Below, piece by piece: positions 1-64,000 of a stretch of 64,000 bases of DNA (positions are counted from its first letter, which is position 1; every line of letters starts with the position of its first letter). A program made the position numbers and the translations under genes. The notes under the pieces were generated by a model. The model had not been told where the DNA came from and made no database searches. It saw only the letters and a program-made list of their open reading frames with translations. The stretch comes from Pelomonas sp. Root1237 (lineage in GTDB: Bacteria; Pseudomonadota; Gammaproteobacteria; Burkholderiales; Burkholderiaceae_C): positions 628,400 through 692,399 of the forward strand of contig NZ_LMDK01000012.1 in NCBI RefSeq assembly GCF_001425055.1. The letters run 5' to 3'.

Positions 1-1031
<1,031 letters not shown>

Positions 1032-1039
<8 letters not shown>

Positions 1040-2942
1040 CTTTCGTCTCCGGTACTGCCGCCCAGGTTTCGACGGCAAGGTCGAACTCGAAACTCATGCC
1101 GTGCTCCAGGCGTTGGGCACGCAGCGTGCCGCCGAACTCATGCACGATCTTGGCTGAAATCACCAGGCCCAGCCCCAGGCCTTCGCCAGCGGGCTTGGTG
1201 GTGAAGAAGGGCTCGAACAGGCGCTGCAGGTCTGCCTCGCCGACACCGGCACCGCTGTCCTGCACGCGCATCAGGGCGCGGCGCCCGCCATCCTGTGCGA
1301 TGACCTGCACGCGGAGTTGGCGCTCGGCCTCGTTCTGCATCGCGTCAATGGCGTTGCCGAACAGGTTGACCAGCACCTGCTCCAGCCGGTTGGCCTCTGC
1401 CCGCACGCGCAGGCCGGCGGGCACCTCGATCTCGGCCTGCACATCCAGCGCGCGGCTGCGGTGCTCCAGCAGCAGCAGGGCGTTGCGCACGCAGTCCAGC
1501 AACGATACGGCGCCCGTGACCTGCTCGTCGGCCTTGCGGGCAAAACTCTTCAGCTGGCGCGTGATCTGACTCATGCGCTCGACCATGTCGTCCATCAGCT
1601 GCAGATTGGTCGCCACCGCGTCCTGGCGGCCGGCTTCCAGCAAGCGGATCGAGTTGCGCGCCAGCGCGCGCAAGGCGGTCAGCGGCTGGTTGACTTCGTG
1701 CGACAGCCCGGCCGACATCTGACCCAGCACGGCAAGCTTGCTGGCCTGCAGCAACTCGCCTTCGGTCTGCAGGCGCTGGGCGATCTGGGTCTTCAGCGCG
1801 TCGTTGGTCTGGCGCAGCTCGGCGGTGCGGCTGTCCACCAGTTGTTCGAGCAGGGCGTGGGCCTGCTGCAGCTCCGTTTGCGCTTTGGTGAGCTGGCGCA
1901 GCGCGCGCCGGCGCGATGACAGATAGAGCACGAGCAGGCCGATGCTGGCGCCAAACGCTGCACCGCCCCAGGCCGCGAGCTGGGCGCGCTGGCGCACCTC
2001 GGTCAGGTCCGACAGAGCCACCAGGCGCAGGCCCAGCGGCACGATCTGGCGCTGCTGGGCCAGCATGGGCTTGGCACCGGGCAAAGGCAGGCTGACCTGC
2101 TGGCCCTGGTGCACCTCCAGCGAGGCCGGCAGGTCCAGGTTGGGGCCGATGGCCTGCGGGTAGCGCGCACTGGCCTGCAGGGCCTGGCGGCGCGACGGGT
2201 CGGCGTGGCCCAGCACGGCGTACTTCCAGGCCTGCACGGAGCTCATGATGACGACGTCCTGATCGTCGGCGATGAGGATGCGTTCGTTCTGCGAGCGCAG
2301 GCCGAGGTCGATCCACGTCGCTTCCAGTGGCGCGAGGTTGAAGCGCACGACGATGACGCCCCGGAGCGGGATCTCTCCCGCTCCCGCCGATGACACCTGG
2401 CTGGCCCCGCGCAGCGGGTGCAGCAGGTAGAAGTCGGTGCTGCCCGTCGTCGGGTCGGCGGCGAAGAAGTGGGTGCGACCCTGCGCCAGCGCTTCGGTGA
2501 GTCGAGAGGGCGGCGTCAACGCCTCGCTGGCTGACAAGACCTGGCCCCTGGCGTCGGCGACGAAGATCTGGTGAGTGCCGGCGCGCACATTGACGCGGGC
2601 CAGCATCTGGCTGGCGGCGCGGCGGGCGTTCGCATCTTCGGGCGCCTGCATCAGCGCCTGCAGCGTGGGCGCGATGGCCAGCAGGCTGGGCAGGGAAGCG
2701 TGTCGGCCCAGCTCGGCAGCGAGGTTGGAGGCGTAGAGCTCCAGCCGCTCGGTGCTGAGTGCCGACAACTGCTCGCGGCCGCTGCGTTCACTGATGCGGT
2801 GCGCGAGCACGAAGCCGAGCACCATCAGCAAGCCTGTCAGGAAGAGATGGAAGCCCGGCCGGCTCAGCAGGCGGAGGAGGCGCAGCGCGCGCGGGCGAAG
2901 AGAGGCAGTCACAACCATGGCAGGGCCGTGTAGTTTGCCCAT
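1032..2942 (-). CDS. dctB: DctB-type membrane sensor histidine kinase
   Basis: The 636-residue sensor kinase is the partner of the adjacent DctD-like regulator. It has a membrane segment at about residues 31-49, a large periplasmic region to about 320 that fits the double-Cache sensor of the DctB family, a second membrane segment at 322-342, and a coiled-coil linker to about 400. The HisKA box [11 protein letters not shown] (phospho-acceptor His about 415) is followed by an ATPase domain with [18 protein letters not shown] and GLGLGLVIS. DctB proteins usually sense C4-dicarboxylates. Here the nearest transporter is a Liv-type ABC importer, so the ligand is uncertain. A start at the Met eight residues downstream (base 2918) is possible. 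Confidence 0.88.
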
Positions 2943-2993
2943 GCGATGGCGCGCACGACAGCGCCTGCAGCAGTTTTTTCGACGCTGGCGGAG

Positions 2994-3033
2994 AACCGCT
3001 CGCAGTCGCTGCGGTTTGTGCGGATTTCCGCCC
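2994..3033. promoter_or_regulatory. Candidate enhancer sites for the DctD-like activator
   Basis: Two inverted repeats lie in the divergent dctB-livH region, 110-150 bp upstream of the sigma-54 promoter, where NtrC-type activators usually bind. One is AACCGC (2994-2999) with GCGGTT (3011-3016). The other is GTGCGG-ATTT-CCGCCC (3018-3033), whose core GCGGA-TT-TCCGC is a perfect inverted repeat. A third short palindrome, AGGGT-C-ACCCT, is at 3068-3078. Assignment to DctD is inference from position and symmetry. Confidence 0.4.
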
Positions 3034-3141
3034 AGTTTTTGCTGGTCGACACTCGTGAAATCTGACCAGGGTCACCCTCTGGGGACGGATCAAACGGTCG
3101 AGGGTTTCATACCGTCGGTGAATACCCTTGAAACGTCTTGA

Positions 3142-3157
3142 TTGGCACGAGGGTTGC
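3142..3157 (+). promoter_or_regulatory. Sigma-54 (-24/-12) promoter of the liv operon
   Basis: TTGGCACG-AGGG-TTGC matches the sigma-54 consensus, with the invariant GG and GC exactly 10 nt apart. The predicted transcription start is about 12 nt beyond the GC, near 3169, leaving a leader of about 45 nt before the livH ATG at 3216. A sigma-54 activator gene lies on the other side of this intergenic region. Confidence 0.85.
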
Positions 3158-3215
3158 GATTTATCCCGGGTCGCTTGGCGCATGCTGCGCCCCAACAATT
3201 ATTCCTGGAGCCCTC

Positions 3216-4139
3216 ATGGAGACTCTGATTCAACAGATCATCAACGGCCTGGTGCTGGGGAGCATGTATGCCCTCGTCGCCCTGGGCTACACGATGGTCT
3301 ACGGCATCATCAACCTCATCAATTTCGCCCACGGCGAGATCCTGATGGTGGGCGCCATGGTCAGCTGGACGCTGGTCACGCTGCTGGCGGATTCCGGCAT
3401 TCCCGGCTGGCTGCTGATGCTGATCGGCCTGGCCGCCGCCATCGTCGTCTGCGCGACGCTGAACTACGCAGTCGAGAAGATCGCCTACCGGCCGCTGCGC
3501 AACGCCCCGCGACTGGCCCCGCTGATCACCGCCATGGGCATGTCGCTGCTGCTGCAGGTGCTGGCGATGATCATCTGGAAGCCGAACCCCAAGCCCTTCC
3601 CGTTGCTGCTGCCCACCACGCCGTTCGACCTGGGTGGCCCCGTCATCACCGTCACGCAATGCCTGATCCTGGGCCTGACGGTCTGCATCCTGGCCGGCCT
3701 GATGTACCTGGTGAACTACACCAAGCTGGGCCGCGCGATGCGCGCCACCGCCGAGAACCCGCGCGTGGCCGGCCTGATGGGCGTCAAGCCCGACTTCATC
3801 ATCTCCACCACCTTCGTCATCGGCGCCGCGCTCGCCGCAGTGGCCGGCCTGATGTGGGCGGCCAACTACGGCACCGTGCAGCACACCATGGGCTTCATGC
3901 CCGGGCTGAAGGCCTTCACGGCCGCGGTGCTGGGCGGCATCGGCAACCTGGCCGGCGCGGTGGTGGGCGGCGTGCTGCTCGGCCTCATCGAGGCCATCGG
4001 CGCGGGCTACCTGGGCGACCTGACCGGTGGCGTGCTGGGCAGCCACTACGCCGACATCTTCGCCTTCGTCGCCCTCATCCTCGTGCTGACGCTGCGCCCC
4101 TCGGGCCTGCTCGGCGAGCGTGTGGCCGATCGCGCCTGA
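3216..4139 (+). CDS. livH: Branched-chain amino acid-type ABC transporter permease LivH
   Basis: The 307-residue inner-membrane permease is the first gene of livHMGF. Its N-terminus (GLVLGSMYALVALGYTMVYG) and the motif INFAHGEILMVGA are typical of LivH, and at least eight hydrophobic segments are present. I chose the ATG at 3216 because CTGGAG stands 5 nt before it. The frame is open further upstream to 3138, but that start would sit on the sigma-54 promoter. With LivM it should form the membrane channel for a periplasmic-binding-protein-dependent importer of hydrophobic amino acids, amides or urea. The exact substrate cannot be read from the sequence. Confidence 0.92.
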   Translation: METLIQQIINGLVLGSMYALVALGYTMVYGIINLINFAHGEILMVGAMVSWTLVTLLADSGIPGWLLMLIGLAAAIVVCATLNYAVEKIAYRPLRNAPRLAPLITAMGMSLLLQVLAMIIWKPNPKPFPLLLPTTPFDLGGPVITVTQCLILGLTVCILAGLMYLVNYTKLGRAMRATAENPRVAGLMGVKPDFIISTTFVIGAALAAVAGLMWAANYGTVQHTMGFMPGLKAFTAAVLGGIGNLAGAVVGGVLLGLIEAIGAGYLGDLTGGVLGSHYADIFAFVALILVLTLRPSGLLGERVADRA

Positions 4140-4152
4140 AGGGAGACAAGAC

Positions 4153-5235
4153 ATGGACACCAAGAAAATCTTCACCTTCCTCGCGGCCGCCATCGGCCTG
4201 CTCGTTGTGCCGTTGTTCGCACAGCAGCTCGGCAATGGTCCGGTCCGCATCATCGACCTGGCGCTGCTCTACGTGCTGCTGGCGCTGGGGCTGAACATCG
4301 TCGTTGGCTATGCCGGCCTGCTGGACCTGGGCTACGTCGCTTTCTACGCGGTCGGCGCCTACATGTTCGCGCTGATGTCCAGCCCGCACCTGAGCGAGAA
4401 CTTCGAGGCCATCCAGGCCGCGTTCCCGACGGGCCTGCATTCGCCGCTGTGGCTGGTCATCCCGGCCGGAGCGGCGCTGGCAGCCTTCTTCGGCGTGATG
4501 CTGGGGGCGCCAACGCTGAAGCTGCGCGGCGACTATCTCGCCATCGTCACGCTGGGCTTCGGCGAAATCATCCGCGTCTTCCTGAACAACCTGGAGTACC
4601 CGGTCAACATCACCAACGGCCCGCGCGGCATCGGCCAGATCGACTCCTTCCACGTCTTCGGCGTGGACCTGGGCAAGTCCTGGGAGGTGTTCGGCTTCAC
4701 GCTGCCGTCGGTGACGCTGTACTACTACCTCTTCCTGGCCCTCGTGGTGGGGGGCGTGGTGGTCTGCTATCGGCTGGAGAACTCCCGCATCGGCCGCGCC
4801 TGGATGGCCATCCGCGAGGACGAGATCGCCGCCAAGGCCATGGGCATCAACACCCGCAACCTGAAGCTGCTGGCCTTCGGCATGGGCGCCACCTTCGGCG
4901 GCGTGTCGGGCGCGATGTTCGCGAGCTTCCAGGGCTTCGTGTCGCCCGAGTCCTTCAGCCTGCAGGAGTCGGTCATGATCGTCGCGATGGTTGTGCTCGG
5001 CGGCATCGGCCACATCCCCGGCGTCATCCTCGGCGCGCTGATGCTGTCGGCCCTGCCCGAGGTGCTGCGCTACGTCGCCGGCCCGCTGCAGCAGATGACT
5101 GACGGTCGCCTCGACGCCTCCATCCTGCGGCAGCTGCTGGTGGCCCTGGCCATGATCGGCATCATGCTGGCCCGTCCGCGCGGCCTGTGGCCGGCGCCCG
5201 AGCACGGCAAGGTCGCCCCGCCTGCCGCGAAGTGA
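4153..5235 (+). CDS. livM: Branched-chain amino acid-type ABC transporter permease LivM
   Basis: The 360-residue second permease of the Liv complex is rich in hydrophobic segments. It contains the family signature GLNIVVGYAGLLDLGYVAF near the N-terminus and LKLRGDYLAIVTLGFGEIIR in the middle. The chosen start follows AGGGAGA 6 nt upstream and lies 13 nt after the livH stop. A longer frame from 4120 would overlap livH. The protein pairs with LivH to form the translocation path powered by LivG and LivF. Confidence 0.92.
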   Translation: MDTKKIFTFLAAAIGLLVVPLFAQQLGNGPVRIIDLALLYVLLALGLNIVVGYAGLLDLGYVAFYAVGAYMFALMSSPHLSENFEAIQAAFPTGLHSPLWLVIPAGAALAAFFGVMLGAPTLKLRGDYLAIVTLGFGEIIRVFLNNLEYPVNITNGPRGIGQIDSFHVFGVDLGKSWEVFGFTLPSVTLYYYLFLALVVGGVVVCYRLENSRIGRAWMAIREDEIAAKAMGINTRNLKLLAFGMGATFGGVSGAMFASFQGFVSPESFSLQESVMIVAMVVLGGIGHIPGVILGALMLSALPEVLRYVAGPLQQMTDGRLDASILRQLLVALAMIGIMLARPRGLWPAPEHGKVAPPAAK

Positions 5236-5249
5236 GGGAGGACACCAAC

Positions 5250-6035
5250 ATGAGCAAACACGACAACATCGTTCTCAACGTCAGCGGCGCATCCAAGCGC
5301 TTCGGCGGCGTGCAGGCCCTGTCCGACGTCGGCATCCAGATCCAACGCGGCCAGGTGTACGGCCTCATCGGCCCCAACGGCGCCGGCAAGACGACCTTCT
5401 TCAACGTCATCACGGGCCTGTACGTGCCGGACGGCGGCAGCTTCTCGCTCGGCGGCACGCCCTACACGCCGCAGGCCGTGCACCAGGTCGCCAAGGCCGG
5501 CATCGCGCGCACCTTCCAGAACATCCGCCTCTTCGCCGACATGACGGCGATCGAGAACGTGATGGTTGGCCGCCACATCCGCACCAAGTCCGGCCTGATC
5601 GGCGCGGTGTTCCGCACGCCCAAGTTCAAGGCCGAGGAGGCCGCCATCAAGGCGCGCGCCCAGGAGCTGCTGGACTATGTCGGCATCGGCAAGTACGCGG
5701 ACTACAAGGCCCGCACGCTGAGCTATGGCGACCAGCGCCGTCTGGAGATCGCCCGAGCCCTGGCCACCGACCCGCAGCTGATCGCGCTGGACGAACCCGC
5801 CGCGGGCATGAACGCGACCGAGAAGGTCGTGCTGCGCGAGCTGATCGACCGCATCCGCAACGACGGCCGCACCATCCTGCTCATCGAGCACGACGTGAAG
5901 CTGGTCATGGGCCTGTGCGACCGCGTGACGGTGCTGGACTACGGCAAGCAGATCGCCGAAGGCACGCCCTACGACGTGCAGCGCAACGAAAAGGTGATCG
6001 AGGCCTACCTCGGCGCCGGCCACAAGAACCACTAA
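5250..6035 (+). CDS. livG: Branched-chain amino acid-type ABC transporter ATP-binding protein LivG
   Basis: The 261-residue ATPase subunit has Walker A GPNGAGKTT, the ABC signature LSYGDQRRLEIARAL, Walker B LIALDEPAAGM and the switch His in LIEHDVK. The motif ARTFQNIRLF is characteristic of LivG-type subunits. The start at 5250 has GGGAGG about 9 nt upstream and lies 14 nt after livM. It works with LivF to energise import through LivHM. Confidence 0.93.
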   Translation: MSKHDNIVLNVSGASKRFGGVQALSDVGIQIQRGQVYGLIGPNGAGKTTFFNVITGLYVPDGGSFSLGGTPYTPQAVHQVAKAGIARTFQNIRLFADMTAIENVMVGRHIRTKSGLIGAVFRTPKFKAEEAAIKARAQELLDYVGIGKYADYKARTLSYGDQRRLEIARALATDPQLIALDEPAAGMNATEKVVLRELIDRIRNDGRTILLIEHDVKLVMGLCDRVTVLDYGKQIAEGTPYDVQRNEKVIEAYLGAGHKNH

Positions 6036-6049
6036 GGATGACCCACCCC

Positions 6050-6119
6050 CGTAGCGCTTCGCGCTCCCCCTCAAGGGGGCGCACCCAGTGGCCTGGCAAA
6101 GCCAGTTCCACGGGTGCCG
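6050..6119. repeat. Composite palindromic intergenic repeat between livG and livF
   Basis: Four stems lie in 70 nt: AGCGC-TTC-GCGCT (6053-6065), CCCCC-TCAA-GGGGG (6066-6079), and an outer pair GCACCC (6081-6086)/GGGTGC (6112-6117) enclosing CTGGC-AAA-GCCAG (6093-6105). The arrangement resembles a short palindromic element I recall as common between genes in Comamonadaceae and relatives. That family match is from memory, not from a search. It splits an otherwise tightly spaced operon. Confidence 0.6.
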
Positions 6120-6150
6120 CTTGGTCAACGCACGATTTGGAGTGATAGGT

Positions 6151-6864
6151 ATGGCAGCAACCCTGCTCAAGGTTTCTGGCTTGAAGGTCGCCTACGGCGG
6201 CATCCAGGCCGTCAAGGGCGTCAGCTTCGAGGTGCGCGAGGGCGAACTGGTGTCGCTGATCGGCGCCAACGGCGCCGGCAAGACGACGACGCTGAAGGCC
6301 ATCACCGGCCTGCAGCCGGTGGCCGCTGGCAGCGTCGAATACCTCGGCAAGCCCATCAAGGGTCAAGGCGCCTGGGACCTGGCCAAGCAGGGCCTGGTCA
6401 TGGTGCCGGAGGGCCGTGGCACCTTCACGCGCATGACCATCACCGAGAACCTGCAGATGGGCGCCTACAACCGCAAGGATGGCGAGGTGCAGGCGGACAT
6501 GGACAAGGTCTTCGGCCTGTTCCCGCGCCTGAAGGAGCGCGCCAAGCAGCTGGCCGGCACGATGTCCGGCGGCGAGCAGCAGATGCTGGCCATGGGCCGC
6601 GCGCTGATGGCCCGCCCCAAGGTGCTGCTGCTGGACGAGCCGTCCATGGGCCTGTCGCCCATCATGGTGGACAAGATCTTCGAGGTCGTGAACGACATCC
6701 ACCAGCAGGGCGTCACCATCCTGCTCGTCGAGCAGAACGCCAGCCGCGCGCTGCAACTGGCCAACCGCGGCTATGTGATGGAGTCGGGCGAGGTGACGAT
6801 GGAGGGCGAGGGCCAAGCGTTGCTGAACGATCCGAAGGTGCGCGCCGCCTACCTGGGCGAATAA
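6151..6864 (+). CDS. livF: Branched-chain amino acid-type ABC transporter ATP-binding protein LivF
   Basis: The 237-residue second ATPase subunit has Walker A GANGAGKTT, ABC signature MSGGEQQMLAMGRAL, Walker B VLLLDEPSMGL and switch His region replaced by the LivF-typical LLVEQNASRAL. The motif MVPEGRGTFTRMTITENL is a LivF hallmark. The ATG at 6151 has GGAG 8 nt upstream. The preceding 115-nt gap holds a palindromic repeat. No substrate-binding-protein gene follows; the operon ends at a strong terminator. Confidence 0.93.
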   Translation: MAATLLKVSGLKVAYGGIQAVKGVSFEVREGELVSLIGANGAGKTTTLKAITGLQPVAAGSVEYLGKPIKGQGAWDLAKQGLVMVPEGRGTFTRMTITENLQMGAYNRKDGEVQADMDKVFGLFPRLKERAKQLAGTMSGGEQQMLAMGRALMARPKVLLLDEPSMGLSPIMVDKIFEVVNDIHQQGVTILLVEQNASRALQLANRGYVMESGEVTMEGEGQALLNDPKVRAAYLGE

Positions 6865-6884
6865 GCGGTTCCGAACCGCTCTAG

Positions 6885-6916
6885 AAAAAACGCCCGGCAC
6901 TGCCGGGCGTTTTTTT
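6885..6916. terminator. Bidirectional terminator between livF and the DCC gene
   Basis: The stem CGCCCGGC/GCCGGGCG (6891-6909) is flanked by A6 on the left and T7 on the right, so it can end transcription from both strands. The T-tract also encodes the TAA stop of the minus-strand DCC gene. A smaller hairpin, AGCGGTT/AACCGCT (6864-6880), directly precedes it. Confidence 0.88.
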
Positions 6917-7304
6917 AGTCGAGGAATCTGGCCGCATGCTCAGGCTGCGGGCGGATGCAGAGGGCCGAGCGCCCGAACAGCCGGTAGCGGTTCCTGGCGA
7001 CCAGGCGGTACAACGGATCTCGGACGATGGACGGGATCAGCCATGCGATCCAGGCCAGGCGCCAGGGCCAGCCCAGCGCATGCAGCACGCGAAATATGGC
7101 TGCCGTGTGCTGCCACGCGCGAGGGCCATCGACGAGCAGAAATGTCTGCAGGCCTTCGGGCACCAGCCCCTCTGCGGCCAGCAGACGCCGCCCCGCGGCG
7201 CCCTGGATGGAAGCAAAGCGCAAGCGGGCCTTGCTGTCATGCCGCAGGATGAACTGCACCCAGCCGTTGCAGAGCAGGCACTGGGCATCGAACACGATGA
7301 TCAT
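6915..7304 (-). CDS. DCC-family thiol-disulfide oxidoreductase-like protein (DUF393)
   Basis: The 129-residue protein carries the family's N-terminal motif FDAQCLLCNGWVQF, the D-x-x-C-x-x-C signature, followed by basic and aromatic stretches (WRLAWIAWLIPSIVRD and YRLVARNRYRLFG). The CxxC pair suggests redox activity. The biochemical role of the family is poorly defined. The gene overlaps the upstream DUF4166 gene by 4 nt (ATGA), so the two are translationally coupled. The stop codon lies inside the terminator T-tract. Confidence 0.82.
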   Translation of the reverse strand: MIIVFDAQCLLCNGWVQFILRHDSKARLRFASIQGAAGRRLLAAEGLVPEGLQTFLLVDGPRAWQHTAAIFRVLHALGWPWRLAWIAWLIPSIVRDPLYRLVARNRYRLFGRSALCIRPQPEHAARFLD

Positions 7305-8962
7305 GAAGTGGCCTGCGCCGGACCGAGTTCGAGATGGCCGTCATAGGCCGCGACGGTGCCCAGCAGCGGCAGGCCGGCGGCGACGCGGAAGTGCAGCTGA
7401 TCGTCCTTGCCGGTTTCCTCGGCCACCACCTGCGGCATCAGCCATCGCGGGCACGGTAGGCCCATGAAACGCAGGCCTTCAAGCTCCATCCTCAGCCGGC
7501 CATCGGCAACGCTCAAGCCAAAAGTCAGCCGGGCAGCCCCGAGCTTCTCCTGGATCTTGCCGGCCACCAGCCGCATTCGTGATGTCATGGTCCGCGTCGG
7601 GAAGTGGCGCGTCCAACGTTCGGCCTCCGCGCTGGCGTCGAGCTCGAAGCTGAGCGGGCCGCTGCTGGCACGGCGTGGCGTCCCAAGGCAGAAGGCCAGC
7701 AGCCGGGCCGGCAGCGAACTCGGCGCCTGTGTCTGCACCCAGCCGTTCAAGACGGTGTGCCCCGCGAGCCGATGGAAGCGCTGCACCGCCATTGGCAGTT
7801 GTGAATAGCTGGCGCCCAGCACGCGTTCGTAGAGGCTCAGGGCGTCGATGCTGGGCGATTCGTTCATGTCGATGCGCAGGCCTTCGGATTCTCGTGCGAA
7901 GTCCTGCAGCGACAGCAGGCCCACACAGGGCTGGGCGCCTGCGAGCGATGCGTCGCCGTGCTGCAGTTTGCGGATCAGCGCCGCAGCGGCCAGCGTCGGG
8001 ACGAAGGGGCCATCGCCGTGAGTAGCAACCAAATGCCAGGTGCGACTGCGCCTGATGCCTTCAGCAGTTTCCCCGCTGACACAGACATGCATGGCGCCCG
8101 CGTTCGACCCCAGGCCGCTGAACCGGTCGCCGAGCCACTTCAGGGCCACCGCATGAGCCGACCAGTCCTTGACGATGCCGACCCGGGCCAGCAGCGCCAG
8201 GGCGTTCATGCCTCGGTGCAGGAGCGGTAATTCGAGGCCGGCGCCGAAGCTGATCGTCGGGCAGCCGGCATGGCGCTTGGGCAGCAGCGCGAGGTCAGGC
8301 ACGTCACAAGGCGACAGCAGCCGGTTCCCGACCGGCACGGGATAAAGGTGACGCCGGCTCCCACTCCAGCCAAAGCTGGGACGGTGGTCCACGGCCGGCA
8401 GGGCCTTGCCGCAGTAGCTCAGGATGGCGCGCACCGTGGCCAGGCCTCGTTCGGTACGGTTGCCCGGGCTGATGCCGATGTCGATGTGGTCGACGCGGGT
8501 GAGTCCCTGCGCCAGATGGCGAGCTGCTGCATCGGACAGGGCAGGCACGGAACTCGCGCCGCTGATGATGCTCAGGCCACGGTCCAGCGCGGCCTGGTTC
8601 AGGCTGCTGATGCCGACCACGAAATCCCGGCCGTCAGCCAGATCGATGTAGTGCGCGCCAGCGGCCATGCAGGCTTGAGCGACGTGATACCGCTGGCCCT
8701 GGAACGGGCCCGAGGTGTGCACGGTGATGTCAGGCGCCAGCGCTTTGAGGTCGTCGGCGAAAGCCGGTGCATCCGCATCGAGCGTGGCGCAGCTCAGTTG
8801 CGCGCGCGCCGCCCCGCGCAGCGCATCCACCAGGGCCAGGCCTTGTGCGGCGGACCGACCCGCCACGATGAGGTGCAGGCCGGGGCTGCGGGCCAGCCGT
8901 TCAACGAGACGGCGCCCGAAGAAGCCGTAGCCGCCGATGACCAGAACGCGGTAGAGAGGCAT
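7301..8962 (-). CDS. Saccharopine dehydrogenase-like NAD(P)-binding protein with DUF4166-type C-terminus
   Basis: The 553-residue protein begins with a Rossmann fold (VLVIGGYGFFGRRLVERLA), as in the saccharopine-dehydrogenase NADP-binding family. Its C-terminal 190 residues (from about YERVLGASYSQLPMAVQRFH) resemble DUF4166. I chose the ATG at 8960-8962. The frame stays open to 9028, but that extension runs into the terminator of the upstream phoD gene. It is coupled by a 4-nt overlap to the DCC gene. The substrate is unknown; the pairing suggests a joint redox role (inference). Confidence 0.8.
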   Translation of the reverse strand: MPLYRVLVIGGYGFFGRRLVERLARSPGLHLIVAGRSAAQGLALVDALRGAARAQLSCATLDADAPAFADDLKALAPDITVHTSGPFQGQRYHVAQACMAAGAHYIDLADGRDFVVGISSLNQAALDRGLSIISGASSVPALSDAAARHLAQGLTRVDHIDIGISPGNRTERGLATVRAILSYCGKALPAVDHRPSFGWSGSRRHLYPVPVGNRLLSPCDVPDLALLPKRHAGCPTISFGAGLELPLLHRGMNALALLARVGIVKDWSAHAVALKWLGDRFSGLGSNAGAMHVCVSGETAEGIRRSRTWHLVATHGDGPFVPTLAAAALIRKLQHGDASLAGAQPCVGLLSLQDFARESEGLRIDMNESPSIDALSLYERVLGASYSQLPMAVQRFHRLAGHTVLNGWVQTQAPSSLPARLLAFCLGTPRRASSGPLSFELDASAEAERWTRHFPTRTMTSRMRLVAGKIQEKLGAARLTFGLSVADGRLRMELEGLRFMGLPCPRWLMPQVVAEETGKDDQLHFRVAAGLPLLGTVAAYDGHLELGPAQATS

Positions 8963-9014
8963 GCGGGAGTCTAAGCACGCCTCACAGGTGCCCATCTGCG
9001 TGGCGCGGCAAAGG

Positions 9015-9037
9015 AAAACGCCCGGCATTGCCGGGCG
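9015..9037 (-). terminator. Terminator of the fadL-phoD operon
   Basis: The stem CGCCCGGC/GCCGGGCG (9019-9037) with a 3-nt loop is followed on the minus strand by TTTT. It lies 25 nt past the phoD-like stop codon. The sequence is nearly identical to the terminator stem after livF. Confidence 0.8.
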
Positions 9038-9061
9038 TTCTGATTCGTGCGGACGGCCGCG

Positions 9062-11398
9062 TCAGAGTCCGGCCATCACGGCCACATCCGTCACGCCAGC
9101 GGCGACGCGAACCGTCCTGACGGCGGCCACCGGCGACGCCGGCGCCGTGCCGCCGACCTGGCGTGCCATCTTCTTGAACGTGCAGATCAACTCGGTCTTG
9201 CTGAGTGACACGACGGCATAGCCCTGGGCGTCGCTGTCGACATGCTTGATCCAGGGGTTGTTGACAGGCGGCGCAACGGCCGTCGTCGGGTCTGCAAACG
9301 GGTTCAGGCGCTTGACGATCTCGGACGCCGGCACGAAGTTGGCCGGGATGCCCAGGGCCGCGGCCAGCTTCTGCTGGATCAGGCCGTAGAGCGTCATCGC
9401 CGCGACCGACTTGCCGGCGGCTGCCAGGCCCGCGATCGTGCCCGCGATGATGGTGCCCATGGTGCCAGCCTGCGTTTCGTCGAAGGTGACGATGACGGCC
9501 TTGGACAGCGACGCTGTCGGCGCGAAGGCTGCGGCAGGCACCAGCCCAGCCAGGACGGCACCCTGCACGGCAGCCTGGATGGCCGCCGTGTTGGTCAGGT
9601 CGGTCACGCCCGCCGCGATGGCGATGGCCGCGCTCAGGATCTGGATGGCGATGCCTTCAGACTCGGCCTCGCTCGTGGCCACCAGCGGCTTCAGCGCGGC
9701 AAAGGTCGGCTTGCTGGCTTCGGTGTAGAAATAGCTGAAGTTGGAATTGCTGGACACGCCTGCCGTGACGAGGTCGACCATCGCCGGCACCTGCGTGGCG
9801 GCGTCGTAGTCGGCCATCACGACGCCGGCATAAAAGGCGTGGATGTCGCCGGTGACGGCCACGACGTTCTTCACGCCCTTGCTCAGCAGTTGGCCCATCA
9901 GGTATTTGCGCTCGGCGTTGAAGCCGTCCCACTGGTCGGCATTCAGCACGAACTTGGCCTTGAAGGCTGCCGGCGCACTGGGGATCTTGTTGCCGTCCAT
10001 GCCCATACGCAGCAGCGAAACCTCGTTGCCCCAGATCTTCCACAGCGCGGTGGACGCCGCCATCGTCTGCACCCACCACTGGCGCTGCGCGCCGCCCAGC
10101 ATGCTGACGAGGGCCAGCGGGTCGGGCAGCGACGCGCCAGCGGCCAGCTTGGCGGCCTCGACGCCGGCGAGCGTCGCCTGCGGCACCATGTAGCGCGCGC
10201 CGATGCTGCCGACGGCCTGGCCGGTCAGCGGGCTGGGCGCGGCCTCGGGGATCAGGTGGTCGGCGCGGTACAGGCGCTGGTCGGTCATGATCAGGTGCAT
10301 CAGCTTGCCGAACTTCAGGTCGCGGTAGATGCGGATGCCGGTGATGCCCTGGCCCGGGTCCAGCGTGAAGCTGATGTCGGCCGGCATGTTCTCGAACCAG
10401 GCTTGGTTGGCCGCGAGGCGGCGCGAGGTCTGGGCCGTGTTGTCGCCGACTTGCGTCGTCGCGTTGAACGTGCCGTTGTCGTAGGTCTCGCGGTCCTGCC
10501 AGCAGTCGTCGCTGAACTCGTGGTCATCCCAGACGGCCACGAAGGCGAAGCGCTCGTGCAGGTTCTGCAGGCGGCGGTCGGTGCGGTAGCGCTTGTAGAG
10601 GTAGCGGTAGTCGCCCAGCGTCGTCGCGTACTTGCCTCCGGTGGGCAGGGCTGTGCCGTTGGGCAGGGTCAGCGCGGCGTGCGCGCTCTCGACGCCACCG
10701 GCCTGGTAGTCGGCGCCGACGGTCTCGTAGATGTAGTCGCCCAGGTGGACGATGAAATCGATGTTTTCCGTGGCCAGCATGTCCATGCCGGCCCAGTGGT
10801 TCACGTTCCAGTCCTGGCAGGACACGAAGGCGAAGTTCAGCGCGCTGATATCGGTGTCAGCCGCGGGCGCCGTCTTGAAGCGGCCGATGCGCGACACGCT
10901 GCTGCCGGCCGTGAACTGGTAGTAGTAGACGGTGGCCGGCTGCAGGCCGCTGATGCGGTGGCGCAGCGTGTGGTCGTAGAACTCGTAGACCGGCACGTCG
11001 GCGGTAGCGTCGGCCGTGCCCGCCAGTGTCGAGGTCGTGCCGAGCAGGGCGGCATTGCCGGCGGCGCTGCTGATCTTCAGTGTCACGCTGTAGCTGCCGG
11101 CGCCAGTGGCGCTGGTCACGTCATCGGCCGTGCTCGGCACGACGCGGGCCCACAGCACGGCGCCGTCGGGCTTGGGGTCGCCCGAGGCCACCGATTGCGG
11201 GAACTTGAACGTGCCACTCGCGGCGGCCGTCGTCGGCAGCGGTGTGCTGCTGCCTGGGAAGGTGGCGGGCAAGGGCTCGATGGGCGCGCCCGCATCGCCA
11301 CCGCCGCCGCAGCCGACGAGGCTGGACAGGGCGGTGGAGGCGGTGATCAGGGCGCCGGCTTGCGCGGCGCTGCGGCGGAGAAAACTGCGGCGATCCAT
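9062..11398 (-). CDS. PhoD-like alkaline phosphatase / phosphodiesterase, Tat-exported lipoprotein
   Basis: The 778-residue protein has a twin-arginine signal (MDRRSFLRRSAAQAG) and a lipobox-like LSSLVGC, so it is probably exported folded and may be lipid-anchored. PhoD family features follow: the N-terminal fibronectin-like part ending in GLQPATVYYYQF, then metal-site motifs SCQDWN, HLGDYIYE, WDDHEFSDDCW and GDIHAFY. The middle to C-terminal part is longer than in Bacillus PhoD and alanine-rich. GGAGG lies 8 nt before the chosen ATG, and the gene starts 13 nt after the FadL-like gene. Likely role: phosphate release from phosphodiesters outside the cytoplasm. Confidence 0.87.
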   Translation of the reverse strand: MDRRSFLRRSAAQAGALITASTALSSLVGCGGGGDAGAPIEPLPATFPGSSTPLPTTAAASGTFKFPQSVASGDPKPDGAVLWARVVPSTADDVTSATGAGSYSVTLKISSAAGNAALLGTTSTLAGTADATADVPVYEFYDHTLRHRISGLQPATVYYYQFTAGSSVSRIGRFKTAPAADTDISALNFAFVSCQDWNVNHWAGMDMLATENIDFIVHLGDYIYETVGADYQAGGVESAHAALTLPNGTALPTGGKYATTLGDYRYLYKRYRTDRRLQNLHERFAFVAVWDDHEFSDDCWQDRETYDNGTFNATTQVGDNTAQTSRRLAANQAWFENMPADISFTLDPGQGITGIRIYRDLKFGKLMHLIMTDQRLYRADHLIPEAAPSPLTGQAVGSIGARYMVPQATLAGVEAAKLAAGASLPDPLALVSMLGGAQRQWWVQTMAASTALWKIWGNEVSLLRMGMDGNKIPSAPAAFKAKFVLNADQWDGFNAERKYLMGQLLSKGVKNVVAVTGDIHAFYAGVVMADYDAATQVPAMVDLVTAGVSSNSNFSYFYTEASKPTFAALKPLVATSEAESEGIAIQILSAAIAIAAGVTDLTNTAAIQAAVQGAVLAGLVPAAAFAPTASLSKAVIVTFDETQAGTMGTIIAGTIAGLAAAGKSVAAMTLYGLIQQKLAAALGIPANFVPASEIVKRLNPFADPTTAVAPPVNNPWIKHVDSDAQGYAVVSLSKTELICTFKKMARQVGGTAPASPVAAVRTVRVAAGVTDVAVMAGL

Positions 11399-11411
11399 GA
11401 TGCGCGCCTCC

Positions 11412-12887
11412 TCAGAACTTGTAGTTGAACTGGACACCGAAGATGGTGGCCTTGGAGGCGTAGTTGCCGCGTGCGGTCGAGTAGGCGCAGTTGCAGGGCT
11501 GCTCGCCGTCGCCATCGTCGGTCGCGTTCATCGCCGCGTCCTTGAGCTTCACATGGCCGAAGGAGAAATCGATGCTGGCGTTGTCCATCAGCGCCAGATT
11601 GGCGCCGAGGGCGAGCCAGGTGCGGTGGGCATCGGGCAGGGCCGGGCTGCGCGTCGCCGAGGGCACGGGCGACAGATCCTTGCTGTAGCCGGCCCGCAGC
11701 AGCAGCGCAGGCAGGGCCTGCCATTGGGCGCCGACCGAGACCTTGGTGCTGTCCTTCCAGTGCTCGGCGGTGGTGGAGTCGGCCGTGCTGTTCGCGAAAT
11801 CGATGCGCAGCTGCTTCAAGCGGGAGTCGCGCGTGAAAGTGAAGTCGCCCATCACGGCGATGGTCGGCGTCAGCTGCTGGAAGCCGTGGATGGACAGCGA
11901 CTCGGGCGTGCGCACCGAGAGGCTGACGTCGGAGTCGCTGTGGTCCAGGGCCGAGACGCCGTTGTAGGGTTTGGCGGTGATAGCGGCCAGCACTTCGGCG
12001 GGCAGGTTGGTGGGCTGGGTCCAGTCGGCGCTGCCCTTGAGCTTGTGGCTGACGCTGCTGCGGTAGCTCAGGCCCATGCGCGTGCCGGCAGCGGGCTCCC
12101 ACAGCAGGGCGAGGTTGAAGCCCAGGCCCCAGTCCTTGCCCTCGACGGCGATGGAGCCGTCATAGGCCGGGTTGCCGAAGACCGTGGCGGCCTGCTGCTG
12201 CAGTTGCAGCGCGAGGCCGGGCGCGCCAGCGGCGGCGGCCTGGTGGGCGGCGTTGAGCAGGCCGGCGGCGTAGACGGAGGCATAGGGCACGGCGCGGCGC
12301 AGCTTGCCTTCCATGTACTGGATGTTCAGGCCGGCCGCGAGCGACAGCTCGGGCGAGGTCTTCCAGGCGACGTTGGGGTTGATCGAGATGGACTTCAGCT
12401 CGACCTTCTGCAGGTTGTAGCGGCCACCCCAGTCAGCTCGGTAGTCGAGCTTGGTGCCCCAGGGCACGAAGACGCCGAGGCCGTAGGCCAGCGTGTCGGA
12501 GGCCTTGTAGGCGGCATAGAGATGGGGCACGACCGCGGCCTTGGCAAAGCTCATCGTGTCGCCGACGGTGCCCGTCGAGCGCGGCGCCAGACCGGAGCCG
12601 GGCAGGGAGATATAGGAGCCCTGGTCGGTGAAGCGGGTCTTGGGGTCGACGTAGTCCACGACGCCGGACAAGTTCCAGCCCGTCAGGCGTGTGAGGCCGG
12701 CGGGGTTGGCGAACAGCGTGCTGGCGTCGGTGGCCTCAGCCGCGTTCGCGTTGGCGGTGCCTTCGGCGGCGGCGCTCTGGGTGCCGAAGCGGTAGCCGGC
12801 TGAATGGGCCGTCAGGGCCAGGGGCAGCAGGGCGATACCTGCCAGCAAGGGGCGCAGCGCGCGGGTTGGACGTGTAGTGCGTCGCAT
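11412..12887 (-). CDS. OmpP1/FadL family outer-membrane channel
   Basis: The 491-residue protein has a signal peptide (RPLLAGIALLPLALTAHSAG) and the FadL-type N-terminus GYRFGTQSAAAEGTANANAA, followed by DASTLFANPAGL. It ends in Phe (QFNYKF), as expected for a beta-barrel. FadL proteins move long-chain fatty acids or other hydrophobic molecules across the outer membrane. GGAGG lies 7 nt before the ATG. It is first in a two-gene operon with the PhoD-like phosphatase, which hints at coupled use of phospholipid-like substrates (inference). Confidence 0.88.
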   Translation of the reverse strand: MRRTTRPTRALRPLLAGIALLPLALTAHSAGYRFGTQSAAAEGTANANAAEATDASTLFANPAGLTRLTGWNLSGVVDYVDPKTRFTDQGSYISLPGSGLAPRSTGTVGDTMSFAKAAVVPHLYAAYKASDTLAYGLGVFVPWGTKLDYRADWGGRYNLQKVELKSISINPNVAWKTSPELSLAAGLNIQYMEGKLRRAVPYASVYAAGLLNAAHQAAAAGAPGLALQLQQQAATVFGNPAYDGSIAVEGKDWGLGFNLALLWEPAAGTRMGLSYRSSVSHKLKGSADWTQPTNLPAEVLAAITAKPYNGVSALDHSDSDVSLSVRTPESLSIHGFQQLTPTIAVMGDFTFTRDSRLKQLRIDFANSTADSTTAEHWKDSTKVSVGAQWQALPALLLRAGYSKDLSPVPSATRSPALPDAHRTWLALGANLALMDNASIDFSFGHVKLKDAAMNATDDGDGEQPCNCAYSTARGNYASKATIFGVQFNYKF

Positions 12888-13002
12888 AGGGTTTGCCTCC
12901 GGTAATCGTACGTAACCGACGCAGATTGTGCGCAGCCGCCGTGTCGCCATGAGGACAAACCGGTCGAGACAAACCCTGGACTTGAGAGGGCTCTCTAAAT
13001 GT

Positions 13003-13026
13003 TGGCCGGGCGCCACCGCCCGGCCA
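13003..13026. terminator. Strong hairpin after the leucine-type dehydrogenase gene
   Basis: TGGCCGGGCG (13003-13012) and CGCCCGGCCA (13017-13026) form a perfect 10-bp stem with a 4-nt loop, 15 nt past the dehydrogenase stop. No T-tract follows on the minus strand, so a classical intrinsic terminator is uncertain. Confidence 0.5.
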
Positions 13027-13040
13027 TTGCAGGGATGGAC

Positions 13041-14096
13041 TTAGGGCAGGCGGACGAGCTTGGAACGGGCCCAGTCATCGGCGACGCGAGCGGGCGTCGA
13101 GTCGGCTGTCTGCACGCGCTGCAGCAGCTCTTCGACACGCTCGGCGATCTTGCTCACCTCGGCCATCACGGCCGTCTCTTCACCCTCACCGCGGTACTCG
13201 CGAGCCACGCTGATGATGCCGCCGGCATTCACCAGGTAATCGGGCAGGTAGCAGATGCCGTGGCGCTGCAGTGCGTCACCGTCATCGGGCGTGGCGAGCT
13301 GGTTGTTGGCCGCGCCGGCGATCAGCTTGGCACGCAGCGTCGGCACCGTCTTCTCGTTCAGGGAAGCGCCGAGCGCACAGGGCGCCAGCACGTCGACGTC
13401 GGCGGCCAGGATGTCCGCCACGCTGGCGGCGGTGGCGCCGAACTGCGCGACGGCGCGCTCGACCTTGGCGGCGTCCACGTCAGCCACGACCAGCTTGGCG
13501 CCAGCCTTGTGCAGGAACTCGGCCAGGTGCCAGCCGACAGCGCCCAGGCCCTGCAGCGCGACACGCACGCCTTCCAGCGACGAGCGACCCAGCACCAGGC
13601 GGGCGCCGGCCTGGATGGAGACGAACACGCCCCAGGCCGTCTTGGGGCTGGGGTCGCCACCGAAGGCGCCTTCGCGCGGGATGCCGCTGACAAAGGACGT
13701 TTGGGCTTGCATGCCGCGCATGTCGGCGGTCGTCGTGCCGACGTCCTCGGCGGTGATGTAGGCGCCGGCCAGCGACTGCACGGCGCGGCCGAAGGCGGCG
13801 AACAGGGCAGGGCGGTCGAAGGCGCCTTCAGGCTTCAGGATGACGGCCTTGCCGCCGCCGAATGGCAGGTCGGCCAGCGCGTTCTTCAGGCTCATGCCCT
13901 GGGACAGGCGCAGCGCGTCGTTCAGCGCGGCGGCTTCGGATTCGTAGTGCCACAGGCGGCAGCCCCCGAAGGCGGGCCCGCGAGCGGTGCTGTGCACGGC
14001 CAGGATGGCCTTGAGGCCGGTGGCCGGGTCGGTGGCGAGCAGCACGCGCTCGTGCGGGGACTGCTCGGGCAGGCCGAAGAGGGAGGTCGGGTTCAT
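13041..14096 (-). CDS. Leu/Phe/Val dehydrogenase family protein
   Basis: The 351-residue NAD-dependent amino-acid dehydrogenase has the catalytic-site motif PFGGGKAVIL, containing the active Lys, and the substrate-side motif GPAFGGCRLW. Its Rossmann region is VALQGLGAVGWHLAEFL. These enzymes interconvert branched-chain or aromatic amino acids and their 2-oxo acids with NH3 release. The start at 14096 (MNPTSLFGL) was preferred to one 15 codons upstream that would begin in a hairpin region. It lies 70 nt after a 2-oxoglutarate-dependent hydroxylase-like gene on the same strand. Confidence 0.88.
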   Translation of the reverse strand: MNPTSLFGLPEQSPHERVLLATDPATGLKAILAVHSTARGPAFGGCRLWHYESEAAALNDALRLSQGMSLKNALADLPFGGGKAVILKPEGAFDRPALFAAFGRAVQSLAGAYITAEDVGTTTADMRGMQAQTSFVSGIPREGAFGGDPSPKTAWGVFVSIQAGARLVLGRSSLEGVRVALQGLGAVGWHLAEFLHKAGAKLVVADVDAAKVERAVAQFGATAASVADILAADVDVLAPCALGASLNEKTVPTLRAKLIAGAANNQLATPDDGDALQRHGICYLPDYLVNAGGIISVAREYRGEGEETAVMAEVSKIAERVEELLQRVQTADSTPARVADDWARSKLVRLP

Positions 14097-14134
14097 GACG
14101 GTCGGCGCTTTTGGCGCGGCAGTAGGTAGAAGAA

Positions 14135-14157
14135 CGGCCACGCTTTTGGCGTGGCCG
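14135..14157. terminator. Hairpin between the 2OG-Fe oxygenase and dehydrogenase genes
   Basis: CGGCCACGC (14135-14143) pairs with GCGTGGCCG (14149-14157) around TTTTG. No long T-tract follows on the minus strand, so read-through into the dehydrogenase gene remains possible. Confidence 0.45.
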
Positions 14158-14166
14158 CTCGGGATT

Positions 14167-14895
14167 CTACGGACCCTGGAATCCGCCGCCTCTTAATGTG
14201 ATGACGAGGGTGTCGCGCCAGCCGCGTTCGCCCGCCACAACGGGCTGGATGGGGGTGGTTTCGTGGATCACGCGGGCGTCGTCCAGCAGCAGCGTCGTCC
14301 AGGGCTGGGTCATCGTGAAGCGCTGGCCCGCCGGGCCGGCGGCGTCGAAGACCCGCGATTCGCCGCCCTTGACGCCTTGGCGGCCGACGAAGAGCACGGC
14401 TACGAGGTCGACGCCGTCGCGGTGGGCGCCCTCGGGCGTCGGGCGGCCGATGCCATCGCTGGTGTCGATGCGGAAAGGGTGGGCCTCGATGAACCAGGGC
14501 TGCTCGCCCTTCAGTGCCGACGCCGTTTTCGCCAACCCCAGCAGCAGCGCCGTCCAGGCAGGTGAATTGACCATCTCCTGCGCCAGCGGCACGAACCAGC
14601 GCTGGATGCCGCCGTGCAGCGCGTTGTAGTCCAGCGGCTGCCAGTGGGCGCGGTGGGGCTGAAGAGTCAGCGTGTCGCCGTCGGCGACGAAGCAGCCGTG
14701 GCGTCGGAAGCGGTAGCGGCCGCCGTCGCGCAGGTAGCCATCGGGCGGCAGGTCGTCCCAGCAGGGCTTGAGGGTGTCGAGGTCGTCGGCAGAGGCGCCC
14801 AGCACGCCAAGCGAACTTGGCGCCAGCACGGCCTCGCCATCGCGCTTCAGCGCGTCGACCAGTTCAGCAGCGGGTGTCCACGGCGGCTCGAACAT
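14167..14895 (-). CDS. 2-oxoglutarate/Fe(II) dioxygenase, isoleucine-hydroxylase-like (2OG-Fe_Oxy_2 type)
   Basis: The 242-residue protein has the full set of Fe(II)/2-oxoglutarate residues: the HxD pair in GAHRDGVDLVAV, the distal His in DARVIHETTP, and the 2OG-binding Arg in TLVITLRGG. Length and the ending fit the family that includes free-L-isoleucine 4-hydroxylase. That family hydroxylates free hydrophobic amino acids using O2 and 2-oxoglutarate. The ATG is 1 nt after the stop of the AscD-like gene, so both are on one transcript, and the leucine-type dehydrogenase follows 70 nt downstream. An aliphatic amino acid substrate is inferred. Confidence 0.8.
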   Translation of the reverse strand: MFEPPWTPAAELVDALKRDGEAVLAPSSLGVLGASADDLDTLKPCWDDLPPDGYLRDGGRYRFRRHGCFVADGDTLTLQPHRAHWQPLDYNALHGGIQRWFVPLAQEMVNSPAWTALLLGLAKTASALKGEQPWFIEAHPFRIDTSDGIGRPTPEGAHRDGVDLVAVLFVGRQGVKGGESRVFDAAGPAGQRFTMTQPWTTLLLDDARVIHETTPIQPVVAGERGWRDTLVITLRGGGFQGP

Positions 14896-14896
14896 C

Positions 14897-15916
14897 TCAG
14901 TGCTTGTCCGCTTCGGACGTGAACGCGTCCGCGTAGAACTCTTCCGCCGGCAGGTTGCACTGCGCGACGAAGTCCCGCTGCGCCGACTCGACCACGATAG
15001 GCGCGCCGCAGGCGTAGACCTGATGGCCCGTCATGTCGGCCAAGTCTTCCATGACGGCGCGGTGGACGAACCCCGTGCGGCCTGTCCAGCCCTCGTCGGG
15101 CTCGGACAGTACCGGCACATAGGTCAGCTGCGGCCATTCCGAGGCGATCAGCGCCGCCCAGTCGTTCAGATACAGGTCGGCCTGCTTGCGCGCACCCCAG
15201 TACAAAACCATGGGCCGGCTCGACTCGATGTGGCGGGCCCGTTCGATGATGGCCTTGATGGGTGCAAAGCCGGTGCCGCTGGCCAGCAGCACGATGGGCT
15301 TGTCGCTGTCCTCGCGCAGGAAGAAGCTGCCGAAGGGCCCTTCCATGCGCAGGATGTCCTTCTCCTTGAGCGCGCCGAAGACATGGTCGGTGAACTTGCC
15401 GCCGGGCATGTGGCGGATGTGCAGCTCGATCTGGCCCGGCAGGCTATGCGGCGCATTGGCCATCGAGTAGCTGCGGCGCGAGCCGTCACGCAGGATGAAC
15501 TCGACGTACTGGCCGGCGCGGAACTGGAAGTTCTGGTTGGCCGCCAGCTGCATCGTCAGCACCGCCACGTCGGGCGCCGGGCGCAGTATGGCGATGACGC
15601 GGCTGGGCAGCTTCAGCACCGGGAACTCGCCGGCGCCAGGCACCGTGCGGGCCTCGACGGTGCAGTCGGTCTGCGGCCGGGCGCAGCAGGTCAGCACATA
15701 ACCGGCGGCCTCTTCCTCGGCGGTCAGCGCCTTGGGCTGGTGGTTGCCGTGGATGACGGCACCTTCAAGCAGCTTGCTCTTGCAGGAGCCGCAGGCGCCG
15801 TCCTTGCAGCCATAAGGCAGGCCTACGCCATTGCGGATGGCGGCGGCAAGCAGGGTGTCATCGCCCTCGGTCTGATAGACGCGGCCGGCGGGCTGGATGG
15901 TGATCTGATGGGACAT
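14897..15916 (-). CDS. AscD-like ferredoxin-NAD(P)H reductase (CDP-6-deoxy-delta-3,4-glucoseen reductase family)
   Basis: The 339-residue protein has an N-terminal plant-type [2Fe-2S] domain (GCKDGACGSC, with the fourth Cys in LTCCAR) and a flavin/NAD(P)H reductase module (RSYSMANAP, LLASGTGFAPIKAI, VYACGAP). The domain order matches AscD. No deoxysugar genes are nearby, so it is more likely a general NAD(P)H-dependent electron donor. Its ATG overlaps the ATG of the outward-reading frame on the other strand. It is followed directly by the 2OG-Fe oxygenase gene. Confidence 0.86.
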   Translation of the reverse strand: MSHQITIQPAGRVYQTEGDDTLLAAAIRNGVGLPYGCKDGACGSCKSKLLEGAVIHGNHQPKALTAEEEAAGYVLTCCARPQTDCTVEARTVPGAGEFPVLKLPSRVIAILRPAPDVAVLTMQLAANQNFQFRAGQYVEFILRDGSRRSYSMANAPHSLPGQIELHIRHMPGGKFTDHVFGALKEKDILRMEGPFGSFFLREDSDKPIVLLASGTGFAPIKAIIERARHIESSRPMVLYWGARKQADLYLNDWAALIASEWPQLTYVPVLSEPDEGWTGRTGFVHRAVMEDLADMTGHQVYACGAPIVVESAQRDFVAQCNLPAEEFYADAFTSEADKH

Positions 15917-15932
15917 GGCTTCCAAAAAGCAG

Positions 15933-15958
15933 CGGCCCCGCAGACATTTCCGGGGCCG
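15933..15958. promoter_or_regulatory. 8-bp inverted repeat in the ascD-epimerase divergent region
   Basis: CGGCCCCG (15933-15940) and CGGGGCCG (15951-15958) are a perfect inverted repeat with a 10-nt spacer. It lies between the divergent genes and could be an operator or an RNA hairpin in the epimerase leader. Confidence 0.4.
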
Positions 15959-15989
15959 TAGACTGCCCGCCATTTTGCCCGAGGCCGGT

Positions 15990-16850
15990 TTGACCCCACG
16001 ACTCCTCATCATTGGCTGCGGCGACGTCGGCCTGCGCGTCCTGAAGCTGCTCGCGGGCCGCTGGCGGGTTCTTGCACTGACGTCCAGCGCAAGCCGTGCA
16101 GCGGAGCTCAGGGCCGCAGGAGCCGTCCCGCTGGTTGGCAATCTCGATGACGCGGCGACGCTGGCGCGCCTGGCAGGACTGGCCGAGCTCGTGCTGCATC
16201 TCGCGCCACCGGCCCGTGACGGCGAGGCGGATCTGCGCACCCGCCATCTGCTCGCTGCCCTCGCGTGCAAGCCGCCCGCGGCGCTGGTTTACGCGAGCAC
16301 GACCGGCGTCTATGGCGACTGCGGTGGTGCCTTCATCGACGAGACGCGGGCACTGAACCCGGCGACCGACCGTGCCCGCCGACGTGTCGATGCAGAGGCC
16401 CAGCTGCGCGCCTTTGGTCGCCGTCACGGCACGCGTGTCAGCCTGCTGCGCATTCCCGGCATCTATGCACGCGACCGCGAAGGGGGCCACCCGCGCGAGC
16501 GCCTGGCGCGGGGCACGCCGGTGTTGAGACGGGAGGAGGATGTCTACACCAACCACATCCATGCCGATGATCTGGCGCAGGCCTGCCTGCTGGCGCTGCT
16601 GCGCGGCCTGCCGCAGCGCGCCGTCAATGTCTGCGACGACAGCCAGTTGCTGATGGGCGACTACTTCGACCTGGCCGCCGACCTCGGTGGTCTGCCGCGG
16701 CCCGTGCGCATCACGCGTGCTGAAGCAGCCCAAACCATGAGTGCCATGCAGCTGAGTTTCTGGAGCGAATCACGCCGGTTGAGCAATGCCCGTCTCAGGC
16801 GCGAGCTGCGATTGGCGCTGCGCTACCCGACCCCGAAAGAAGGCCTCTAG
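15990..16850 (+). CDS. NAD-dependent epimerase/dehydratase-like SDR protein
   Basis: The extended-SDR protein of about 286 residues has an N-terminal nucleotide-binding motif (LLIIGCGDVGLRVLKLL), a strand ending in VYASTTGVYGDCGG (Ser/Thr and Tyr of the active site) and YTNHIHADDLAQ near the substrate domain. It resembles the YeeZ-like group. The start is uncertain: the ATG at 15915 would overlap the AscD start codon and run through a palindrome, so I favour the TTG at 15990 beside the conserved fold. The stop overlaps the convergent rhomboid stop in a shared CTAG. Substrate unknown. Confidence 0.75.
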   Translation: MTPRLLIIGCGDVGLRVLKLLAGRWRVLALTSSASRAAELRAAGAVPLVGNLDDAATLARLAGLAELVLHLAPPARDGEADLRTRHLLAALACKPPAALVYASTTGVYGDCGGAFIDETRALNPATDRARRRVDAEAQLRAFGRRHGTRVSLLRIPGIYARDREGGHPRERLARGTPVLRREEDVYTNHIHADDLAQACLLALLRGLPQRAVNVCDDSQLLMGDYFDLAADLGGLPRPVRITRAEAAQTMSAMQLSFWSESRRLSNARLRRELRLALRYPTPKEGL

Positions 16851-17428
16851 CCGCGCCGCCGCGGCGAGCGCCAGTGGCGGATCAACAGCCACGCGCCCAG
16901 CATGCCGCCCAGGTGGGCGAAGTGGGCGATGCCGCTGCTGCCGCTGAAACCCAGGATCAGTTCCAGGCCGCCGAAGATGGCGACGAAGTATTTCGCCTTC
17001 ATCGGGATCGGCGGGATCAGCGGCACGATGATGCGGTTGGGGAACAGCATGCCGAAGGACAGCAGCAGGCCGAAGATCGCGCCGGAGGCCCCGACGGTGG
17101 GGGACTGGGCACCGATGACCCAGGTGAATATCAGTTGCACGACGGCGGCGCTCAGCGCGCTGGCCACCAGCATCTGCGTGTAGCGCCGCGCGCCCCAGAC
17201 GCGCTCCAGCTCGCCGCCGAACATCCACAGGCCCAGCATGTTGAACAGCAGATGCTCGAAGCTGCCATGCAGGAAGGCATAGCTCAGCAGCTGCCAGGGC
17301 ATGAAGAAGCCCGAGTTCAGCGGCCACAGCTGGAACCAATAGGCCAATCCCGGGAAGAGGTAGAAAAAGCAGAAGGCACCGACACAGGCCAGGATGAAGG
17401 CCTTGGTGACTGAAGGCAGTGGGGGCAT
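16847..17428 (-). CDS. Rhomboid family intramembrane serine protease
   Basis: The 193-residue membrane protein has about six hydrophobic segments. The active-site Ser is in GASGAIFG and the catalytic His in GIAHFAHLGGMLGAW. The conserved HLLFNMLGLWMFG and the L1-loop-like WRxx motif (ERVWGARRY) are also present. Such proteases cut transmembrane helices in the inner membrane. I placed the start at 17428 (MPPLPSVTKAF); a longer frame would extend toward the tRNA. Its stop overlaps the convergent epimerase stop by 4 nt. Confidence 0.88.
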   Translation of the reverse strand: MPPLPSVTKAFILACVGAFCFFYLFPGLAYWFQLWPLNSGFFMPWQLLSYAFLHGSFEHLLFNMLGLWMFGGELERVWGARRYTQMLVASALSAAVVQLIFTWVIGAQSPTVGASGAIFGLLLSFGMLFPNRIIVPLIPPIPMKAKYFVAIFGGLELILGFSGSSGIAHFAHLGGMLGAWLLIRHWRSPRRRG

Positions 17429-17524
17429 GGATCGCGCGGCTTGCGCCCGGGGAGGGCGCCTGCACCGGGAGGGCCGGTGCTTGTCGTTTTGAGTATGCCA
17501 GCACAAGCCGGCTGCTGTTTCGCC

Positions 17525-17609
17525 TGGTGCCCGGGGCCGGACTCGAACCGGCACACCTTGCGGCGGGGGATTTTGAGTCCCCTGCGTCTACCGATTTCGC
17601 CACCCGGGC
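17525..17609 (-). tRNA. tRNA-Leu (anticodon CAA)
   Basis: The 85-nt class II tRNA includes an encoded CCA. The acceptor stem is GCCCGGG/CCCGGGC. The anticodon stem GGGGA/TCCCC holds the loop CTCAAAA (anticodon CAA). It has a long variable arm, and the T arm GCCGG-TTCGAGT-CCGGC is intact. Confidence 0.96.
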
Positions 17610-17700
17610 CCGTCGGAAACAGCATCGCGCTTTGCACGCGAGGGGCAGATTATGCACTCGACAAGGCTCGACTTTGTTCCCGCTGCCACAATCGTCGCCC

Positions 17701-18597
17701 ATGAGCTACCCGACCCTCGAAGACGTCATCGGCGCAACCCCCCTCGTGCGCCTGCAGCGACTGCTCGGCGACGATGCACGCGGCAATGTGATCCTGGCCA
17801 AGCTGGAGGGCAACAACCCGGCCGGCTCCGTGAAGGACCGGCCCGCCATCAGCATGATCAAGCGCGCCGAGGAGCGCGGCGAGATCAAGCCAGGCGACAC
17901 GCTGATCGAGGCGACCTCGGGCAACACCGGCATCGCGCTGGCGATGGCCGCGGCCATCCGCGGCTACCGCATGGTGCTGATCATGCCGGAGGACCTGTCC
18001 ATCGAGCGCGCCCAGACGATGAAGGCCTTCGGCGCCGAGCTGATCCTGACGCCCAAGACCGGTGGCATGGAGTACGCCCGTGACCTGGCCGAGCAGATGG
18101 CCGGCGAAGGCAAGGGCCGCGTGCTGGACCAGTTCGCCAATGCCGACAACCCGCGCGCCCATTACGAGACCACTGGCCCCGAGCTGTGGAAGGACACCGG
18201 CGGGCGCATCACCCATTTCGTCAGCGCCATGGGCACGACGGGCACCATCACCGGCGTGTCGCGCTTTCTGAAGGAAAAGAACCCCGCCGTGCGCATCGTC
18301 GGCGCCCAGCCGGCCGAAGGGTCGCGCATCCCCGGCATCCGCAAGTGGCCCGAGGCCTACATGCCCAGGATCTATGACCCGAGCGGCGTGGACGAACTGG
18401 TGCTGGTCAGCCAGAGCGACGCCGAGGACATGGCGCGCCGCCTGGCCCGTGAGGAGGGCCTGTTCGCCGGTATCTCGTCAGCCGGCGCCTGCTGGGTGGC
18501 GCTGCAGATCGCGCGCCGCGTCGAGAACGCGACCATCGCCTTCATCGTCTGCGACCGCGGCGACCGTTATCTGTCGACGGGCGTGTTTCCTGCATGA
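17701..18597 (+). CDS. cysM: Cysteine synthase B (O-acetylserine sulfhydrylase)
   Basis: The 298-residue PLP enzyme makes cysteine from O-acetylserine and sulfide or thiosulfate. The PLP Lys is in AGSVKDRPA, the substrate loop is EATSGNTGIALA and the PLP phosphate loop is AMGTTGTITGVSRFL. The motif EGSRIPGIRKWP and the length point to CysM rather than CysK. It overlaps the following NUDIX gene by 4 nt (ATGA), and a TusA-like sulfur carrier comes next. This suggests a small operon around sulfur metabolism. Confidence 0.94.
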   Translation: MSYPTLEDVIGATPLVRLQRLLGDDARGNVILAKLEGNNPAGSVKDRPAISMIKRAEERGEIKPGDTLIEATSGNTGIALAMAAAIRGYRMVLIMPEDLSIERAQTMKAFGAELILTPKTGGMEYARDLAEQMAGEGKGRVLDQFANADNPRAHYETTGPELWKDTGGRITHFVSAMGTTGTITGVSRFLKEKNPAVRIVGAQPAEGSRIPGIRKWPEAYMPRIYDPSGVDELVLVSQSDAEDMARRLAREEGLFAGISSAGACWVALQIARRVENATIAFIVCDRGDRYLSTGVFPA

Positions 18598-19127
18598 CGG
18601 ACTACAAGTTCTGTCCCGTCTGCGCGACGCAGCTGGGTTGGATCACGCAGGCCGAGGACGGTGGCGACAAGGAACGCCTGCGCTGCCCGGCCTGTGGCTT
18701 CACGCACTGGAACAATCCGACGCCGGTGCTGGCCGCCGTCATCGAATGCACGGACCGCGACGGCCAGGTGCTGCTCGCCCGCAACGCGGCCTGGCCGGGG
18801 CGCTTCTTTGGCCTGATCACGGGCTTCATGGAGTCTGGCGAGACGCCGGAGGAGGGCATCCGTCGCGAGATCGCCGAGGAGACCTCGCTGGAGGTGGACA
18901 GCCTGAATCTGCTGGGCGTCTGGGACTTCCAGCGCATGAACCAGATCATCATTGCCTACCATGCGGCGGCGCGTGGCGAGATCCGCTTGTCGCCTGAGTT
19001 GGCGGAGTACAAGCTGATTGCACCCGAGAACGTGCGCTGTTGGCCGCAGGGCACCGGCCAGGCGCTGGCGACCTGGCTGCGCAGCAAAGGCATCGAACCC
19101 CAATGGCTCGACCTGAAGCGAGAATGA
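18594..19127 (+). CDS. NUDIX hydrolase with N-terminal zinc ribbon
   Basis: The 177-residue protein starts with a Zn-ribbon (FCPVC ... CPACGF, Cys pairs at about 7/10 and 31/34) and continues with a NUDIX box GFMESGETPEEG-x-RREIAEET. The layout resembles a shortened NudC (NADH pyrophosphatase) lacking its first domain. It probably hydrolyses a nucleoside-diphosphate-linked compound; the substrate is not assignable. Start and stop overlap or abut neighbours (4 nt with cysM, 4 nt before the TusA-like gene), indicating co-transcription. Confidence 0.87.
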   Translation: MTDYKFCPVCATQLGWITQAEDGGDKERLRCPACGFTHWNNPTPVLAAVIECTDRDGQVLLARNAAWPGRFFGLITGFMESGETPEEGIRREIAEETSLEVDSLNLLGVWDFQRMNQIIIAYHAAARGEIRLSPELAEYKLIAPENVRCWPQGTGQALATWLRSKGIEPQWLDLKRE

Positions 19128-19131
19128 GGCC

Positions 19132-19359
19132 ATGGACGTCCAACGCGAGATCGACACGCGGGGCCTGAACTGCCCCTTGCCCATCCTGAAAGCCAAGAAG
19201 GCCTTGGCCGAAATGCTCAGCGGCGAGTTGCTGCGCGTCGTGGCGACCGACCCGGGTTCGATGCGCGACTTCCAGGCCTTTGCGCGCCAGACGGGCAACG
19301 AACTGGTGGAACAGAACTCGTCGGGCGACGAGTTCATCCACGTGCTGCGCAGGCGCTGA
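19132..19359 (+). CDS. TusA-family sulfur carrier-like protein
   Basis: The 75-residue protein has the family signature DTRGLNCPLPILKAKKAL, in which the Cys of CPxP is the sulfur-carrying residue. Overall length matches TusA/SirA. Family members receive persulfide sulfur and pass it on, for example to tRNA thiolation or other acceptors. It starts 4 nt after the NUDIX stop, downstream of cysM, supporting a sulfur-related role. Confidence 0.9.
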   Translation: MDVQREIDTRGLNCPLPILKAKKALAEMLSGELLRVVATDPGSMRDFQAFARQTGNELVEQNSSGDEFIHVLRRR

Positions 19360-19370
19360 GCAGGCCCTGG

Positions 19371-19421
19371 TCAGTTAGGGGCAGAGCTACTCGCTGCGCT
19401 CGGGCGGTCTGTCCCGCAAAG
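19371..19421. repeat. 51-nt hairpin repeat, copy 1
   Basis: This is the first of two near-identical 51-nt units between the TusA-like gene and galU. The ends GGGGCAGA and TCTGTCCC can pair around the middle part CTCGCTGCGCTCGGGCG. It differs from copy 2 at three positions. Confidence 0.85.
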
Positions 19422-19432
19422 CCAATCCTGAG

Positions 19433-19483
19433 TCAGTTGGGGACAGAGCTACTCGCTACGCTCGGGCGGTCTGTCCCGCAAAG
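19433..19483. repeat. 51-nt hairpin repeat, copy 2
   Basis: The second unit starts 62 nt after the first, with an 11-nt spacer, and ends 2 nt before the galU stop codon. GGGACAGA and TCTGTCCC form a perfect 8-bp outer stem. It could serve as a 3' stabiliser or terminator for galU, but no T-tract is present. Confidence 0.85.
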
Positions 19484-19484
19484 C

Positions 19485-20375
19485 TTAGAGATTCAGGCCC
19501 TGCAGGAATTCCTTGAAGCCCGGGCCGAGCTGCGGGTGGGCCAGGGCCAGTTCCACGTTGGCCTGCAGGAAACCTTCCTTGCTGCCGCAGTCATAGCGCT
19601 TGCCGTCATAGCGGTAGGCAAACACCTTCTCGCGGCGCAGCAGGCCGGCAATGCCGTCGGTCAGCTGGATCTCGCCGCCCACGCCGCGCGGCTGGTTGGC
19701 AATCTCGTGGAAGACGCCCGGCGTCAGGATGTAGCGGCCGGCCACGCCCAGGCGTGAGGGTGCGTCTTCGGGCGCGGGCTTCTCGACGATGCGGTTCACG
19801 TCCATCAGGTGGTCGTTGACCTGGGTGCCGGCGACGATGCCATAGCGGCGGGTGTGTTCGGGCGGCACTTCCTGCACGGCGAGGATGGAGGCGCGCCAGT
19901 CGGCGAACTGCTCGACCATCTGCCTGAGGATGGGGGTTTCGCCCACCATCAGGTCGTCGGCCAGCAGCACGGCGAAGGGCTCGTTGCCCACCAGGCGCTG
20001 ACCGCACAGCACGGCGTGGCCGAGGCCGAGGGCCTGGGCCTGGCGCACATAGATGCATTCCATGTCGTCGGGCTTGACCGAGCGCACCACGTCCAGCAGG
20101 TCCTGCTTGCCGGACTTTTCCAGCGCCACTTCGAGCTCGAAGGTCATGTCGAAGTGATCTTCGATGGGGCGCTTGTGGCGGCCCGTCACGAAGATCATCT
20201 CGCGCACGCCGGCGGCATAGGCCTCTTCCACCGCGTACTGGATCAGCGGTTTGTCGACAACCGGCAGCATCTCCTTGGGTTGGGCCTTGGTGGCCGGCAG
20301 GAAGCGGGTGCCGAGCCCGGCCACCGGGAAGATGGCCTTGGTGATCGGCGATTTGGACGAAGAAGCCATGGGCAT
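19485..20375 (-). CDS. galU: UTP-glucose-1-phosphate uridylyltransferase
   Basis: The 296-residue enzyme makes UDP-glucose from UTP and glucose-1-phosphate for envelope polysaccharides. Conserved parts are the nucleotide-binding [38 protein letters not shown] and the Lys-containing [10 protein letters not shown]. Two in-frame ATGs (20375 and 20369) are both compatible. The frame is open much further upstream but into the divergent gene. It stands divergent from the 2-hydroxyacid dehydrogenase-like gene, and its 3' end abuts the hairpin repeats. Confidence 0.93.
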
Positions 20376-20454
20376 ACACTGGGTTGACAGGGTCGCAACG
20401 ATTGTGTCACGGGGGTTGTGACGGTCTGACCCCTGAGTCGGGCACATACAAACA

Positions 20455-21398
20455 ATGACAGTCCTGATCCTTGAACCGTTGGAAGCCGAGGTGGTGCAAT
20501 GGCTGGCCGAGCGCCACGATGCCCGCTTTGCGCCTGAACTCGTGGGTGACCCGGAGGGCCTGGTAGAGGCACTGCAGAACTCCCGTGCCCTGGTGGCGCC
20601 CCCCGAAGTGCGCATCGATGCCGAACTGCTGCGCGGCGCGCCGGGACTGCGTGCGATCGGCCGTGCCAGCGGCGGCGCGGAGAACATCGACATCGAGGCC
20701 TGCCGCAAGGCGGGCGTGGAGGTCGTGCGCTCCCAGGCTTCCACGGCCAGCGCCGAGGCGGAATTCGCTGTCGGTGCCCTGCTCAGCCTGCTCAGGCGGG
20801 TGCCCATCGAGGGCAGCGACGGCCTCAAGGTGGGGCGGGAGCTGGGCTGTTCGACGATTGGCGTGCTGGGCCTGACACCGACGGCGCAGGTGTTGACCCA
20901 GCTGCTGCATGCCTTCGGTACACGGGTCATCGGCTATGACCCGGCCCTGCATCCGAGCGACGCGACCTGGGCACGCTGGGGCATCGATTCGGTTTCCTTG
21001 AGCGAGCTGGTCGAGCACAGCGACGGCCTGGTGCTGCTGCTGCCTTATTTCCCGCGCTTTCGCGGCCTCCTCGGCGACCGTCAGCTGGAGAACGTGCGCG
21101 CAGGCCAGGTCCTGGTCGGCCTGAGCCAGTCCGGCGTCGTCGACGAGGCGGCCCTGGGCCGGGCTCTGCGCAACGGCAAGCTGCGAGCCGCGTGGTTCGA
21201 CAGCCTGGAACCGGGTTGGCTGGAGGCAGGGCGGCCCTTGCACGGCATCGCCACGCTGCAGGTGACGCCGCGGCTGGCGGGCACGACGCGGGAGTCGCGC
21301 GTGCGCGCCGCCTGGGCGGTGGCGCGCGGCCTGGACGAACTGCTGGGTGCCCCAGCCAAGGGCAAGAAGAAGGCCACATCCAAGGTGGCCATCGACTA

Positions 21399-21405
<7 letters not shown>
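20455..21405 (+). CDS. D-2-hydroxyacid dehydrogenase-like protein with degenerate active site
   Basis: The 316-residue protein has the overall plan of the D-isomer-specific 2-hydroxyacid dehydrogenase family ([40 protein letters not shown]). Three hallmark sites are altered. The Rossmann glycine motif GLGxIG reads GLTPTA. The catalytic Arg of the NxARG-VDE motif is replaced in LSQSGVVDE (Ser at residue 226). The catalytic His of TPH reads TPR (residue 273). It may therefore bind rather than reduce a ligand, or use different chemistry. The C-terminal tail is Lys-rich (KGKKKATSK). The end overlaps valS convergently by 7 nt. Confidence 0.82.
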
Positions 21406-24215
<2,810 letters not shown>

Positions 24216-24374
24216 CGCGGCGTCGCCCGCTGTGAAGCTGGGGCGAAAAGAGGGCTTTTCGGGGGTCTGCGATTGTAGGGGGCCGCACTCGCGCGGCCTC
24301 CGCGCCGATCAGCGCGTCTGCAGCTTCAGCTGTGACAAGGGCGCACAGCCTCCCCGGCCCCGGGCGAAACAAAA

Positions 24375-24391
24375 CGATACCCGGCGATACC
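24375..24391. promoter_or_regulatory. 10-bp direct repeat upstream of the His-rich/TCS operon
   Basis: CGATACC occurs at 24375-24381 and again at 24385-24391, exactly 10 bp apart and about 85-100 nt before the first gene. OmpR-family regulators commonly bind tandem direct repeats with about one helical turn spacing, so this is a candidate site for the response regulator encoded in the operon (inference). Confidence 0.45.
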
Positions 24392-24475
24392 GCGTCGAGA
24401 TGCTCTGGCGCGGGCTAACCGCAAACATGAGCGCCATCCCAACCACGGGCCTCGAGCGCCCCACGGAGCAGCACC

Positions 24476-24913
24476 ATGAACTTTTTTCGTCGCTGGCACG
24501 CCCACCACAAGTTCCACCACCACTTTGGCCACGGCCATCACGGCCATCATTTCGGCCGCCATGCTGATGGCTTCGCCCACCTCCTTCTCAACCGAGTCGG
24601 CGCCAAGCTGGACCTGGACGCCGAGCAGCACCGCAAGCTCGGCGCCTGGCTTGAGCAGCTCCAGCACCAGCGCGACACGATGAGGGGCTTGGCCCGCGGC
24701 CCCGAGGTGGCGGGCCTGTTCGCCGGTGAGCAATTCGCCCGCGAGCCGGCGCAGCAACTGCTGGACGCCAAGCTGGATGCGCTGCGCGCCGCCGGCCCCG
24801 GCCTTGTCACGGCCTTTGCCGACTTCTTCGATTCGCTGGACAACGAGCAGCGTCAGGTGCTGCGCTTCATGATGCGGCGCTTCGGCCGGCATGAGCGGCG
24901 AGACGCGGCGTGA
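24476..24913 (+). CDS. His-rich Spy/CpxP-like small protein
   Basis: The 145-residue protein carries 13 His among its first 35 residues (for example HHKFHHHFGHGHHGHH), suited to binding Ni, Zn or Cu. A helical part follows (KLDLDAEQHRKLGAWLEQL) resembling Spy/CpxP/ZraP metal-sensing chaperones. No signal peptide is visible, unlike periplasmic family members, so it may stay in the cytoplasm. It is the first gene of an operon with a ferredoxin, a response regulator and a kinase. A role as metal sensor or buffer is inferred. Confidence 0.7.
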   Translation: MNFFRRWHAHHKFHHHFGHGHHGHHFGRHADGFAHLLLNRVGAKLDLDAEQHRKLGAWLEQLQHQRDTMRGLARGPEVAGLFAGEQFAREPAQQLLDAKLDALRAAGPGLVTAFADFFDSLDNEQRQVLRFMMRRFGRHERRDAA

Positions 24914-25200
24914 TGGATGTCCACTGCGGCAAGCAGCCCCGCGGCCGCTTTGTGCCGCACATCGACCGCAACCGCTGCGAGGGCAAGGGCGAATGCGTCG
25001 CTGTCTGCCCCTTCAACGTGTTCACCTTGGGCAAGCTGGCACCCGAGCAGCGCCAGTCCCTGAGCCTGTTCGGCAAGCTCCGGGGCATGGCCCACGGCTG
25101 GGAGCAGGCCTTCACGCCCAATGCCGCCGCCTGCGAAGCCTGCGGCCATTGCGTCAGCACCTGTCCCGAGCGAGCCATCACCCTGGTGCGGGCCGAATAA
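24913..25200 (+). CDS. Ferredoxin-like protein with seven cluster cysteines
   Basis: The 95-residue protein has two cluster motifs: CEGKGECVAVCP (C-x5-C-x3-CP) and CEACGHCVSTCP (CxxCxxCxxxCP). Seven Cys in this pattern fit a [3Fe-4S]/[4Fe-4S] or a single robust [4Fe-4S] ferredoxin. The two motifs are separated by an unusually long insert of about 50 residues containing LFGKLRGMAHGWEQAF. The ATG overlaps the stop of the His-rich gene (TGATG), implying translational coupling. A redox input to the two-component system encoded next is possible (inference). Confidence 0.85.
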   Translation: MDVHCGKQPRGRFVPHIDRNRCEGKGECVAVCPFNVFTLGKLAPEQRQSLSLFGKLRGMAHGWEQAFTPNAAACEACGHCVSTCPERAITLVRAE

Positions 25201-25207
25201 TCGCGAC

Positions 25208-25918
25208 ATGCACAGACTGCTGCTGATCGACGACGACGAGGCCCTGGCCGGGCCGCTGACGCAATACCTTGCCCGCTTCGACCTCCAGCTCGAGGCTGTC
25301 ACGCGGCCCAGCATCGCGCTGACGCGGCTGGCGGCCGAGCGCTTCGACGCGTTGATCCTCGACGGCATGCTGCCCGAGATGGACGGCTTCGAGTTCTGCA
25401 AACAGCTGCGTGCCAGCAGCGAGGCCTGGCGCGACATGCCGGTGCTGATGCTGACCGCGCGCGGCGATCTGACCGACCGGGTCGTCGGGCTGGAGCTGGG
25501 CGCCGACGACTACCTGCCCAAGCCCTTCGAGCCCCGCGAACTGGCGGCACGGCTGCAGACCATCCTGCGCCGCACGCGCTTTGTATCGGCGGCTGCCCCG
25601 AGCGTGGTTCAGCCTTCCGCCAAGCTGTGCTTCGAGGGCCTCGAGATCGACACCACGCGCCGCGAGGTGCTGTGCGCGAGTGGCTTGGTCGAGCTGACCG
25701 GCACCGAATACGAGCTGCTCGTGATGCTGGCCCGCGAGCCGGGCAAGGTCTTCTCGCGCGACGACATCCTGAACCGGCTGCGTGGCCAGGAAGCCGAGCT
25801 GTTCACCCGGGCCGTCGACATCCTGGTGAGCCGCCTGCGCCGCAAGCTTGAGCCGCTGGTGGCCCTGAAGACCCTGCGCAACGCCGGCTATTGCTTCGCA
25901 TTGCCAGGCAAACCATGA
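25208..25918 (+). CDS. OmpR-family response regulator
   Basis: The 236-residue protein has a receiver domain with the acidic triad DDDE, phospho-acceptor in LILDGMLPEMDG and Lys in LPKPFEP. A winged-helix DNA-binding domain follows (ELTGTEYELLVMLA; SRDDILNRLRG; VSRLRRKLEP; LRNAGYCF). It lies 7 nt after the ferredoxin stop. Its stop overlaps the kinase start by 4 nt (ATGA), marking an obligate pair. By type it resembles CpxR and similar envelope or metal stress regulators. Confidence 0.93.
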   Translation: MHRLLLIDDDEALAGPLTQYLARFDLQLEAVTRPSIALTRLAAERFDALILDGMLPEMDGFEFCKQLRASSEAWRDMPVLMLTARGDLTDRVVGLELGADDYLPKPFEPRELAARLQTILRRTRFVSAAAPSVVQPSAKLCFEGLEIDTTRREVLCASGLVELTGTEYELLVMLAREPGKVFSRDDILNRLRGQEAELFTRAVDILVSRLRRKLEPLVALKTLRNAGYCFALPGKP

Positions 25919-26991
25919 AACCCCACGCCTACGACCACCGCTGGCGCGAGCGCTGGGAACGCAAGCGGGCCAAGCGCGCCCGGCGCATGAACCGCGACTG
26001 GGAATACCGCTGGCGTGTGCGCCATCGCTGGCACCAGCGCTGGCATCACCAGCACAAGCGCTTCAAGCATTCGCTCGGTGCGCGGCTGATCGCCATCTTC
26101 ATCCTGCTAGCCTGCATCAGCAGCACCATTCTGTGGATGTCGATGGGCAGCGCCTACGGCCTGCTTTGGGCCGTGCCGGCGCTATTCGTGGTCACGGGCC
26201 TGGCCTTCGGCATGATCCGCCACATGGTCTGGCCGCTGCATGCGCTGGCCATCGGCGCCGAGGCCTTCCGCCGCGGTGAGTTCTCGCACCGTGTGCCCGT
26301 GATCCACAGCGACGAGATCGGTGACCTGGCACTGCGTTTCAACCAGATGGCCGCCGACATCCAGGCCATGCTGGACGGCAAGCGCGCCTTGCTGCTGGCC
26401 ATGAGCCACGAGCTGCGCAGCCCGCTGACGCGCGCGCGCCTGCACGCCGAGATGGTGGGCGAGGGCGAGTCACGCGACGCGCTGCTGGGCGAGCTGGCGC
26501 AGATGCGCGATCTCATCACGGCCTTGCTGGAGAGCGAGCGCCTGGGCAGCGGGCACAGCGCGCTGCAGCTGTCGGACTGCGACCTCGGCGCGTTGGCGCA
26601 GGAGCATGCCCAGCCCGGCGTGGAGTTGCATGTCGAGCCCGATCTGCCGCCGTTGAGGCTGGATCGCCTGCGTGTGCAGCTGTGCCTGCGCAATCTCGTC
26701 CAGAACGCGTTGCGCCACAACGATGCCAGCCGCGGTGCCGTGCAGCTCAGGCTGGCTCGCGAAGGCACGGGCGTGCGCTTGACGGTGCGTGACTTCGGCG
26801 CCGGCGTGCCGCCCGAGTCCCTGCCTCAGCTGGGCCAGCCCTTCTACCGGCCGGACGCCGCGCGCACGCGGCATGTGGGTGGTGTGGGCCTGGGCCTGTG
26901 CCTGTGCCGGTTGGTGGCTGAAGCGCATGACGGCCGGCTGGAGCTGCGCAATGCCGAGCCGGGGTTCGAGGCCTCGGTGCGCTTCAGCTAG
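25915..26991 (+). CDS. Sensor histidine kinase with basic, Trp/His-rich N-terminal tail
   Basis: The 358-residue kinase begins with an unusual N-terminal tail of about 52 residues packed with Arg, Trp and His (for example RVRHRWHQRWHHQHKRFKH). Two membrane segments (about 57-76 and 83-101) are separated by only a few residues, so there is almost no periplasmic sensor. HAMP follows, then the H-box LAMSHELRSPLTRARLH (His about 165) and an ATPase domain (NALRHNDASRG; DFGAGVPPE; GGVGLGLCLC). Sensing probably takes place in the membrane or through the cytoplasmic tail. It ends in an 8-nt convergent overlap with the amidase gene. Confidence 0.9.
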   Translation: MKPHAYDHRWRERWERKRAKRARRMNRDWEYRWRVRHRWHQRWHHQHKRFKHSLGARLIAIFILLACISSTILWMSMGSAYGLLWAVPALFVVTGLAFGMIRHMVWPLHALAIGAEAFRRGEFSHRVPVIHSDEIGDLALRFNQMAADIQAMLDGKRALLLAMSHELRSPLTRARLHAEMVGEGESRDALLGELAQMRDLITALLESERLGSGHSALQLSDCDLGALAQEHAQPGVELHVEPDLPPLRLDRLRVQLCLRNLVQNALRHNDASRGAVQLRLAREGTGVRLTVRDFGAGVPPESLPQLGQPFYRPDAARTRHVGGVGLGLCLCRLVAEAHDGRLELRNAEPGFEASVRFS

Positions 26992-28474
26992 GCACCCGGT
27001 CGAACCAGGGCTGGGTGGCTTCCAGTTCCGCGGCCAGTTGCAGCAGCAGCCCGTCTTCGCCCGGCGCTGCAACGAACTGCACGCCCAGCGGCAGGCCGTC
27101 GGCCGTCCAGTGCAGCGGCAGTGAGATCGCCGGCGTGCCCGTCAGGTTGGCGAGCTGGGTGAAGGGGACATGGCGCAGGCTGTCGGTGGCCATCTGCTGC
27201 ACGACGCCATCGAGCAGGCCGGCGTGCTTGAGCAGGCCCAGCAGCCCCGAGGCGCGCAGCGCGCCCAGCACGGCAATCTGCAGCGGCGGCGGGTCGCCGG
27301 TGCCATGCAGCACCGGTGGCGAGGCCAGCGTCGGCGTCAGGTAGAGGTCGTAGCGCGCGTGCAGGGCGGCCAAGCTGCGGGCGTAGTCGTTCCAGCGCAG
27401 CAGCTCCAGCGTCAGCCGTTCGGCGCTGGTGGCGCGGCCGAGCGTGGCGATGAGACGGGTCAACGGCTCAAAGTCGGCTTCGCGGCCACCCAGGGCGACC
27501 GCGCGGCTCAGCGTGGCCGGCACCTGACCGAAGTAAATATGCAGGAAGCTGTTGGCCAGCGTGCGGCCATCGATGTCGGGGCGGGCCGGCTCGACGACAT
27601 GGCCGAGGCCTTTCAGTAGCGACACGCTTCGCTCCACGGCGAGCCGGGCCTCGTCGTGCACCGGCTCGCCAATCGGCGAATCGGCGCACCAGGCGATGCG
27701 CAGCCGGCGCAGCGGTGAGCGCAGCTGATGGACAAAGGGCGTGGCCGGCGCGGGCAGGGCGACGGCGTCGCCGGGCTCGGGGCCGCTGAGAATGTCCAGT
27801 GCCAGGGCGGTGTCGCGCACGCTGCGCGAGATGACGCCCTCGCTGCAGGCGCCGAACCAGACTTCGCCGGAGCCCGGGCCCACAGACACGCGGCCGCGAG
27901 AAGGTTTGAGGCCCACGAGCCCGCAGCACGCGGCCGGAATGCGTATCGAGCCGCCGCCATCGTTGCCGGCGGCCATGGGTACGACACCGGACGCGACCGC
28001 TGCTGCCGATCCGCCGCTGCTGCCGCCCGGTGTGCGTTTCACGTCCCACGGATTGCTGCTGCGGCCGAAGGCCAGCGGGTCGGTGACGCCCTTGAGCCCC
28101 AGTTCGGGCGCGTTGGTCTTGCCGAAGATGACGAGTCCGGCGTCGAGCAAGCGCCGCACGACATGCGCGTGCTCGCGCGGCGGCGGCAGTGCGGCCAGCG
28201 CCCGGCTGCCCCAACTGGTCGGCACGCCGGCGTAGTCCTCGGCCACATCCTTGATGAGGCAGGGCACACCGGCCAGTGGGCCGGTGCCGACGCCACGCGC
28301 CAACTGAGTTCTGGCCTCGGCCTCCATCAGCCGGCAGACAGGGTTGAGCCGGGGTTGGACTTCGGCCAGCCTTGCGAGCGCCAGGTCGAGCAGGCTTTCT
28401 GCGCTGACCCGACCAGCCGCCACCTCAGAGGCCAGCGAGGTTGCGTCGTGGCGGCGGTAGCTTGCAAAGTCCAT
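26984..28474 (-). CDS. Amidase signature-family hydrolase
   Basis: The 496-residue protein has the complete Ser-cisSer-Lys triad of the amidase signature family: Lys in PCLIKDVAEDY, the cis-Ser in GGSSGGSAAAVASG and the nucleophile in GNDGGGSIRIPAAC. It is a free-standing amidase rather than GatA, since no gatB or gatC lies nearby and the C-terminal half differs. It hydrolyses amide bonds of an unknown substrate. The ATG at 28474 follows a weak GTGAG; a GTG at 28483 is also possible. Confidence 0.86.
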   Translation of the reverse strand: MDFASYRRHDATSLASEVAAGRVSAESLLDLALARLAEVQPRLNPVCRLMEAEARTQLARGVGTGPLAGVPCLIKDVAEDYAGVPTSWGSRALAALPPPREHAHVVRRLLDAGLVIFGKTNAPELGLKGVTDPLAFGRSSNPWDVKRTPGGSSGGSAAAVASGVVPMAAGNDGGGSIRIPAACCGLVGLKPSRGRVSVGPGSGEVWFGACSEGVISRSVRDTALALDILSGPEPGDAVALPAPATPFVHQLRSPLRRLRIAWCADSPIGEPVHDEARLAVERSVSLLKGLGHVVEPARPDIDGRTLANSFLHIYFGQVPATLSRAVALGGREADFEPLTRLIATLGRATSAERLTLELLRWNDYARSLAALHARYDLYLTPTLASPPVLHGTGDPPPLQIAVLGALRASGLLGLLKHAGLLDGVVQQMATDSLRHVPFTQLANLTGTPAISLPLHWTADGLPLGVQFVAAPGEDGLLLQLAAELEATQPWFDRVPS

Positions 28475-28479
28475 GGCGC

Positions 28480-28560
28480 TCACATGAACAAGTGCTCGCC
28501 GGCGTTTTGGCTGCGCCGGAATGCGGACCTCACGCTGCGCGCGAGGTGCTCCCCCGCGTT
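28480..28560 (-). repeat. Two partial copies of the guaC 3' end
   Basis: Between guaC and the amidase gene, the minus strand encodes [12 protein letters not shown] again at 28480-28506, and NAGEHL at 28543-28560, echoing the true guaC ending at 28571-28597. The copy at 28480 differs from guaC by four third-position, synonymous changes. This looks like old duplications of the gene tail or a decayed paralogue end. Confidence 0.6.
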
Positions 28561-28570
28561 CCGCAGGTGA

Positions 28571-29548
28571 TCACATGAACAAATGTTCGCCCGCATTCTC
28601 TCCGCCAAGAATGACGTAATTCACCTTGCGCAGGTCCGACAACTGCGTGCCGCCCGCATACGAGATCGAGCTCTGCAGGTCTTCCTGCATCTCGCGCAGC
28701 GTGTCGGCGAACTTGCCCTTGACGGGTTCCAGGATGCGCTTGCCCTCGACGTGGCGGTACTCGCCCTTGTTGAAGTCCGACGCCGAGCCGTAGTACTCCT
28801 TGTAGAGCTTGCCGTCGACCTCGACGGTCGTGCCTGGCGACTCTTCATGGCCGGCGAACAGCGAGCCGATCATGACCATGCTGGCGCCGAAGCGCACGCT
28901 CTTGGCGATGTCGCCATGGTGGCGGATGCCGCCGTCGGCCACGATGGGCTTGGTGGCTACGCGCGAGCACCATTTCAGCGCCGACAACTGCCAGCCGCCG
29001 GTGCCAAAACCCGTCTTCAGCCGCGTGATGCAGACCTTGCCCGGGCCGACGCCGACCTTGGTCGCGTCGGCACCCCAGTTCTCCAGGTCGATGACGCCTT
29101 CGGGCGTGCCAACATTGCCGGCGATGACGAAGGTCTCGGGCAGCTTTTGCTTGATGTGGCCGATCATGCGCTGCACGCTCTCGGCATGGCCGTGGGCGAT
29201 GTCGATGGTCAGGTAGTCGGCGCCGACGCCTTCAGCCGCCAGCTTGTCCACCAGTTCGAAGTCGGCCGGCTTCACGCCGACGCTCAGCGACACCAGCAGG
29301 CCCTTGTCCCGCATGTCCTTGGCATAGGCCAGGCTGTCGAGGTCGAAGCGGTGCATCACGTAGAAGTAGCCCTCGCGGGCCAGCAGCTCGGTGATGGGCT
29401 CGTCCACGACCGTCTTCATGTTGGCCGGCACGACCGGCAGCTTGAAGCGGTGTGGGCCGAACTGCACCGAGGTGTCGCAGTCCGAGCGGCTTTCAACGCG
29501 GCAGCGGCGCGGCAGCAGCAGGATGTTGTCGTAGTCGAAGATTTCCAT
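28571..29548 (-). CDS. guaC: GMP reductase
   Basis: The 325-residue enzyme reduces GMP to IMP with NADPH in purine salvage. The catalytic Cys is in [13 protein letters not shown], with [13 protein letters not shown] at the N-terminus, [19 protein letters not shown] in the phosphate site and the flap region EYYGSASDF. The short form without CBS domains distinguishes it from IMP dehydrogenase. It ends in [11 protein letters not shown]. The neighbouring NudK-DUF4406 protein also acts, by family, on nucleotides. Confidence 0.94.
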
Positions 29549-29650
29549 GATTCAAGTTCACAGTTGCGGCGCGCGTTTGGCAGTGCGCGACCTGGGCTGC
29601 GAGCGCTTGACTTGGCTCTGCCGGCTTTGCTGCCCGCTTTTGCAGCGGGC

Positions 29651-29683
29651 AAAAAAAACCGGACGCCAAAATTTGGGCCCGGT
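29651..29683 (-). terminator. Terminator downstream of the NudK-DUF4406 gene
   Basis: On the minus strand ACCGG and CCGGT bracket a loop containing a further CCAAA/TTTGG pairing and are followed by eight T. It lies 9 nt past the stop of the NudK-like gene and upstream of guaC. Confidence 0.75.
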
Positions 29684-29691
29684 GATTGATT

Positions 29692-30681
29692 CTACGCGGG
29701 CCTGGTTGGTATTGAAGCGAGGCCGTAGTGCACGGGCATTGCGCAGGCCAAAGCGGCCTTGATCATGGCGTCGGCGCCGGCCGAATCACCGCCGATGCGC
29801 AGCAGCAGGTCACATCGCTCCAGCAGGGCCTGGGCGTTGGGGTGGAAGTAGCGGTCCCAGACCGCATCGCCGCGCCGGCCGCCAGCGGCCGCGATGAGCG
29901 GCAGGGCGACCCACTCGCCGAGCACCGGCACGTGGCCCAGGGCTGCGACTTGCAGGGCGGCATCCTGCATGGCCTGCACGTTGGCGGCGATCGCGTCCTC
30001 CCGGTCGCCCGTGCCGCTTCGATACGGCCCGGCGATGAAGACCAGCAACGGGCCCTTGCGGGGCGGCGGCCCGAAGACGTGGCGCTCGGCCCAGCGCAGC
30101 AGCATGATCGTTTTCGCATCGACGATCTCGCCGGCCTCGACCTGGCGCATGGCTGCGTCGAAGTCCAGCTCGAAGCGCGCGATGTCCTCGCCCTCCTCAA
30201 CGAGGCCGCCACCCGCGCCAACCAAGTCGCCATCCTCGTACTCGGCCGCAAAGAAATGCAGCTTCTCGGTCACCGAGCCGGGGCTCATATAGGCCTCGAA
30301 CAGCGGCTGCACCTCGCGCAGCTTCACGCCGGCTTCCTGCTCGGCCTCGGCGCGGACGCAGCTGAGCGGATCGGCCTCGTCCAGCAGCCCGGCCACGGCT
30401 TCGACCATCAACTGCTGCCAGCCATTGACGAACGCCGGGTAGCGGAACTGCCGTGTCAGCAGCACACGGCGGCGCGTGCGCTGGTAGAGCAGGATGGTGG
30501 CGCCATTGCCGCGGTCATAGGTCTCGCGGTCCTGGGTCTGCCACTGGCCATCGCTGCGCAGGAAGTCGAAGCGGGTGGTCTTCAGCGTGTACCAGTTGTT
30601 GGACAGCAGCCTCTCCTGCTGGACGCGCACGCGTTCGGACAGGGGCAGGTCGGCAATGCGCGAATCGGTCTTGGTTTGCAT
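29692..30681 (-). CDS. NudK-like NUDIX hydrolase fused to a DUF4406/deoxyribosyltransferase-like domain
   Basis: The 329-residue two-domain protein has an N-terminal half resembling NudK (GDP-mannose pyrophosphatase; QFRYPAFVNGW, NUDIX helix region LSCVRAEAEQEAGVKL). The C-terminal half (from about residue 212, VFIAGPYRSGTGDREDAIAA) resembles DUF4406 and nucleoside 2-deoxyribosyltransferase-like folds. The NUDIX box has Ala where REUxEE usually has Arg. A good ribosome site (AGGAAAC) precedes the ATG. It is divergent from a DeoR-type regulator that probably controls it. A role in cleaning up or salvaging sugar nucleotides is inferred. Confidence 0.82.
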   Translation of the reverse strand: MQTKTDSRIADLPLSERVRVQQERLLSNNWYTLKTTRFDFLRSDGQWQTQDRETYDRGNGATILLYQRTRRRVLLTRQFRYPAFVNGWQQLMVEAVAGLLDEADPLSCVRAEAEQEAGVKLREVQPLFEAYMSPGSVTEKLHFFAAEYEDGDLVGAGGGLVEEGEDIARFELDFDAAMRQVEAGEIVDAKTIMLLRWAERHVFGPPPRKGPLLVFIAGPYRSGTGDREDAIAANVQAMQDAALQVAALGHVPVLGEWVALPLIAAAGGRRGDAVWDRYFHPNAQALLERCDLLLRIGGDSAGADAMIKAALACAMPVHYGLASIPTRPA

Positions 30682-30685
30682 GTTG

Positions 30686-30738
30686 TTTCCTGAATTTAAG
30701 GAAAATCATGCAAAATAACGCAAAACCATGCAATCCCA
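30686..30738. promoter_or_regulatory. Putative DeoR operator region between the NudK-like gene and deoR
   Basis: Two patterns are present. The first is a near-perfect palindrome TTTCCT-N7-AGGAAA (30686-30704). The second is three contiguous 10-bp direct repeats: TGCAAAATAA (30709-30718), CGCAAAACCA (30719-30728) and TGCAATCCCA (30729-30738). One-turn phasing of three identical cores fits binding of an oligomeric repressor, plausibly the adjacent DeoR-family protein. Confidence 0.6.
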
Positions 30739-30741
30739 CAG

Positions 30742-31503
30742 ATGCTGACCGAACAACGCCACTTGGCCATCCTGGAAGAACTTCATTCCACGGGCCGCGT
30801 GCTGGCCCGCGAACTGGCCGAGCGCCTGCAGGTGTCGGAGGACACCATCCGGCGCGACCTGCGCGAGCTGTCCACGCGGGGCGCGCTGCAGCGTGTGCAT
30901 GGCGGCGCGCTGCCGGTGTCACCGGCCCTGGCCAACCTGGCGCGACGCAGCGCCATTGCCGTCGACGAGAAGCAGGCGCTGGGCCGCCATGCGGCGTCTC
31001 TCATCGCCGATGGCCAGCTTGTCTTCGTCGACGGCGGCACGAGCACGCTGGCCATGGTCCAGCAGCTGCCGGCCACGCTGCGCGCCACGGTCGCCACACA
31101 CAGCCCCGTCATCGCCGCGGCGCTGATCGAGCACCCCACTGTCGAAGTGCTGATGCTGGGTGGGCGCCTGTTCAAGCACTCCGGCGTGGCCGTCGGCGCG
31201 GGTGTAGCACAGGCCATCCAGGCGCTGCGGGCGGACTGCTATTTCCTCGGCGTAACCGGTGTGGAGGCCGGCTTCGGTCTGTCCACCGGCGACGCCGAGG
31301 AGGCCCAGGTCAAGGCGCTGCTGATGGCGAGCGCTGCGGAAACGGTGCTGATGGCCAGCAGCGACAAGCTCGGCAAGGTCTCGCCCTACCGCGTCGCGCC
31401 GCTGTCGGCCTTGTCGACGCTGATCGTCACGCCTCAGGCCGGGCCGGCCGCGCTGCAGGCGCTGCGCCTGCCGGGCCTGGAGATCCTGGTCAGTGGTGGT
31501 TGA
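30742..31503 (+). CDS. DeoR/GlpR-family transcriptional regulator
   Basis: The 253-residue protein has an N-terminal DeoR helix-turn-helix (ARELAERLQVSEDTIRRDL, then RVHGGAL) and a C-terminal effector domain (GHRD-like ADCYFLGVTGVEAGFGLST; VLMASSDKLGK). The effectors of this family are usually sugar phosphates. It is divergent from the NudK-DUF4406 gene, with phased direct repeats between them. No clear Shine-Dalgarno precedes the ATG. The end overlaps the convergent DUF3422 gene by 14 nt. Confidence 0.92.
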   Translation: MLTEQRHLAILEELHSTGRVLARELAERLQVSEDTIRRDLRELSTRGALQRVHGGALPVSPALANLARRSAIAVDEKQALGRHAASLIADGQLVFVDGGTSTLAMVQQLPATLRATVATHSPVIAAALIEHPTVEVLMLGGRLFKHSGVAVGAGVAQAIQALRADCYFLGVTGVEAGFGLSTGDAEEAQVKALLMASAAETVLMASSDKLGKVSPYRVAPLSALSTLIVTPQAGPAALQALRLPGLEILVSGG

Positions 31504-32803
31504 AGATCTTGCGGTGGATGCGCCTTGTCGTCTGCCAGACGGCCAGCAGCACGAAGGGAATGGCCGCCCCCGCCGCCAGCTCGGGCTGTACTGGCAGCCA
31601 GCCCTCGGCCTTCAGCGCCTTGAAGAAGTACAGCAGCAGGCTGACGACGTAATAGGTAATGGCCGCGAGCGACAGCCCCTCGACGGTGGCCTGCATGCGC
31701 AGCTGCGTGCGCTGGCCTTCGCCGAGCTGGGCCAGCAGCTGCTGGTTCTGCGCCTCGGTGGCGATGTCGACCCGCGTGCGCAGCAGGGCGCTTGCGCGTG
31801 AGATGCGTTGTGACAGGCCGGCCAGCCGCTGCGCCGTCGCATTGACCGTCGCGATGGCCGGTGAGAGCCGGCGCTGCATGAACTCGCCCAGCGACTGCCT
31901 GCCGGCCACCTTGCCCTCGTGCAACTCGGCCAGACGCTGCTCGACGATGGCCTGGTAGGCCTGGGTGGCGGCAAAGCGGTACTGGTGCGAGGCGGTGGCG
32001 TGCTCGATGCGCGCTGCCGTCGAGATCAGGTCGTCCAGCAGTTCGGCCTCCGACGCGCCGCGCTTCTCCAGCCGCGCGGTGATGCTGGCCAGCGTGGCCT
32101 CCACCTCGGCCAGCGTCGAGCCGAGCGACTTGGCGGCGGGCAGGCCGCGCAGGGCCATCAGGCGGTAGGTCTCCAGCTCCAACAGGCGCTGGCAGATGCG
32201 GCCGGCGCGGGTCTCGGGCGTGCCGGGCTCAGCCAGCACGACGATGTGCTCGAAGCCGGTCGCGCGCAGGCAGAAGTCGGTGACAACCAGGGAATGGCCG
32301 CCGCCCATCGTCGACGCGACCGTTGCATGCGCGCCGAACCAGGCCTGGGCCTCGGTCAAGGCGCTGGGCGCGAAAGTCAGCTGCCGCTCGATCATGACGA
32401 GCTTGATGGCCGCAAAGGTGCGCCCCGGGATGCGCCCCAGCCAATCCGGTGCGACGCGCAGCGCCAGCGCATCCAGCGTCTGCGCGCTGGCCTCGGCGTC
32501 GGCGGGCAGGGGCTGCACGACCGAGTAGCGCGTGAACTCGGCATGGCGCTCCCACTTCAGCGAGAACTCGCCGCAGCGCAGGCGCAGAAAGTTTGCGTTC
32601 AGCGCCTCCTCGGCCAGTTCGTGCTGGCCGGGCAGCTGGCGCAGGTGGGCATGCTCCTGCGCCCGGCTGATGCCGTCGTTGAGCACGGCGATGTGGACGA
32701 TGACGGCCGGCAGGCGGATGCGCGCCGGCGGCCGGGCATGCACCTCGTTGTGTAAGGCCAGGCGCAGGGCGTCGTCGGGTGGGAGCAGGCTGTCTTCGTG
32801 CAT
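31490..32803 (-). CDS. DUF3422 family membrane-anchored protein
   Basis: The 437-residue protein has the DUF3422 N-terminus (LHNEVHARPPARIRLPAVIVH), a central GGGHSLVVTDFCLRATGF, and a long helical region. Two hydrophobic segments close to the C-terminus (about 376-392 and 408-425) are followed by a basic tail. The family is widespread in proteobacteria and has no assigned function. The N-terminal domain probably lies in the cytoplasm. It overlaps deoR convergently by 14 nt and is divergent from fabH. Confidence 0.88.
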   Translation of the reverse strand: MHEDSLLPPDDALRLALHNEVHARPPARIRLPAVIVHIAVLNDGISRAQEHAHLRQLPGQHELAEEALNANFLRLRCGEFSLKWERHAEFTRYSVVQPLPADAEASAQTLDALALRVAPDWLGRIPGRTFAAIKLVMIERQLTFAPSALTEAQAWFGAHATVASTMGGGHSLVVTDFCLRATGFEHIVVLAEPGTPETRAGRICQRLLELETYRLMALRGLPAAKSLGSTLAEVEATLASITARLEKRGASEAELLDDLISTAARIEHATASHQYRFAATQAYQAIVEQRLAELHEGKVAGRQSLGEFMQRRLSPAIATVNATAQRLAGLSQRISRASALLRTRVDIATEAQNQQLLAQLGEGQRTQLRMQATVEGLSLAAITYYVVSLLLYFFKALKAEGWLPVQPELAAGAAIPFVLLAVWQTTRRIHRKIFNHH

Positions 32804-32904
32804 GTTTTGTCCAGGGCCCCAGGCTAGTGCCTAGAGAAGGCAGCAAACCGGATCGATAAGATTTCAGCCTTCGTACATCAGCAGCGGCGGCTTCCGTCTT
32901 CAAT

Positions 32905-34034
<1,130 letters not shown>

Positions 34035-34038
<4 letters not shown>

Positions 34039-34772
34039 AAACGCAGCGAGAGGCCGATCGTCCACGCCCAGTCGGGCGTGTTGTGGTTCAGGCCGCGGAA
34101 GACGGCCGTGTCGAGCTGAGCGTCGCTTGTGAGCTGCCAGGCCAGCCCCGTGCCGGCCGTGACGACATTGCCGCCATTGCGGGCCGACGCGATCTGCTGG
34201 CCGGCGATCTCGGCAAAGCCGTGCAGCTTCTCGCCCAGCGGGATACCCAGGCTCGCCGACAGCAGGGCACCCGTGTAGCGCTGGTCGTTGTCGTTGCGAT
34301 CGATGAAGACGCCAGCCATCGTGCCGAGCGAGTAGCCGGCCGGCAGCTCCCACTGGGCCAGAAAGTTCAGGCCGGGCCGCAAGCCATGGCCTTTGAACGG
34401 CCCGCTGCCTGTCGGTGTCTGCACTTCGAACAGCCAGCCCAGGCCAGGCTTGGCCTCGTCGCCGTCCTGCATCTGCCATTTGAAGCCGACTGCCAGATCT
34501 CCTCGGCCGCTGGCGCTCGGGTTGCGCTGGCGCAGCGCGCCGTCGGTCTCCAGCCGCAACTCCAGGTCATGGTCGACGCCCAGGCGCAGCAGCGTCGGCG
34601 TCGATCGCAGCCGTGTCGCGGCGTCGCGCTGCCAGGCGCCGCTGGTCTCGACCTGGAAGCGGCCTGCGGCCATCACATCGGGGCCGTTGGTGAAGTCGGG
34701 CCGGTCGGGGGAGATCGCGTCGTCGGCGTGTGCCGCGGCGCAAACGGCCAGGAGCAGCAGGGCAAGTCTCAT
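34035..34772 (-). CDS. Predicted outer-membrane beta-barrel protein
   Basis: The 245-residue protein has a signal peptide (MRLALLLLAVCAAAHA) and the N-terminal motif SPDRPDFTNGPDVMAAGRFQVE, seen in the transporter-annotated outer-membrane family related to Phenol_MetA_deg. Alternating strands end in LSLRF with a terminal Phe typical of barrels. Substrate unknown. The ATG at 34772 is preferred to a GTG three codons upstream. It ends in a CTAA overlap with fabH and is divergent from sbcB. Confidence 0.78.
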
Positions 34773-34808
34773 GCGAGCCACTCTATCGGCTGAGCTATCG
34801 TGGCGGCC

Positions 34809-36242
34809 ATGTCTTCCCTTTCATTTTTCTGGCACGACTACGAGACCTTCGGCCGCGTGCCACGCCGGGACCGCCCGGCCCAGTTCGCCGGCCTGCGCAC
34901 CGATGCGGAGCTCAACGAGATCGGCGAGCCGCTGATGCTGTACTGCCAGCCGGCCCCGGACTACTTGCCCGACCCCGAGTCCTGCCTGCTGACCGGCATC
35001 CTGCCCCAGCACTGCCTGCAGCAGGGTGTGCCCGAGCATGAGTTCGCCGCCGCCATCGAGACGGTGCTGGCCACGCCCAACACCATTGGCGTGGGCTACA
35101 ACAGCATCCGCTTCGATGACGAGGTGACGCGTCATCTGTTCTGGCGCAACCTTATCGACCCCTATGGCCGCGAATGGCAGAACGGCTGCGGCCGCTGGGA
35201 CCTGCTGGACGTGGTGCGCTGTGCCTATGCGCTCCGGCCCGAAGGCTTCGAGTGGCCCAAGCATGAGGACGGCCGCCCCAGCTTCAAGCTCGAGCACCTG
35301 ACCATCGCCAACGGCGTCGCGCACGAGGCGGCGCATGATGCACTGTCCGACGTGCGCGCCACCGTGGCGTTGGCGCGCAAGCTGCGCCAGGCCCAGCCCA
35401 AGCTATGGGACTTCTGCGTCAAGTTGCGCAGCAAGCAGGCGGTGTGGGACGAGATCGGCATCGGCAAGCCCTTCCTGCACATCTCCGGCATGTACGGCCC
35501 CGAGCGCGGCTGCATCGCCGTGGTCTGGCCGCTGGCGCCGCACCCGACCAACAAGAACGAGCTGATCGTCTGGGACTGCTCGGTGGACCCGGGCGAGCTG
35601 CTGACGCTGAACGCCGAAGCCATCCGCGCGCGCATGTTCATCAAGCAGGAGCTGCTGCCCGAGGGCGTCACGCGGCTGCCCATCAAGACCATCCACGTCA
35701 ACAAAAGCCCCATCGTCATCAGCAACCTGAAGACGCTCAGCCCGGCGATGGCCGAGCGCTGGAACCACGACGTCGAGGTTCAGCTCGCCAGCGCCCGGTT
35801 GCTGGCCGAGAAGGGCCGGCTGCTGGACGGCCTGTGGGCCGACGTCTTCCAGCGTGAGCCCTTCGCGCCGGCCGATGTGGACGAAGACCTCTACGGCGGC
35901 TTCATCGGCAACGAGGACCGCCGGGCGTTGAACAAGGTGCGCACGATGGCGCCCGCGCAGCTCGCCGAGCGCGCGGCGCAAGGCAAGCTGGCCTTCCAGG
36001 ACGGGCGGCTGGATGAGCTTGTCTTCCGCTGGCGTGCGCGCAACTTCCCGTCCAGCCTGTCGGCAGAAGAGGCGGAGCGCTGGCAGGGCCACCTGGCTGC
36101 GCGGCTGCATGAGGGCGAGGGCGGCGCGCAGACGCTGGCGGCCTTCATGGAGCGTATCGATGTTCTCGGTGAAACAGCCGACGAGCGAGGTGAGCAGATC
36201 CTGTCGGCCTTGTACGACTACGCGGAGCAGATCGCCCCCTGA
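34809..36242 (+). CDS. sbcB: Exodeoxyribonuclease I
   Basis: The 477-residue DnaQ-fold 3'-5' exonuclease digests single-stranded DNA in recombination and mismatch repair. ExoI motif HDYETFG (Asp, Glu), ExoII around VGYNSIRFDDEVTRHLFWR and ExoIII HDALSDVRATVALA supply the metal ligands. The SH3-like and C-terminal helical regions give the normal length. ATG 34809 is used; a GTG three codons upstream is in frame. No obvious partner gene is adjacent. Confidence 0.94.
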   Translation: MSSLSFFWHDYETFGRVPRRDRPAQFAGLRTDAELNEIGEPLMLYCQPAPDYLPDPESCLLTGILPQHCLQQGVPEHEFAAAIETVLATPNTIGVGYNSIRFDDEVTRHLFWRNLIDPYGREWQNGCGRWDLLDVVRCAYALRPEGFEWPKHEDGRPSFKLEHLTIANGVAHEAAHDALSDVRATVALARKLRQAQPKLWDFCVKLRSKQAVWDEIGIGKPFLHISGMYGPERGCIAVVWPLAPHPTNKNELIVWDCSVDPGELLTLNAEAIRARMFIKQELLPEGVTRLPIKTIHVNKSPIVISNLKTLSPAMAERWNHDVEVQLASARLLAEKGRLLDGLWADVFQREPFAPADVDEDLYGGFIGNEDRRALNKVRTMAPAQLAERAAQGKLAFQDGRLDELVFRWRARNFPSSLSAEEAERWQGHLAARLHEGEGGAQTLAAFMERIDVLGETADERGEQILSALYDYAEQIAP

Positions 36243-36325
36243 GGCGGCGTCTCCTCAGTCTTGGTGAAGCGGTGAGGGCCGCCTCGGAGGCACCATGCGT
36301 GGACTTCCCGTGAGGAGAGTTCCCC

Positions 36326-38305
36326 ATGACGGTTGCATCCACCTCCGAGCAGCAGACAGCCACGGCCGCATCCATTTCGGACGCCAGCCAGGGCCGCCCG
36401 CCGATGGACAAGATCGTCGTGGCCATCCACGGCATTGGCAGCCAGCTGCGCAGCGACACGATACGGTCGGTGGCGCGGCGCTTTGGCGACAGGGCTTCGC
36501 CGCCACTGCCGGTCATGCCGCTGGGTTACTTCAACCTTGGCTCGGCGGCGGCAGTGCGCATCAGCCGCCTGGACGCCAAGCCTGCAGACGCCTTGTCGCG
36601 CATCGGCTTCGCCGAGATCTACTGGGCCGACATTCCGGGGCAGGTCGTCAAGGCCAATGACACGCTGGAGGAGACCAAGGCCTGGGGACACACGGTGGTC
36701 AGCCGCGCCGAGTCGCAGTACCGCAGGGAGGTGCCCAACGGCAATCTGAAGGCCGAGGACTTCCAGCTCGGTACCGGCGTCGTCGACGAAATCGTCGAGA
36801 CCGTGGGTGTGCTGGAGAGCCTGCTGGCGGTGCTCGCCCGCATGGGCATCTTCAAGTTCGAACTGGCGCCGCTGCTGCGTGACTACGTCGGCGACGTCCA
36901 GCTCGTCACCGACTTCCCCTACTACCGCGACAAGATCCTGCACCGCTTCCACAGCGCGCTCGCGCAGGTCGTGGCGACATTCCAGGAGGCCTGCCCGGGG
37001 GGCCATCCGGAGATCTACATCGTGGCGCACAGCGAGGGCACGGTCATCAGCTTCCTCGGCCTGCTCGAAGCGCTGTCGGGCCGCCCCATCGTCGACCCGG
37101 ACAACCGATCCAGTGCGCCGGTTGACGACGGCTGGATCCGTTATGTGCGCGGCTATATGACGATAGGCTCGCCGATCGACAAGCACATCGTGCTGTGGCC
37201 GGCGCTCTGGCAGGGCCTCAAGCTGAAATCCAGCTGCTCCGGCCAGCAGGTGCTCTTTGGCGACAGCGAGGCGCCGCGGCTGACGCTGGCCCAGCAGATC
37301 AAGTGGCGCAACTACTACGACTTCGGGGACCCCATCGGGTTCAAGCTCGATTCCGCCATGGGCTTCCTGAAGGACAGCGGCTGCGAGGCCTTCGAGTTCG
37401 GCAGCAAGCATGACCATGGCTTCAGCCGCTACTGGTTGCCCGGCAAGGCACACAACGACTACTGGAACGACGCTGAGGTGTTCGGCCATTTCATCGACGA
37501 CGTGGTGCTGCCGGACCCGACAGTCCAGCCGAAAGTTCCGGCCAGCAACGGGCTTGTCGACCGGGTGAGCCTGGCCATCCCCTATGTGGCGAGCCTGCTC
37601 TTGCACGTGGCCGCGGTCTTCCTGCTCTACAAGGGCGTCACGCCGACGGGCGCGACCTTCGATCGGCTGCCGCTGCAGATCCTGTTGATGAGCGGCCTGA
37701 TGATGGGCATCACCGCCGCCGCCCGGCTGCCGCGGCTGGTGCATACCGGTGGCCTGCGCTGGCATCTCGCGGCCACGCTCGTCTTCCTGATTGGCGCCTG
37801 GCCGTTTTACCTGTGGCTGCCGGACGGGCCGGCTGACTTCCTCGGCAGTCCGTTCACGAGCAGCGCCGCTCCCGCCCACGTGGCGGAACTCGCCGGCCGG
37901 CTCGCTCCGATCGCCGCTGCCGCGCTGATTGCCCTCAGCGGCTGGCTGCTGCCGCGCAAGCCCAACTGGGGGCGACGCTGCCTGGTCGGCGTCGGCACCC
38001 TCGTCATCGCCTTCATCGTGCTGTCGCGGCTGCTGGGCGCCGACGGCCCGACGGCGCCACCGCCACCCGCCGCCTGGCCCGTGCTGCTCGCCGGCGCTGC
38101 CTTCCTCTATCTGTGGTGGCTGGCCATCCTGATCTTCGACCTCAGCTTCATCTGGCATCGCTACATCCGCCGCTCGGTGGCGGTCGACACCATGCGGCAG
38201 TGGAAGCGCGGCCACGACGCGCGGCCAAATGCGCAGATGGGCCTGGGCGCGCCGGCCGCGCCCACTTCGCCGGCAGCCACGCCGCCGGCCAAGACGGCCG
38301 GCTAG
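36326..38305 (+). CDS. Membrane-bound alpha/beta-hydrolase-like protein of unknown function
   Basis: The 659-residue protein has a soluble N-terminal part of about 420 residues that begins KIVVAIHGIGSQLRS. It contains the nucleophile-elbow-like VAHSEGTVISFLG, in which Ser is the candidate nucleophile, and KAHNDYWNDAEVF farther on, with a possible catalytic His. The C-terminal 240 residues hold about six or seven hydrophobic segments and a Pro/Ala-rich tail. AGGAGAG precedes the ATG. It appears to be a lipase- or esterase-like domain anchored to the inner membrane; the substrate is unknown. It shares CTAG with the convergent amidohydrolase stop. Confidence 0.72.
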   Translation: MTVASTSEQQTATAASISDASQGRPPMDKIVVAIHGIGSQLRSDTIRSVARRFGDRASPPLPVMPLGYFNLGSAAAVRISRLDAKPADALSRIGFAEIYWADIPGQVVKANDTLEETKAWGHTVVSRAESQYRREVPNGNLKAEDFQLGTGVVDEIVETVGVLESLLAVLARMGIFKFELAPLLRDYVGDVQLVTDFPYYRDKILHRFHSALAQVVATFQEACPGGHPEIYIVAHSEGTVISFLGLLEALSGRPIVDPDNRSSAPVDDGWIRYVRGYMTIGSPIDKHIVLWPALWQGLKLKSSCSGQQVLFGDSEAPRLTLAQQIKWRNYYDFGDPIGFKLDSAMGFLKDSGCEAFEFGSKHDHGFSRYWLPGKAHNDYWNDAEVFGHFIDDVVLPDPTVQPKVPASNGLVDRVSLAIPYVASLLLHVAAVFLLYKGVTPTGATFDRLPLQILLMSGLMMGITAAARLPRLVHTGGLRWHLAATLVFLIGAWPFYLWLPDGPADFLGSPFTSSAAPAHVAELAGRLAPIAAAALIALSGWLLPRKPNWGRRCLVGVGTLVIAFIVLSRLLGADGPTAPPPPAAWPVLLAGAAFLYLWWLAILIFDLSFIWHRYIRRSVAVDTMRQWKRGHDARPNAQMGLGAPAAPTSPAATPPAKTAG

Positions 38306-39624
38306 TTGCGCTTCAGATACTTGTCGCGCAGCGCCGTCTGCCGGTCGCTGAGCTCCACCTCGCGGCCCTGGATGAACACCCGCTCGATGCGCGTGCTGGG
38401 CTCGAGGGGGTCACCATCGGCCACGAAGAGGTTGGCCAGCTTGCCGACCTCGATGGAGCCCAGCCTGTCGGCAATGCCGAGGATCTGCGCGGGGTAAAGG
38501 GTCACGGCTTTCAGCGCCTCGTCGTCGGACAGGCCGAAGGCGCGGGCGCTCGCGGCCTCGAAGGGCAGGTTGCGCGCATTGGTCGAGTCGCGGCCGCCAT
38601 CGGCGATGCAGTAGCGCACGCCGGCCGCGGCGAGTTGGGCGGGCAGGGCGAAAAGGGCGTCTGGCGGGTCGTCGCGGCGCATCGGCAGGCGCAGCAGGCC
38701 GTCGATGATGACGGGCACCTGACGTTCGCGCAGCGTGTCGGCCAGGCGCCAGGCATCGGCGCCGCCGCTGATGATGAGCTTGAGGCCATGGCGGGCCGCG
38801 AAGTCCAGCGCAAAGCGGATCTGCGCAAGGTCATCGGCATGCATGACGACGGGTCGGGCCGGCGCCGCACCGGCTGTAGCGGGCAGCACGGGGCGCATCG
38901 CTTCCCAGCGCGTGTCGATGGGCGTGCTCGGGTCGGCAGCGCGCGCCAGCGCATAGGCCCGGGCCGATTCGAAGGCGTCGTCGAGCAGCTTGAGCCTGGC
39001 CTCGGTCGAGCGGCGCATCTCGGCCAGGCGGGCTTCGGGCTGGTTGGGGAAGAGGGCGCTGTTCAGGCGCAGCCGCGGCACGGCGATGTGCAGGCCGACC
39101 TCGGGCAGCAGGGCCATGTCCTGCCAGTTCCAGCCCTCCAGCTGCAGCAGCGCCGACGTACCGGCGATGAGGCCGGTGCGGCCGGCCTCGGGCACGGACA
39201 GCGCGGCCAGCACGCCGCCGCCGCGCGTGATGGGCAGCAGCTCGCTGTCGGCATTGAAGGCGACCAGGGCGCGGGCATTCGGGTTCAGCGGCCCGGTCTC
39301 GACGCTGTCCATCGAGGCGTTGACCGAGCGGATCTCCGCCAGGCCCAGGCTGGTGTTGGCCGCCACCATGCCGGGGTAGAGATGCCGGCCGCCCAGATCG
39401 ACGGTCTTGGCGCCAGCGGGCGCGGCCAGCTCGGTGCCACCGATCGCGCGGATCTTGCCGGCCTCGATGAGCAGGCTGCCGTTGGCGATGACCGGGCCGC
39501 TGACCGGGTGGATGACGGCATTGCGCAGCAGCAGCGGTTCGCGCTGTGGCGGGGGTGGCGTGTTGGGCGTGGCTTGGGCGGTGAAGGCGGCAGCCAGCAG
39601 GGCCGTGATGAGTGCGAGCTTCAT
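38302..39624 (-). CDS. Amidohydrolase-like periplasmic protein lacking the HxH metal motif
   Basis: The 440-residue protein has a signal peptide (MKLALITALLAAAFTAQA). The fold of the metal-dependent amidohydrolases is recognisable from NAVIHPVSGPVIANGSLLIEAGKI and the C-terminal GSIEVGKLANLFVADGDPL. The usual metal-binding HxH after the first strand reads MVAANTSLG, and later ligands are poorly conserved. It may be catalytically inactive and act as a partner of the upstream enzyme, from which it is separated by 1 nt. The 3' end shares CTAG with the convergent hydrolase gene. Confidence 0.82.
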   Translation of the reverse strand: MKLALITALLAAAFTAQATPNTPPPPQREPLLLRNAVIHPVSGPVIANGSLLIEAGKIRAIGGTELAAPAGAKTVDLGGRHLYPGMVAANTSLGLAEIRSVNASMDSVETGPLNPNARALVAFNADSELLPITRGGGVLAALSVPEAGRTGLIAGTSALLQLEGWNWQDMALLPEVGLHIAVPRLRLNSALFPNQPEARLAEMRRSTEARLKLLDDAFESARAYALARAADPSTPIDTRWEAMRPVLPATAGAAPARPVVMHADDLAQIRFALDFAARHGLKLIISGGADAWRLADTLRERQVPVIIDGLLRLPMRRDDPPDALFALPAQLAAAGVRYCIADGGRDSTNARNLPFEAASARAFGLSDDEALKAVTLYPAQILGIADRLGSIEVGKLANLFVADGDPLEPSTRIERVFIQGREVELSDRQTALRDKYLKRN

Positions 39625-39625
39625 G

Positions 39626-42600
39626 TCAGTACGCGTCCACGGTGCATTCATGCCAGGCGTCACCGCCGAAATAGCTTTGGCGATCACGGTTTGCCTCGTG
39701 CAGCCAGCGTTGCAGTTCGAGCTGGTCCAGCGCTGCGGCCAGCGGTGTGGCCGGCCGCCCCTCGGGCGGCGCGGCGGCTTTGGCGCGCTCGGGTATCGCT
39801 AGCGCCACGAGGCGGGCGCGCTCGGCGCTATCACGCTCGCGCAGCTGCGTGTCCTCGCCGCGGTCGAAGTAGCGCCGCCCGTCGATCCAGGTCTGCTCGG
39901 CGCGTGCCGCGCTCGACAGCGGGCTTGCGCTCCAGATGACGAAGTCGGCGTCCTTGCCCACTTCCAGCGAGCCGACGCGCCTGTCGATGCGCAACTGCTT
40001 GGCCGAGTTGATGGTCACGAACTTCAGCGCCTCGGCCTCGCTCATCCCCCAGGCCTTGCCGCCATAGCGCAGCGCCTTGGCCGCCTCGGTGTTGAGGCGG
40101 CGCGCCAGCTCGTCGCTGTCGGAGTTGAAGCTGGTCAGCACACCCGCCTTCTGCGTCATCGCGCCGCTGTAGGGAATGGCGTCCTGCACCTCGACCTTGT
40201 AGCCCCACCAGTCCGAGAAGCCGGAGGCGCCGGCGCCCAGCGCCGCGATCTCGGGCGCGACCTTGTAGGCCTCCAGCACATGCTGGAAGGTGGCGACCTC
40301 CAGGCCGAAGTCCTTGGCCAGGGCCACGAACATCAGGATCTCGTCGGCGCGGTAGCTGTGGATGTGGATGACGCGCTTGCGTTCCAGCAACTCGACCAGC
40401 GTGTCCATCTGCAGGTCGCGGCGCGTGTTCGGGTCGGCCTTGCGCCGCTCGCGGTAGGCCTGCGCAGCCAGGAAGGCATCGCGCATGACCTGCTCGACAC
40501 CCATGCGCGTCGTCGGATAGCGCGGGTCGCCGTCGTTGGGGGGAAAGTTGGCGCGCTTGACGTTCTCGCCGAGCGCGAACTTGATGCCGGGGCGCGCGCC
40601 TTCGAACTTCAGGCCTTCCGCGTCCAGCCCCCAGCGCAGCTTGATGACCTGATTCTGGCCGCCGATGGCATTGGCCGAGCCGTGCAGCAAGTTGGCGCTG
40701 GTCACGCCGCCGGCAAGCTGACGGTAGAGGCTGATGTCGGTGGCGTCGACCACATCGCCAACGCGCACCTCAGCCGTCACCGAATGCGCGAACTCGTTGG
40801 TGCCGCGGTTGATGGCCGTGTGCGAGTGGGCATCGATGAGGCCGGGCGTCAGGTGCTTGCCTGCAGCGTCGATGACGACGGCGCCAGCAGGCGCTGCCAG
40901 ACCCTTGCCGATGGCGGCGATGCGGCCGTCGCGCACCAGCAGATCGGTGGCTTCGAGATTGCCGGCAGCGGCACTGGTCCAGACCGTGGCGTTGCGCACC
41001 AGCACGACGGCCGGGCGCTCGGGTGGCGCCGTACGGCCGAAGACGCCCGCCGGGAACGTGGCGGGCGACAGGGGTGGTGGGGCGACAACCTGGGCCACAG
41101 GCGGCTGGTAGGGCACGATGCGCGTGGCCGTCCAGGGCTGGGTGCGGCCATCGGCCAGCGTCATCGCGCCGGCCATTGACGGGCCACGGCCCTCCAGGCG
41201 CAGGCTTTCCTTCGCGCCGACCTCGCAGGGCCAGCGCAACAGCAGTTCGCGGCCGCGTTGCTGCAGCTCGCAGGTCTTGCCATCGACCTGCAGCGTGGGT
41301 TTGGCCCGCGTGCCGGCGATCTGCCAGGTTTGCTCGGCTCCACCAGCGGCCTTCACCGTCCAGCGGCCGCGCGCGTCGAAGCGCTCCCAGGCTTCGGTCG
41401 GCAGCGGCTGGCCGTCGACGAAGGCGATCTCGACCTCGGCCTGCTCGTTGATGAAAAGATCACCGCTGGCGACGATGACGTGGGCCAGCTGGCCCGGTGC
41501 GAGGCGCCCCAGCCGCGGTTGGCTCAGCAGCTTGGCCGGCGTGGTCGTCAGTGCTGCCAGGGCGGCTTCGGGCGTGAGACCGTGCTGCACGGCCTGGCGC
41601 AGCCGTGGCCAGAATTCCTTCCTGACGTCCTTCAGCCCTTGCGTCGAGATCGCGAACTCGACGCCCGCCGCCTGCAGGGCGGCAGCGTTGCCGGGCGCAC
41701 GCTCCCAGTGCTGCAACTGGTGCAGGGGCACGTCCAGCGCGCTCTCGGGCTGCTCGACTTCGGGTGCCGCGGGAAAGGCCAGCGGCAGCAAGAGGGGCAG
41801 GCCCAGGGCCTTGAGCTGGGCCGCCTTGCGGTATTCATGGCCGGTGCCTTGGGCGATCAGCTTGAGCCCGAACTCGTCGCGCAGCCTGGCGACGCGCAGC
41901 AGGTCTTCTTCGTCCAGCACCTCATGGACGATGGGCTGCTTGCCGCTCAGGGCCGGGGCGAGGGCGCCGAGGCTGGCGTTGAATTCGCGCCGCTCGCCGG
42001 CGGGCGCCGGCCCGGCAGCCCAGCGGGCGTTCAGCAGCGTCTGGCGTTCCAGCGCGATGCTGCCCATCAGCGAGGTCGGGTAGCTCAAGTTGCCCGGGCG
42101 GGCGCCGCTCTCGAAGTCGAAGGTTGTGTACTCATGGGCCAGGTGCTGGGCCACCTCGGCCGCCAGCACGAGGCTGCGTGCATCCGTGCCGTCGCGCAGG
42201 CTGATCAGCGCGCTCTGGCCGCGGAAGACGGCGCCCACGGGCGGCAGGGACAGGGCCGTCGTGAAGCCCTGCTCGCGCGCAGCTCGCACGTCCTCGGGCT
42301 TGATCTCCAGCGCCGTGGCCTGGTGGAATTCGCTGCGCACCCAGCGCTGTCCCGGCGTCAGGCCCTTGGCCTTGGAAGCTTCGATGCGCCCCTGGCCGAC
42401 GCTGCTGGCAGCGTCGATGAAGCCGGCATAGACGGTGCGGCCCTGCAGCGCCCAGACCCGGGCGCCGGCCGGCGGCTTCACGTTGGCACCGACGGCGACG
42501 ATGACGCCGTCCTTCATGACCAGGGTGCCGTTCTCGACGATCTGGCCCGGCGCCAGCACCAGCCGCGCGCCCGTCAAGGCGTGCCAGCGTGGCGTTGCAT

Positions 42601-42688
42601 CGCGCAGACCCTGAGGGATTTCACTGGGCTGCTGGGCCTGGGTCAGGCCGGTCAGCAGGGCGAGCAGGGAGACCGGAAGCAAGCGCAT
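39626..42688 (-). CDS. Tandem amidohydrolase, two modules, exported
   Basis: The 1020-residue protein has a signal peptide ([18 protein letters not shown]). The first amidohydrolase-like module (about 35-440) lacks HxH; the site reads [10 protein letters not shown]. The second module (about 560-960) keeps HSH (residues 621-623, DAHSHTAI), further His in IHIHSYR and FQHVLEAYK and Asp in NSDSDE, so it is likely the active half. Such proteins are usually periplasmic imidazolonepropionase- or dipeptidase-like hydrolases; the substrate is unknown. It is followed 1 nt later by another degenerate module, forming a three-module operon. Confidence 0.85.
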
Positions 42689-42813
42689 CGTCTCGTCTTG
42701 TGATGGCGCCGTGGTACGGCAAGGACGCGGACTCTAACGCCGTGATCTGCGTCATGGCCGAAAGCCTTCAGTCCTGCGATAGTCGGGCCTAGAAGATCGA
42801 CTCGGAGACCCCC

Positions 42814-43755
42814 ATGAGCAGCGCTACTTCCGGCACGCCCGCTTCCGCCGAGGACCCCATCGCCGCCCGCCTGCGAGCCTTGCTGGTACGCGCGCCAACG
42901 GCCGTCGCCTTCGTTTCCGGCCAGCGCTTCGAAGTCGTCAGCGAGGAGTTCAACCACCTGTTCGGTTTCAACGACGACGGTGAACTGGCCGGACAGCCTA
43001 CGCGCCTCGTCCACACCACCGACATGGCCCACACAGCGCTGCAGGAACGCGCCGCCGCCGCCTTCGCCGCGGGTCGACCGCTGGACGAGGAGATCGAATA
43101 CGTCAAGCGCGACGGTCACCGGTTCTGGGGCCGCCTGCAGGCCACGCCGGTGCACTGGGAAGCGCCCGCTGGCGAGTCGCTGTGGATCGTCGAAGACGTC
43201 AGCGCCGCCCGCGCGCTGCGCCTGCAGCCCACCTGGACGGCCAAGCACGACGCCGTCACCGAGCTGGCCAACCGTCGCGAGTTCGAGCGCCGCCTGGGCG
43301 AGCATGTCGGCAGCCGGCGCAACGAGCCGGTGTCGGTGCTGTGGGTTGACGTGGACCGTTTCGGCGAGGTCATCAAGGACATGGGCGCCGAGGTGGGTGA
43401 CCATTTCCTCTACGGCCTGGGGCAGATGCTGATCAGCAAGGTGCGGGCTTCCGACCTGGTCGCGCGCCTGGAGGAAGATCATTTCGCCATCCTGCTGCCC
43501 GACTGCGACCAGCATTACGCCCAGATCATCGCGGAGAAGGTGCGCTCGTCCATCGCCAGCTACCGCCTGCGCTGGGGCCTGCACCGCACCCGCGTGAAAG
43601 CCTCGCTGGGCGTCGTGCAGATCCAGCCGACGCTGGTAACGGTGGACGCCGTGCTCGGCGGCGCGGCGCTGGCCTGCACGGAGGCCAAGGCAGCCGGGGG
43701 CGACAGCGTGCGGGTCTTCGTTTCGGCTGGCGGCTACGAAGAGCTTGCGGGCTGA
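42814..43755 (+). CDS. PAS-GGDEF domain protein with degenerate active site
   Basis: The 313-residue cytoplasmic protein has an N-terminal PAS-like sensor domain (about 20-135; FGFNDDGELAGQPTRLVH, EIEYVKRDGHRFWG) followed by a GGDEF domain. The signature GGDEF reads EEDHF (residues 220-224), so diguanylate cyclase activity is unlikely. The product-binding inhibitory site RxxD is kept as RASD (211-214). It may therefore be a c-di-GMP receptor or a pure signalling scaffold. A terminator follows. It is divergent from the tandem amidohydrolase. Confidence 0.86.
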   Translation: MSSATSGTPASAEDPIAARLRALLVRAPTAVAFVSGQRFEVVSEEFNHLFGFNDDGELAGQPTRLVHTTDMAHTALQERAAAAFAAGRPLDEEIEYVKRDGHRFWGRLQATPVHWEAPAGESLWIVEDVSAARALRLQPTWTAKHDAVTELANRREFERRLGEHVGSRRNEPVSVLWVDVDRFGEVIKDMGAEVGDHFLYGLGQMLISKVRASDLVARLEEDHFAILLPDCDQHYAQIIAEKVRSSIASYRLRWGLHRTRVKASLGVVQIQPTLVTVDAVLGGAALACTEAKAAGGDSVRVFVSAGGYEELAG

Positions 43756-43777
43756 TTTCACGTTTGACGCCAGGGCG

Positions 43778-43800
43778 AACCCCGGAAATGCGGGGTTTTT
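43778..43800 (+). terminator. Terminator of the PAS-GGDEF gene
   Basis: CCCCG and CGGGG (43780-43795) form the stem, extended by A-T pairs, followed by five T. It starts 23 nt after the stop codon. Confidence 0.75.
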
Positions 43801-43812
43801 CGCCAAATGTTC

Positions 43813-43840
43813 TAAAGTTCACCTACAACGCGGTCGATGT
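43813..43840 (+). promoter_or_regulatory. Possible sigma-28 (FliA) promoter of the rod-like gene
   Basis: TAAAGTTC (43813-43820) matches the FliA -35 consensus at seven of eight positions. GTCGATGT (43833-43840) matches the -10 at five of eight, with a spacer one base longer than ideal. It lies about 30 nt before a flagellar-type gene, which is the main reason to record it. Confidence 0.35.
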
Positions 43841-43871
43841 AGCGGCCAGCGCGCCTGAGAACTGAATCCCG

Positions 43872-44144
43872 ATGAACGTCCCCTTGTCCACCGCCATGTC
43901 CGGCATCTCGTCAGCGAACGAGCGGCTGCGCGCGTCGGCGGCCAATATCGCCAATCTGGCGAGCAGCAACCAGGCTCGTCCGAGCGTGGAGCCGACGAAC
44001 GTCGACAAGGTGCCCGAGCGCGAGATCAACCCGGCCAACGAGATCGTCGAACAGCAGTCCGCGGCCTACTCTTTCGTCGCCAACCTGAAGGTGCTGCAGA
44101 CGCAGATCAACACCACTGGTGCACTGCTGGACATCAAGGCCTGA
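43872..44144 (+). CDS. Minimal flagellar rod/hook-like protein
   Basis: The 90-residue protein starts with a sequence like the N-terminal helix of flagellar rod proteins (STAMSGISSANERLRASAAN, then IANLAS). It ends with a C-terminal helix of the same type (NEIVEQQSAAYSFVANLKVL, then QTQINTTGALLDIK). The large middle domain of FlgB/FlgC/FlgG is absent, so the two coiled-coil ends are directly joined. No flagellar operon surrounds it. It may be an accessory axial protein or a stand-alone coiled coil. Terminators flank it, so it is probably monocistronic. Confidence 0.75.
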   Translation: MNVPLSTAMSGISSANERLRASAANIANLASSNQARPSVEPTNVDKVPEREINPANEIVEQQSAAYSFVANLKVLQTQINTTGALLDIKA

Positions 44145-44165
44145 GCGGCCTTCCTCCTGCGACAG

Positions 44166-44190
44166 AAGCGGCCTCGGGCCGCTTTTTCTT
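44166..44190 (+). terminator. Terminator after the rod-like gene
   Basis: AAGCGGCC-TCG-GGCCGCTT is followed by TTTCTT. The stem is strong and lies 22 nt after the stop codon. Confidence 0.85.
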
Positions 44191-44267
44191 TGGCCGGCCG
44201 GCTTTTTCACCCCGTTTACCGAGCGGCTCCGTACAAGCAAAGGTCCCATCCCTGCGAAGGATCCGCC

Positions 44268-45128
44268 ATGAGTTCCCTGCTTCCGCTGCGCCGCCGCACC
44301 GCCTTGCTCCAGTTAGCCGCTTTGACGGGTCTGGCCGGGCTGCACGCCAGTTGTGCCGCCGTCGTGTCGCCGCCCCTGCTCGACATGCAGCTGATCGACC
44401 GCGACAGCGGCGCCTCGCTGGCCCAGTACGCCAGCCGTGGTCGCCGCTTCAGCCCGGGCACGCCCGGCTCGCGCTACGCCATCCGGCTCAGCAACCGCAG
44501 CGCCGAGCGGGTGCTGGTGGTGCTGTCGGTGGATGGCGTCAACGCCATCACCGGCGACACCGCGGGTTTCAGCCAGTCGGGCTATGTGCTGAGCCCGGGC
44601 GAGAGCCATGACATCACGGGCTGGCGCAAGAGCGATGAGCACATCGCGGCCTTCGAGTTCACCTCGCTGGGCGATTCCTATGCGGCGCGCACCGGGCGGC
44701 CGGCCAATGTCGGCGTGATCGGCGCGGCGGTGTTCCGCGAGGTCTACGTGCCGCCGCCGGTCTACGACGCGCCGCTCGTGTCGCCTGCTGCGCCAGTGGC
44801 GCCCAGCCCATTGAGCCGACTCAACAGTGGGACAGCGGACGCTGCAGCCCAGGCAGCTCCAGTGCGCGAAAGCGCGGGGCGGGTTGAGGAGGAGCGCTCG
44901 GTGCGGGCCAAGCTCGGCACGGGCCATGGCGCCTCCGAATGGTCTCCCATTGCCCACACCGCCTTCCAGCGCCGCAGCAGCCAGCCCGAGCAGTTGCTGG
45001 AGATCCACTACGACAGCCAGGCCAATCTGATGGCGGCGGGCATCATGCCCCGACCCATGGCGCAGTTGCCGCGGTCCTTCCCCAACAGCAGCGGCGGCTA
45101 TGTGCCCGATCCGCCGCCGCGCTGGTGA
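44268..45128 (+). CDS. Secreted protein of unknown function upstream of an ECF sigma gene
   Basis: The 286-residue protein starts with a Tat- or Sec-like signal (LRRRTALLQLAALTGLAGL) and a possible lipobox Cys (ASCAA). A conserved-looking domain at about 65-165 includes IRLSNRSAERVLVVLSVDGV and DITGWRKSDEHIAAFEF; the rest is Pro/Ala-rich and low in complexity. I do not recognise a functional family. The ATG has GAAGGA upstream. It lies 53 nt before the sigma factor gene on the same strand and may belong to its regulon or be its signal input (inference). Confidence 0.75.
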   Translation: MSSLLPLRRRTALLQLAALTGLAGLHASCAAVVSPPLLDMQLIDRDSGASLAQYASRGRRFSPGTPGSRYAIRLSNRSAERVLVVLSVDGVNAITGDTAGFSQSGYVLSPGESHDITGWRKSDEHIAAFEFTSLGDSYAARTGRPANVGVIGAAVFREVYVPPPVYDAPLVSPAAPVAPSPLSRLNSGTADAAAQAAPVRESAGRVEEERSVRAKLGTGHGASEWSPIAHTAFQRRSSQPEQLLEIHYDSQANLMAAGIMPRPMAQLPRSFPNSSGGYVPDPPPRW

Positions 45129-45181
45129 GGCCTCGCCCGATGCCGCAAACCCACCTCTGGCCGGCGTAGCATCCGCGCCGC

Positions 45182-45742
45182 ATGCCTGCGAGTGAACCCG
45201 CTGATGAAGAGCTCATCGCCAGCTATCTGCGCGGCGACATGGGGGCGTTCGACCGGCTCTACCGCCGCCATGACCGCAAGACCTTTGCCTTCGTTCGCCA
45301 GATGCTGCACCCCACGGACCGCGCCACGGTGGAGGACCTGCACCAGGAAGGCTGGCTGGCCGTTGCAGCCAAGGCCGCCAGCTTCGCGCCCGCAAAAGCC
45401 AGGTTTTCGACCTGGCTCTACACCGTGCTGCGCAACCGCGTGCTGGACCATGTTCGGGCGCGTCCGCCGCAGGGAGACGAGGCCGACCCGGATCAACTGG
45501 CCTCGGCCGCCGCCGGGCCGGAGCAGCTGCTGGTGTCCAAGCGCCTGGTCGAGGCCGTTGAAGGCGCCTTGCTGCGCCTGTCCGTCGAGCAGCGGGAGGC
45601 ATTCTTGCTCTTCACCGTGGTCGAGCTCAGCCTCGCCGAGATTGCCGACGTGACCCAGGCCCATCCCGAAACCGCCAAGACCCGGCTGCGCTATGCGCGC
45701 GAGGCGCTGCGGCATCGTTTGAGCGAGTGGCGCGATGGCTGA
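45182..45742 (+). CDS. ECF-type RNA polymerase sigma factor
   Basis: The 186-residue protein has region 2 (LIASYLRGDMGAFDRLYRRH; VEDLHQEGWLAV; FSTWLYTVLRNRVLDHVRA) and region 4 (LRLSVEQREAFLLFTVVELS; IADVTQAHPETAKTRLRYA) in the ECF arrangement. It should direct a small regulon in response to an envelope or stress signal. The next gene starts inside its 3' end with an 8-nt overlap and encodes a membrane protein, the usual place for an anti-sigma factor. Confidence 0.92.
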   Translation: MPASEPADEELIASYLRGDMGAFDRLYRRHDRKTFAFVRQMLHPTDRATVEDLHQEGWLAVAAKAASFAPAKARFSTWLYTVLRNRVLDHVRARPPQGDEADPDQLASAAAGPEQLLVSKRLVEAVEGALLRLSVEQREAFLLFTVVELSLAEIADVTQAHPETAKTRLRYAREALRHRLSEWRDG

Positions 45743-46748
45743 GTTCGACCCCATTCCACCGAACGACGCGGCCGAGGCTGCGTATGCCCAAGCCTTGCTG
45801 GGTGACGACGCGGGCCGCGAGCAGCGCCGCGCGCGACTGATGGCGGCACTACCTCGACCCGAAGCGCCTGCTGCCGTGCCCGTCGCCGAGAACGCCTTGG
45901 CCTGGCGCTGGCAACCCTATGCGCTGGGCCTGCTCATGATGGGGCTGCTGGTGGCGGCAGCACTGGTCTTGAAAGGACGAAACACCGAGCCGCGACCGGA
46001 AGCCGATCCGCGGCTGGCCGCGGCCGCGCCCGCATCGACGGCGGCCGTGGTGGTGGCCCAAGCCAGCCCGGCCGTCGAGCCCCAGCCCGCGCCTGCCGCT
46101 GAAGCGCCCCGCACAATGGCCAAGGCCAGCCTTGCCAAGCCGCGTGCCGAACGGTCTGCTCCTGCCATGATGGCGGATGCGACGCCGCCGCGGTTGCAAA
46201 GGCAGGCGGAGGTGAGTGCGGGCACGGCCCAACCGGAGCCACCTGTGATGCAGTCGCCACCGGCCGAGCCGGTGATGGCTGCCGCGCCACCACCCGCTGC
46301 ACCGGCGGTAGCTGCCGCGCCGTTGCCGCCCCGAGCTGTGGCCGATGCGTCCAGCCAGGCCGAGATGCTGGCGCGGTCGGAAGCAGTTTCAAGCGGGGTC
46401 GCGGCCAGGTTTCGAGCGGCGCCGCAGATGGCCCAAAGCCTGGCCGCCTCCGACGTCGCCGAATCGGCGAAAGCCACCATGCCGGCCAATGCCTTCCTGT
46501 TGGCGGCTGCCGATCACGCTGACCTGGCGACGGCACGCTCGGCGCTGAAGGCCGGCGCTTCGGTCCACCTGCGTGACAACCAGGGCCGCACGGTCCTCAT
46601 GCTGGCCGCGCGCACCGGGTCGCGCGAGATGGTGAACCTGTTGCTCGCTGCCGGCGCCCGCAAGGCAGACCGCGATCCCCAAGGCTGGACGGCCGCAGAC
46701 CATGCCGACGCTCAAGGGCATGGCGATCTGATGCACGTCCTGCGCTAG
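45735..46748 (+). CDS. Membrane ankyrin-repeat protein, putative anti-sigma partner
   Basis: The 337-residue protein has a short acidic/Ala-rich cytoplasmic start, one membrane segment (about 57-80, YALGLLMMGLLVAAALVL) and a long Pro/Ala-rich linker (about 85-240). The C-terminus has about two to three ankyrin repeats (ADLATARSALKAGASVHLRD, then GRTVLMLAARTGSREMV and further LLLAAGAR). The usual zinc anti-sigma motif HxxxCxxC is absent. The 8-nt overlap with the sigma gene and the topology suggest it holds the sigma factor at the membrane, with ankyrins outside. This is inference from context. Confidence 0.78.
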   Translation: MAEFDPIPPNDAAEAAYAQALLGDDAGREQRRARLMAALPRPEAPAAVPVAENALAWRWQPYALGLLMMGLLVAAALVLKGRNTEPRPEADPRLAAAAPASTAAVVVAQASPAVEPQPAPAAEAPRTMAKASLAKPRAERSAPAMMADATPPRLQRQAEVSAGTAQPEPPVMQSPPAEPVMAAAPPPAAPAVAAAPLPPRAVADASSQAEMLARSEAVSSGVAARFRAAPQMAQSLAASDVAESAKATMPANAFLLAAADHADLATARSALKAGASVHLRDNQGRTVLMLAARTGSREMVNLLLAAGARKADRDPQGWTAADHADAQGHGDLMHVLR

Positions 46749-46764
46749 GTGCCCCACAGGGCGC

Positions 46765-46804
46765 AAAAAAGCCCGCCGGGCTTGCGCGCGGCGGGCTGGC
46801 TTTT
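46765..46804. terminator. Bidirectional terminator between the ankyrin gene and acnB
   Basis: AGCCCGCC (46770-46777) and GGCGGGCT (46790-46797) form the stem. Six A precede it and TTTT follows shortly after, so it can serve both the plus-strand sigma/ankyrin operon and the minus-strand acnB. Confidence 0.82.
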
Positions 46805-46817
46805 GAAGCCTTCAGGC

Positions 46818-49427
46818 TCAGGCCGCCACGGCCTTGGCCGTGTCCGCGTACTCCTCGATCTGGTCGAAGTTCAGGTACTTGTAGATCGAGGCGCCGTCCT
46901 TGTTCACGACGCCCATCGCCTCGTGGTACTCCTGCACCGAGGGGATGTGGCCCAGCTTCGAGGCGATCGCTGCCAGCTCGGCCGAAGCCAGGAACACGTT
47001 GGTGTTCTTGCCCAGGCGGTTGGGGAAGTTGCGGGTCGACGTGGATACGACGGTCGCGCCTTCGCGCACCTGGGCCTGGTTGCCCATGCACAGCGAACAG
47101 CCCGGCATCTCGGTGCGGGCGCCGGCCGTGCCGAAGGCGGCGTAGTGGCCTTCCTTGATCAGCTCGCTCTGGTCCATCTTGGTGGGTGGGGCCACCCACA
47201 GCTTGACCGGGATGTCGCGCTGGCCACCCAGCAGCTTGGCCGCGGCGCGGAAGTGGCCGATGTTGGTCATGCACGAGCCGATGAAGGCCTCGTCGATCTT
47301 GGTGCCGGCGACTTCGGACAGGAACTTGGCGTCGTCCGGGTCGTTGGGGCAGCAGAGGATGGGCTCCTTGATGTCGGCCAGGTCGATCTCGATGACGTGG
47401 GCGTACTCGGCATCCTTGTCGGCTTCCAGCAGTTCGGGGTTGGCCAGCCAGGCTTCGACCTTCTCGATGCGGCGCTGCAGCGTCTTCGCGTCGGCATAGC
47501 CGTCGGCGATCATGTTCTTCATCAGCACGACGTTGCTGGTGAGGTACTCCTTGATCGGCGCCGGGTTCAGTTTGATCGTGCAGCCGGCGGCCGAGCGCTC
47601 GGCGGAGGCGTCGCTCAACTCGAAGGCTTGCTCGACCTTCAGGTCAGGCAGGCCTTCGATTTCCAGGATGCGGCCCGAGAAGGCGTTTTTCTTGCCGGCC
47701 TTGGCAACCGTCAGAAGGCCGGCCTTGATGCCGTACAGCGGGATGGCATGCACGAGGTCGCGCAGCGTCACGCCGGGCTGCATCTCGCCCTTGAAGCGCA
47801 CCAGCACCGACTCGGGCATGTCCAGCGGCATGACGCCGGTGGCGGCGCCGAAGGCCACGAGGCCGGAGCCGGCGGGGAAGGAGATGCCGATCGGGAAACG
47901 GGTGTGCGAATCGCCGCCAGTGCCGACCGTGTCGGGCAGCAGCAGGCGGTTCAGCCAGCTGTGGATGACGCCGTCACCCGGGCGCAGCGACACGCCGCCG
48001 CGGTTGCTCATGAAGGCGGGCAGCTCGCGGTGGGTCTTGACGTCTACGGGCTTGGGGTAGGCCGCGGTGTGACAGAAGGACTGCATGACCAGGTCGGCTG
48101 AGAAGCCCAGACAGGCCAAGTCCTTCAGCTCGTCGCGGGTCATCGGGCCGGTGGTGTCCTGCGAACCCACGGTCGTCATCTTCGGTTCGCAGTAGGTGCC
48201 CGGGCGCACGCCTTGGCCCTCGGGCAGGCCCACGGCACGGCCGACCATCTTCTGCGCCAGCGTGAAGCCGGCCTTGGTCGCCACGGGCGGCGAGGGCAGG
48301 CGGAACAGCGTGGACGCGGGCAGGCCCAGGAACTCGCGCGCCTTGGCCGTCAGCGAGCGGCCGATGATGAGGTTGATGCGGCCGCCGGCGCGCACTTCGT
48401 CGAACAGCACGTCGCTCTTGAGCTTGAACTCGACCAGCGTCTCGCCGTTCTTCACCAGCTTGCCGTCATAGGGCAGCACGTCGATGACGTCGCCCATCTC
48501 GAGCTTGGACACGTCCACTTCGATGGGCAACGAGCCGGAGTCTTCCTGCGTGTTGAAGAAGATCGGCGCGATCTTGCCGCCCAGCGTGACGCCGCCGAAG
48601 CGCTTGTTCGGCACGAAGGGGATGTCCTGGCCGGTGGCCCAGATGACGCTGTTGGTGGCGGACTTGCGCGAGGAGCCGGTGCCGACGACGTCGCCCACGT
48701 AGGCGACCAAGTTGCCCTTCTTCTTCAGGTCCTCGATGAACTGCATCGGGCCGCGCTTGCCGTCTTCCTCGGGCTTGAAGGCCGCACCGCCAGCAGAACC
48801 AAAGTCCCCGCGGGTGTTCTTCAGCATCGCCAGGTAGTGCAGCGGGATGTCGGGGCGGCTCCAGGCATCGGGCGCCGGCGACAGGTCGTCGGTGTTGGTC
48901 TCGCCGGGCACCTTGAAGACGGTGACGGTGATCTTCTTCTCGACCTCGGGGCGGCTGGTGAACCACTCGGCATCGGCCCAGCTCTTCATCACCTCCTGCG
49001 CCTTGGCATTGCCGGCCTTGGCCTTGGTGGCCACGTCGTTGAAGAAGTCGAACATCAGCAGGGTCTTCTTCAGGCCTTCAGCGGCCACACCGGCGACTTC
49101 GGCGTCGTCCAGCAGCTCGATCAGCGGATGCACGTTGTAGCCGCCCACCATGGTGCCGAGCAGCTCGGTGGCCTTGGCCTTGGAGATCAGGCCGACCTTG
49201 ATGTCGCCGTGCGCGACAGCGGCCAGGAAGCTGGCCTTGACCTTGGCGGCGTCGTCCACGCCCGGGGGCACGCGGTGGGTCAGCAGGTCCAGCAGGAAGG
49301 CGTCTTCACCGGCGGGCGGAGCCTTGATCAGCTCGATCAGCTCGGCGACCTGCTTGGCATCCAGGGCGAGGGGCGGGATGCCGAGGGCGGCACGTTCGGC
49401 GGCGTGTTGGCGGTAGGCGGACAGCAT
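46818..49427 (-). CDS. acnB: Aconitate hydratase B
   Basis: The 869-residue [4Fe-4S] enzyme of the TCA cycle interconverts citrate and isocitrate. The AcnB plan is clear: an N-terminal HEAT-like domain, then the swivelling domain ([20 protein letters not shown]). Cluster Cys residues are in [17 protein letters not shown] and [13 protein letters not shown]. It resembles E. coli AcnB in length. No TCA gene is adjacent; a VapBC module lies just upstream on the same strand. Confidence 0.96.
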
Positions 49428-49463
49428 GGGGGAACTCCTGGCGGAACGGGGATGGAAAAGGAA

Positions 49464-49886
49464 TCAGGCGGCTCCAGGCACGATGACCTTGAGACCCTTG
49501 AAGTAGTCGCGGAAGAAACCTTGATCGCGGCTGATCAGTGCCTGGCATTGCAGCAGGGCGTGGGCGCCGATCAGGAAGTCGGGAACGGTGCGCGGACCGG
49601 TGGGTGCCTGGCCGGAGGCCTTGCGGCGCTCCTTGTAGCGGCGCTGCATTTCGCCGGCACGAACGGCCGCGCGGGATTCGATGGGAGAGTAGACGATGCC
49701 GACGCCTTCCAGCGCATCCAGCAGCTCGGCGCCAAAGCCGAGGCCGGAGACGACTTCGCTGAGCACGACGTCGCAGGCGACGACCGGCCCGCGCGCCAGC
49801 GCCTGGCGAAGACAGTCTTCAGCGGATTCGGCGCCCACGTCACCGCCCAGCAGGTCGATGAGAACGGAGGAATCGATGGCGATCAC
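49464..49886 (-). CDS. vapC: VapC-like PIN-domain toxin
   Basis: The 140-residue PIN-domain ribonuclease has acidic active-site residues in AIDSSVLIDLL (Asp), SEVVSGL (Glu) and PDFLIGAHA / SRDQGFF (Asp). Such toxins cleave RNA, often tRNA, when released from the antitoxin. The start overlaps the antitoxin gene by 4 nt, the standard type II layout. It sits between the antitoxin and acnB, 36 nt before acnB, without a clear terminator. Confidence 0.86.
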   Translation of the reverse strand: MIAIDSSVLIDLLGGDVGAESAEDCLRQALARGPVVACDVVLSEVVSGLGFGAELLDALEGVGIVYSPIESRAAVRAGEMQRRYKERRKASGQAPTGPRTVPDFLIGAHALLQCQALISRDQGFFRDYFKGLKVIVPGAA

Positions 49887-50128
49887 GGCTCGACCGGATC
49901 GCCGGGGGCGCGGCCACGCAGCTCGCGCATGACGTCGTCGGTGGTGACGCCTTCAGGCAGTTTGAACCGCCCGCGCAGCTTGGCCAGCGCGTCGTCGACG
50001 TTCTTGCGCAGGATGATGCGCCCGCCATCGAGCTCGACCTTGAGCGTCGTGCCCTTGGTCAGACCGAGGGCATCTCGGACGGCTTTGGGCAGGGTGATCT
50101 GCCCGCGTTCGGCAACGGTGGCTTCCAT
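49883..50128 (-). CDS. vapB: VapB-like AbrB/SpoVT-type antitoxin
   Basis: The 81-residue protein has an N-terminal swapped-hairpin DNA-binding domain (AERGQITLPKAVRDALGL, TTLKVELDGGRIILRK). A C-terminal tail follows that would neutralise VapC (FKLPEGVTTDDVMRELRG). Such proteins repress their own promoter by binding palindromes. A perfect inverted repeat lies 56 nt upstream. It overlaps vapC by 4 nt. Confidence 0.88.
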   Translation of the reverse strand: MEATVAERGQITLPKAVRDALGLTKGTTLKVELDGGRIILRKNVDDALAKLRGRFKLPEGVTTDDVMRELRGRAPGDPVEP

Positions 50129-50183
50129 GGCGCCTCCAGCGGCTGAGCGCCGCGGAGGCGGTGGCTCAGGTATGCATCGAAAA

Positions 50184-50204
50184 GTATGTATTCATTCTAC
50201 ATAC
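50184..50204. promoter_or_regulatory. Inverted repeat upstream of vapB, putative autoregulatory operator
   Basis: GTATGTA (50184-50190) and TACATAC (50198-50204) are a perfect 7-bp inverted repeat with a 7-nt spacer. It overlaps a minus-strand TAGAAT that could be the -10 box. A third GTATG half-site lies at 50170. Its AT-richness stands out against the GC-rich surroundings. Confidence 0.7.
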
Positions 50205-50232
50205 CCAAGCCACGGGTTTCAACAGCAATGAC

Positions 50233-50853
50233 TCACTTGGCCTTGGCCGGCTTGGCCGGTTTCGCAGCCACCGGGGGCGCTGCGGGTGTTTCGGCCGCAG
50301 TGGGCGTGATGCCCAGGCCGCTGCGTGCTGCCTCGGCGGCTTCGGCCTCGGGGTCGTTGATCTTGGCGGCCTTGGCGGCTTCGATCAGCTTGATCTGCTC
50401 GGGGTGGACGCAATCGTCGATGAGGCGCTGGCCGATCTTGGTGTCCAGCAGCATGGACTTGTTGGCGATCTGGATCATCAGCGTGCGGCCGGTCACGTCT
50501 TCCAGGCGCAGGGCGCCGGTTGACGACAGCACGGGCTTCATCGTGAAGACCTGCTTCTTCCAGGCTACGTTGATGTAGCCGGCCACCTTGGGATGCTTCT
50601 CGATCTGCACGGTCTCCTTGAACTCGCAGGCGTAGTCGCCCAGGTAGGCGCGCTCCGCAGCGGCAAGCTGGGCCTCATCGGCATCGACCAACACCGGCTC
50701 GGGCGGCGGCGGCGGTGCCTTCTTGGCGGGCGCGGGCTTGGCGGCGGCCTTGGTTTTTGCGACGGGCTTGGCCGGAGCGGTCTGGGCCAGGGCGGGCAAG
50801 GCGGCGCAGAGGATCAGGGCGGCGGCACTGGCACGGAGCGAAGTCATCGGCAT
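50233..50853 (-). CDS. Secreted protein of unknown function, Lys/Ala/Pro-rich ends
   Basis: The 206-residue protein has a signal peptide (SLRASAAALILCAALPALAQ), a Lys/Ala/Pro-rich stretch (about 26-52) and a compact middle domain (about 60-155; YLGDYACEFKETVQIEKHP, INVAWKKQVFTMKPVLSS). The tail is again Pro/Ala/Lys-rich. I do not recognise a family. The low-complexity ends could bind acidic polymers such as cell wall or DNA. Two ATGs (50853, 50847) are possible. It stands alone between vapBC and the CitE-like gene. Confidence 0.75.
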   Translation of the reverse strand: MPMTSLRASAAALILCAALPALAQTAPAKPVAKTKAAAKPAPAKKAPPPPPEPVLVDADEAQLAAAERAYLGDYACEFKETVQIEKHPKVAGYINVAWKKQVFTMKPVLSSTGALRLEDVTGRTLMIQIANKSMLLDTKIGQRLIDDCVHPEQIKLIEAAKAAKINDPEAEAAEAARSGLGITPTAAETPAAPPVAAKPAKPAKAK

Positions 50854-50974
50854 CTGGAATCGGGGTGGGAAAGGAGGGTGGAAAAAGCTGGCGAATCATG
50901 GCTGCAATGCGGCCGCGCAGCGGTGAAAAGATGTAGGCATTGTCCGCGTGACGGACTGCACGCCGGTTCGTGCC

Positions 50975-51988
50975 TCACTCGGCGATTACCCCGATGGCTA
51001 CGGGGAAAAACGCCGATCGCGCTGCGTCGGGCAAGGCGCGCCCGGTGCGCTCGGCGCGCTCCAGCACAGTCCAGAAGTAGCGGTAGCTGGCGCGGTCGTG
51101 CAGGCGGTCGTGGAAGGAGATGGGAGCCCATTGCGCGGCTCGTGCGGCAAGCAGCAGCTCGGCCGCTTCGGCCACTTCGTCGGCGGCCGGCGCGAACGCC
51201 TCGACGATGGGACGGATCTGGTCGGGATGGATGCTCCACATGCGCGTGTAGCCGAACTCGCGCGCGGCGCGCCGCGCGGCCGCCGCGAGCCGTTCGGCAT
51301 CGCGGAACTCGGTGACCACGCAGTGCGAAGGCGTCTTGCCAAAGGCATGGGCCGCGGCGGCAATCTCGAGCTTGGCGCGCACGACCAGCGGATGCTCGAA
51401 CTGGCCGGGCAGCTCCATCGCCGTCTTGGGGATGGCGCCGCCATGGGCCGAGACAAAGTCCATCAGCCCGAAGGACAGCGACTCGATGCGCGGATGGGCG
51501 GCGATGCGAAAGACCTCGCGCAGCGCGCCGTGCGTTTCGATCAGCACCTGCAGCGGTAGCCTGGGCTGGGCGTGGCGCTCGCAGGCGGCATCGATGGCGG
51601 CCACAGCGCGCTCGACGTCCTCGGCGCTCTCTGGTTTGGGGATCATCAGATAGGCCAGCCTGTCGCCGGCCTTGGCGATCAAGGTGTCGACGTCGGCTTC
51701 GAAGGCGGCGTGGCAGAAAGGGTGCACGCGGGCGCCGACGCGGCCGAAGCGGTTGGCCGGGCTCGTTGCCAGTTCGGCGATCAGCAGCGCATGCTCGGCC
51801 TCGCCGCCGACCGGGGCGCCGTCCTCGGCGTCCAGCGTGATGTCGAAGACGGGGCCGAGCTCGGCCTGCAGGGCCAGGCTCTTGCGCATGCGGGCCTCGA
51901 CGCCGCAGTAGTGGTCGACGACGGGCAGCGCGGGCCGAACGGCTTCGTGGCCGAACAGGGCCTGGCGGGGGTGCAGGAGTGCGCTCAT
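50975..51988 (-). CDS. HpcH/HpaI aldolase / CitE-like CoA-ester lyase
   Basis: The 337-residue TIM-barrel lyase of the citrate-lyase beta-subunit family has acidic metal-site residues in FDITLDAEDGAPVG and LQVLIETHGALREV, and MWSIHPDQIRPIVEAF, where CitE-type proteins carry the conserved HPxQ. Related enzymes split malyl-CoA, citramalyl-CoA or similar. The substrate cannot be assigned, and no CoA-transferase gene is adjacent. The ATG at 51988 (MSALLHPRQALFG) is favoured over upstream extensions. Confidence 0.85.
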   Translation of the reverse strand: MSALLHPRQALFGHEAVRPALPVVDHYCGVEARMRKSLALQAELGPVFDITLDAEDGAPVGGEAEHALLIAELATSPANRFGRVGARVHPFCHAAFEADVDTLIAKAGDRLAYLMIPKPESAEDVERAVAAIDAACERHAQPRLPLQVLIETHGALREVFRIAAHPRIESLSFGLMDFVSAHGGAIPKTAMELPGQFEHPLVVRAKLEIAAAAHAFGKTPSHCVVTEFRDAERLAAAARRAAREFGYTRMWSIHPDQIRPIVEAFAPAADEVAEAAELLLAARAAQWAPISFHDRLHDRASYRYFWTVLERAERTGRALPDAARSAFFPVAIGVIAE

Positions 51989-52138
51989 CGCGCCACTGTA
52001 CCCAGGCCGGCGGCGGCGCCAGATGTGACGCCGGTCGCGAAATCGCGACGTTTGCGGGAACAAGAGGGTGCTTACGCACTGTCATATCTGACCCAGGCGT
52101 GACAGCATCTGCGCACAACGATCTCCGGAGACAAAGCC

Positions 52139-53704
52139 ATGCTCAAGCTCGAGTCGCTCAGAGTTTCCCGCCGCTTGGCCCTGCAGACCTTCGGCGCTGT
52201 TCTTGGCGTGCTGCTGGTTGCGGCCATCCTGCTGTTCTCGGAGCGGGAATTGATCCTGAACGAGCGCCAGCAGGCGGTGCGCCAGGCGGTCGAGGCGGCG
52301 CATGGCGTCGTCTCGCATTTCCACGCCCAGGTTGCGACAGGCAAGCTGTCCGACGAGGACGCCAAGAAGTCGGCCCTCGCCGCCCTGCGGGGACTGCGCT
52401 ACAGCGGCAACGAGTACTTCTGGGTCAACGACATGAGCCCGATCATGGTCATGCATCCCATGAAGCCGGAGCTGGAGGGCAAGACGCTGAACAACAGCAA
52501 GGACCCGACCGGCAAGCCGCTCTTCGTCGCGATGGTCGACATCGTCAAGGCCAGTGGCGCAGGCTTCCTGCCCTACATGTGGCCCAAGCCGGGCAGCGAG
52601 CAGCCGGTGCCCAAGGTGTCCTACGTCAAGGGCTTCACGCCCTGGAGCTGGATCATCGGCTCGGGCGTCTATGTGGACACGGTCGACGCGGCCATCTGGC
52701 AGCGCGTCTGGAAGGTGGGCCTGGGGGTGGGGGTGCTGGCCGGCGTGCTGCTGGTGCTGGGCCTGGCCATCACGCGCAGCATCACGCGCCAGTTGGGTGG
52801 CGAGCCCGCGCGCGTCAATGAGATCACGCGCCAACTGGCCGAAGGCGACCTCAGCGTTGACATCGACCTGCAGGGCAGCAGCCATGAGAGCGTCATGCAG
52901 GGCGTGAAAGCCATGCGCGACAGCATGGCAAGCATCGTGCAGCAGGTGCGTGACGGCTCGGAGTCGGTGGCCAATGCGAGCTCTGAGATCGCCTCTGGCA
53001 ACCAGGACCTGAGCGCCCGGACGGAAAGCCAGGCCAGCGCGCTGCAGCAGACGGCGGCCTCCATGGACGAACTCGGCGCCACCGTGCGCAACAACGTCGA
53101 CAACGCCCAGCAGGCCAACCAGCTGGCGCAGAACGCTTCGCACGTCGCTGCGGAAGGCGGCCAGGTCGTCAAGCAGGTCGTCGACACGATGAAGGGCATC
53201 AACGACAGCTCGCGCCGCATCGGCGACATCATCTCCGTCATCGACGGCATCGCCTTCCAGACCAACATCCTGGCGCTGAACGCCGCCGTGGAAGCGGCAC
53301 GCGCCGGCGAGCAGGGCCGCGGCTTCGCAGTCGTCGCCGGCGAGGTGCGGCTGCTGGCCGGCCGCAGCGCGGAAGCCGCCCGGGAGATCAAGACGCTGAT
53401 CTCGCAGAGCCTGGAGCGCGTCGACCGCGGCAACACGCTGGTCGATCAGGCGGGCGCGACGATGGACAGGGTGGTCAGCAGCATCCAGCGTGTGACCGAC
53501 ATCATGGGCGAGATCAGCTCGTCCAGTGCCGAGCAGAGTTCGGGCGTGAGCCAGGTTGGCGCGGCCGTCACGCAGATGGACCAAGCCACGCAGCAGAACG
53601 CCGCGATGGTGGAGCAAATGGCCGCCGCGGCCGACGGCCTCAAGGTGCAGGCCCAGCAGCTGGTGGAGACGGTGTCGACCTTCCGGCTGCCGGCCACGCG
53701 CTGA
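52139..53704 (+). CDS. Methyl-accepting chemotaxis protein with single-Cache sensor
   Basis: The 521-residue receptor has an N-terminal membrane segment (about 12-32) and a periplasmic single-Cache domain (about 40-190; [40 protein letters not shown]). A second membrane segment (about 196-216) and HAMP follow. The signalling tip [20 protein letters not shown] and [12 protein letters not shown] confirm the MCP class. sCache_2 receptors often sense short organic acids. No che genes are nearby. A 7-bp hairpin (GTCGCGA/TCGCGAC, 52034-52049) lies upstream. Confidence 0.93.
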
Positions 53705-53733
53705 CGCCGTGGTGGGCGTGGCCCAGTTTCGGT

Positions 53734-55008
53734 TCAGAGCCAAACCCAGGCCGAGGTGCCACACACCAGGCAGATCGCCACACTCGCGATGGCCATCTCC
53801 CGGCGCACCGTGCCGCGCGCGACAAGCAGCACCATCGCGATCTTCACCACCGTGTTGGCAAGCAGGGCCGCCAGCAGCGCCCACGCGGTCCCGGCCGTCG
53901 TCAGCGAGCCGTCCTTCTGGCCGCTGAGAGAAAGCACGATCGCGTCAACGTCTGCCGCGCCAGCGAGCGCCGAGATCGCAAGCAGGCCGCCGCTCGGGAA
54001 TTGCTGCTGGGCCAGCTTCGTCACGACGAGGACGACGGCGAACAGGATGCCGAACCGGATCGCCGCGCCCAGGCTGAATGGGTTCTTCAGAGGTGTGGCT
54101 GCCTGGGCGGGGCTGGTTGCGGCGGCCGCTCCGGCGAGATAGTGCCGCAATGCCAGCGCGCCAGTGGCCAGGGTCATGGCCAACAGCGGGGGCCACAAGG
54201 CGCCCAGCAGCTGCCGATTGAGGATGGCGACGATCGTCGTCACGCGCAGGAACATGACGAACCAGGCACACAGGATGCCGGCGGCCGCCGCGCTGGCGTT
54301 GGCGGAGCTTTCGGCCTTCCGGCTGTCACGTGCGAAATTCAGCGTGGTGGCCGTCGAAGAGACCAGGCCTCCGGCAAGGCCGGTGATGGCAGCGCCTCGC
54401 GCCGGCCCCAGCCAGCGCATGCCGATGTAGCCGGCCAGGGAGAGTGCGGAGATCAGCACCACCAGCAGCCACAGCTGGTAGGGGTTCAGTGCGTGCCAGG
54501 GGTCCACCGTCTCATTCGGCACGAGGGGCAGCACGATGACCGACGCAATCAGCAGCTTGATGCCTGCAAGGATGTCATCGAGGCCGACCCGCTCCACCAG
54601 GGCGTGCAGGGGCTGCTTGAAGGCGAGGACTGCCGACAACGCCACGGCCAGGGCCACGGCCAGCGCCTGATTGCCGGTCGCCGCCATGCCGCCCAGAAGC
54701 ACGACGAGCAAGGCGGCGATCTCGCTGGTCATGCTGGGAGGTGCATCCTTGCCATCCCGGCGCCACAGCGCGTGGCTGGCAATTGCCATTGCGCTCGCGC
54801 ACACGAGCACTGCCACGAAGAGCCACTGAAGCTGCAACTGCTGCCCGAGCCAGGCCGACGCCGCGCCGGACAAGGCCAGCAGGGCATGGGTGCGGATGCC
54901 GCCGATCGTGTGGGAAGGCGCGGCCGGCCGCTTCTTCTCCCGTTCGATGCCGACCAGGATGCCGATGAGGAGGGCGACGAAGAAGCGGCCGGCGAGATCA
55001 GGCGTCAT
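53734..55008 (-). CDS. MgtC/DUF4010 family membrane protein
   Basis: The 424-residue protein has about 11-12 hydrophobic segments. The first 140 residues match the MgtC/SapB N-terminal region (FFVALLIGILVGIEREKKRP, GGIRTHALLALSGAA). The remainder matches DUF4010 (LSLAGYIGMRWLGPARGAAI, GLAGGLVSSTATT, ALAGAADVDAIVLSLS). Family function is unclear, with links to Mg2+ starvation or membrane potential. It is divergent from the DksA-like operon across a region with an FNR-like site. Confidence 0.87.
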   Translation of the reverse strand: MTPDLAGRFFVALLIGILVGIEREKKRPAAPSHTIGGIRTHALLALSGAASAWLGQQLQLQWLFVAVLVCASAMAIASHALWRRDGKDAPPSMTSEIAALLVVLLGGMAATGNQALAVALAVALSAVLAFKQPLHALVERVGLDDILAGIKLLIASVIVLPLVPNETVDPWHALNPYQLWLLVVLISALSLAGYIGMRWLGPARGAAITGLAGGLVSSTATTLNFARDSRKAESSANASAAAAGILCAWFVMFLRVTTIVAILNRQLLGALWPPLLAMTLATGALALRHYLAGAAAATSPAQAATPLKNPFSLGAAIRFGILFAVVLVVTKLAQQQFPSGGLLAISALAGAADVDAIVLSLSGQKDGSLTTAGTAWALLAALLANTVVKIAMVLLVARGTVRREMAIASVAICLVCGTSAWVWL

Positions 55009-55137
55009 GCCCGCTGCCTTTGGCGCCGCCCGGCCGGCCTTGCGAGGCTGAATTCATTGGCATGCGTGTCCCTCGATTGGCGGCTGCCTCGCAGCCCTGA
55101 CGACGAGTCAATCTATGCGGCCAGTGCAGCGCCGGCG

Positions 55138-55151
55138 TTGATCCCAGTCAA
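55138..55151. promoter_or_regulatory. FNR/Dnr-like site upstream of the DksA-cytochrome operon
   Basis: TTGAT-CCCA-GTCAA differs from the FNR consensus TTGAT-N4-ATCAA at one position. It lies about 130 nt from both divergent starts (55008 and 55277), so it could serve either direction. Confidence 0.6.
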
Positions 55152-55276
55152 TGCGCAACGTGCGGCGATCGATGCAGCGACCAGGTCGGGGCTTCAGTCG
55201 TCCGGCTTGATCCAGCGCAATCCATTTGCCGGTGGGCTGCCTAGCATGGCCCTTCGCCGACCAAGGATTGCCCAAG

Positions 55277-55642
55277 ATGGAAACTCAGACTCAAGCGCAC
55301 CTGCCCATGCTGCGCCAACTGCTGCTGTACCGCCAGACCGAGCTGCGAGCCGAGGTTCATGCGGCGCAGCTGGCACGTCAAGCGGTGCAGACGCAGTCCC
55401 AGGAGGTGCGGGATCTCAAGGACGACGCTGAACTCATGCAGCGCCAGCAGACCGAGGACTTCCAGGCCGCCCGGGACTTGCGGGAGCTGCAGGACGTTGA
55501 CGACGCGCTGGGTCGCCTGGCCGCGGGAAGCTATGGCGACTGCGCCAACTGCGGCGAGGCTATTCCCGTGGCGCGCCTCACGGCCCTGCCGTCCGTGCGG
55601 CTGTGCGCAGGCTGCCAGGCGGTCCGGGAGCATCTGTCATGA
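55277..55642 (+). CDS. DksA/TraR-family zinc-finger protein
   Basis: The 121-residue protein has an N-terminal coiled-coil region (about 5-75, rich in Gln and Glu) and a C4 zinc finger CANCGEAIPVARL ... CAGCQ near the C-terminus. Family members enter the secondary channel of RNA polymerase and alter transcription. Here DALGRLAAGSYGDCANCGE matches the usual pre-finger motif. It starts a group with cytochrome c (4-nt overlap) and a P-type ATPase and probably responds to the upstream FNR-like site. Confidence 0.87.
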   Translation: METQTQAHLPMLRQLLLYRQTELRAEVHAAQLARQAVQTQSQEVRDLKDDAELMQRQQTEDFQAARDLRELQDVDDALGRLAAGSYGDCANCGEAIPVARLTALPSVRLCAGCQAVREHLS

Positions 55643-56148
55643 ATGCGAACGGCGTGGGGCGGTACCGTCTGGCCCTCGCGTCACTCGCCGCGGCCGCACT
55701 GGCCACCGGTTGCGCCCTGGAGGTGCAGAACGCCAAACCCGCCCGGGAGCTGGCGCGCCGCGCCTTGCCGGAAGGCGAGGTCTATATCGGCTGGCGGGTG
55801 TTTCAGCAGAAGTGCGCGACCTGCCACGGCCCAGCGGCGACCGGTACGGCGGCCGGCCCCGACCTGCTGCCCAGACTCCGCGAGATGGGCTCGCACCAGT
55901 TCGTGAGCCTGGTGCTCAGGCGCTATGACTGGATCCTCGCGGCGGCGGAGTCCGACCCGCAAGGCGCCTCGCAGAGCGCCCTGGTCGAAAAGGTTCTGCA
56001 GGGCCGGGAAGCGGCGCTGGTGATGCCTGCCTGGCAGGGCGACCCCACCGTGACGGCCCACATCATCGACCTCTACGCCTATCTGTCGGCCCGGGCCGAT
56101 GGTGTGCAGGACGCGGGCCGCCCTTCGCGGCCGCGGGCGCCCGACTGA
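55639..56148 (+). CDS. Class I c-type cytochrome, lipoprotein
   Basis: The 169-residue protein has a lipoprotein signal ending in ALATGCALE and one haem-binding motif CATCH. The distal Met ligand is probably in ALVMPAWQG. It should be a periplasm-facing, membrane-anchored electron carrier. The ATG overlaps the DksA-like stop by 4 nt. The context (FNR-like sites, stress proteins) suggests a role in low-oxygen respiration (inference). Confidence 0.87.
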   Translation: MNANGVGRYRLALASLAAAALATGCALEVQNAKPARELARRALPEGEVYIGWRVFQQKCATCHGPAATGTAAGPDLLPRLREMGSHQFVSLVLRRYDWILAAAESDPQGASQSALVEKVLQGREAALVMPAWQGDPTVTAHIIDLYAYLSARADGVQDAGRPSRPRAPD

Positions 56149-56184
56149 GGGCCGCTTTCAGGTCCTTCGCGGCAGGGGAATGTC

Positions 56185-56271
56185 ATGCTTCAAGAAAATG
56201 TCGCCCTGATGACGGGCGGCACCTCGGGGATCGGTCTTCCAGCCTTCGATGGTGGCCGCCTTGCACGCTGA
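56185..56271 (+). pseudogene. Remnant of a short-chain dehydrogenase N-terminus
   Basis: A 28-codon open frame with its own ATG encodes an SDR-type beginning (ENVALMTGGTSGIGLP), including the nucleotide-binding TGGTSGIG. It then breaks into unrelated sequence (AFDGGRLAR) and stops. Homology ends near 56240, just before the P-type ATPase start. This looks like the 5' stub of a deleted SDR gene left at a junction. Confidence 0.65.
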
Positions 56272-58876
56272 GAGCGAGGCGCCGACCGGCGCAGGCATCT
56301 CCGCGTCACCGCCACAGGCAACCCAGTCCACGCCCACGCTGCCTCGAGGACTGAGCGACGCGCAGGCCCGCCAGCGCTTGTCGCTCCATGGCCCCAACGA
56401 GGTGGGCGACACGCAAAAGCGGGGCCTGGCACGCACGCTTCGCGGTGTGTTCAGCGAGCCCATGTTCCTGCTGCTGCTGGCTGCTGCGGCCATCTACCTG
56501 CTGCTGGGTGATCTGGGCGAGGGCCTGCTCCTGGCTTTCTTCGCTGTTGTCACGGTGGGCCTCGTCGTCATGCAGGAGCGGCGCAGCGAGCATGCGCTGG
56601 CTGCCTTGCGCACGCTGTCCGCACCGCAGGTGCGCGTCGTGCGTGACGGGCGCATGGCACGCATCCCGGCGCGTGAGCTGGTGCCTGGCGACATCTTCCT
56701 GGTCGGGGAGGGCGAGCGGGTCGCGGCCGACGGTATCGTTCGCGAGGCGGTCGGGCTGCAGGTCGACGAGTCGCTGCTGACCGGGGAATCGGTGCCGGTG
56801 GACAAACGGGTGTGGCAGGTGCAAGACGGCCTGGCCATGGCGTCGCCCGAGCGCAATGCCAGTGCTTTCGTGTACGCGAGCACCCTGGCCATCACGGGCC
56901 ACGCCGTCATCGAGTCGGTGGCCACCGGCGCAGGCACGCAGGTCGGTCGCATCGGCGCATCGCTGGCCGCCATTGAAACGGCACCAACGCCCCTGGAGCA
57001 GCATCTGCGCCGACTGGTGCGTGTCTTTGGCCTGGCTGCCGCCGCCATTTGCGCAGTGATCGTGGTGGTTTACGGCCTGGTGCACGGCGACTGGATGCAG
57101 GGGCTGCTGTCGGCCGTCGCCATCGGCATGGCGATGCTGCCCGAAGAGTTCCCGATGGCGCTTGCCGTCTTCCTTTCGCTGGGCGCCTGGCGGCTGGCTC
57201 GCATCAAGGTGCTGGCGCGTCGTCCCGCGGTCATCGAGGCGCTGGGTGCAGCCACGGTGTTGTGCGTGGACAAGACAGGGACCCTTACCGAAAACAGGAT
57301 GCAGCTGTCCCGCCTGGTGACCGACGAGATGGAGGTCGGGATCGAGGCTGGCAAGGACCTGCCCGAGGCGGTGCATCGGCTGCTCGAGTTCGGCATGCTG
57401 GCTTCGCGGCGTGATGGCAGCGACCCGATGGACCGTGCGCTGCTCGCGCGAGGCGATGCCTTGCTGGCAGGCACTGCACACCTGCACCCCGACTGGACGT
57501 TGACGCGCGAGTTTCCGCTCAGCCCCGAATTGCTGGCGATGTCGCATGAATGGACGGACGCAGCCGGCCGGCTTCGCGTCGCCGCCAAGGGTGCGCCGGA
57601 GGCGGTGTTCGATCTGTGCCACCTCGACCCGCAACGCAGTGCCGATCTCTTGGCCCGTGTGAAGCGCCTGGCCGCACAGGGACTTCGCGTGCTGGCCGTG
57701 GCCGAGGCGTGCCCGCCGCGTGGTGAAACGGTGGCGCATCAGCATGACCACGACTTCACGTTACTGGGCCTGGCAGCCTTCGAGGATCCGCTGCGCGACA
57801 GCGTGCCGGATGCGGTCGCGCAGGCGCGGGAAGCCGGCATCACGGTGGTGATGGTCACCGGCGATCATGCGGCCACGGCACTGGCCATTGCCGAGCAGGC
57901 CGGCCTCGACGTGCGTGGGGGCGTCCTGACCGGGGCCGACATCGCCGGTTTCGGAGAGGCCGAGCTCGCCCGGGCTGTGCGGCATGTGCGCGTCTTCGCC
58001 CGCGTGATGCCGGAGCACAAGCTCAGGCTGGTGCTGGCGCTGCGGCGCAACGGCGAGACCGTGGCCATGACGGGCGACGGCGTCAATGACGCACCGGCGC
58101 TGAAGGCGGCTCACGTCGGCATCGCGATGGGGATACGTGGGACGGACGTCGCGCGCGAGGCCGCCGGCCTGGTGCTGCTGGACGAAGATTTCGGGCGCAT
58201 CGTCGGCGGTGTTCGCATGGGCCGGCGCATCTTCGACAACCTCCGCAAGGTCATGACCTACATCACCGCCATCCATGTCCCGGTGGCCGGACTGGCGCTG
58301 CTGCCCCTGCTGCTCGGGCTGCCGCCGCTGATGCTGCCGGTCCATGTGGTGCTGACCGAGATGGTGATCGATCCGGTGTGCTCGCTGGCCTTCGAAGGTG
58401 CCGCCGAAGCGCCGGGGCTGATGCGGCGGCCGCCGCGGCGCACGGACGACGGCATCGTGGGCTGGTCGATGTTGTGGCAGGGCTTGGCGCAGGGAAGCTG
58501 CCTGCTCGCGGCGACCCTTGGCGTTTACATGCTGGCGTTGCAGGCCGGGCGTGACACCGACGTGGCCCGCACGCTGGCGGTGGTCGGCCTGACGTTCGGA
58601 AACCTGATGCTGGTGGCGGCCAACATGGCAATCGGCAACGGGCTTCGCGCCTTGTCCGGTCGCAGCGCCCGGGCCTTCTGGGCAGTCGCCGCCGTGGCGG
58701 CGTCGGCGCTGGCGACCGCCGTGCTGGTGCCAGGCCCGAGGCGCCTGCTGCATTTTGGCGTTCCGGCGGCCGAGGACCTCGTGCTGGCCTTGGTGACGGT
58801 GGCGCTGGCAGTGGGTGCCGGGATCACATGGAGCGGGCGGCTGCGCAGTGCCTCGGCATCGAGGCCGCCAAGCTGA
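56249..58876 (+). CDS. Cation-transporting P-type ATPase (HAD-IC)
   Basis: The 875-residue pump has a cation-ATPase N-terminus (GLSDAQARQRLSLHGPNEV), actuator motif DESLLTGESVPVDK and phosphorylation motif CVDKTGTLTEN. The hinge is AMTGDGVNDAPALKAAHVG. The ion-binding helix M4 motif is PEEFPMAL rather than PEGLP. Ten membrane segments are expected, so it is P2-like, but the ion cannot be assigned. It starts 101 nt after the cytochrome gene, overlapping an SDR gene stub. The first ATG at 56249 overlaps the pseudogene; later starts are possible. Confidence 0.88.
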   Translation: MVAALHAESEAPTGAGISASPPQATQSTPTLPRGLSDAQARQRLSLHGPNEVGDTQKRGLARTLRGVFSEPMFLLLLAAAAIYLLLGDLGEGLLLAFFAVVTVGLVVMQERRSEHALAALRTLSAPQVRVVRDGRMARIPARELVPGDIFLVGEGERVAADGIVREAVGLQVDESLLTGESVPVDKRVWQVQDGLAMASPERNASAFVYASTLAITGHAVIESVATGAGTQVGRIGASLAAIETAPTPLEQHLRRLVRVFGLAAAAICAVIVVVYGLVHGDWMQGLLSAVAIGMAMLPEEFPMALAVFLSLGAWRLARIKVLARRPAVIEALGAATVLCVDKTGTLTENRMQLSRLVTDEMEVGIEAGKDLPEAVHRLLEFGMLASRRDGSDPMDRALLARGDALLAGTAHLHPDWTLTREFPLSPELLAMSHEWTDAAGRLRVAAKGAPEAVFDLCHLDPQRSADLLARVKRLAAQGLRVLAVAEACPPRGETVAHQHDHDFTLLGLAAFEDPLRDSVPDAVAQAREAGITVVMVTGDHAATALAIAEQAGLDVRGGVLTGADIAGFGEAELARAVRHVRVFARVMPEHKLRLVLALRRNGETVAMTGDGVNDAPALKAAHVGIAMGIRGTDVAREAAGLVLLDEDFGRIVGGVRMGRRIFDNLRKVMTYITAIHVPVAGLALLPLLLGLPPLMLPVHVVLTEMVIDPVCSLAFEGAAEAPGLMRRPPRRTDDGIVGWSMLWQGLAQGSCLLAATLGVYMLALQAGRDTDVARTLAVVGLTFGNLMLVAANMAIGNGLRALSGRSARAFWAVAAVAASALATAVLVPGPRRLLHFGVPAAEDLVLALVTVALAVGAGITWSGRLRSASASRPPS

Positions 58877-58922
58877 ACTCGGCGGTTGTTGGCATGGGGC
58901 GCCCTGGGCATCCGAAGGCGGC

Positions 58923-59519
58923 TCAGTCGGCGCTCGCGCCGATCTGGCGCATCCGCTTGAGCCACTTCGCCACGCCGGCTTCGCCCAGGGACTCGACCCC
59001 GCCCACCAGCGTTTCGTGAACCGGAGCGAAGCCGACGAAGCCCAGGATGTTGCGTTCCAGTGATTTCAGGCTGTGGGCACGGAAATACCAGCGGTAGACG
59101 AGTGCGGGCATGCCCATGGTCACGACCACCCTCGCGGAACGGCCCTTGAGCAGCTTGCCGCCGGCCGCCCCATCGCCCGCCTTGCCCAGCGCAAAGCCGG
59201 GGCGTGCCACCTGTTCGAGAAAGGCCTTCAGCAAAGCCGGCATGTCGCCTAGCCACAGCGGGAAGAACAGCACCACGTGGCTGGCCCAACGGATGTGCTC
59301 CTGTGCGGGCAGCAGCGAAGCGGGCAGGGCGCCGTGGTCCCATTCGTCTTTGCTGCGAAGCAGCGGGAAATCCAGCGTCGCCACGTCCATGAGTCGCACG
59401 TCATGGCCCGCTGACCGCGCGCCCTCGGCATAGGCATCCGCCAGCGCGTGGCAGAGGTGGCCTCGGGTGGCGTCAGGGTGCCCGAGGATGAGGAGAACGC
59501 GTCGCGCATGGGTATTCAT
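58923..59519 (-). CDS. Flavodoxin-fold NAD(P)H-dependent oxidoreductase
   Basis: The 198-residue protein is of the NAD(P)H quinone oxidoreductase (MdaB/KefF/NQO) type: LLILGHPDATRGHLCHALAD at the FMN site and LFFPLWLGDMPALLKAFLEQ at the substrate face, then VTMGMPALVYRWYF. It probably reduces quinones or similar compounds by two electrons, limiting radical formation. An FNR-like site lies centred about 41 nt before the start codon. It faces the ATPase convergently and the Usp gene divergently. Confidence 0.86.
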   Translation of the reverse strand: MNTHARRVLLILGHPDATRGHLCHALADAYAEGARSAGHDVRLMDVATLDFPLLRSKDEWDHGALPASLLPAQEHIRWASHVVLFFPLWLGDMPALLKAFLEQVARPGFALGKAGDGAAGGKLLKGRSARVVVTMGMPALVYRWYFRAHSLKSLERNILGFVGFAPVHETLVGGVESLGEAGVAKWLKRMRQIGASAD

Positions 59520-59553
59520 CACCCAAGGCTAGCGAGGTGGAGCTTGCGCCGCG

Positions 59554-59567
59554 TTGCGCGGGATCAA
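59554..59567. promoter_or_regulatory. Weak FNR/Dnr-like site upstream of the oxidoreductase gene
   Basis: TTGCG-CGGG-ATCAA has one perfect half-site (ATCAA) and one degenerate half. It is the weaker of two such sites in this divergent region. Confidence 0.4.
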
Positions 59568-59643
59568 TAGGCTCAGCTTCCAGGGCGTCACCGACTGAAG
59601 AACGGAAGCCCGACCCGGCGGCAGCGAGAAACCCCTGCTTTCA

Positions 59644-59657
59644 TTGACCGGGGTCAA
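59644..59657. promoter_or_regulatory. FNR/Dnr-like palindrome upstream of the tandem Usp gene
   Basis: TTGAC-CGGG-GTCAA is a perfect inverted repeat of the FNR/Dnr/FixK class, centred 77 nt before the Usp start at 59728. This would place a class II transcription start near 59692. Confidence 0.65.
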
Positions 59658-59727
59658 CCACGTCGCCGCCGCGGTCGAGAAACATCTGGCGCACGCAACG
59701 GCGCCACGGCGTCAATGGAGAAACAGC

Positions 59728-60573
59728 ATGGGAATCAAGAGCATCCTCGTTCACCTCGACAGTGGAGTGAACGTCCAGGGCCGCGTGGACGCTGCCGCGG
59801 CGCTGGCCCTGCGGTACGAGGCTCATCTCATCGGCCTTGCGCCGGCCGGGTGGTACGCCCTGCCGCCCGAAGGCGCCGGAGGCGGGGGGCTTGCCGCCTA
59901 TCAGCAGGCGGCGATGAATGAACTGCGCAGCCGGGCACTCGACTGCGCGCGCCTCTTCCAGGAACGGGTCTCGCTCCTGGGTGTGACCTCCTATGAAGGC
60001 CGCGTCGAGATGGGCTATGCAGGTGAAGTGATGACGCTTGCAGCGCGCTACTGCGACCTGGCCGTGGTCTCCCAGCTGAATCCCGACGACGCGTGCAACG
60101 GCCAGTCGGCGCAGATGGCGCAGGAAATGCTGCTGCGCTCGGGCCGGCCGCTGCTGGTGCTGCCGTTCGCGGGCGAGTGCGAGGTGCCGGCCGCGTCACG
60201 GGTGCTGGTCGGGTGGGACGGCAGCCGCGAAGCCGCACGGGCCATGCGTGATGCGCTTCCCCTGCTGAGGCAGGCGGCGAGTGTCGAGGTGGCCGTGTTC
60301 GAGACGCCTGAAGACGTGGGGCGCAATCACGGCCAGATGCCGGGCGCCGACATCGGGCTCTGGCTTGCGCGTCATGGGCTGAAGGTGAAGGTCAACTATG
60401 TGCCCATCAAGGTGGCGGCGGGCGAAGCGCTGTTGTCGCACGCGGCGGACATGGGTGCCCAGCTGATCGTCGCCGGTGGCTACGGCCATTCGCGCCTGCG
60501 CGAGGCTGTGCTCGGCGGCGTGACGCGCACGTTGATGGCCAGTTCGCCCGTGCCGGTGTTGCTTTCGCACTGA
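59728..60573 (+). CDS. Tandem-domain universal stress protein
   Basis: The 281-residue protein has two Usp folds. The first starts SILVHLDSGVNVQGR. The second contains ASRVLVGWDGSREAARAMRD and ends in the ATP-binding-type GGYGHSRLREAVLGGVTRTL. Tandem Usp proteins act as stress or starvation modulators in the cytoplasm. The ATG at 59728 was chosen because the palindromic FNR-like site lies inside the longer open frame. It is one of two usp genes in this island. Confidence 0.9.
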   Translation: MGIKSILVHLDSGVNVQGRVDAAAALALRYEAHLIGLAPAGWYALPPEGAGGGGLAAYQQAAMNELRSRALDCARLFQERVSLLGVTSYEGRVEMGYAGEVMTLAARYCDLAVVSQLNPDDACNGQSAQMAQEMLLRSGRPLLVLPFAGECEVPAASRVLVGWDGSREAARAMRDALPLLRQAASVEVAVFETPEDVGRNHGQMPGADIGLWLARHGLKVKVNYVPIKVAAGEALLSHAADMGAQLIVAGGYGHSRLREAVLGGVTRTLMASSPVPVLLSH

Positions 60574-60654
60574 GCATGCTGGGCGGCATTGCGGCCGCTC
60601 AGTGCTGCTGTCAGGCCGTGACCGGCAGTAGGACGCCGGCGGCACCTTCGCCGA

Positions 60655-61077
60655 CTAGCGAACCAGCAGCACGGGCGCCTTGGTATGGGCCAGCAGGCGC
60701 GCGGACACCGAGCCCAGCACGGCACCGGCGAAAGCCCCGTGACCATGCGAGCCCATGACCAGCAGGTCCGGAGCCTCTTCATTGACGATCTCGGCCAATA
60801 CCTCGGCGGGATGGCCGACCGCGTGGTGCTCACGCAGGCTCCAGCCCTGCATGGCAGCGAACTCGCGCACCGGCTTGAGCACCTTCTCGCCTTCGTCGGC
60901 GTAGTACGTCTGCAAGGTGTCGTGCGGCAGGAAGCGGGCCGCATGCGGCGGCACCTGGGCCGTCACATTCAGGGCGACGAATTCGTGGTGTTTGCCCACG
61001 AGTTCGTCGTGGGCGGCGAGGTAGCTGAGCATTCGCTTGGTGTACGCGCTGCCGTCGACTGCAAGAACGATCTTCAT
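60655..61077 (-). CDS. Universal stress protein, single domain
   Basis: The 140-residue protein starts MKIVLAVDGSAYTKRML and carries the ATP-binding signature GSHGHGAFAGAVLGSVSARL near its end, so it likely belongs to the ATP-binding Usp class. It is convergent with the tandem Usp gene. An FNR-like site (61138-61151) is centred about 67 nt before the ATG. Confidence 0.92.
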   Translation of the reverse strand: MKIVLAVDGSAYTKRMLSYLAAHDELVGKHHEFVALNVTAQVPPHAARFLPHDTLQTYYADEGEKVLKPVREFAAMQGWSLREHHAVGHPAEVLAEIVNEEAPDLLVMGSHGHGAFAGAVLGSVSARLLAHTKAPVLLVR

Positions 61078-61137
61078 GGCGGCTCCTGGGTGAATCCGGG
61101 GCAGGGCAGATCCTGCGCGCCCGGGCCGGGGGCCGAC

Positions 61138-61151
61138 TTGCGCTTTGTCAA
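61138..61151. promoter_or_regulatory. FNR/Dnr-like site upstream of the single-domain Usp gene
   Basis: TTGCG-CTTT-GTCAA has one consensus half-site (GTCAA) and one degenerate half. Its spacing fits a class II activator site for the minus-strand usp gene. Confidence 0.45.
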
Positions 61152-61212
61152 TCGATCCGGCTGACCCGGCCGCGCTTTTTGGGCGGCGCGGGGCTGTCGC
61201 AGCGAGCGAAAG

Positions 61213-61242
61213 CAAAAAAAAGACACCCTCGCAAGGGTGTCT
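61213..61242 (-). terminator. Terminator of mdh
   Basis: AGACACCCT (61221-61229) and AGGGTGTCT (61234-61242) form a 9-bp stem with a 4-nt loop, followed on the minus strand by T8. It lies 40 nt after the mdh stop. Confidence 0.92.
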
Positions 61243-61281
61243 CGCAGCTGGCTGACGGGCGAGCCCGCCGTCGATGCCGCC

Positions 61282-62268
61282 TCAGAGCAGGTGCTTGACG
61301 CCGTCCTGCTCGTCCGTCAGTTCCTTCAGCGTCTTGTTGATGCACTCTTGCGAGAACTCGTCGATGCTGATGCCCTGCACGATCTTGTACTCGCCGCCTT
61401 CGCAGGTGACGGGGTAGCCGAACATGACTTCCTTGGGGATGCCGTATTCGCCGCCCGAGGGGATGCCCATCGTCACCCACTTGCCGTTGGTGCCCAGCGC
61501 CCAGTCGCGCATGTGGTCGATGGCGGCATTGGCGGCCGAAGCGGCCGACGACAGGCCGCGAGCGGCAATGATGGCCGCGCCGCGCTTGCCGACGGTCGGC
61601 AGGAAGGTGTTGCGGTTCCAGTCTTCGTCGTTGATCAGCGCCTTGACCGACTGGCCGTCGATGGTGGCGTTGCGGTAGTCGGCGTACATCGTGGGCGAGT
61701 GGTTGCCCCAGACGGCCAGCTTCTCGATCGAGCCGACCGGCTTGCCGGTCTTGGAGGCGATTTGCGAGGCAGCGCGGTTGTGGTCCAGGCGCAGCATGGC
61801 GGTGAAGTTCTTGGCCGGCAGGTCCGGGGCCGACTTCATGGCGATGTAGGCATTGGTGTTGGCGGGGTTGCCGACCACCAGCACGCGCACGTTGCGCGAG
61901 GCGACGGCGTTCAGGGCCTTGCCCTGCACCGTGAAGATCTGGGCGTTCGCGGCCAGCAGGTCGGCGCGTTCCATGCCGGGGCCGCGCGGGCGGGCGCCGA
62001 CGAGCAGGGCGTAGTCGGTGTCCTTGAAGGCGGTCATCGGGTCGCTGTGGGCCTCGATGCCGGCCAGCAGCGGGAAGGCGCAGTCTTCGAGTTCCATGAT
62101 CACGCCCTTCAGCGCGTTCTGAGCCTTCTCGTCGGGAATCTCCAGCAGCTGCAGGATGACGGGCTGGTCCTTGCCCAGCATTTCGCCGGAGGCGATGCGG
62201 AACAGCAGGGCGTAGCCAATCTGGCCAGCTGCGCCGGTGACGGCGACGCGAACGGGTTTCTTGCTCAT
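61282..62268 (-). CDS. mdh: Malate dehydrogenase
   Basis: The 328-residue NAD-dependent TCA-cycle enzyme oxidises malate to oxaloacetate. Its Rossmann motif is [20 protein letters not shown]. The catalytic pair is seen in [13 protein letters not shown] (Asp) and [14 protein letters not shown] (His), and substrate Arg residues in [15 protein letters not shown]. The LDH-like long form is typical of Burkholderiales. It is divergent from the GntR gene, with sdhCD beyond, and has a strong terminator downstream. Confidence 0.97.
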
Positions 62269-62372
62269 GGAGATCTCCGGGGACAGTTGATGAAGCTGGT
62301 GTCTAGGCGGCGCCGCGCGCATCGCCTGAAGGCGGGGAAGTGTACGGGCATACCCTGTGCTGCAATGCGCGC

Positions 62373-63101
62373 ATGCCCCCAATGAAGCCAAGGCCGCCCG
62401 CCCCCCTGTACGAGCAAATCCGCCAGTTGATCGTTGCGGCGCTGGCAGCGGGCGAGTGGCGGCCGGGCGACGCCCTGCCCAGCGAGGCCGCGCTGGCCGA
62501 GCGCTTCCATGCCAGTTCGGGCACCGTCAGAAAGGCGATGGACGAGCTGGCAGCGGCCCATGTCGTCGAGCGCCGCCAGGGCGCCGGCACCTTTGTGTCG
62601 ACGCATACCGCGCCGCGCGACGCCTACCGCTTCCTGCGCCTGGTGGCCGACGATGGCACCACCGGCCTCACGCGCGAGCTGCTGCATTGCCGGCGGGCGC
62701 GGGCGACAGCCGAGACGGCGCGGGCCCTGCATCTGCGCACGTCCGAGCCCGTCCTCGAGGTCAGGCGGCTTCTGTTGCGGCGCGGCCGCGCTGTCGTGCT
62801 CGACGACCTCTGGCTGCCGGAACGGCACTTCCGCGGGCTCAGCAGCGAAGTCATCAACGCCTACCCCGGCACGTTGTACGCGCTGTTCGAGGAGCGCTTC
62901 CAGGTGCACATGGTGCGCGCCGAGGAGAAGCTGCGTGCAGTGGCGGCCACCGCCGAGGCCGCCGAACTGCTGGGTGTTGCCGACGGCGCACCCCTGCTCA
63001 GTGTCGAGCGCGTGGCGTTCACCTATGGCGACCGACCGGTCGAATTGCGTCGCGGGCTTTACCACACCGAAGCAGACCACTACCTCAATGAGTTGAACTG
63101 A
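62373..63101 (+). CDS. GntR-family (HutC/UTRA) transcriptional regulator
   Basis: The 242-residue regulator has an N-terminal winged helix ([48 protein letters not shown]) and a C-terminal UTRA ligand-binding domain ([30 protein letters not shown]). It lies between mdh and sdhC, the position of a regulator commonly seen beside TCA genes in this order of bacteria. It probably senses an organic acid and controls mdh and/or sdh (inference). Met at 62382 is an alternative start. Confidence 0.88.
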
Positions 63102-63145
63102 ATCTGACAATGCCGCAGTGCAGCAAGTGCGAAGGTTGACGGGGA

Positions 63146-63158
63146 TCTAGGCCCTAGA
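63146..63158. promoter_or_regulatory. Perfect palindrome in front of sdhC, candidate GntR operator
   Basis: TCTAGG-C-CCTAGA is a perfect 6-bp inverted repeat. The right half overlaps TAGAAT (63155-63160), a plausible -10 box, 36 nt before the sdhC ATG. The adjacent GntR-type gene makes it a candidate binding site. Confidence 0.5.
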
Positions 63159-63194
63159 ATCTTTCGGTTTCACATTGATTACGCAGGCTCGACC

Positions 63195-63623
63195 ATGACG
63201 GACAGTGTCAAGAAAAGACCGGTCTATACCAATATTCACGTCACACAGATCGTCAGCTACCGCCTCCCGCCTGCCGGCATCGTCTCCATCCTGCATCGCA
63301 TCAGCGGCTTTCTGATGTTCCTGCTGCTGCCCTTCGTGGTCTGGATGCTGGACAGCAGCCTGAGCACGGAAATCTCCTTCGAGACCTTCACGAACGTGTT
63401 CGTGGCCGGCTTCGCAGGCATCCCGGGCTGGTTCGTCAAGCTGGTGGCGCTGGGCCTGATCTGGGGCTATCTGTTCCATTTCATCGCCGGCGTGCGCCAC
63501 CTGTGGATGGACGCGACGCACAGCGTCAGCAAGGCCCAGGGCCACAACTCGGCAATGGTCACACTGGTCCTCAGCACGCTGCTGACGTTGCTGCTGGGCG
63601 CCAAGCTGTTCGGTCTGTACTGA
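63195..63623 (+). CDS. sdhC: Succinate dehydrogenase cytochrome b556 subunit
   Basis: The 142-residue membrane anchor of complex II has three hydrophobic helices. SdhC features include the quinone-site Ser/Arg region SILHRISGFLMF and the haem-ligand-region His in LFHFIAGVRHLWMD. It passes electrons from SdhAB to ubiquinone with SdhD. It is first of the sdh operon, 19 nt before sdhD. Confidence 0.95.
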   Translation: MTDSVKKRPVYTNIHVTQIVSYRLPPAGIVSILHRISGFLMFLLLPFVVWMLDSSLSTEISFETFTNVFVAGFAGIPGWFVKLVALGLIWGYLFHFIAGVRHLWMDATHSVSKAQGHNSAMVTLVLSTLLTLLLGAKLFGLY

Positions 63624-63642
63624 GCCCTCGAGGACAACAACA

Positions 63643-64000
63643 ATGAGTACTTTCGGCTCCAAGCGCATCGTCGTCGGTGCGCATTACGGCCTGCGTGACT
63701 GGCTCGCGCAACGCGTCACCGCCGTGCTGATGGCCCTGTTTACCGTCGTGCTGCTGGTGCAGGTGCTGATGCCCGGCGCCCTCGGCTATGACCGCTGGGC
63801 GGCGATCTTTTCCCAGCAGTGGATGAAGGTCATCACCTTCGTGACCATCCTGTCCCTGGCCTATCACGCCTGGGTCGGCATGCGTGACATCTGGATGGAT
63901 TACGTGAAGCCTGTCGGCGTGCGCCTGGCACTGCAGGTGTTCACGCTCGTTTGGCTTGTGGGTTGCGCTGGTTGGGCGATCCAGGTTCTGTGGAGACTCT
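63643..64000 (+). CDS. sdhD: Succinate dehydrogenase hydrophobic membrane anchor subunit (3' end cut)
   Basis: 119 residues are visible and the stop lies just outside the window. Three membrane helices are present. SdhD features are GLRDWLAQRVTAVLMALF, with the quinone-site Arg, and ILSLAYHAWVGMRDIWMDYV, with the haem-ligand His and conserved Asp/Tyr. It pairs with SdhC as the complex II anchor; sdhA and sdhB are expected next. Confidence 0.94.
   Translation, partial: MSTFGSKRIVVGAHYGLRDWLAQRVTAVLMALFTVVLLVQVLMPGALGYDRWAAIFSQQWMKVITFVTILSLAYHAWVGMRDIWMDYVKPVGVRLALQVFTLVWLVGCAGWAIQVLWRL

Follow-up and report, generated by a model that had tools for sequence, protein, structure and literature searches.

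A DctB/DctD-type pair without the canonical pocket segment as the probable sigma-54 regulator of a divergent Liv-type importer

Genes for a DctB-type sensor kinase and a DctD-type activator lie opposite livHMGF in a 64,000-nucleotide stretch of the Pelomonas sp. Root1237 genome (the window), which raises the question of what this pair controls and what it senses. The initial annotation had proposed that it drives the importer through sigma-54. We assign a probability of about 0.72 to a single explanation that joins a sigma-54 promoter, an activator acting by looping and a repurposed sensor. In this explanation livHMGF, encoding a Liv/HAAT-type amino-acid importer, would be transcribed from a sigma-54 promoter; the DctD-type regulator would bind two dyads that precede the -24 box by ~120-160 nt, and DNA looping would bring it to the polymerase. 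The kinase, a DctB by descent, lacks the Arg-containing dicarboxylate segment and would answer a different cue, probably amino-acid availability.

Gene order and the promoter of livH

The features of the locus, with the evidence for each, are as follows.

1..1078, minus strand: dctD-type sigma-54 activator, receiver plus AAA+ (ORF; Pfam Response_reg and Sigma54_activat)
1032..2942, minus strand: dctB-type sensor kinase (Pfam, PDB sequence match, fold match, alignment)
2988..2999, no strand: distal dyad GCGG-AGAA-CCGC, candidate DctD-type site (sequence, conservation)
3017..3034, no strand: proximal dyad TGTGCGGATTTCCGCCCA, candidate DctD-type site (closely resembling the R. meliloti DctD site TGTGCGgaaatCCGCACA)
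3115..3134, no strand: conserved block GTCGGTGAATACCCTTGAAA, shortly before the -24 box (26 intergenic regions aligned)
3142..3157, plus strand: sigma-54 -24/-12 element TTGGCACG-N4-TTGC, in full TTGGCACGAGGGTTGC (sequence, conservation, shuffles)
3216..4139, plus strand: livH permease (Pfam PF02653; NCBIfam LivH the best match, under its curated cut-off)
4132..5235, plus strand: livM permease (Pfam PF02653; NCBIfam LivM the best match, under its curated cut-off)
5247..6035, plus strand: livG ATPase (Pfam ABC_tran and BCA_ABC_TP_C; NCBIfam LivG the best match, under cut-off)
6154..6864, plus strand: livF ATPase (Pfam ABC_tran, BCA_ABC_TP_C weak; NCBIfam LivF the best match, under cut-off)

The dctD-type ORF, with a likely ATG near window position 1039, continues past the left window edge, and the genome contains it whole (L016, 11099-12478). 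Gene calls and Pfam matches agree with the initial annotation in placing the activator and kinase genes divergent from livHMGF, at the same positions. Its further statement that livHMGF is the only adjacent target holds for the divergent side; outside the window, close to its edge, a gene for a GltI-like binding protein is convergent to dctD, and livK is unlinked. Two PF02653 permeases and two ABC ATPases in one operon are the make-up of a Liv (HAAT) importer, and together with a LivK relative and the liv gene order they match livKHMGF/braCDEFG, although the NCBIfam equivalog cut-offs for LivH/M/G/F were not reached (LivH, for example, scored 236.8 against 379 bits). Unlike livKHMGF/braCDEFG, this lineage has a sigma-54 promoter, a divergent two-component pair and an unlinked livK. 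An Rfam search of window positions 1-12000 gave no match, that of 10 related loci returned two tRNAs and one TPP riboswitch and nothing more, and scanning 2800-7400 for sigma-70 promoters yielded no candidate.

The divergent dctBD-livHMGF order, for which the initial annotation had suggested a survey of genomes, is kept in all 25 relatives with a readable flank (L023, whose contig begins at dctB, is not counted). Across a family sample, dctBD stands opposite livHMGF in 13 of 18 readable loci, leaving aside L181 and L187, whose contigs end ahead of livH; the close-relative and family sets share one locus, L180 being the L019 strain with an identical DctB row. The bacteria that bear this arrangement are a group from soil and water.

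The near-perfect -24/-12 element that had been reported before livH is present at 3142-3157 and conserved in relatives. Its TGGCACG begins 74 nt ahead of the livH ATG, and it matches TGGCACG-N4-TTGCA at 11/12 positions, the base following TTGC being G and not A/T. With one mismatch allowed, the whole 64 kb window holds 1 such word against 1.2 expected; of 5000 dinucleotide shuffles of the 273-nt intergenic region, 7 score equally well. Conservation, and not the rarity of the word in the window, is the decisive evidence that this is probably a functional sigma-54 element: TGGCACG-N4-TTGC is intact in 25/25 related loci, 69-77 nt ahead of livH, and all 13 liv-linked loci of the family sample have an element of 9-12/12 located 61-97 nt ahead of livH, at least 10/12 in 12 of them. 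Among 20 control liv operons with no dctBD in the stretch, 8 reach 9/12 and none reaches 10, although three of them (L131, L134 and L137) have livK ahead of livH, so that the stretch scanned there is possibly not the operon promoter. Since 8 controls reach 9/12, the weakest family site (L185, 9) is not distinctive.

A genuine sigma-54 promoter could also be driven chiefly by another activator such as NtrC, leaving dctBD a bystander. NtrC-sigma-54 control is common for nitrogen-source importers, and a UrtA-like gene in this genome also has a sigma-54 element. (The names UrtA, KgtP and GltI follow sequence likeness, alongside family assignments that did not include the UrtA-like protein of L143.) We consider this unlikely: an element of at least 10/12 tracks dctBD (12/13 versus 0/20 liv operons lacking it), and candidate DctD-type dyads occupy the expected place.

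Candidate DctD-type dyads and their spacing

The proximal dyad fits TGTGCGG-N4-CCGCACA at 13/14 fixed positions, and 23 of the 26 closest promoters have its core GCGGATTTCCGC (3020-3031) unaltered; the distal dyad is kept less strictly. In these 26 promoters the distance from the start of the dyad core to TGGCACG is 123-124 nt (11), 134-135 nt (7) or 102 nt (8), so that the distances between the proximal dyad and the -24 box differ by approximately whole helical turns. The GTCGGTGAATACCCTTGAAA block starts 29 nt before TGGCACG in 20/26 and 40 nt before it in 6/26. In the Roseateles/Pelomonas group the promoter and the divergent order are kept, and with them the DctD-type dyads at near-helical spacing; in the wider family clade gene order and promoter are kept, with less regular dyads: a strict GCGG-N4-CCGC is absent from six of the 13 liv-linked family loci, single in five and double in two, and dyad distances in this wider set include 111, 168 and 199 nt, a poorer fit to whole turns.

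Tandem DctD-type dyads upstream of a -24/-12 promoter, recognized here from sequence, are also found at the transporter promoters of the DctB/DctD-DctA/DctPQM systems of Rhizobium and Pseudomonas, which have TGTGCGG-N4-CCGCACA-type sites and share the dCache-type kinase and NtrC-family regulator, according to the excerpts of PMC11077940 and PMC7962211 available. Tandem GCGG-N4-CCGC pairs occur at four places in this genome, C18 and C19 among them. The word GTGCGGAWNTCCGC occurs at three places in the 6.4 Mb; two of these were rejected as further targets of the dyad, lying inside a dctP-type ORF (C7:28106) and a long ORF (C1:42490).

Promoter, dyads, gene order and conserved spacing all point to a DctB/DctD-type pair that drives livHMGF via sigma-54, much as first proposed, and we regard DctD-sigma-54 control of liv as well supported by this comparative evidence.

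A changed sensor and the likely substrate

The kinase comprises a double-PDC (dCache-like) sensor, HisKA and HATPase; Pfam HisKA and HATPase_c were matched, and dCache_1 stayed below its cut-off (21.1 versus 45 bits). Its PDB sequence match is 3by9, and the best folds of the sensor model are 3e4o and 3by9 (DctB). Given the modest pLDDT of this model (61), we argue the pocket from sequence alignments and not from the structure model.

The Arg of the RPYF segment in DctB is thought to hold the dicarboxylate ligand. In a 49-row alignment of DctBs (made without L045, a 30% kinase-only match, and L016, which is the same as the window), the RPY(F/V) motif is found in 0/39 liv-linked rows, the window included, and in 3/10 other rows: RPYF in this genome's C16 paralogue and in L195, RPYV in its C18 paralogue. 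C16 and C18 are the two other DctB-like kinases of the genome, so both keep the motif. Where 3by9 and 3e4o have the RPYF/RDYF segment, the window group has a 10-residue gap against both, and the canonical Arg-containing pocket segment is therefore missing from the window kinase, which makes a different cue most likely. The liv-linked DctBs form one clade (support 100/99). The activator has changed too: GSFTSA replaces the GAFTGA loop in the window, the 39 liv-linked rows read GSFTSA (25), GAFTSA (12) or GAYTSA (2), with canonical GAFTGA absent, and the C18 paralogue activator has GAFTSA; the altered loop speaks against the explanation that we prefer. Target (livHMGF), sensor and activator loop all set this pair apart from DctB/DctD systems.

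Redirected DctBD paralogues have precedents. MifS/MifR of Pseudomonas serves another transporter, PA5530 (alpha-ketoglutarate), via RpoN, as an excerpt of PMC4482717 describes, and AauS/AauR, also of Pseudomonas, likewise serves an amino-acid ABC importer, aatJQMP (acidic amino acids), via sigma-54. The former resembles a second pair of this genome (L018), which neighbours the gene of a KgtP-like carrier and has tandem dyads together with a TGGCACGCAAGCTGC -24/-12 element; the target in the window is instead an ABC importer. AauS/AauR shares with the window a dyad with a 4-nt spacer and a nearby gene for a GltI-type binding protein, but the AauR site TTCGG-N4-CCGAA (PMC7962211, in part) is not found here, where the dyads are GCGG-N4-CCGC, and the importer is Liv/HAAT. 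The portion of PMC8694187 available names R1 and K6 as conserved positive pocket residues, and reports DctB ligand residues kept in MifS and positive pocket residues kept in AauS, whereas the motif is lost here.

The binding protein suggests what is imported. A LivK relative lies directly 3' of livF in three sister genomes (L183, L188 and L193) and is 79-91% identical to its orthologue here, C12:392334, whereas in the Roseateles/Pelomonas lineage livK is unlinked to livHMGF. Partnership of C12:392334 with livHMGF is likely. Its closest solved structures are amino-acid-binding (3ip5 and 1usg). The name of the best match, 3ip5, says no more than 'amino acid' binding, and LivK-type proteins may bind non-branched ligands. 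Co-regulation of livK in trans was rejected on a scan of its upstream region, which found no sigma-54 element and no dyad; the whole transporter is thus not one regulon in this genome.

These results bear on the importer's proposed substrate, organic acids or a nitrogen source. A Liv-type importer for a C4-dicarboxylate or other organic acid, induced by dicarboxylates that DctB senses, would suit the descent of kinase and regulator from DctB/DctD and the DctD-like upstream dyad. We nevertheless rejected it as the main reading on the lost pocket motif and the likeness of the likely LivK partner to amino-acid-binding proteins, and judge it very improbable. The genome moreover has, separately, two SDF carriers and eight DctM matches (six full length plus two pieces at one place). 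On the divergent side of dctBD the target is livHMGF and not a DctA or TRAP transporter; upstream scans of the two SDF genes and of five among the seven DctM places gave no sigma-54 element of at least 10/12, though the pair may have targets in trans. The nitrogen-source part of the proposal fares better: amino acids are the most likely substrate of the importer under its repurposed DctB/DctD-type system.

The GltI-like neighbour and the meaning of the switch

LuxP docking on LuxQ sets a precedent for kinases that sense through a binding protein, and LuxQ is among the fold matches of the sensor model, ranked below DctB. The DctB-type clade might similarly have given up its own pocket to read amino acids through the GltI-like protein, which would bind an acidic amino acid and dock on the kinase, so that periplasmic glutamate or aspartate turns on the Liv importer. 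The GltI-like gene, which in L016 has no permease gene beside it on ORF reading, is found 3' of dctD in 17 of the 24 named relatives that were readable (L032 and L039, with flanks too short, are not counted) and within the stretch read in 19 of 20 family loci, adjoining dctD in 18. Seven of eight Mitsuaria/R. depolymerans genomes hold a 74-76% relative beyond the flanks read. Against this, the linkage is missing in 7/24 named loci and in L197, G396 of the Mitsuaria clade has only 39% relatives, and L195 has both RPYF and the GltI-like neighbour, so that pocket and neighbour are compatible. A convergent gene may be a mere neighbour, and adjacent binding proteins and kinases need not interact, as for AgtS and AruS in the available part of PMC11113362. 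We hold such coupling to be a doubtful proposition; if true, it would constitute a three-part amino-acid switch for a sigma-54 Liv importer, evolved from a dicarboxylate sensor.

DctBD-type control of transporters is known; the link to livHMGF with a changed sensor pocket is apparently new, no report of it having surfaced in a search of the open-licence literature. On the reading that we prefer, sigma-54 control of livHMGF by a repurposed pair, the locus would be a compact case of a two-component system rewired to serve amino acids in place of carbon acids, near-helical enhancer spacing being kept among close relatives. DctBD-type pairs are easily annotated from sequence as dicarboxylate regulators; because this clade appears to have changed its sensor pocket and target while keeping the DNA-binding and promoter side, such a label would mislead here.

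Gene order and the promoter of livH

In this 6.4-Mb genome, which by likeness belongs to the Roseateles/Pelomonas group (window, G000:C12:628400-692399), the gene order proposed in the initial annotation was recovered: a kinase and a sigma-54 activator lie divergent from livH, livM, livG and livF, and the -24/-12 element described before livH is present.

1032-2942, minus strand: dctB-type kinase (ORF reading and families)
L016 11099-12478, divergent from livH: dctD-type regulator, complete in this leftward extension of the locus, its ORF being cut by the window edge (ORF and families)
3142-3157: -24/-12 element before livH

Taken alone, the -24/-12 word is not rare in the whole 64 kb, but of 5000 shuffled copies of the 273-nt intergenic sequence, 7 held a match as good as this element. 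A first genome scan yielded 27 loci, comprising 26 clear kinase relatives and L045, a kinase-only match (30%); L023, whose contig begins at dctB, was left out of the linkage count. This survey, which the initial annotation had suggested, found livHMGF divergent from dctBD in 25/25 readable relatives; TGGCACG-N4-TTGC is intact in every one, 69-77 nt upstream of the start codon (ATG) of livH. At 7301-9028, a convergent gene encodes a saccharopine-dehydrogenase NADP domain and DUF4166; its downstream position is kept in L033 and L043.

A family sample of 150 genomes contained the kinase at E <= 1e-90 in 20, our own genome among them. The 19 others supplied 20 loci, two of which stop before livH, leaving 18 readable: livH was divergent in 13 but not in five, whose DctB is 40-44% identical. 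Scored against TGGCACG-N4-TTGCA, all 13 liv-linked loci (including L180, the same strain as L019 of the first scan) carried an element matching 9-12 of 12 positions, 61-97 nt before livH, and 12 matched at least 10. Among 20 control liv operons with no dctBD in the stretch, eight reached 9/12 and none reached 10, although in three of the 20 livK precedes livH, so that the scanned stretch is not necessarily the operon promoter.

Four family liv operons not beside dctBD (L120-L123) have, some 300 nt ahead of livH, a TACAAT/TAGAAT word and, after it in the leader, a terminator-like CCCGC...GCGGGTTTTTT that happens to include TGGC-N7-TTGC. Elsewhere in our genome, TGGCACGAGGCTTGC (G000:C20:59284-59298) stands in front of a gene for a UrtA-like binding protein, so named from its sequence.

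Tandem dyads between the divergent genes

The intergenic region holds three further features, recognized from sequence or conservation.

2988-2999: distal dyad, GCGG-AGAA-CCGC
3017-3034: proximal dyad, TGTGCGGATTTCCGCCCA
3115-3134: conserved 20-nt block GTCGGTGAATACCCTTGAAA, between enhancer and promoter

The dyads lie 32 bp apart, approximately three helical turns, and the proximal one agrees at 13 of 14 fixed positions with the R. meliloti DctD site TGTGCGgaaatCCGCACA published in PMC11077940. Across the 26 closest promoters, the proximal dyad core precedes TGGCACG by 123-124 nt (11 promoters), 134-135 nt (7) or 102 nt (8), so that the classes are roughly one or two turns of the helix apart, a near-helical spacing of the kind that DNA looping would favour. 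The conserved block begins 29 nt before TGGCACG in 20/26 and 40 nt before it in 6/26; a GGG-N4-CCC word occurs upstream of livH in L120-L125. Spacing is looser in the wider family (103, 111, 133, 134, 168 and 199 nt among the distances), where strict dyads numbered none in six of 13 loci, one in five and two in two.

Tandem GCGG-N4-CCGC pairs occur at four places in our genome, the window locus included. Another precedes a KgtP-like carrier gene, together with TGGCACGCAAGCTGC, beside a second DctB/DctD-like pair (L018 6068-10738, contig C16); a MifSR-type system would be expected to look like this, which makes the set a useful internal control. Instead of GAFTGA, the activator loop reads GSFTSA in the window and G(A/S)(F/Y)TSA across 39 liv-linked rows (aligned protein sequences), which counts against its contact with sigma-54. 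Comparison of order, promoter and dyads supports well the predicted DctD-type, sigma-54 control of liv.

The importer and its likely binding protein

Reading Roseateles/Pelomonas loci to about 2 kb past livF revealed no nearby LivK relative. LivK lies directly 3' of livF in three sister genomes (L183, L188, L193), with 79-91% identity to our own protein at C12:392334, whose nearest structures are 3ip5 and 1usg (E. coli leucine-binding protein). Because of this position and likeness, livHMGF most likely encodes an amino-acid (HAAT) type importer. A relative of our LivK is also encoded in L194 and L195, there on the dctD side and adjoining a GltI-like binding-protein gene. Neither a sigma-54 element nor a dyad was found before our own livK, which therefore seems to have left the dctBD-liv regulon in the Roseateles/Pelomonas lineage, as judged from sequence.

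Several sister genomes carry livH twice (at least 75% identity to the window protein), one copy adjoining dctBD (G256, G310, G325, G361, G392, G393). Some other assemblies stop in or near livH, with partial second matches in G276 and G324.

An altered sensor and its candidate signal

The periplasmic domain of the kinase is closest to DctB (3by9, 3e4o) in sequence and fold, in a model of modest quality; the nearest DctB row is from Pelomonas sp. Root1217 (96% over 626 columns). Alignment to either structure leaves a 10-residue gap in the window kinase at the RPYF/RDYF segment, where our C16 paralogue has none; distant liv-linked rows have varied sequence there, not complete deletion. RPY(F/V), the pocket segment of canonical DctB, occurs in 3 of 49 rows (our C16 and C18 proteins and L195). 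All 39 liv-linked rows, the window's among them, lack it, as do four rows without liv and three whose contig ends. The liv-linked rows form one clade (support 100/99). With a mean column identity of 77% over 23 rows, window included, the sensor domain is not decaying and is therefore kept for some other use. PMC8694187 reports a single repertoire of pocket residues in DctB, in MifS and even in AauS, a sensor of acidic amino acids. The organic-acid importer envisaged in the initial annotation is not supported, the LivK relative being closest to amino-acid-binding proteins and RPY(F/V) missing from the sensor.

Convergent to dctD in our genome is the gene for a GltI-like protein whose closest structures, 2ia4/2vha, are those of a glutamate/aspartate-binding protein. 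The gene has this position in 17/24 readable loci of the first scan. It was within the stretch in 19/20 family loci, next to dctD in 18, and a 74-76% relative lies outside the fetched flanks in 7/8 genomes of the Mitsuaria/R. depolymerans clade. L198, a relative of the dctBD pair without liv, has a gamma-glutamyltranspeptidase gene opposite (L198 4183-6081), with TGGCACGCGCCCTGCA between. These neighbours suggest sensing of acidic amino acids or of amino acids in general. The GltI-like protein could perhaps act as a co-sensor, but L195 combines such a neighbour with RPYF, and adjacent binding proteins and kinases are not always seen to interact (PMC11113362).

Together, these comparisons support well the predicted DctD-type, sigma-54 control of liv; most likely a DctBD-type switch has been rewired to an amino-acid importer, with its sensor changed.
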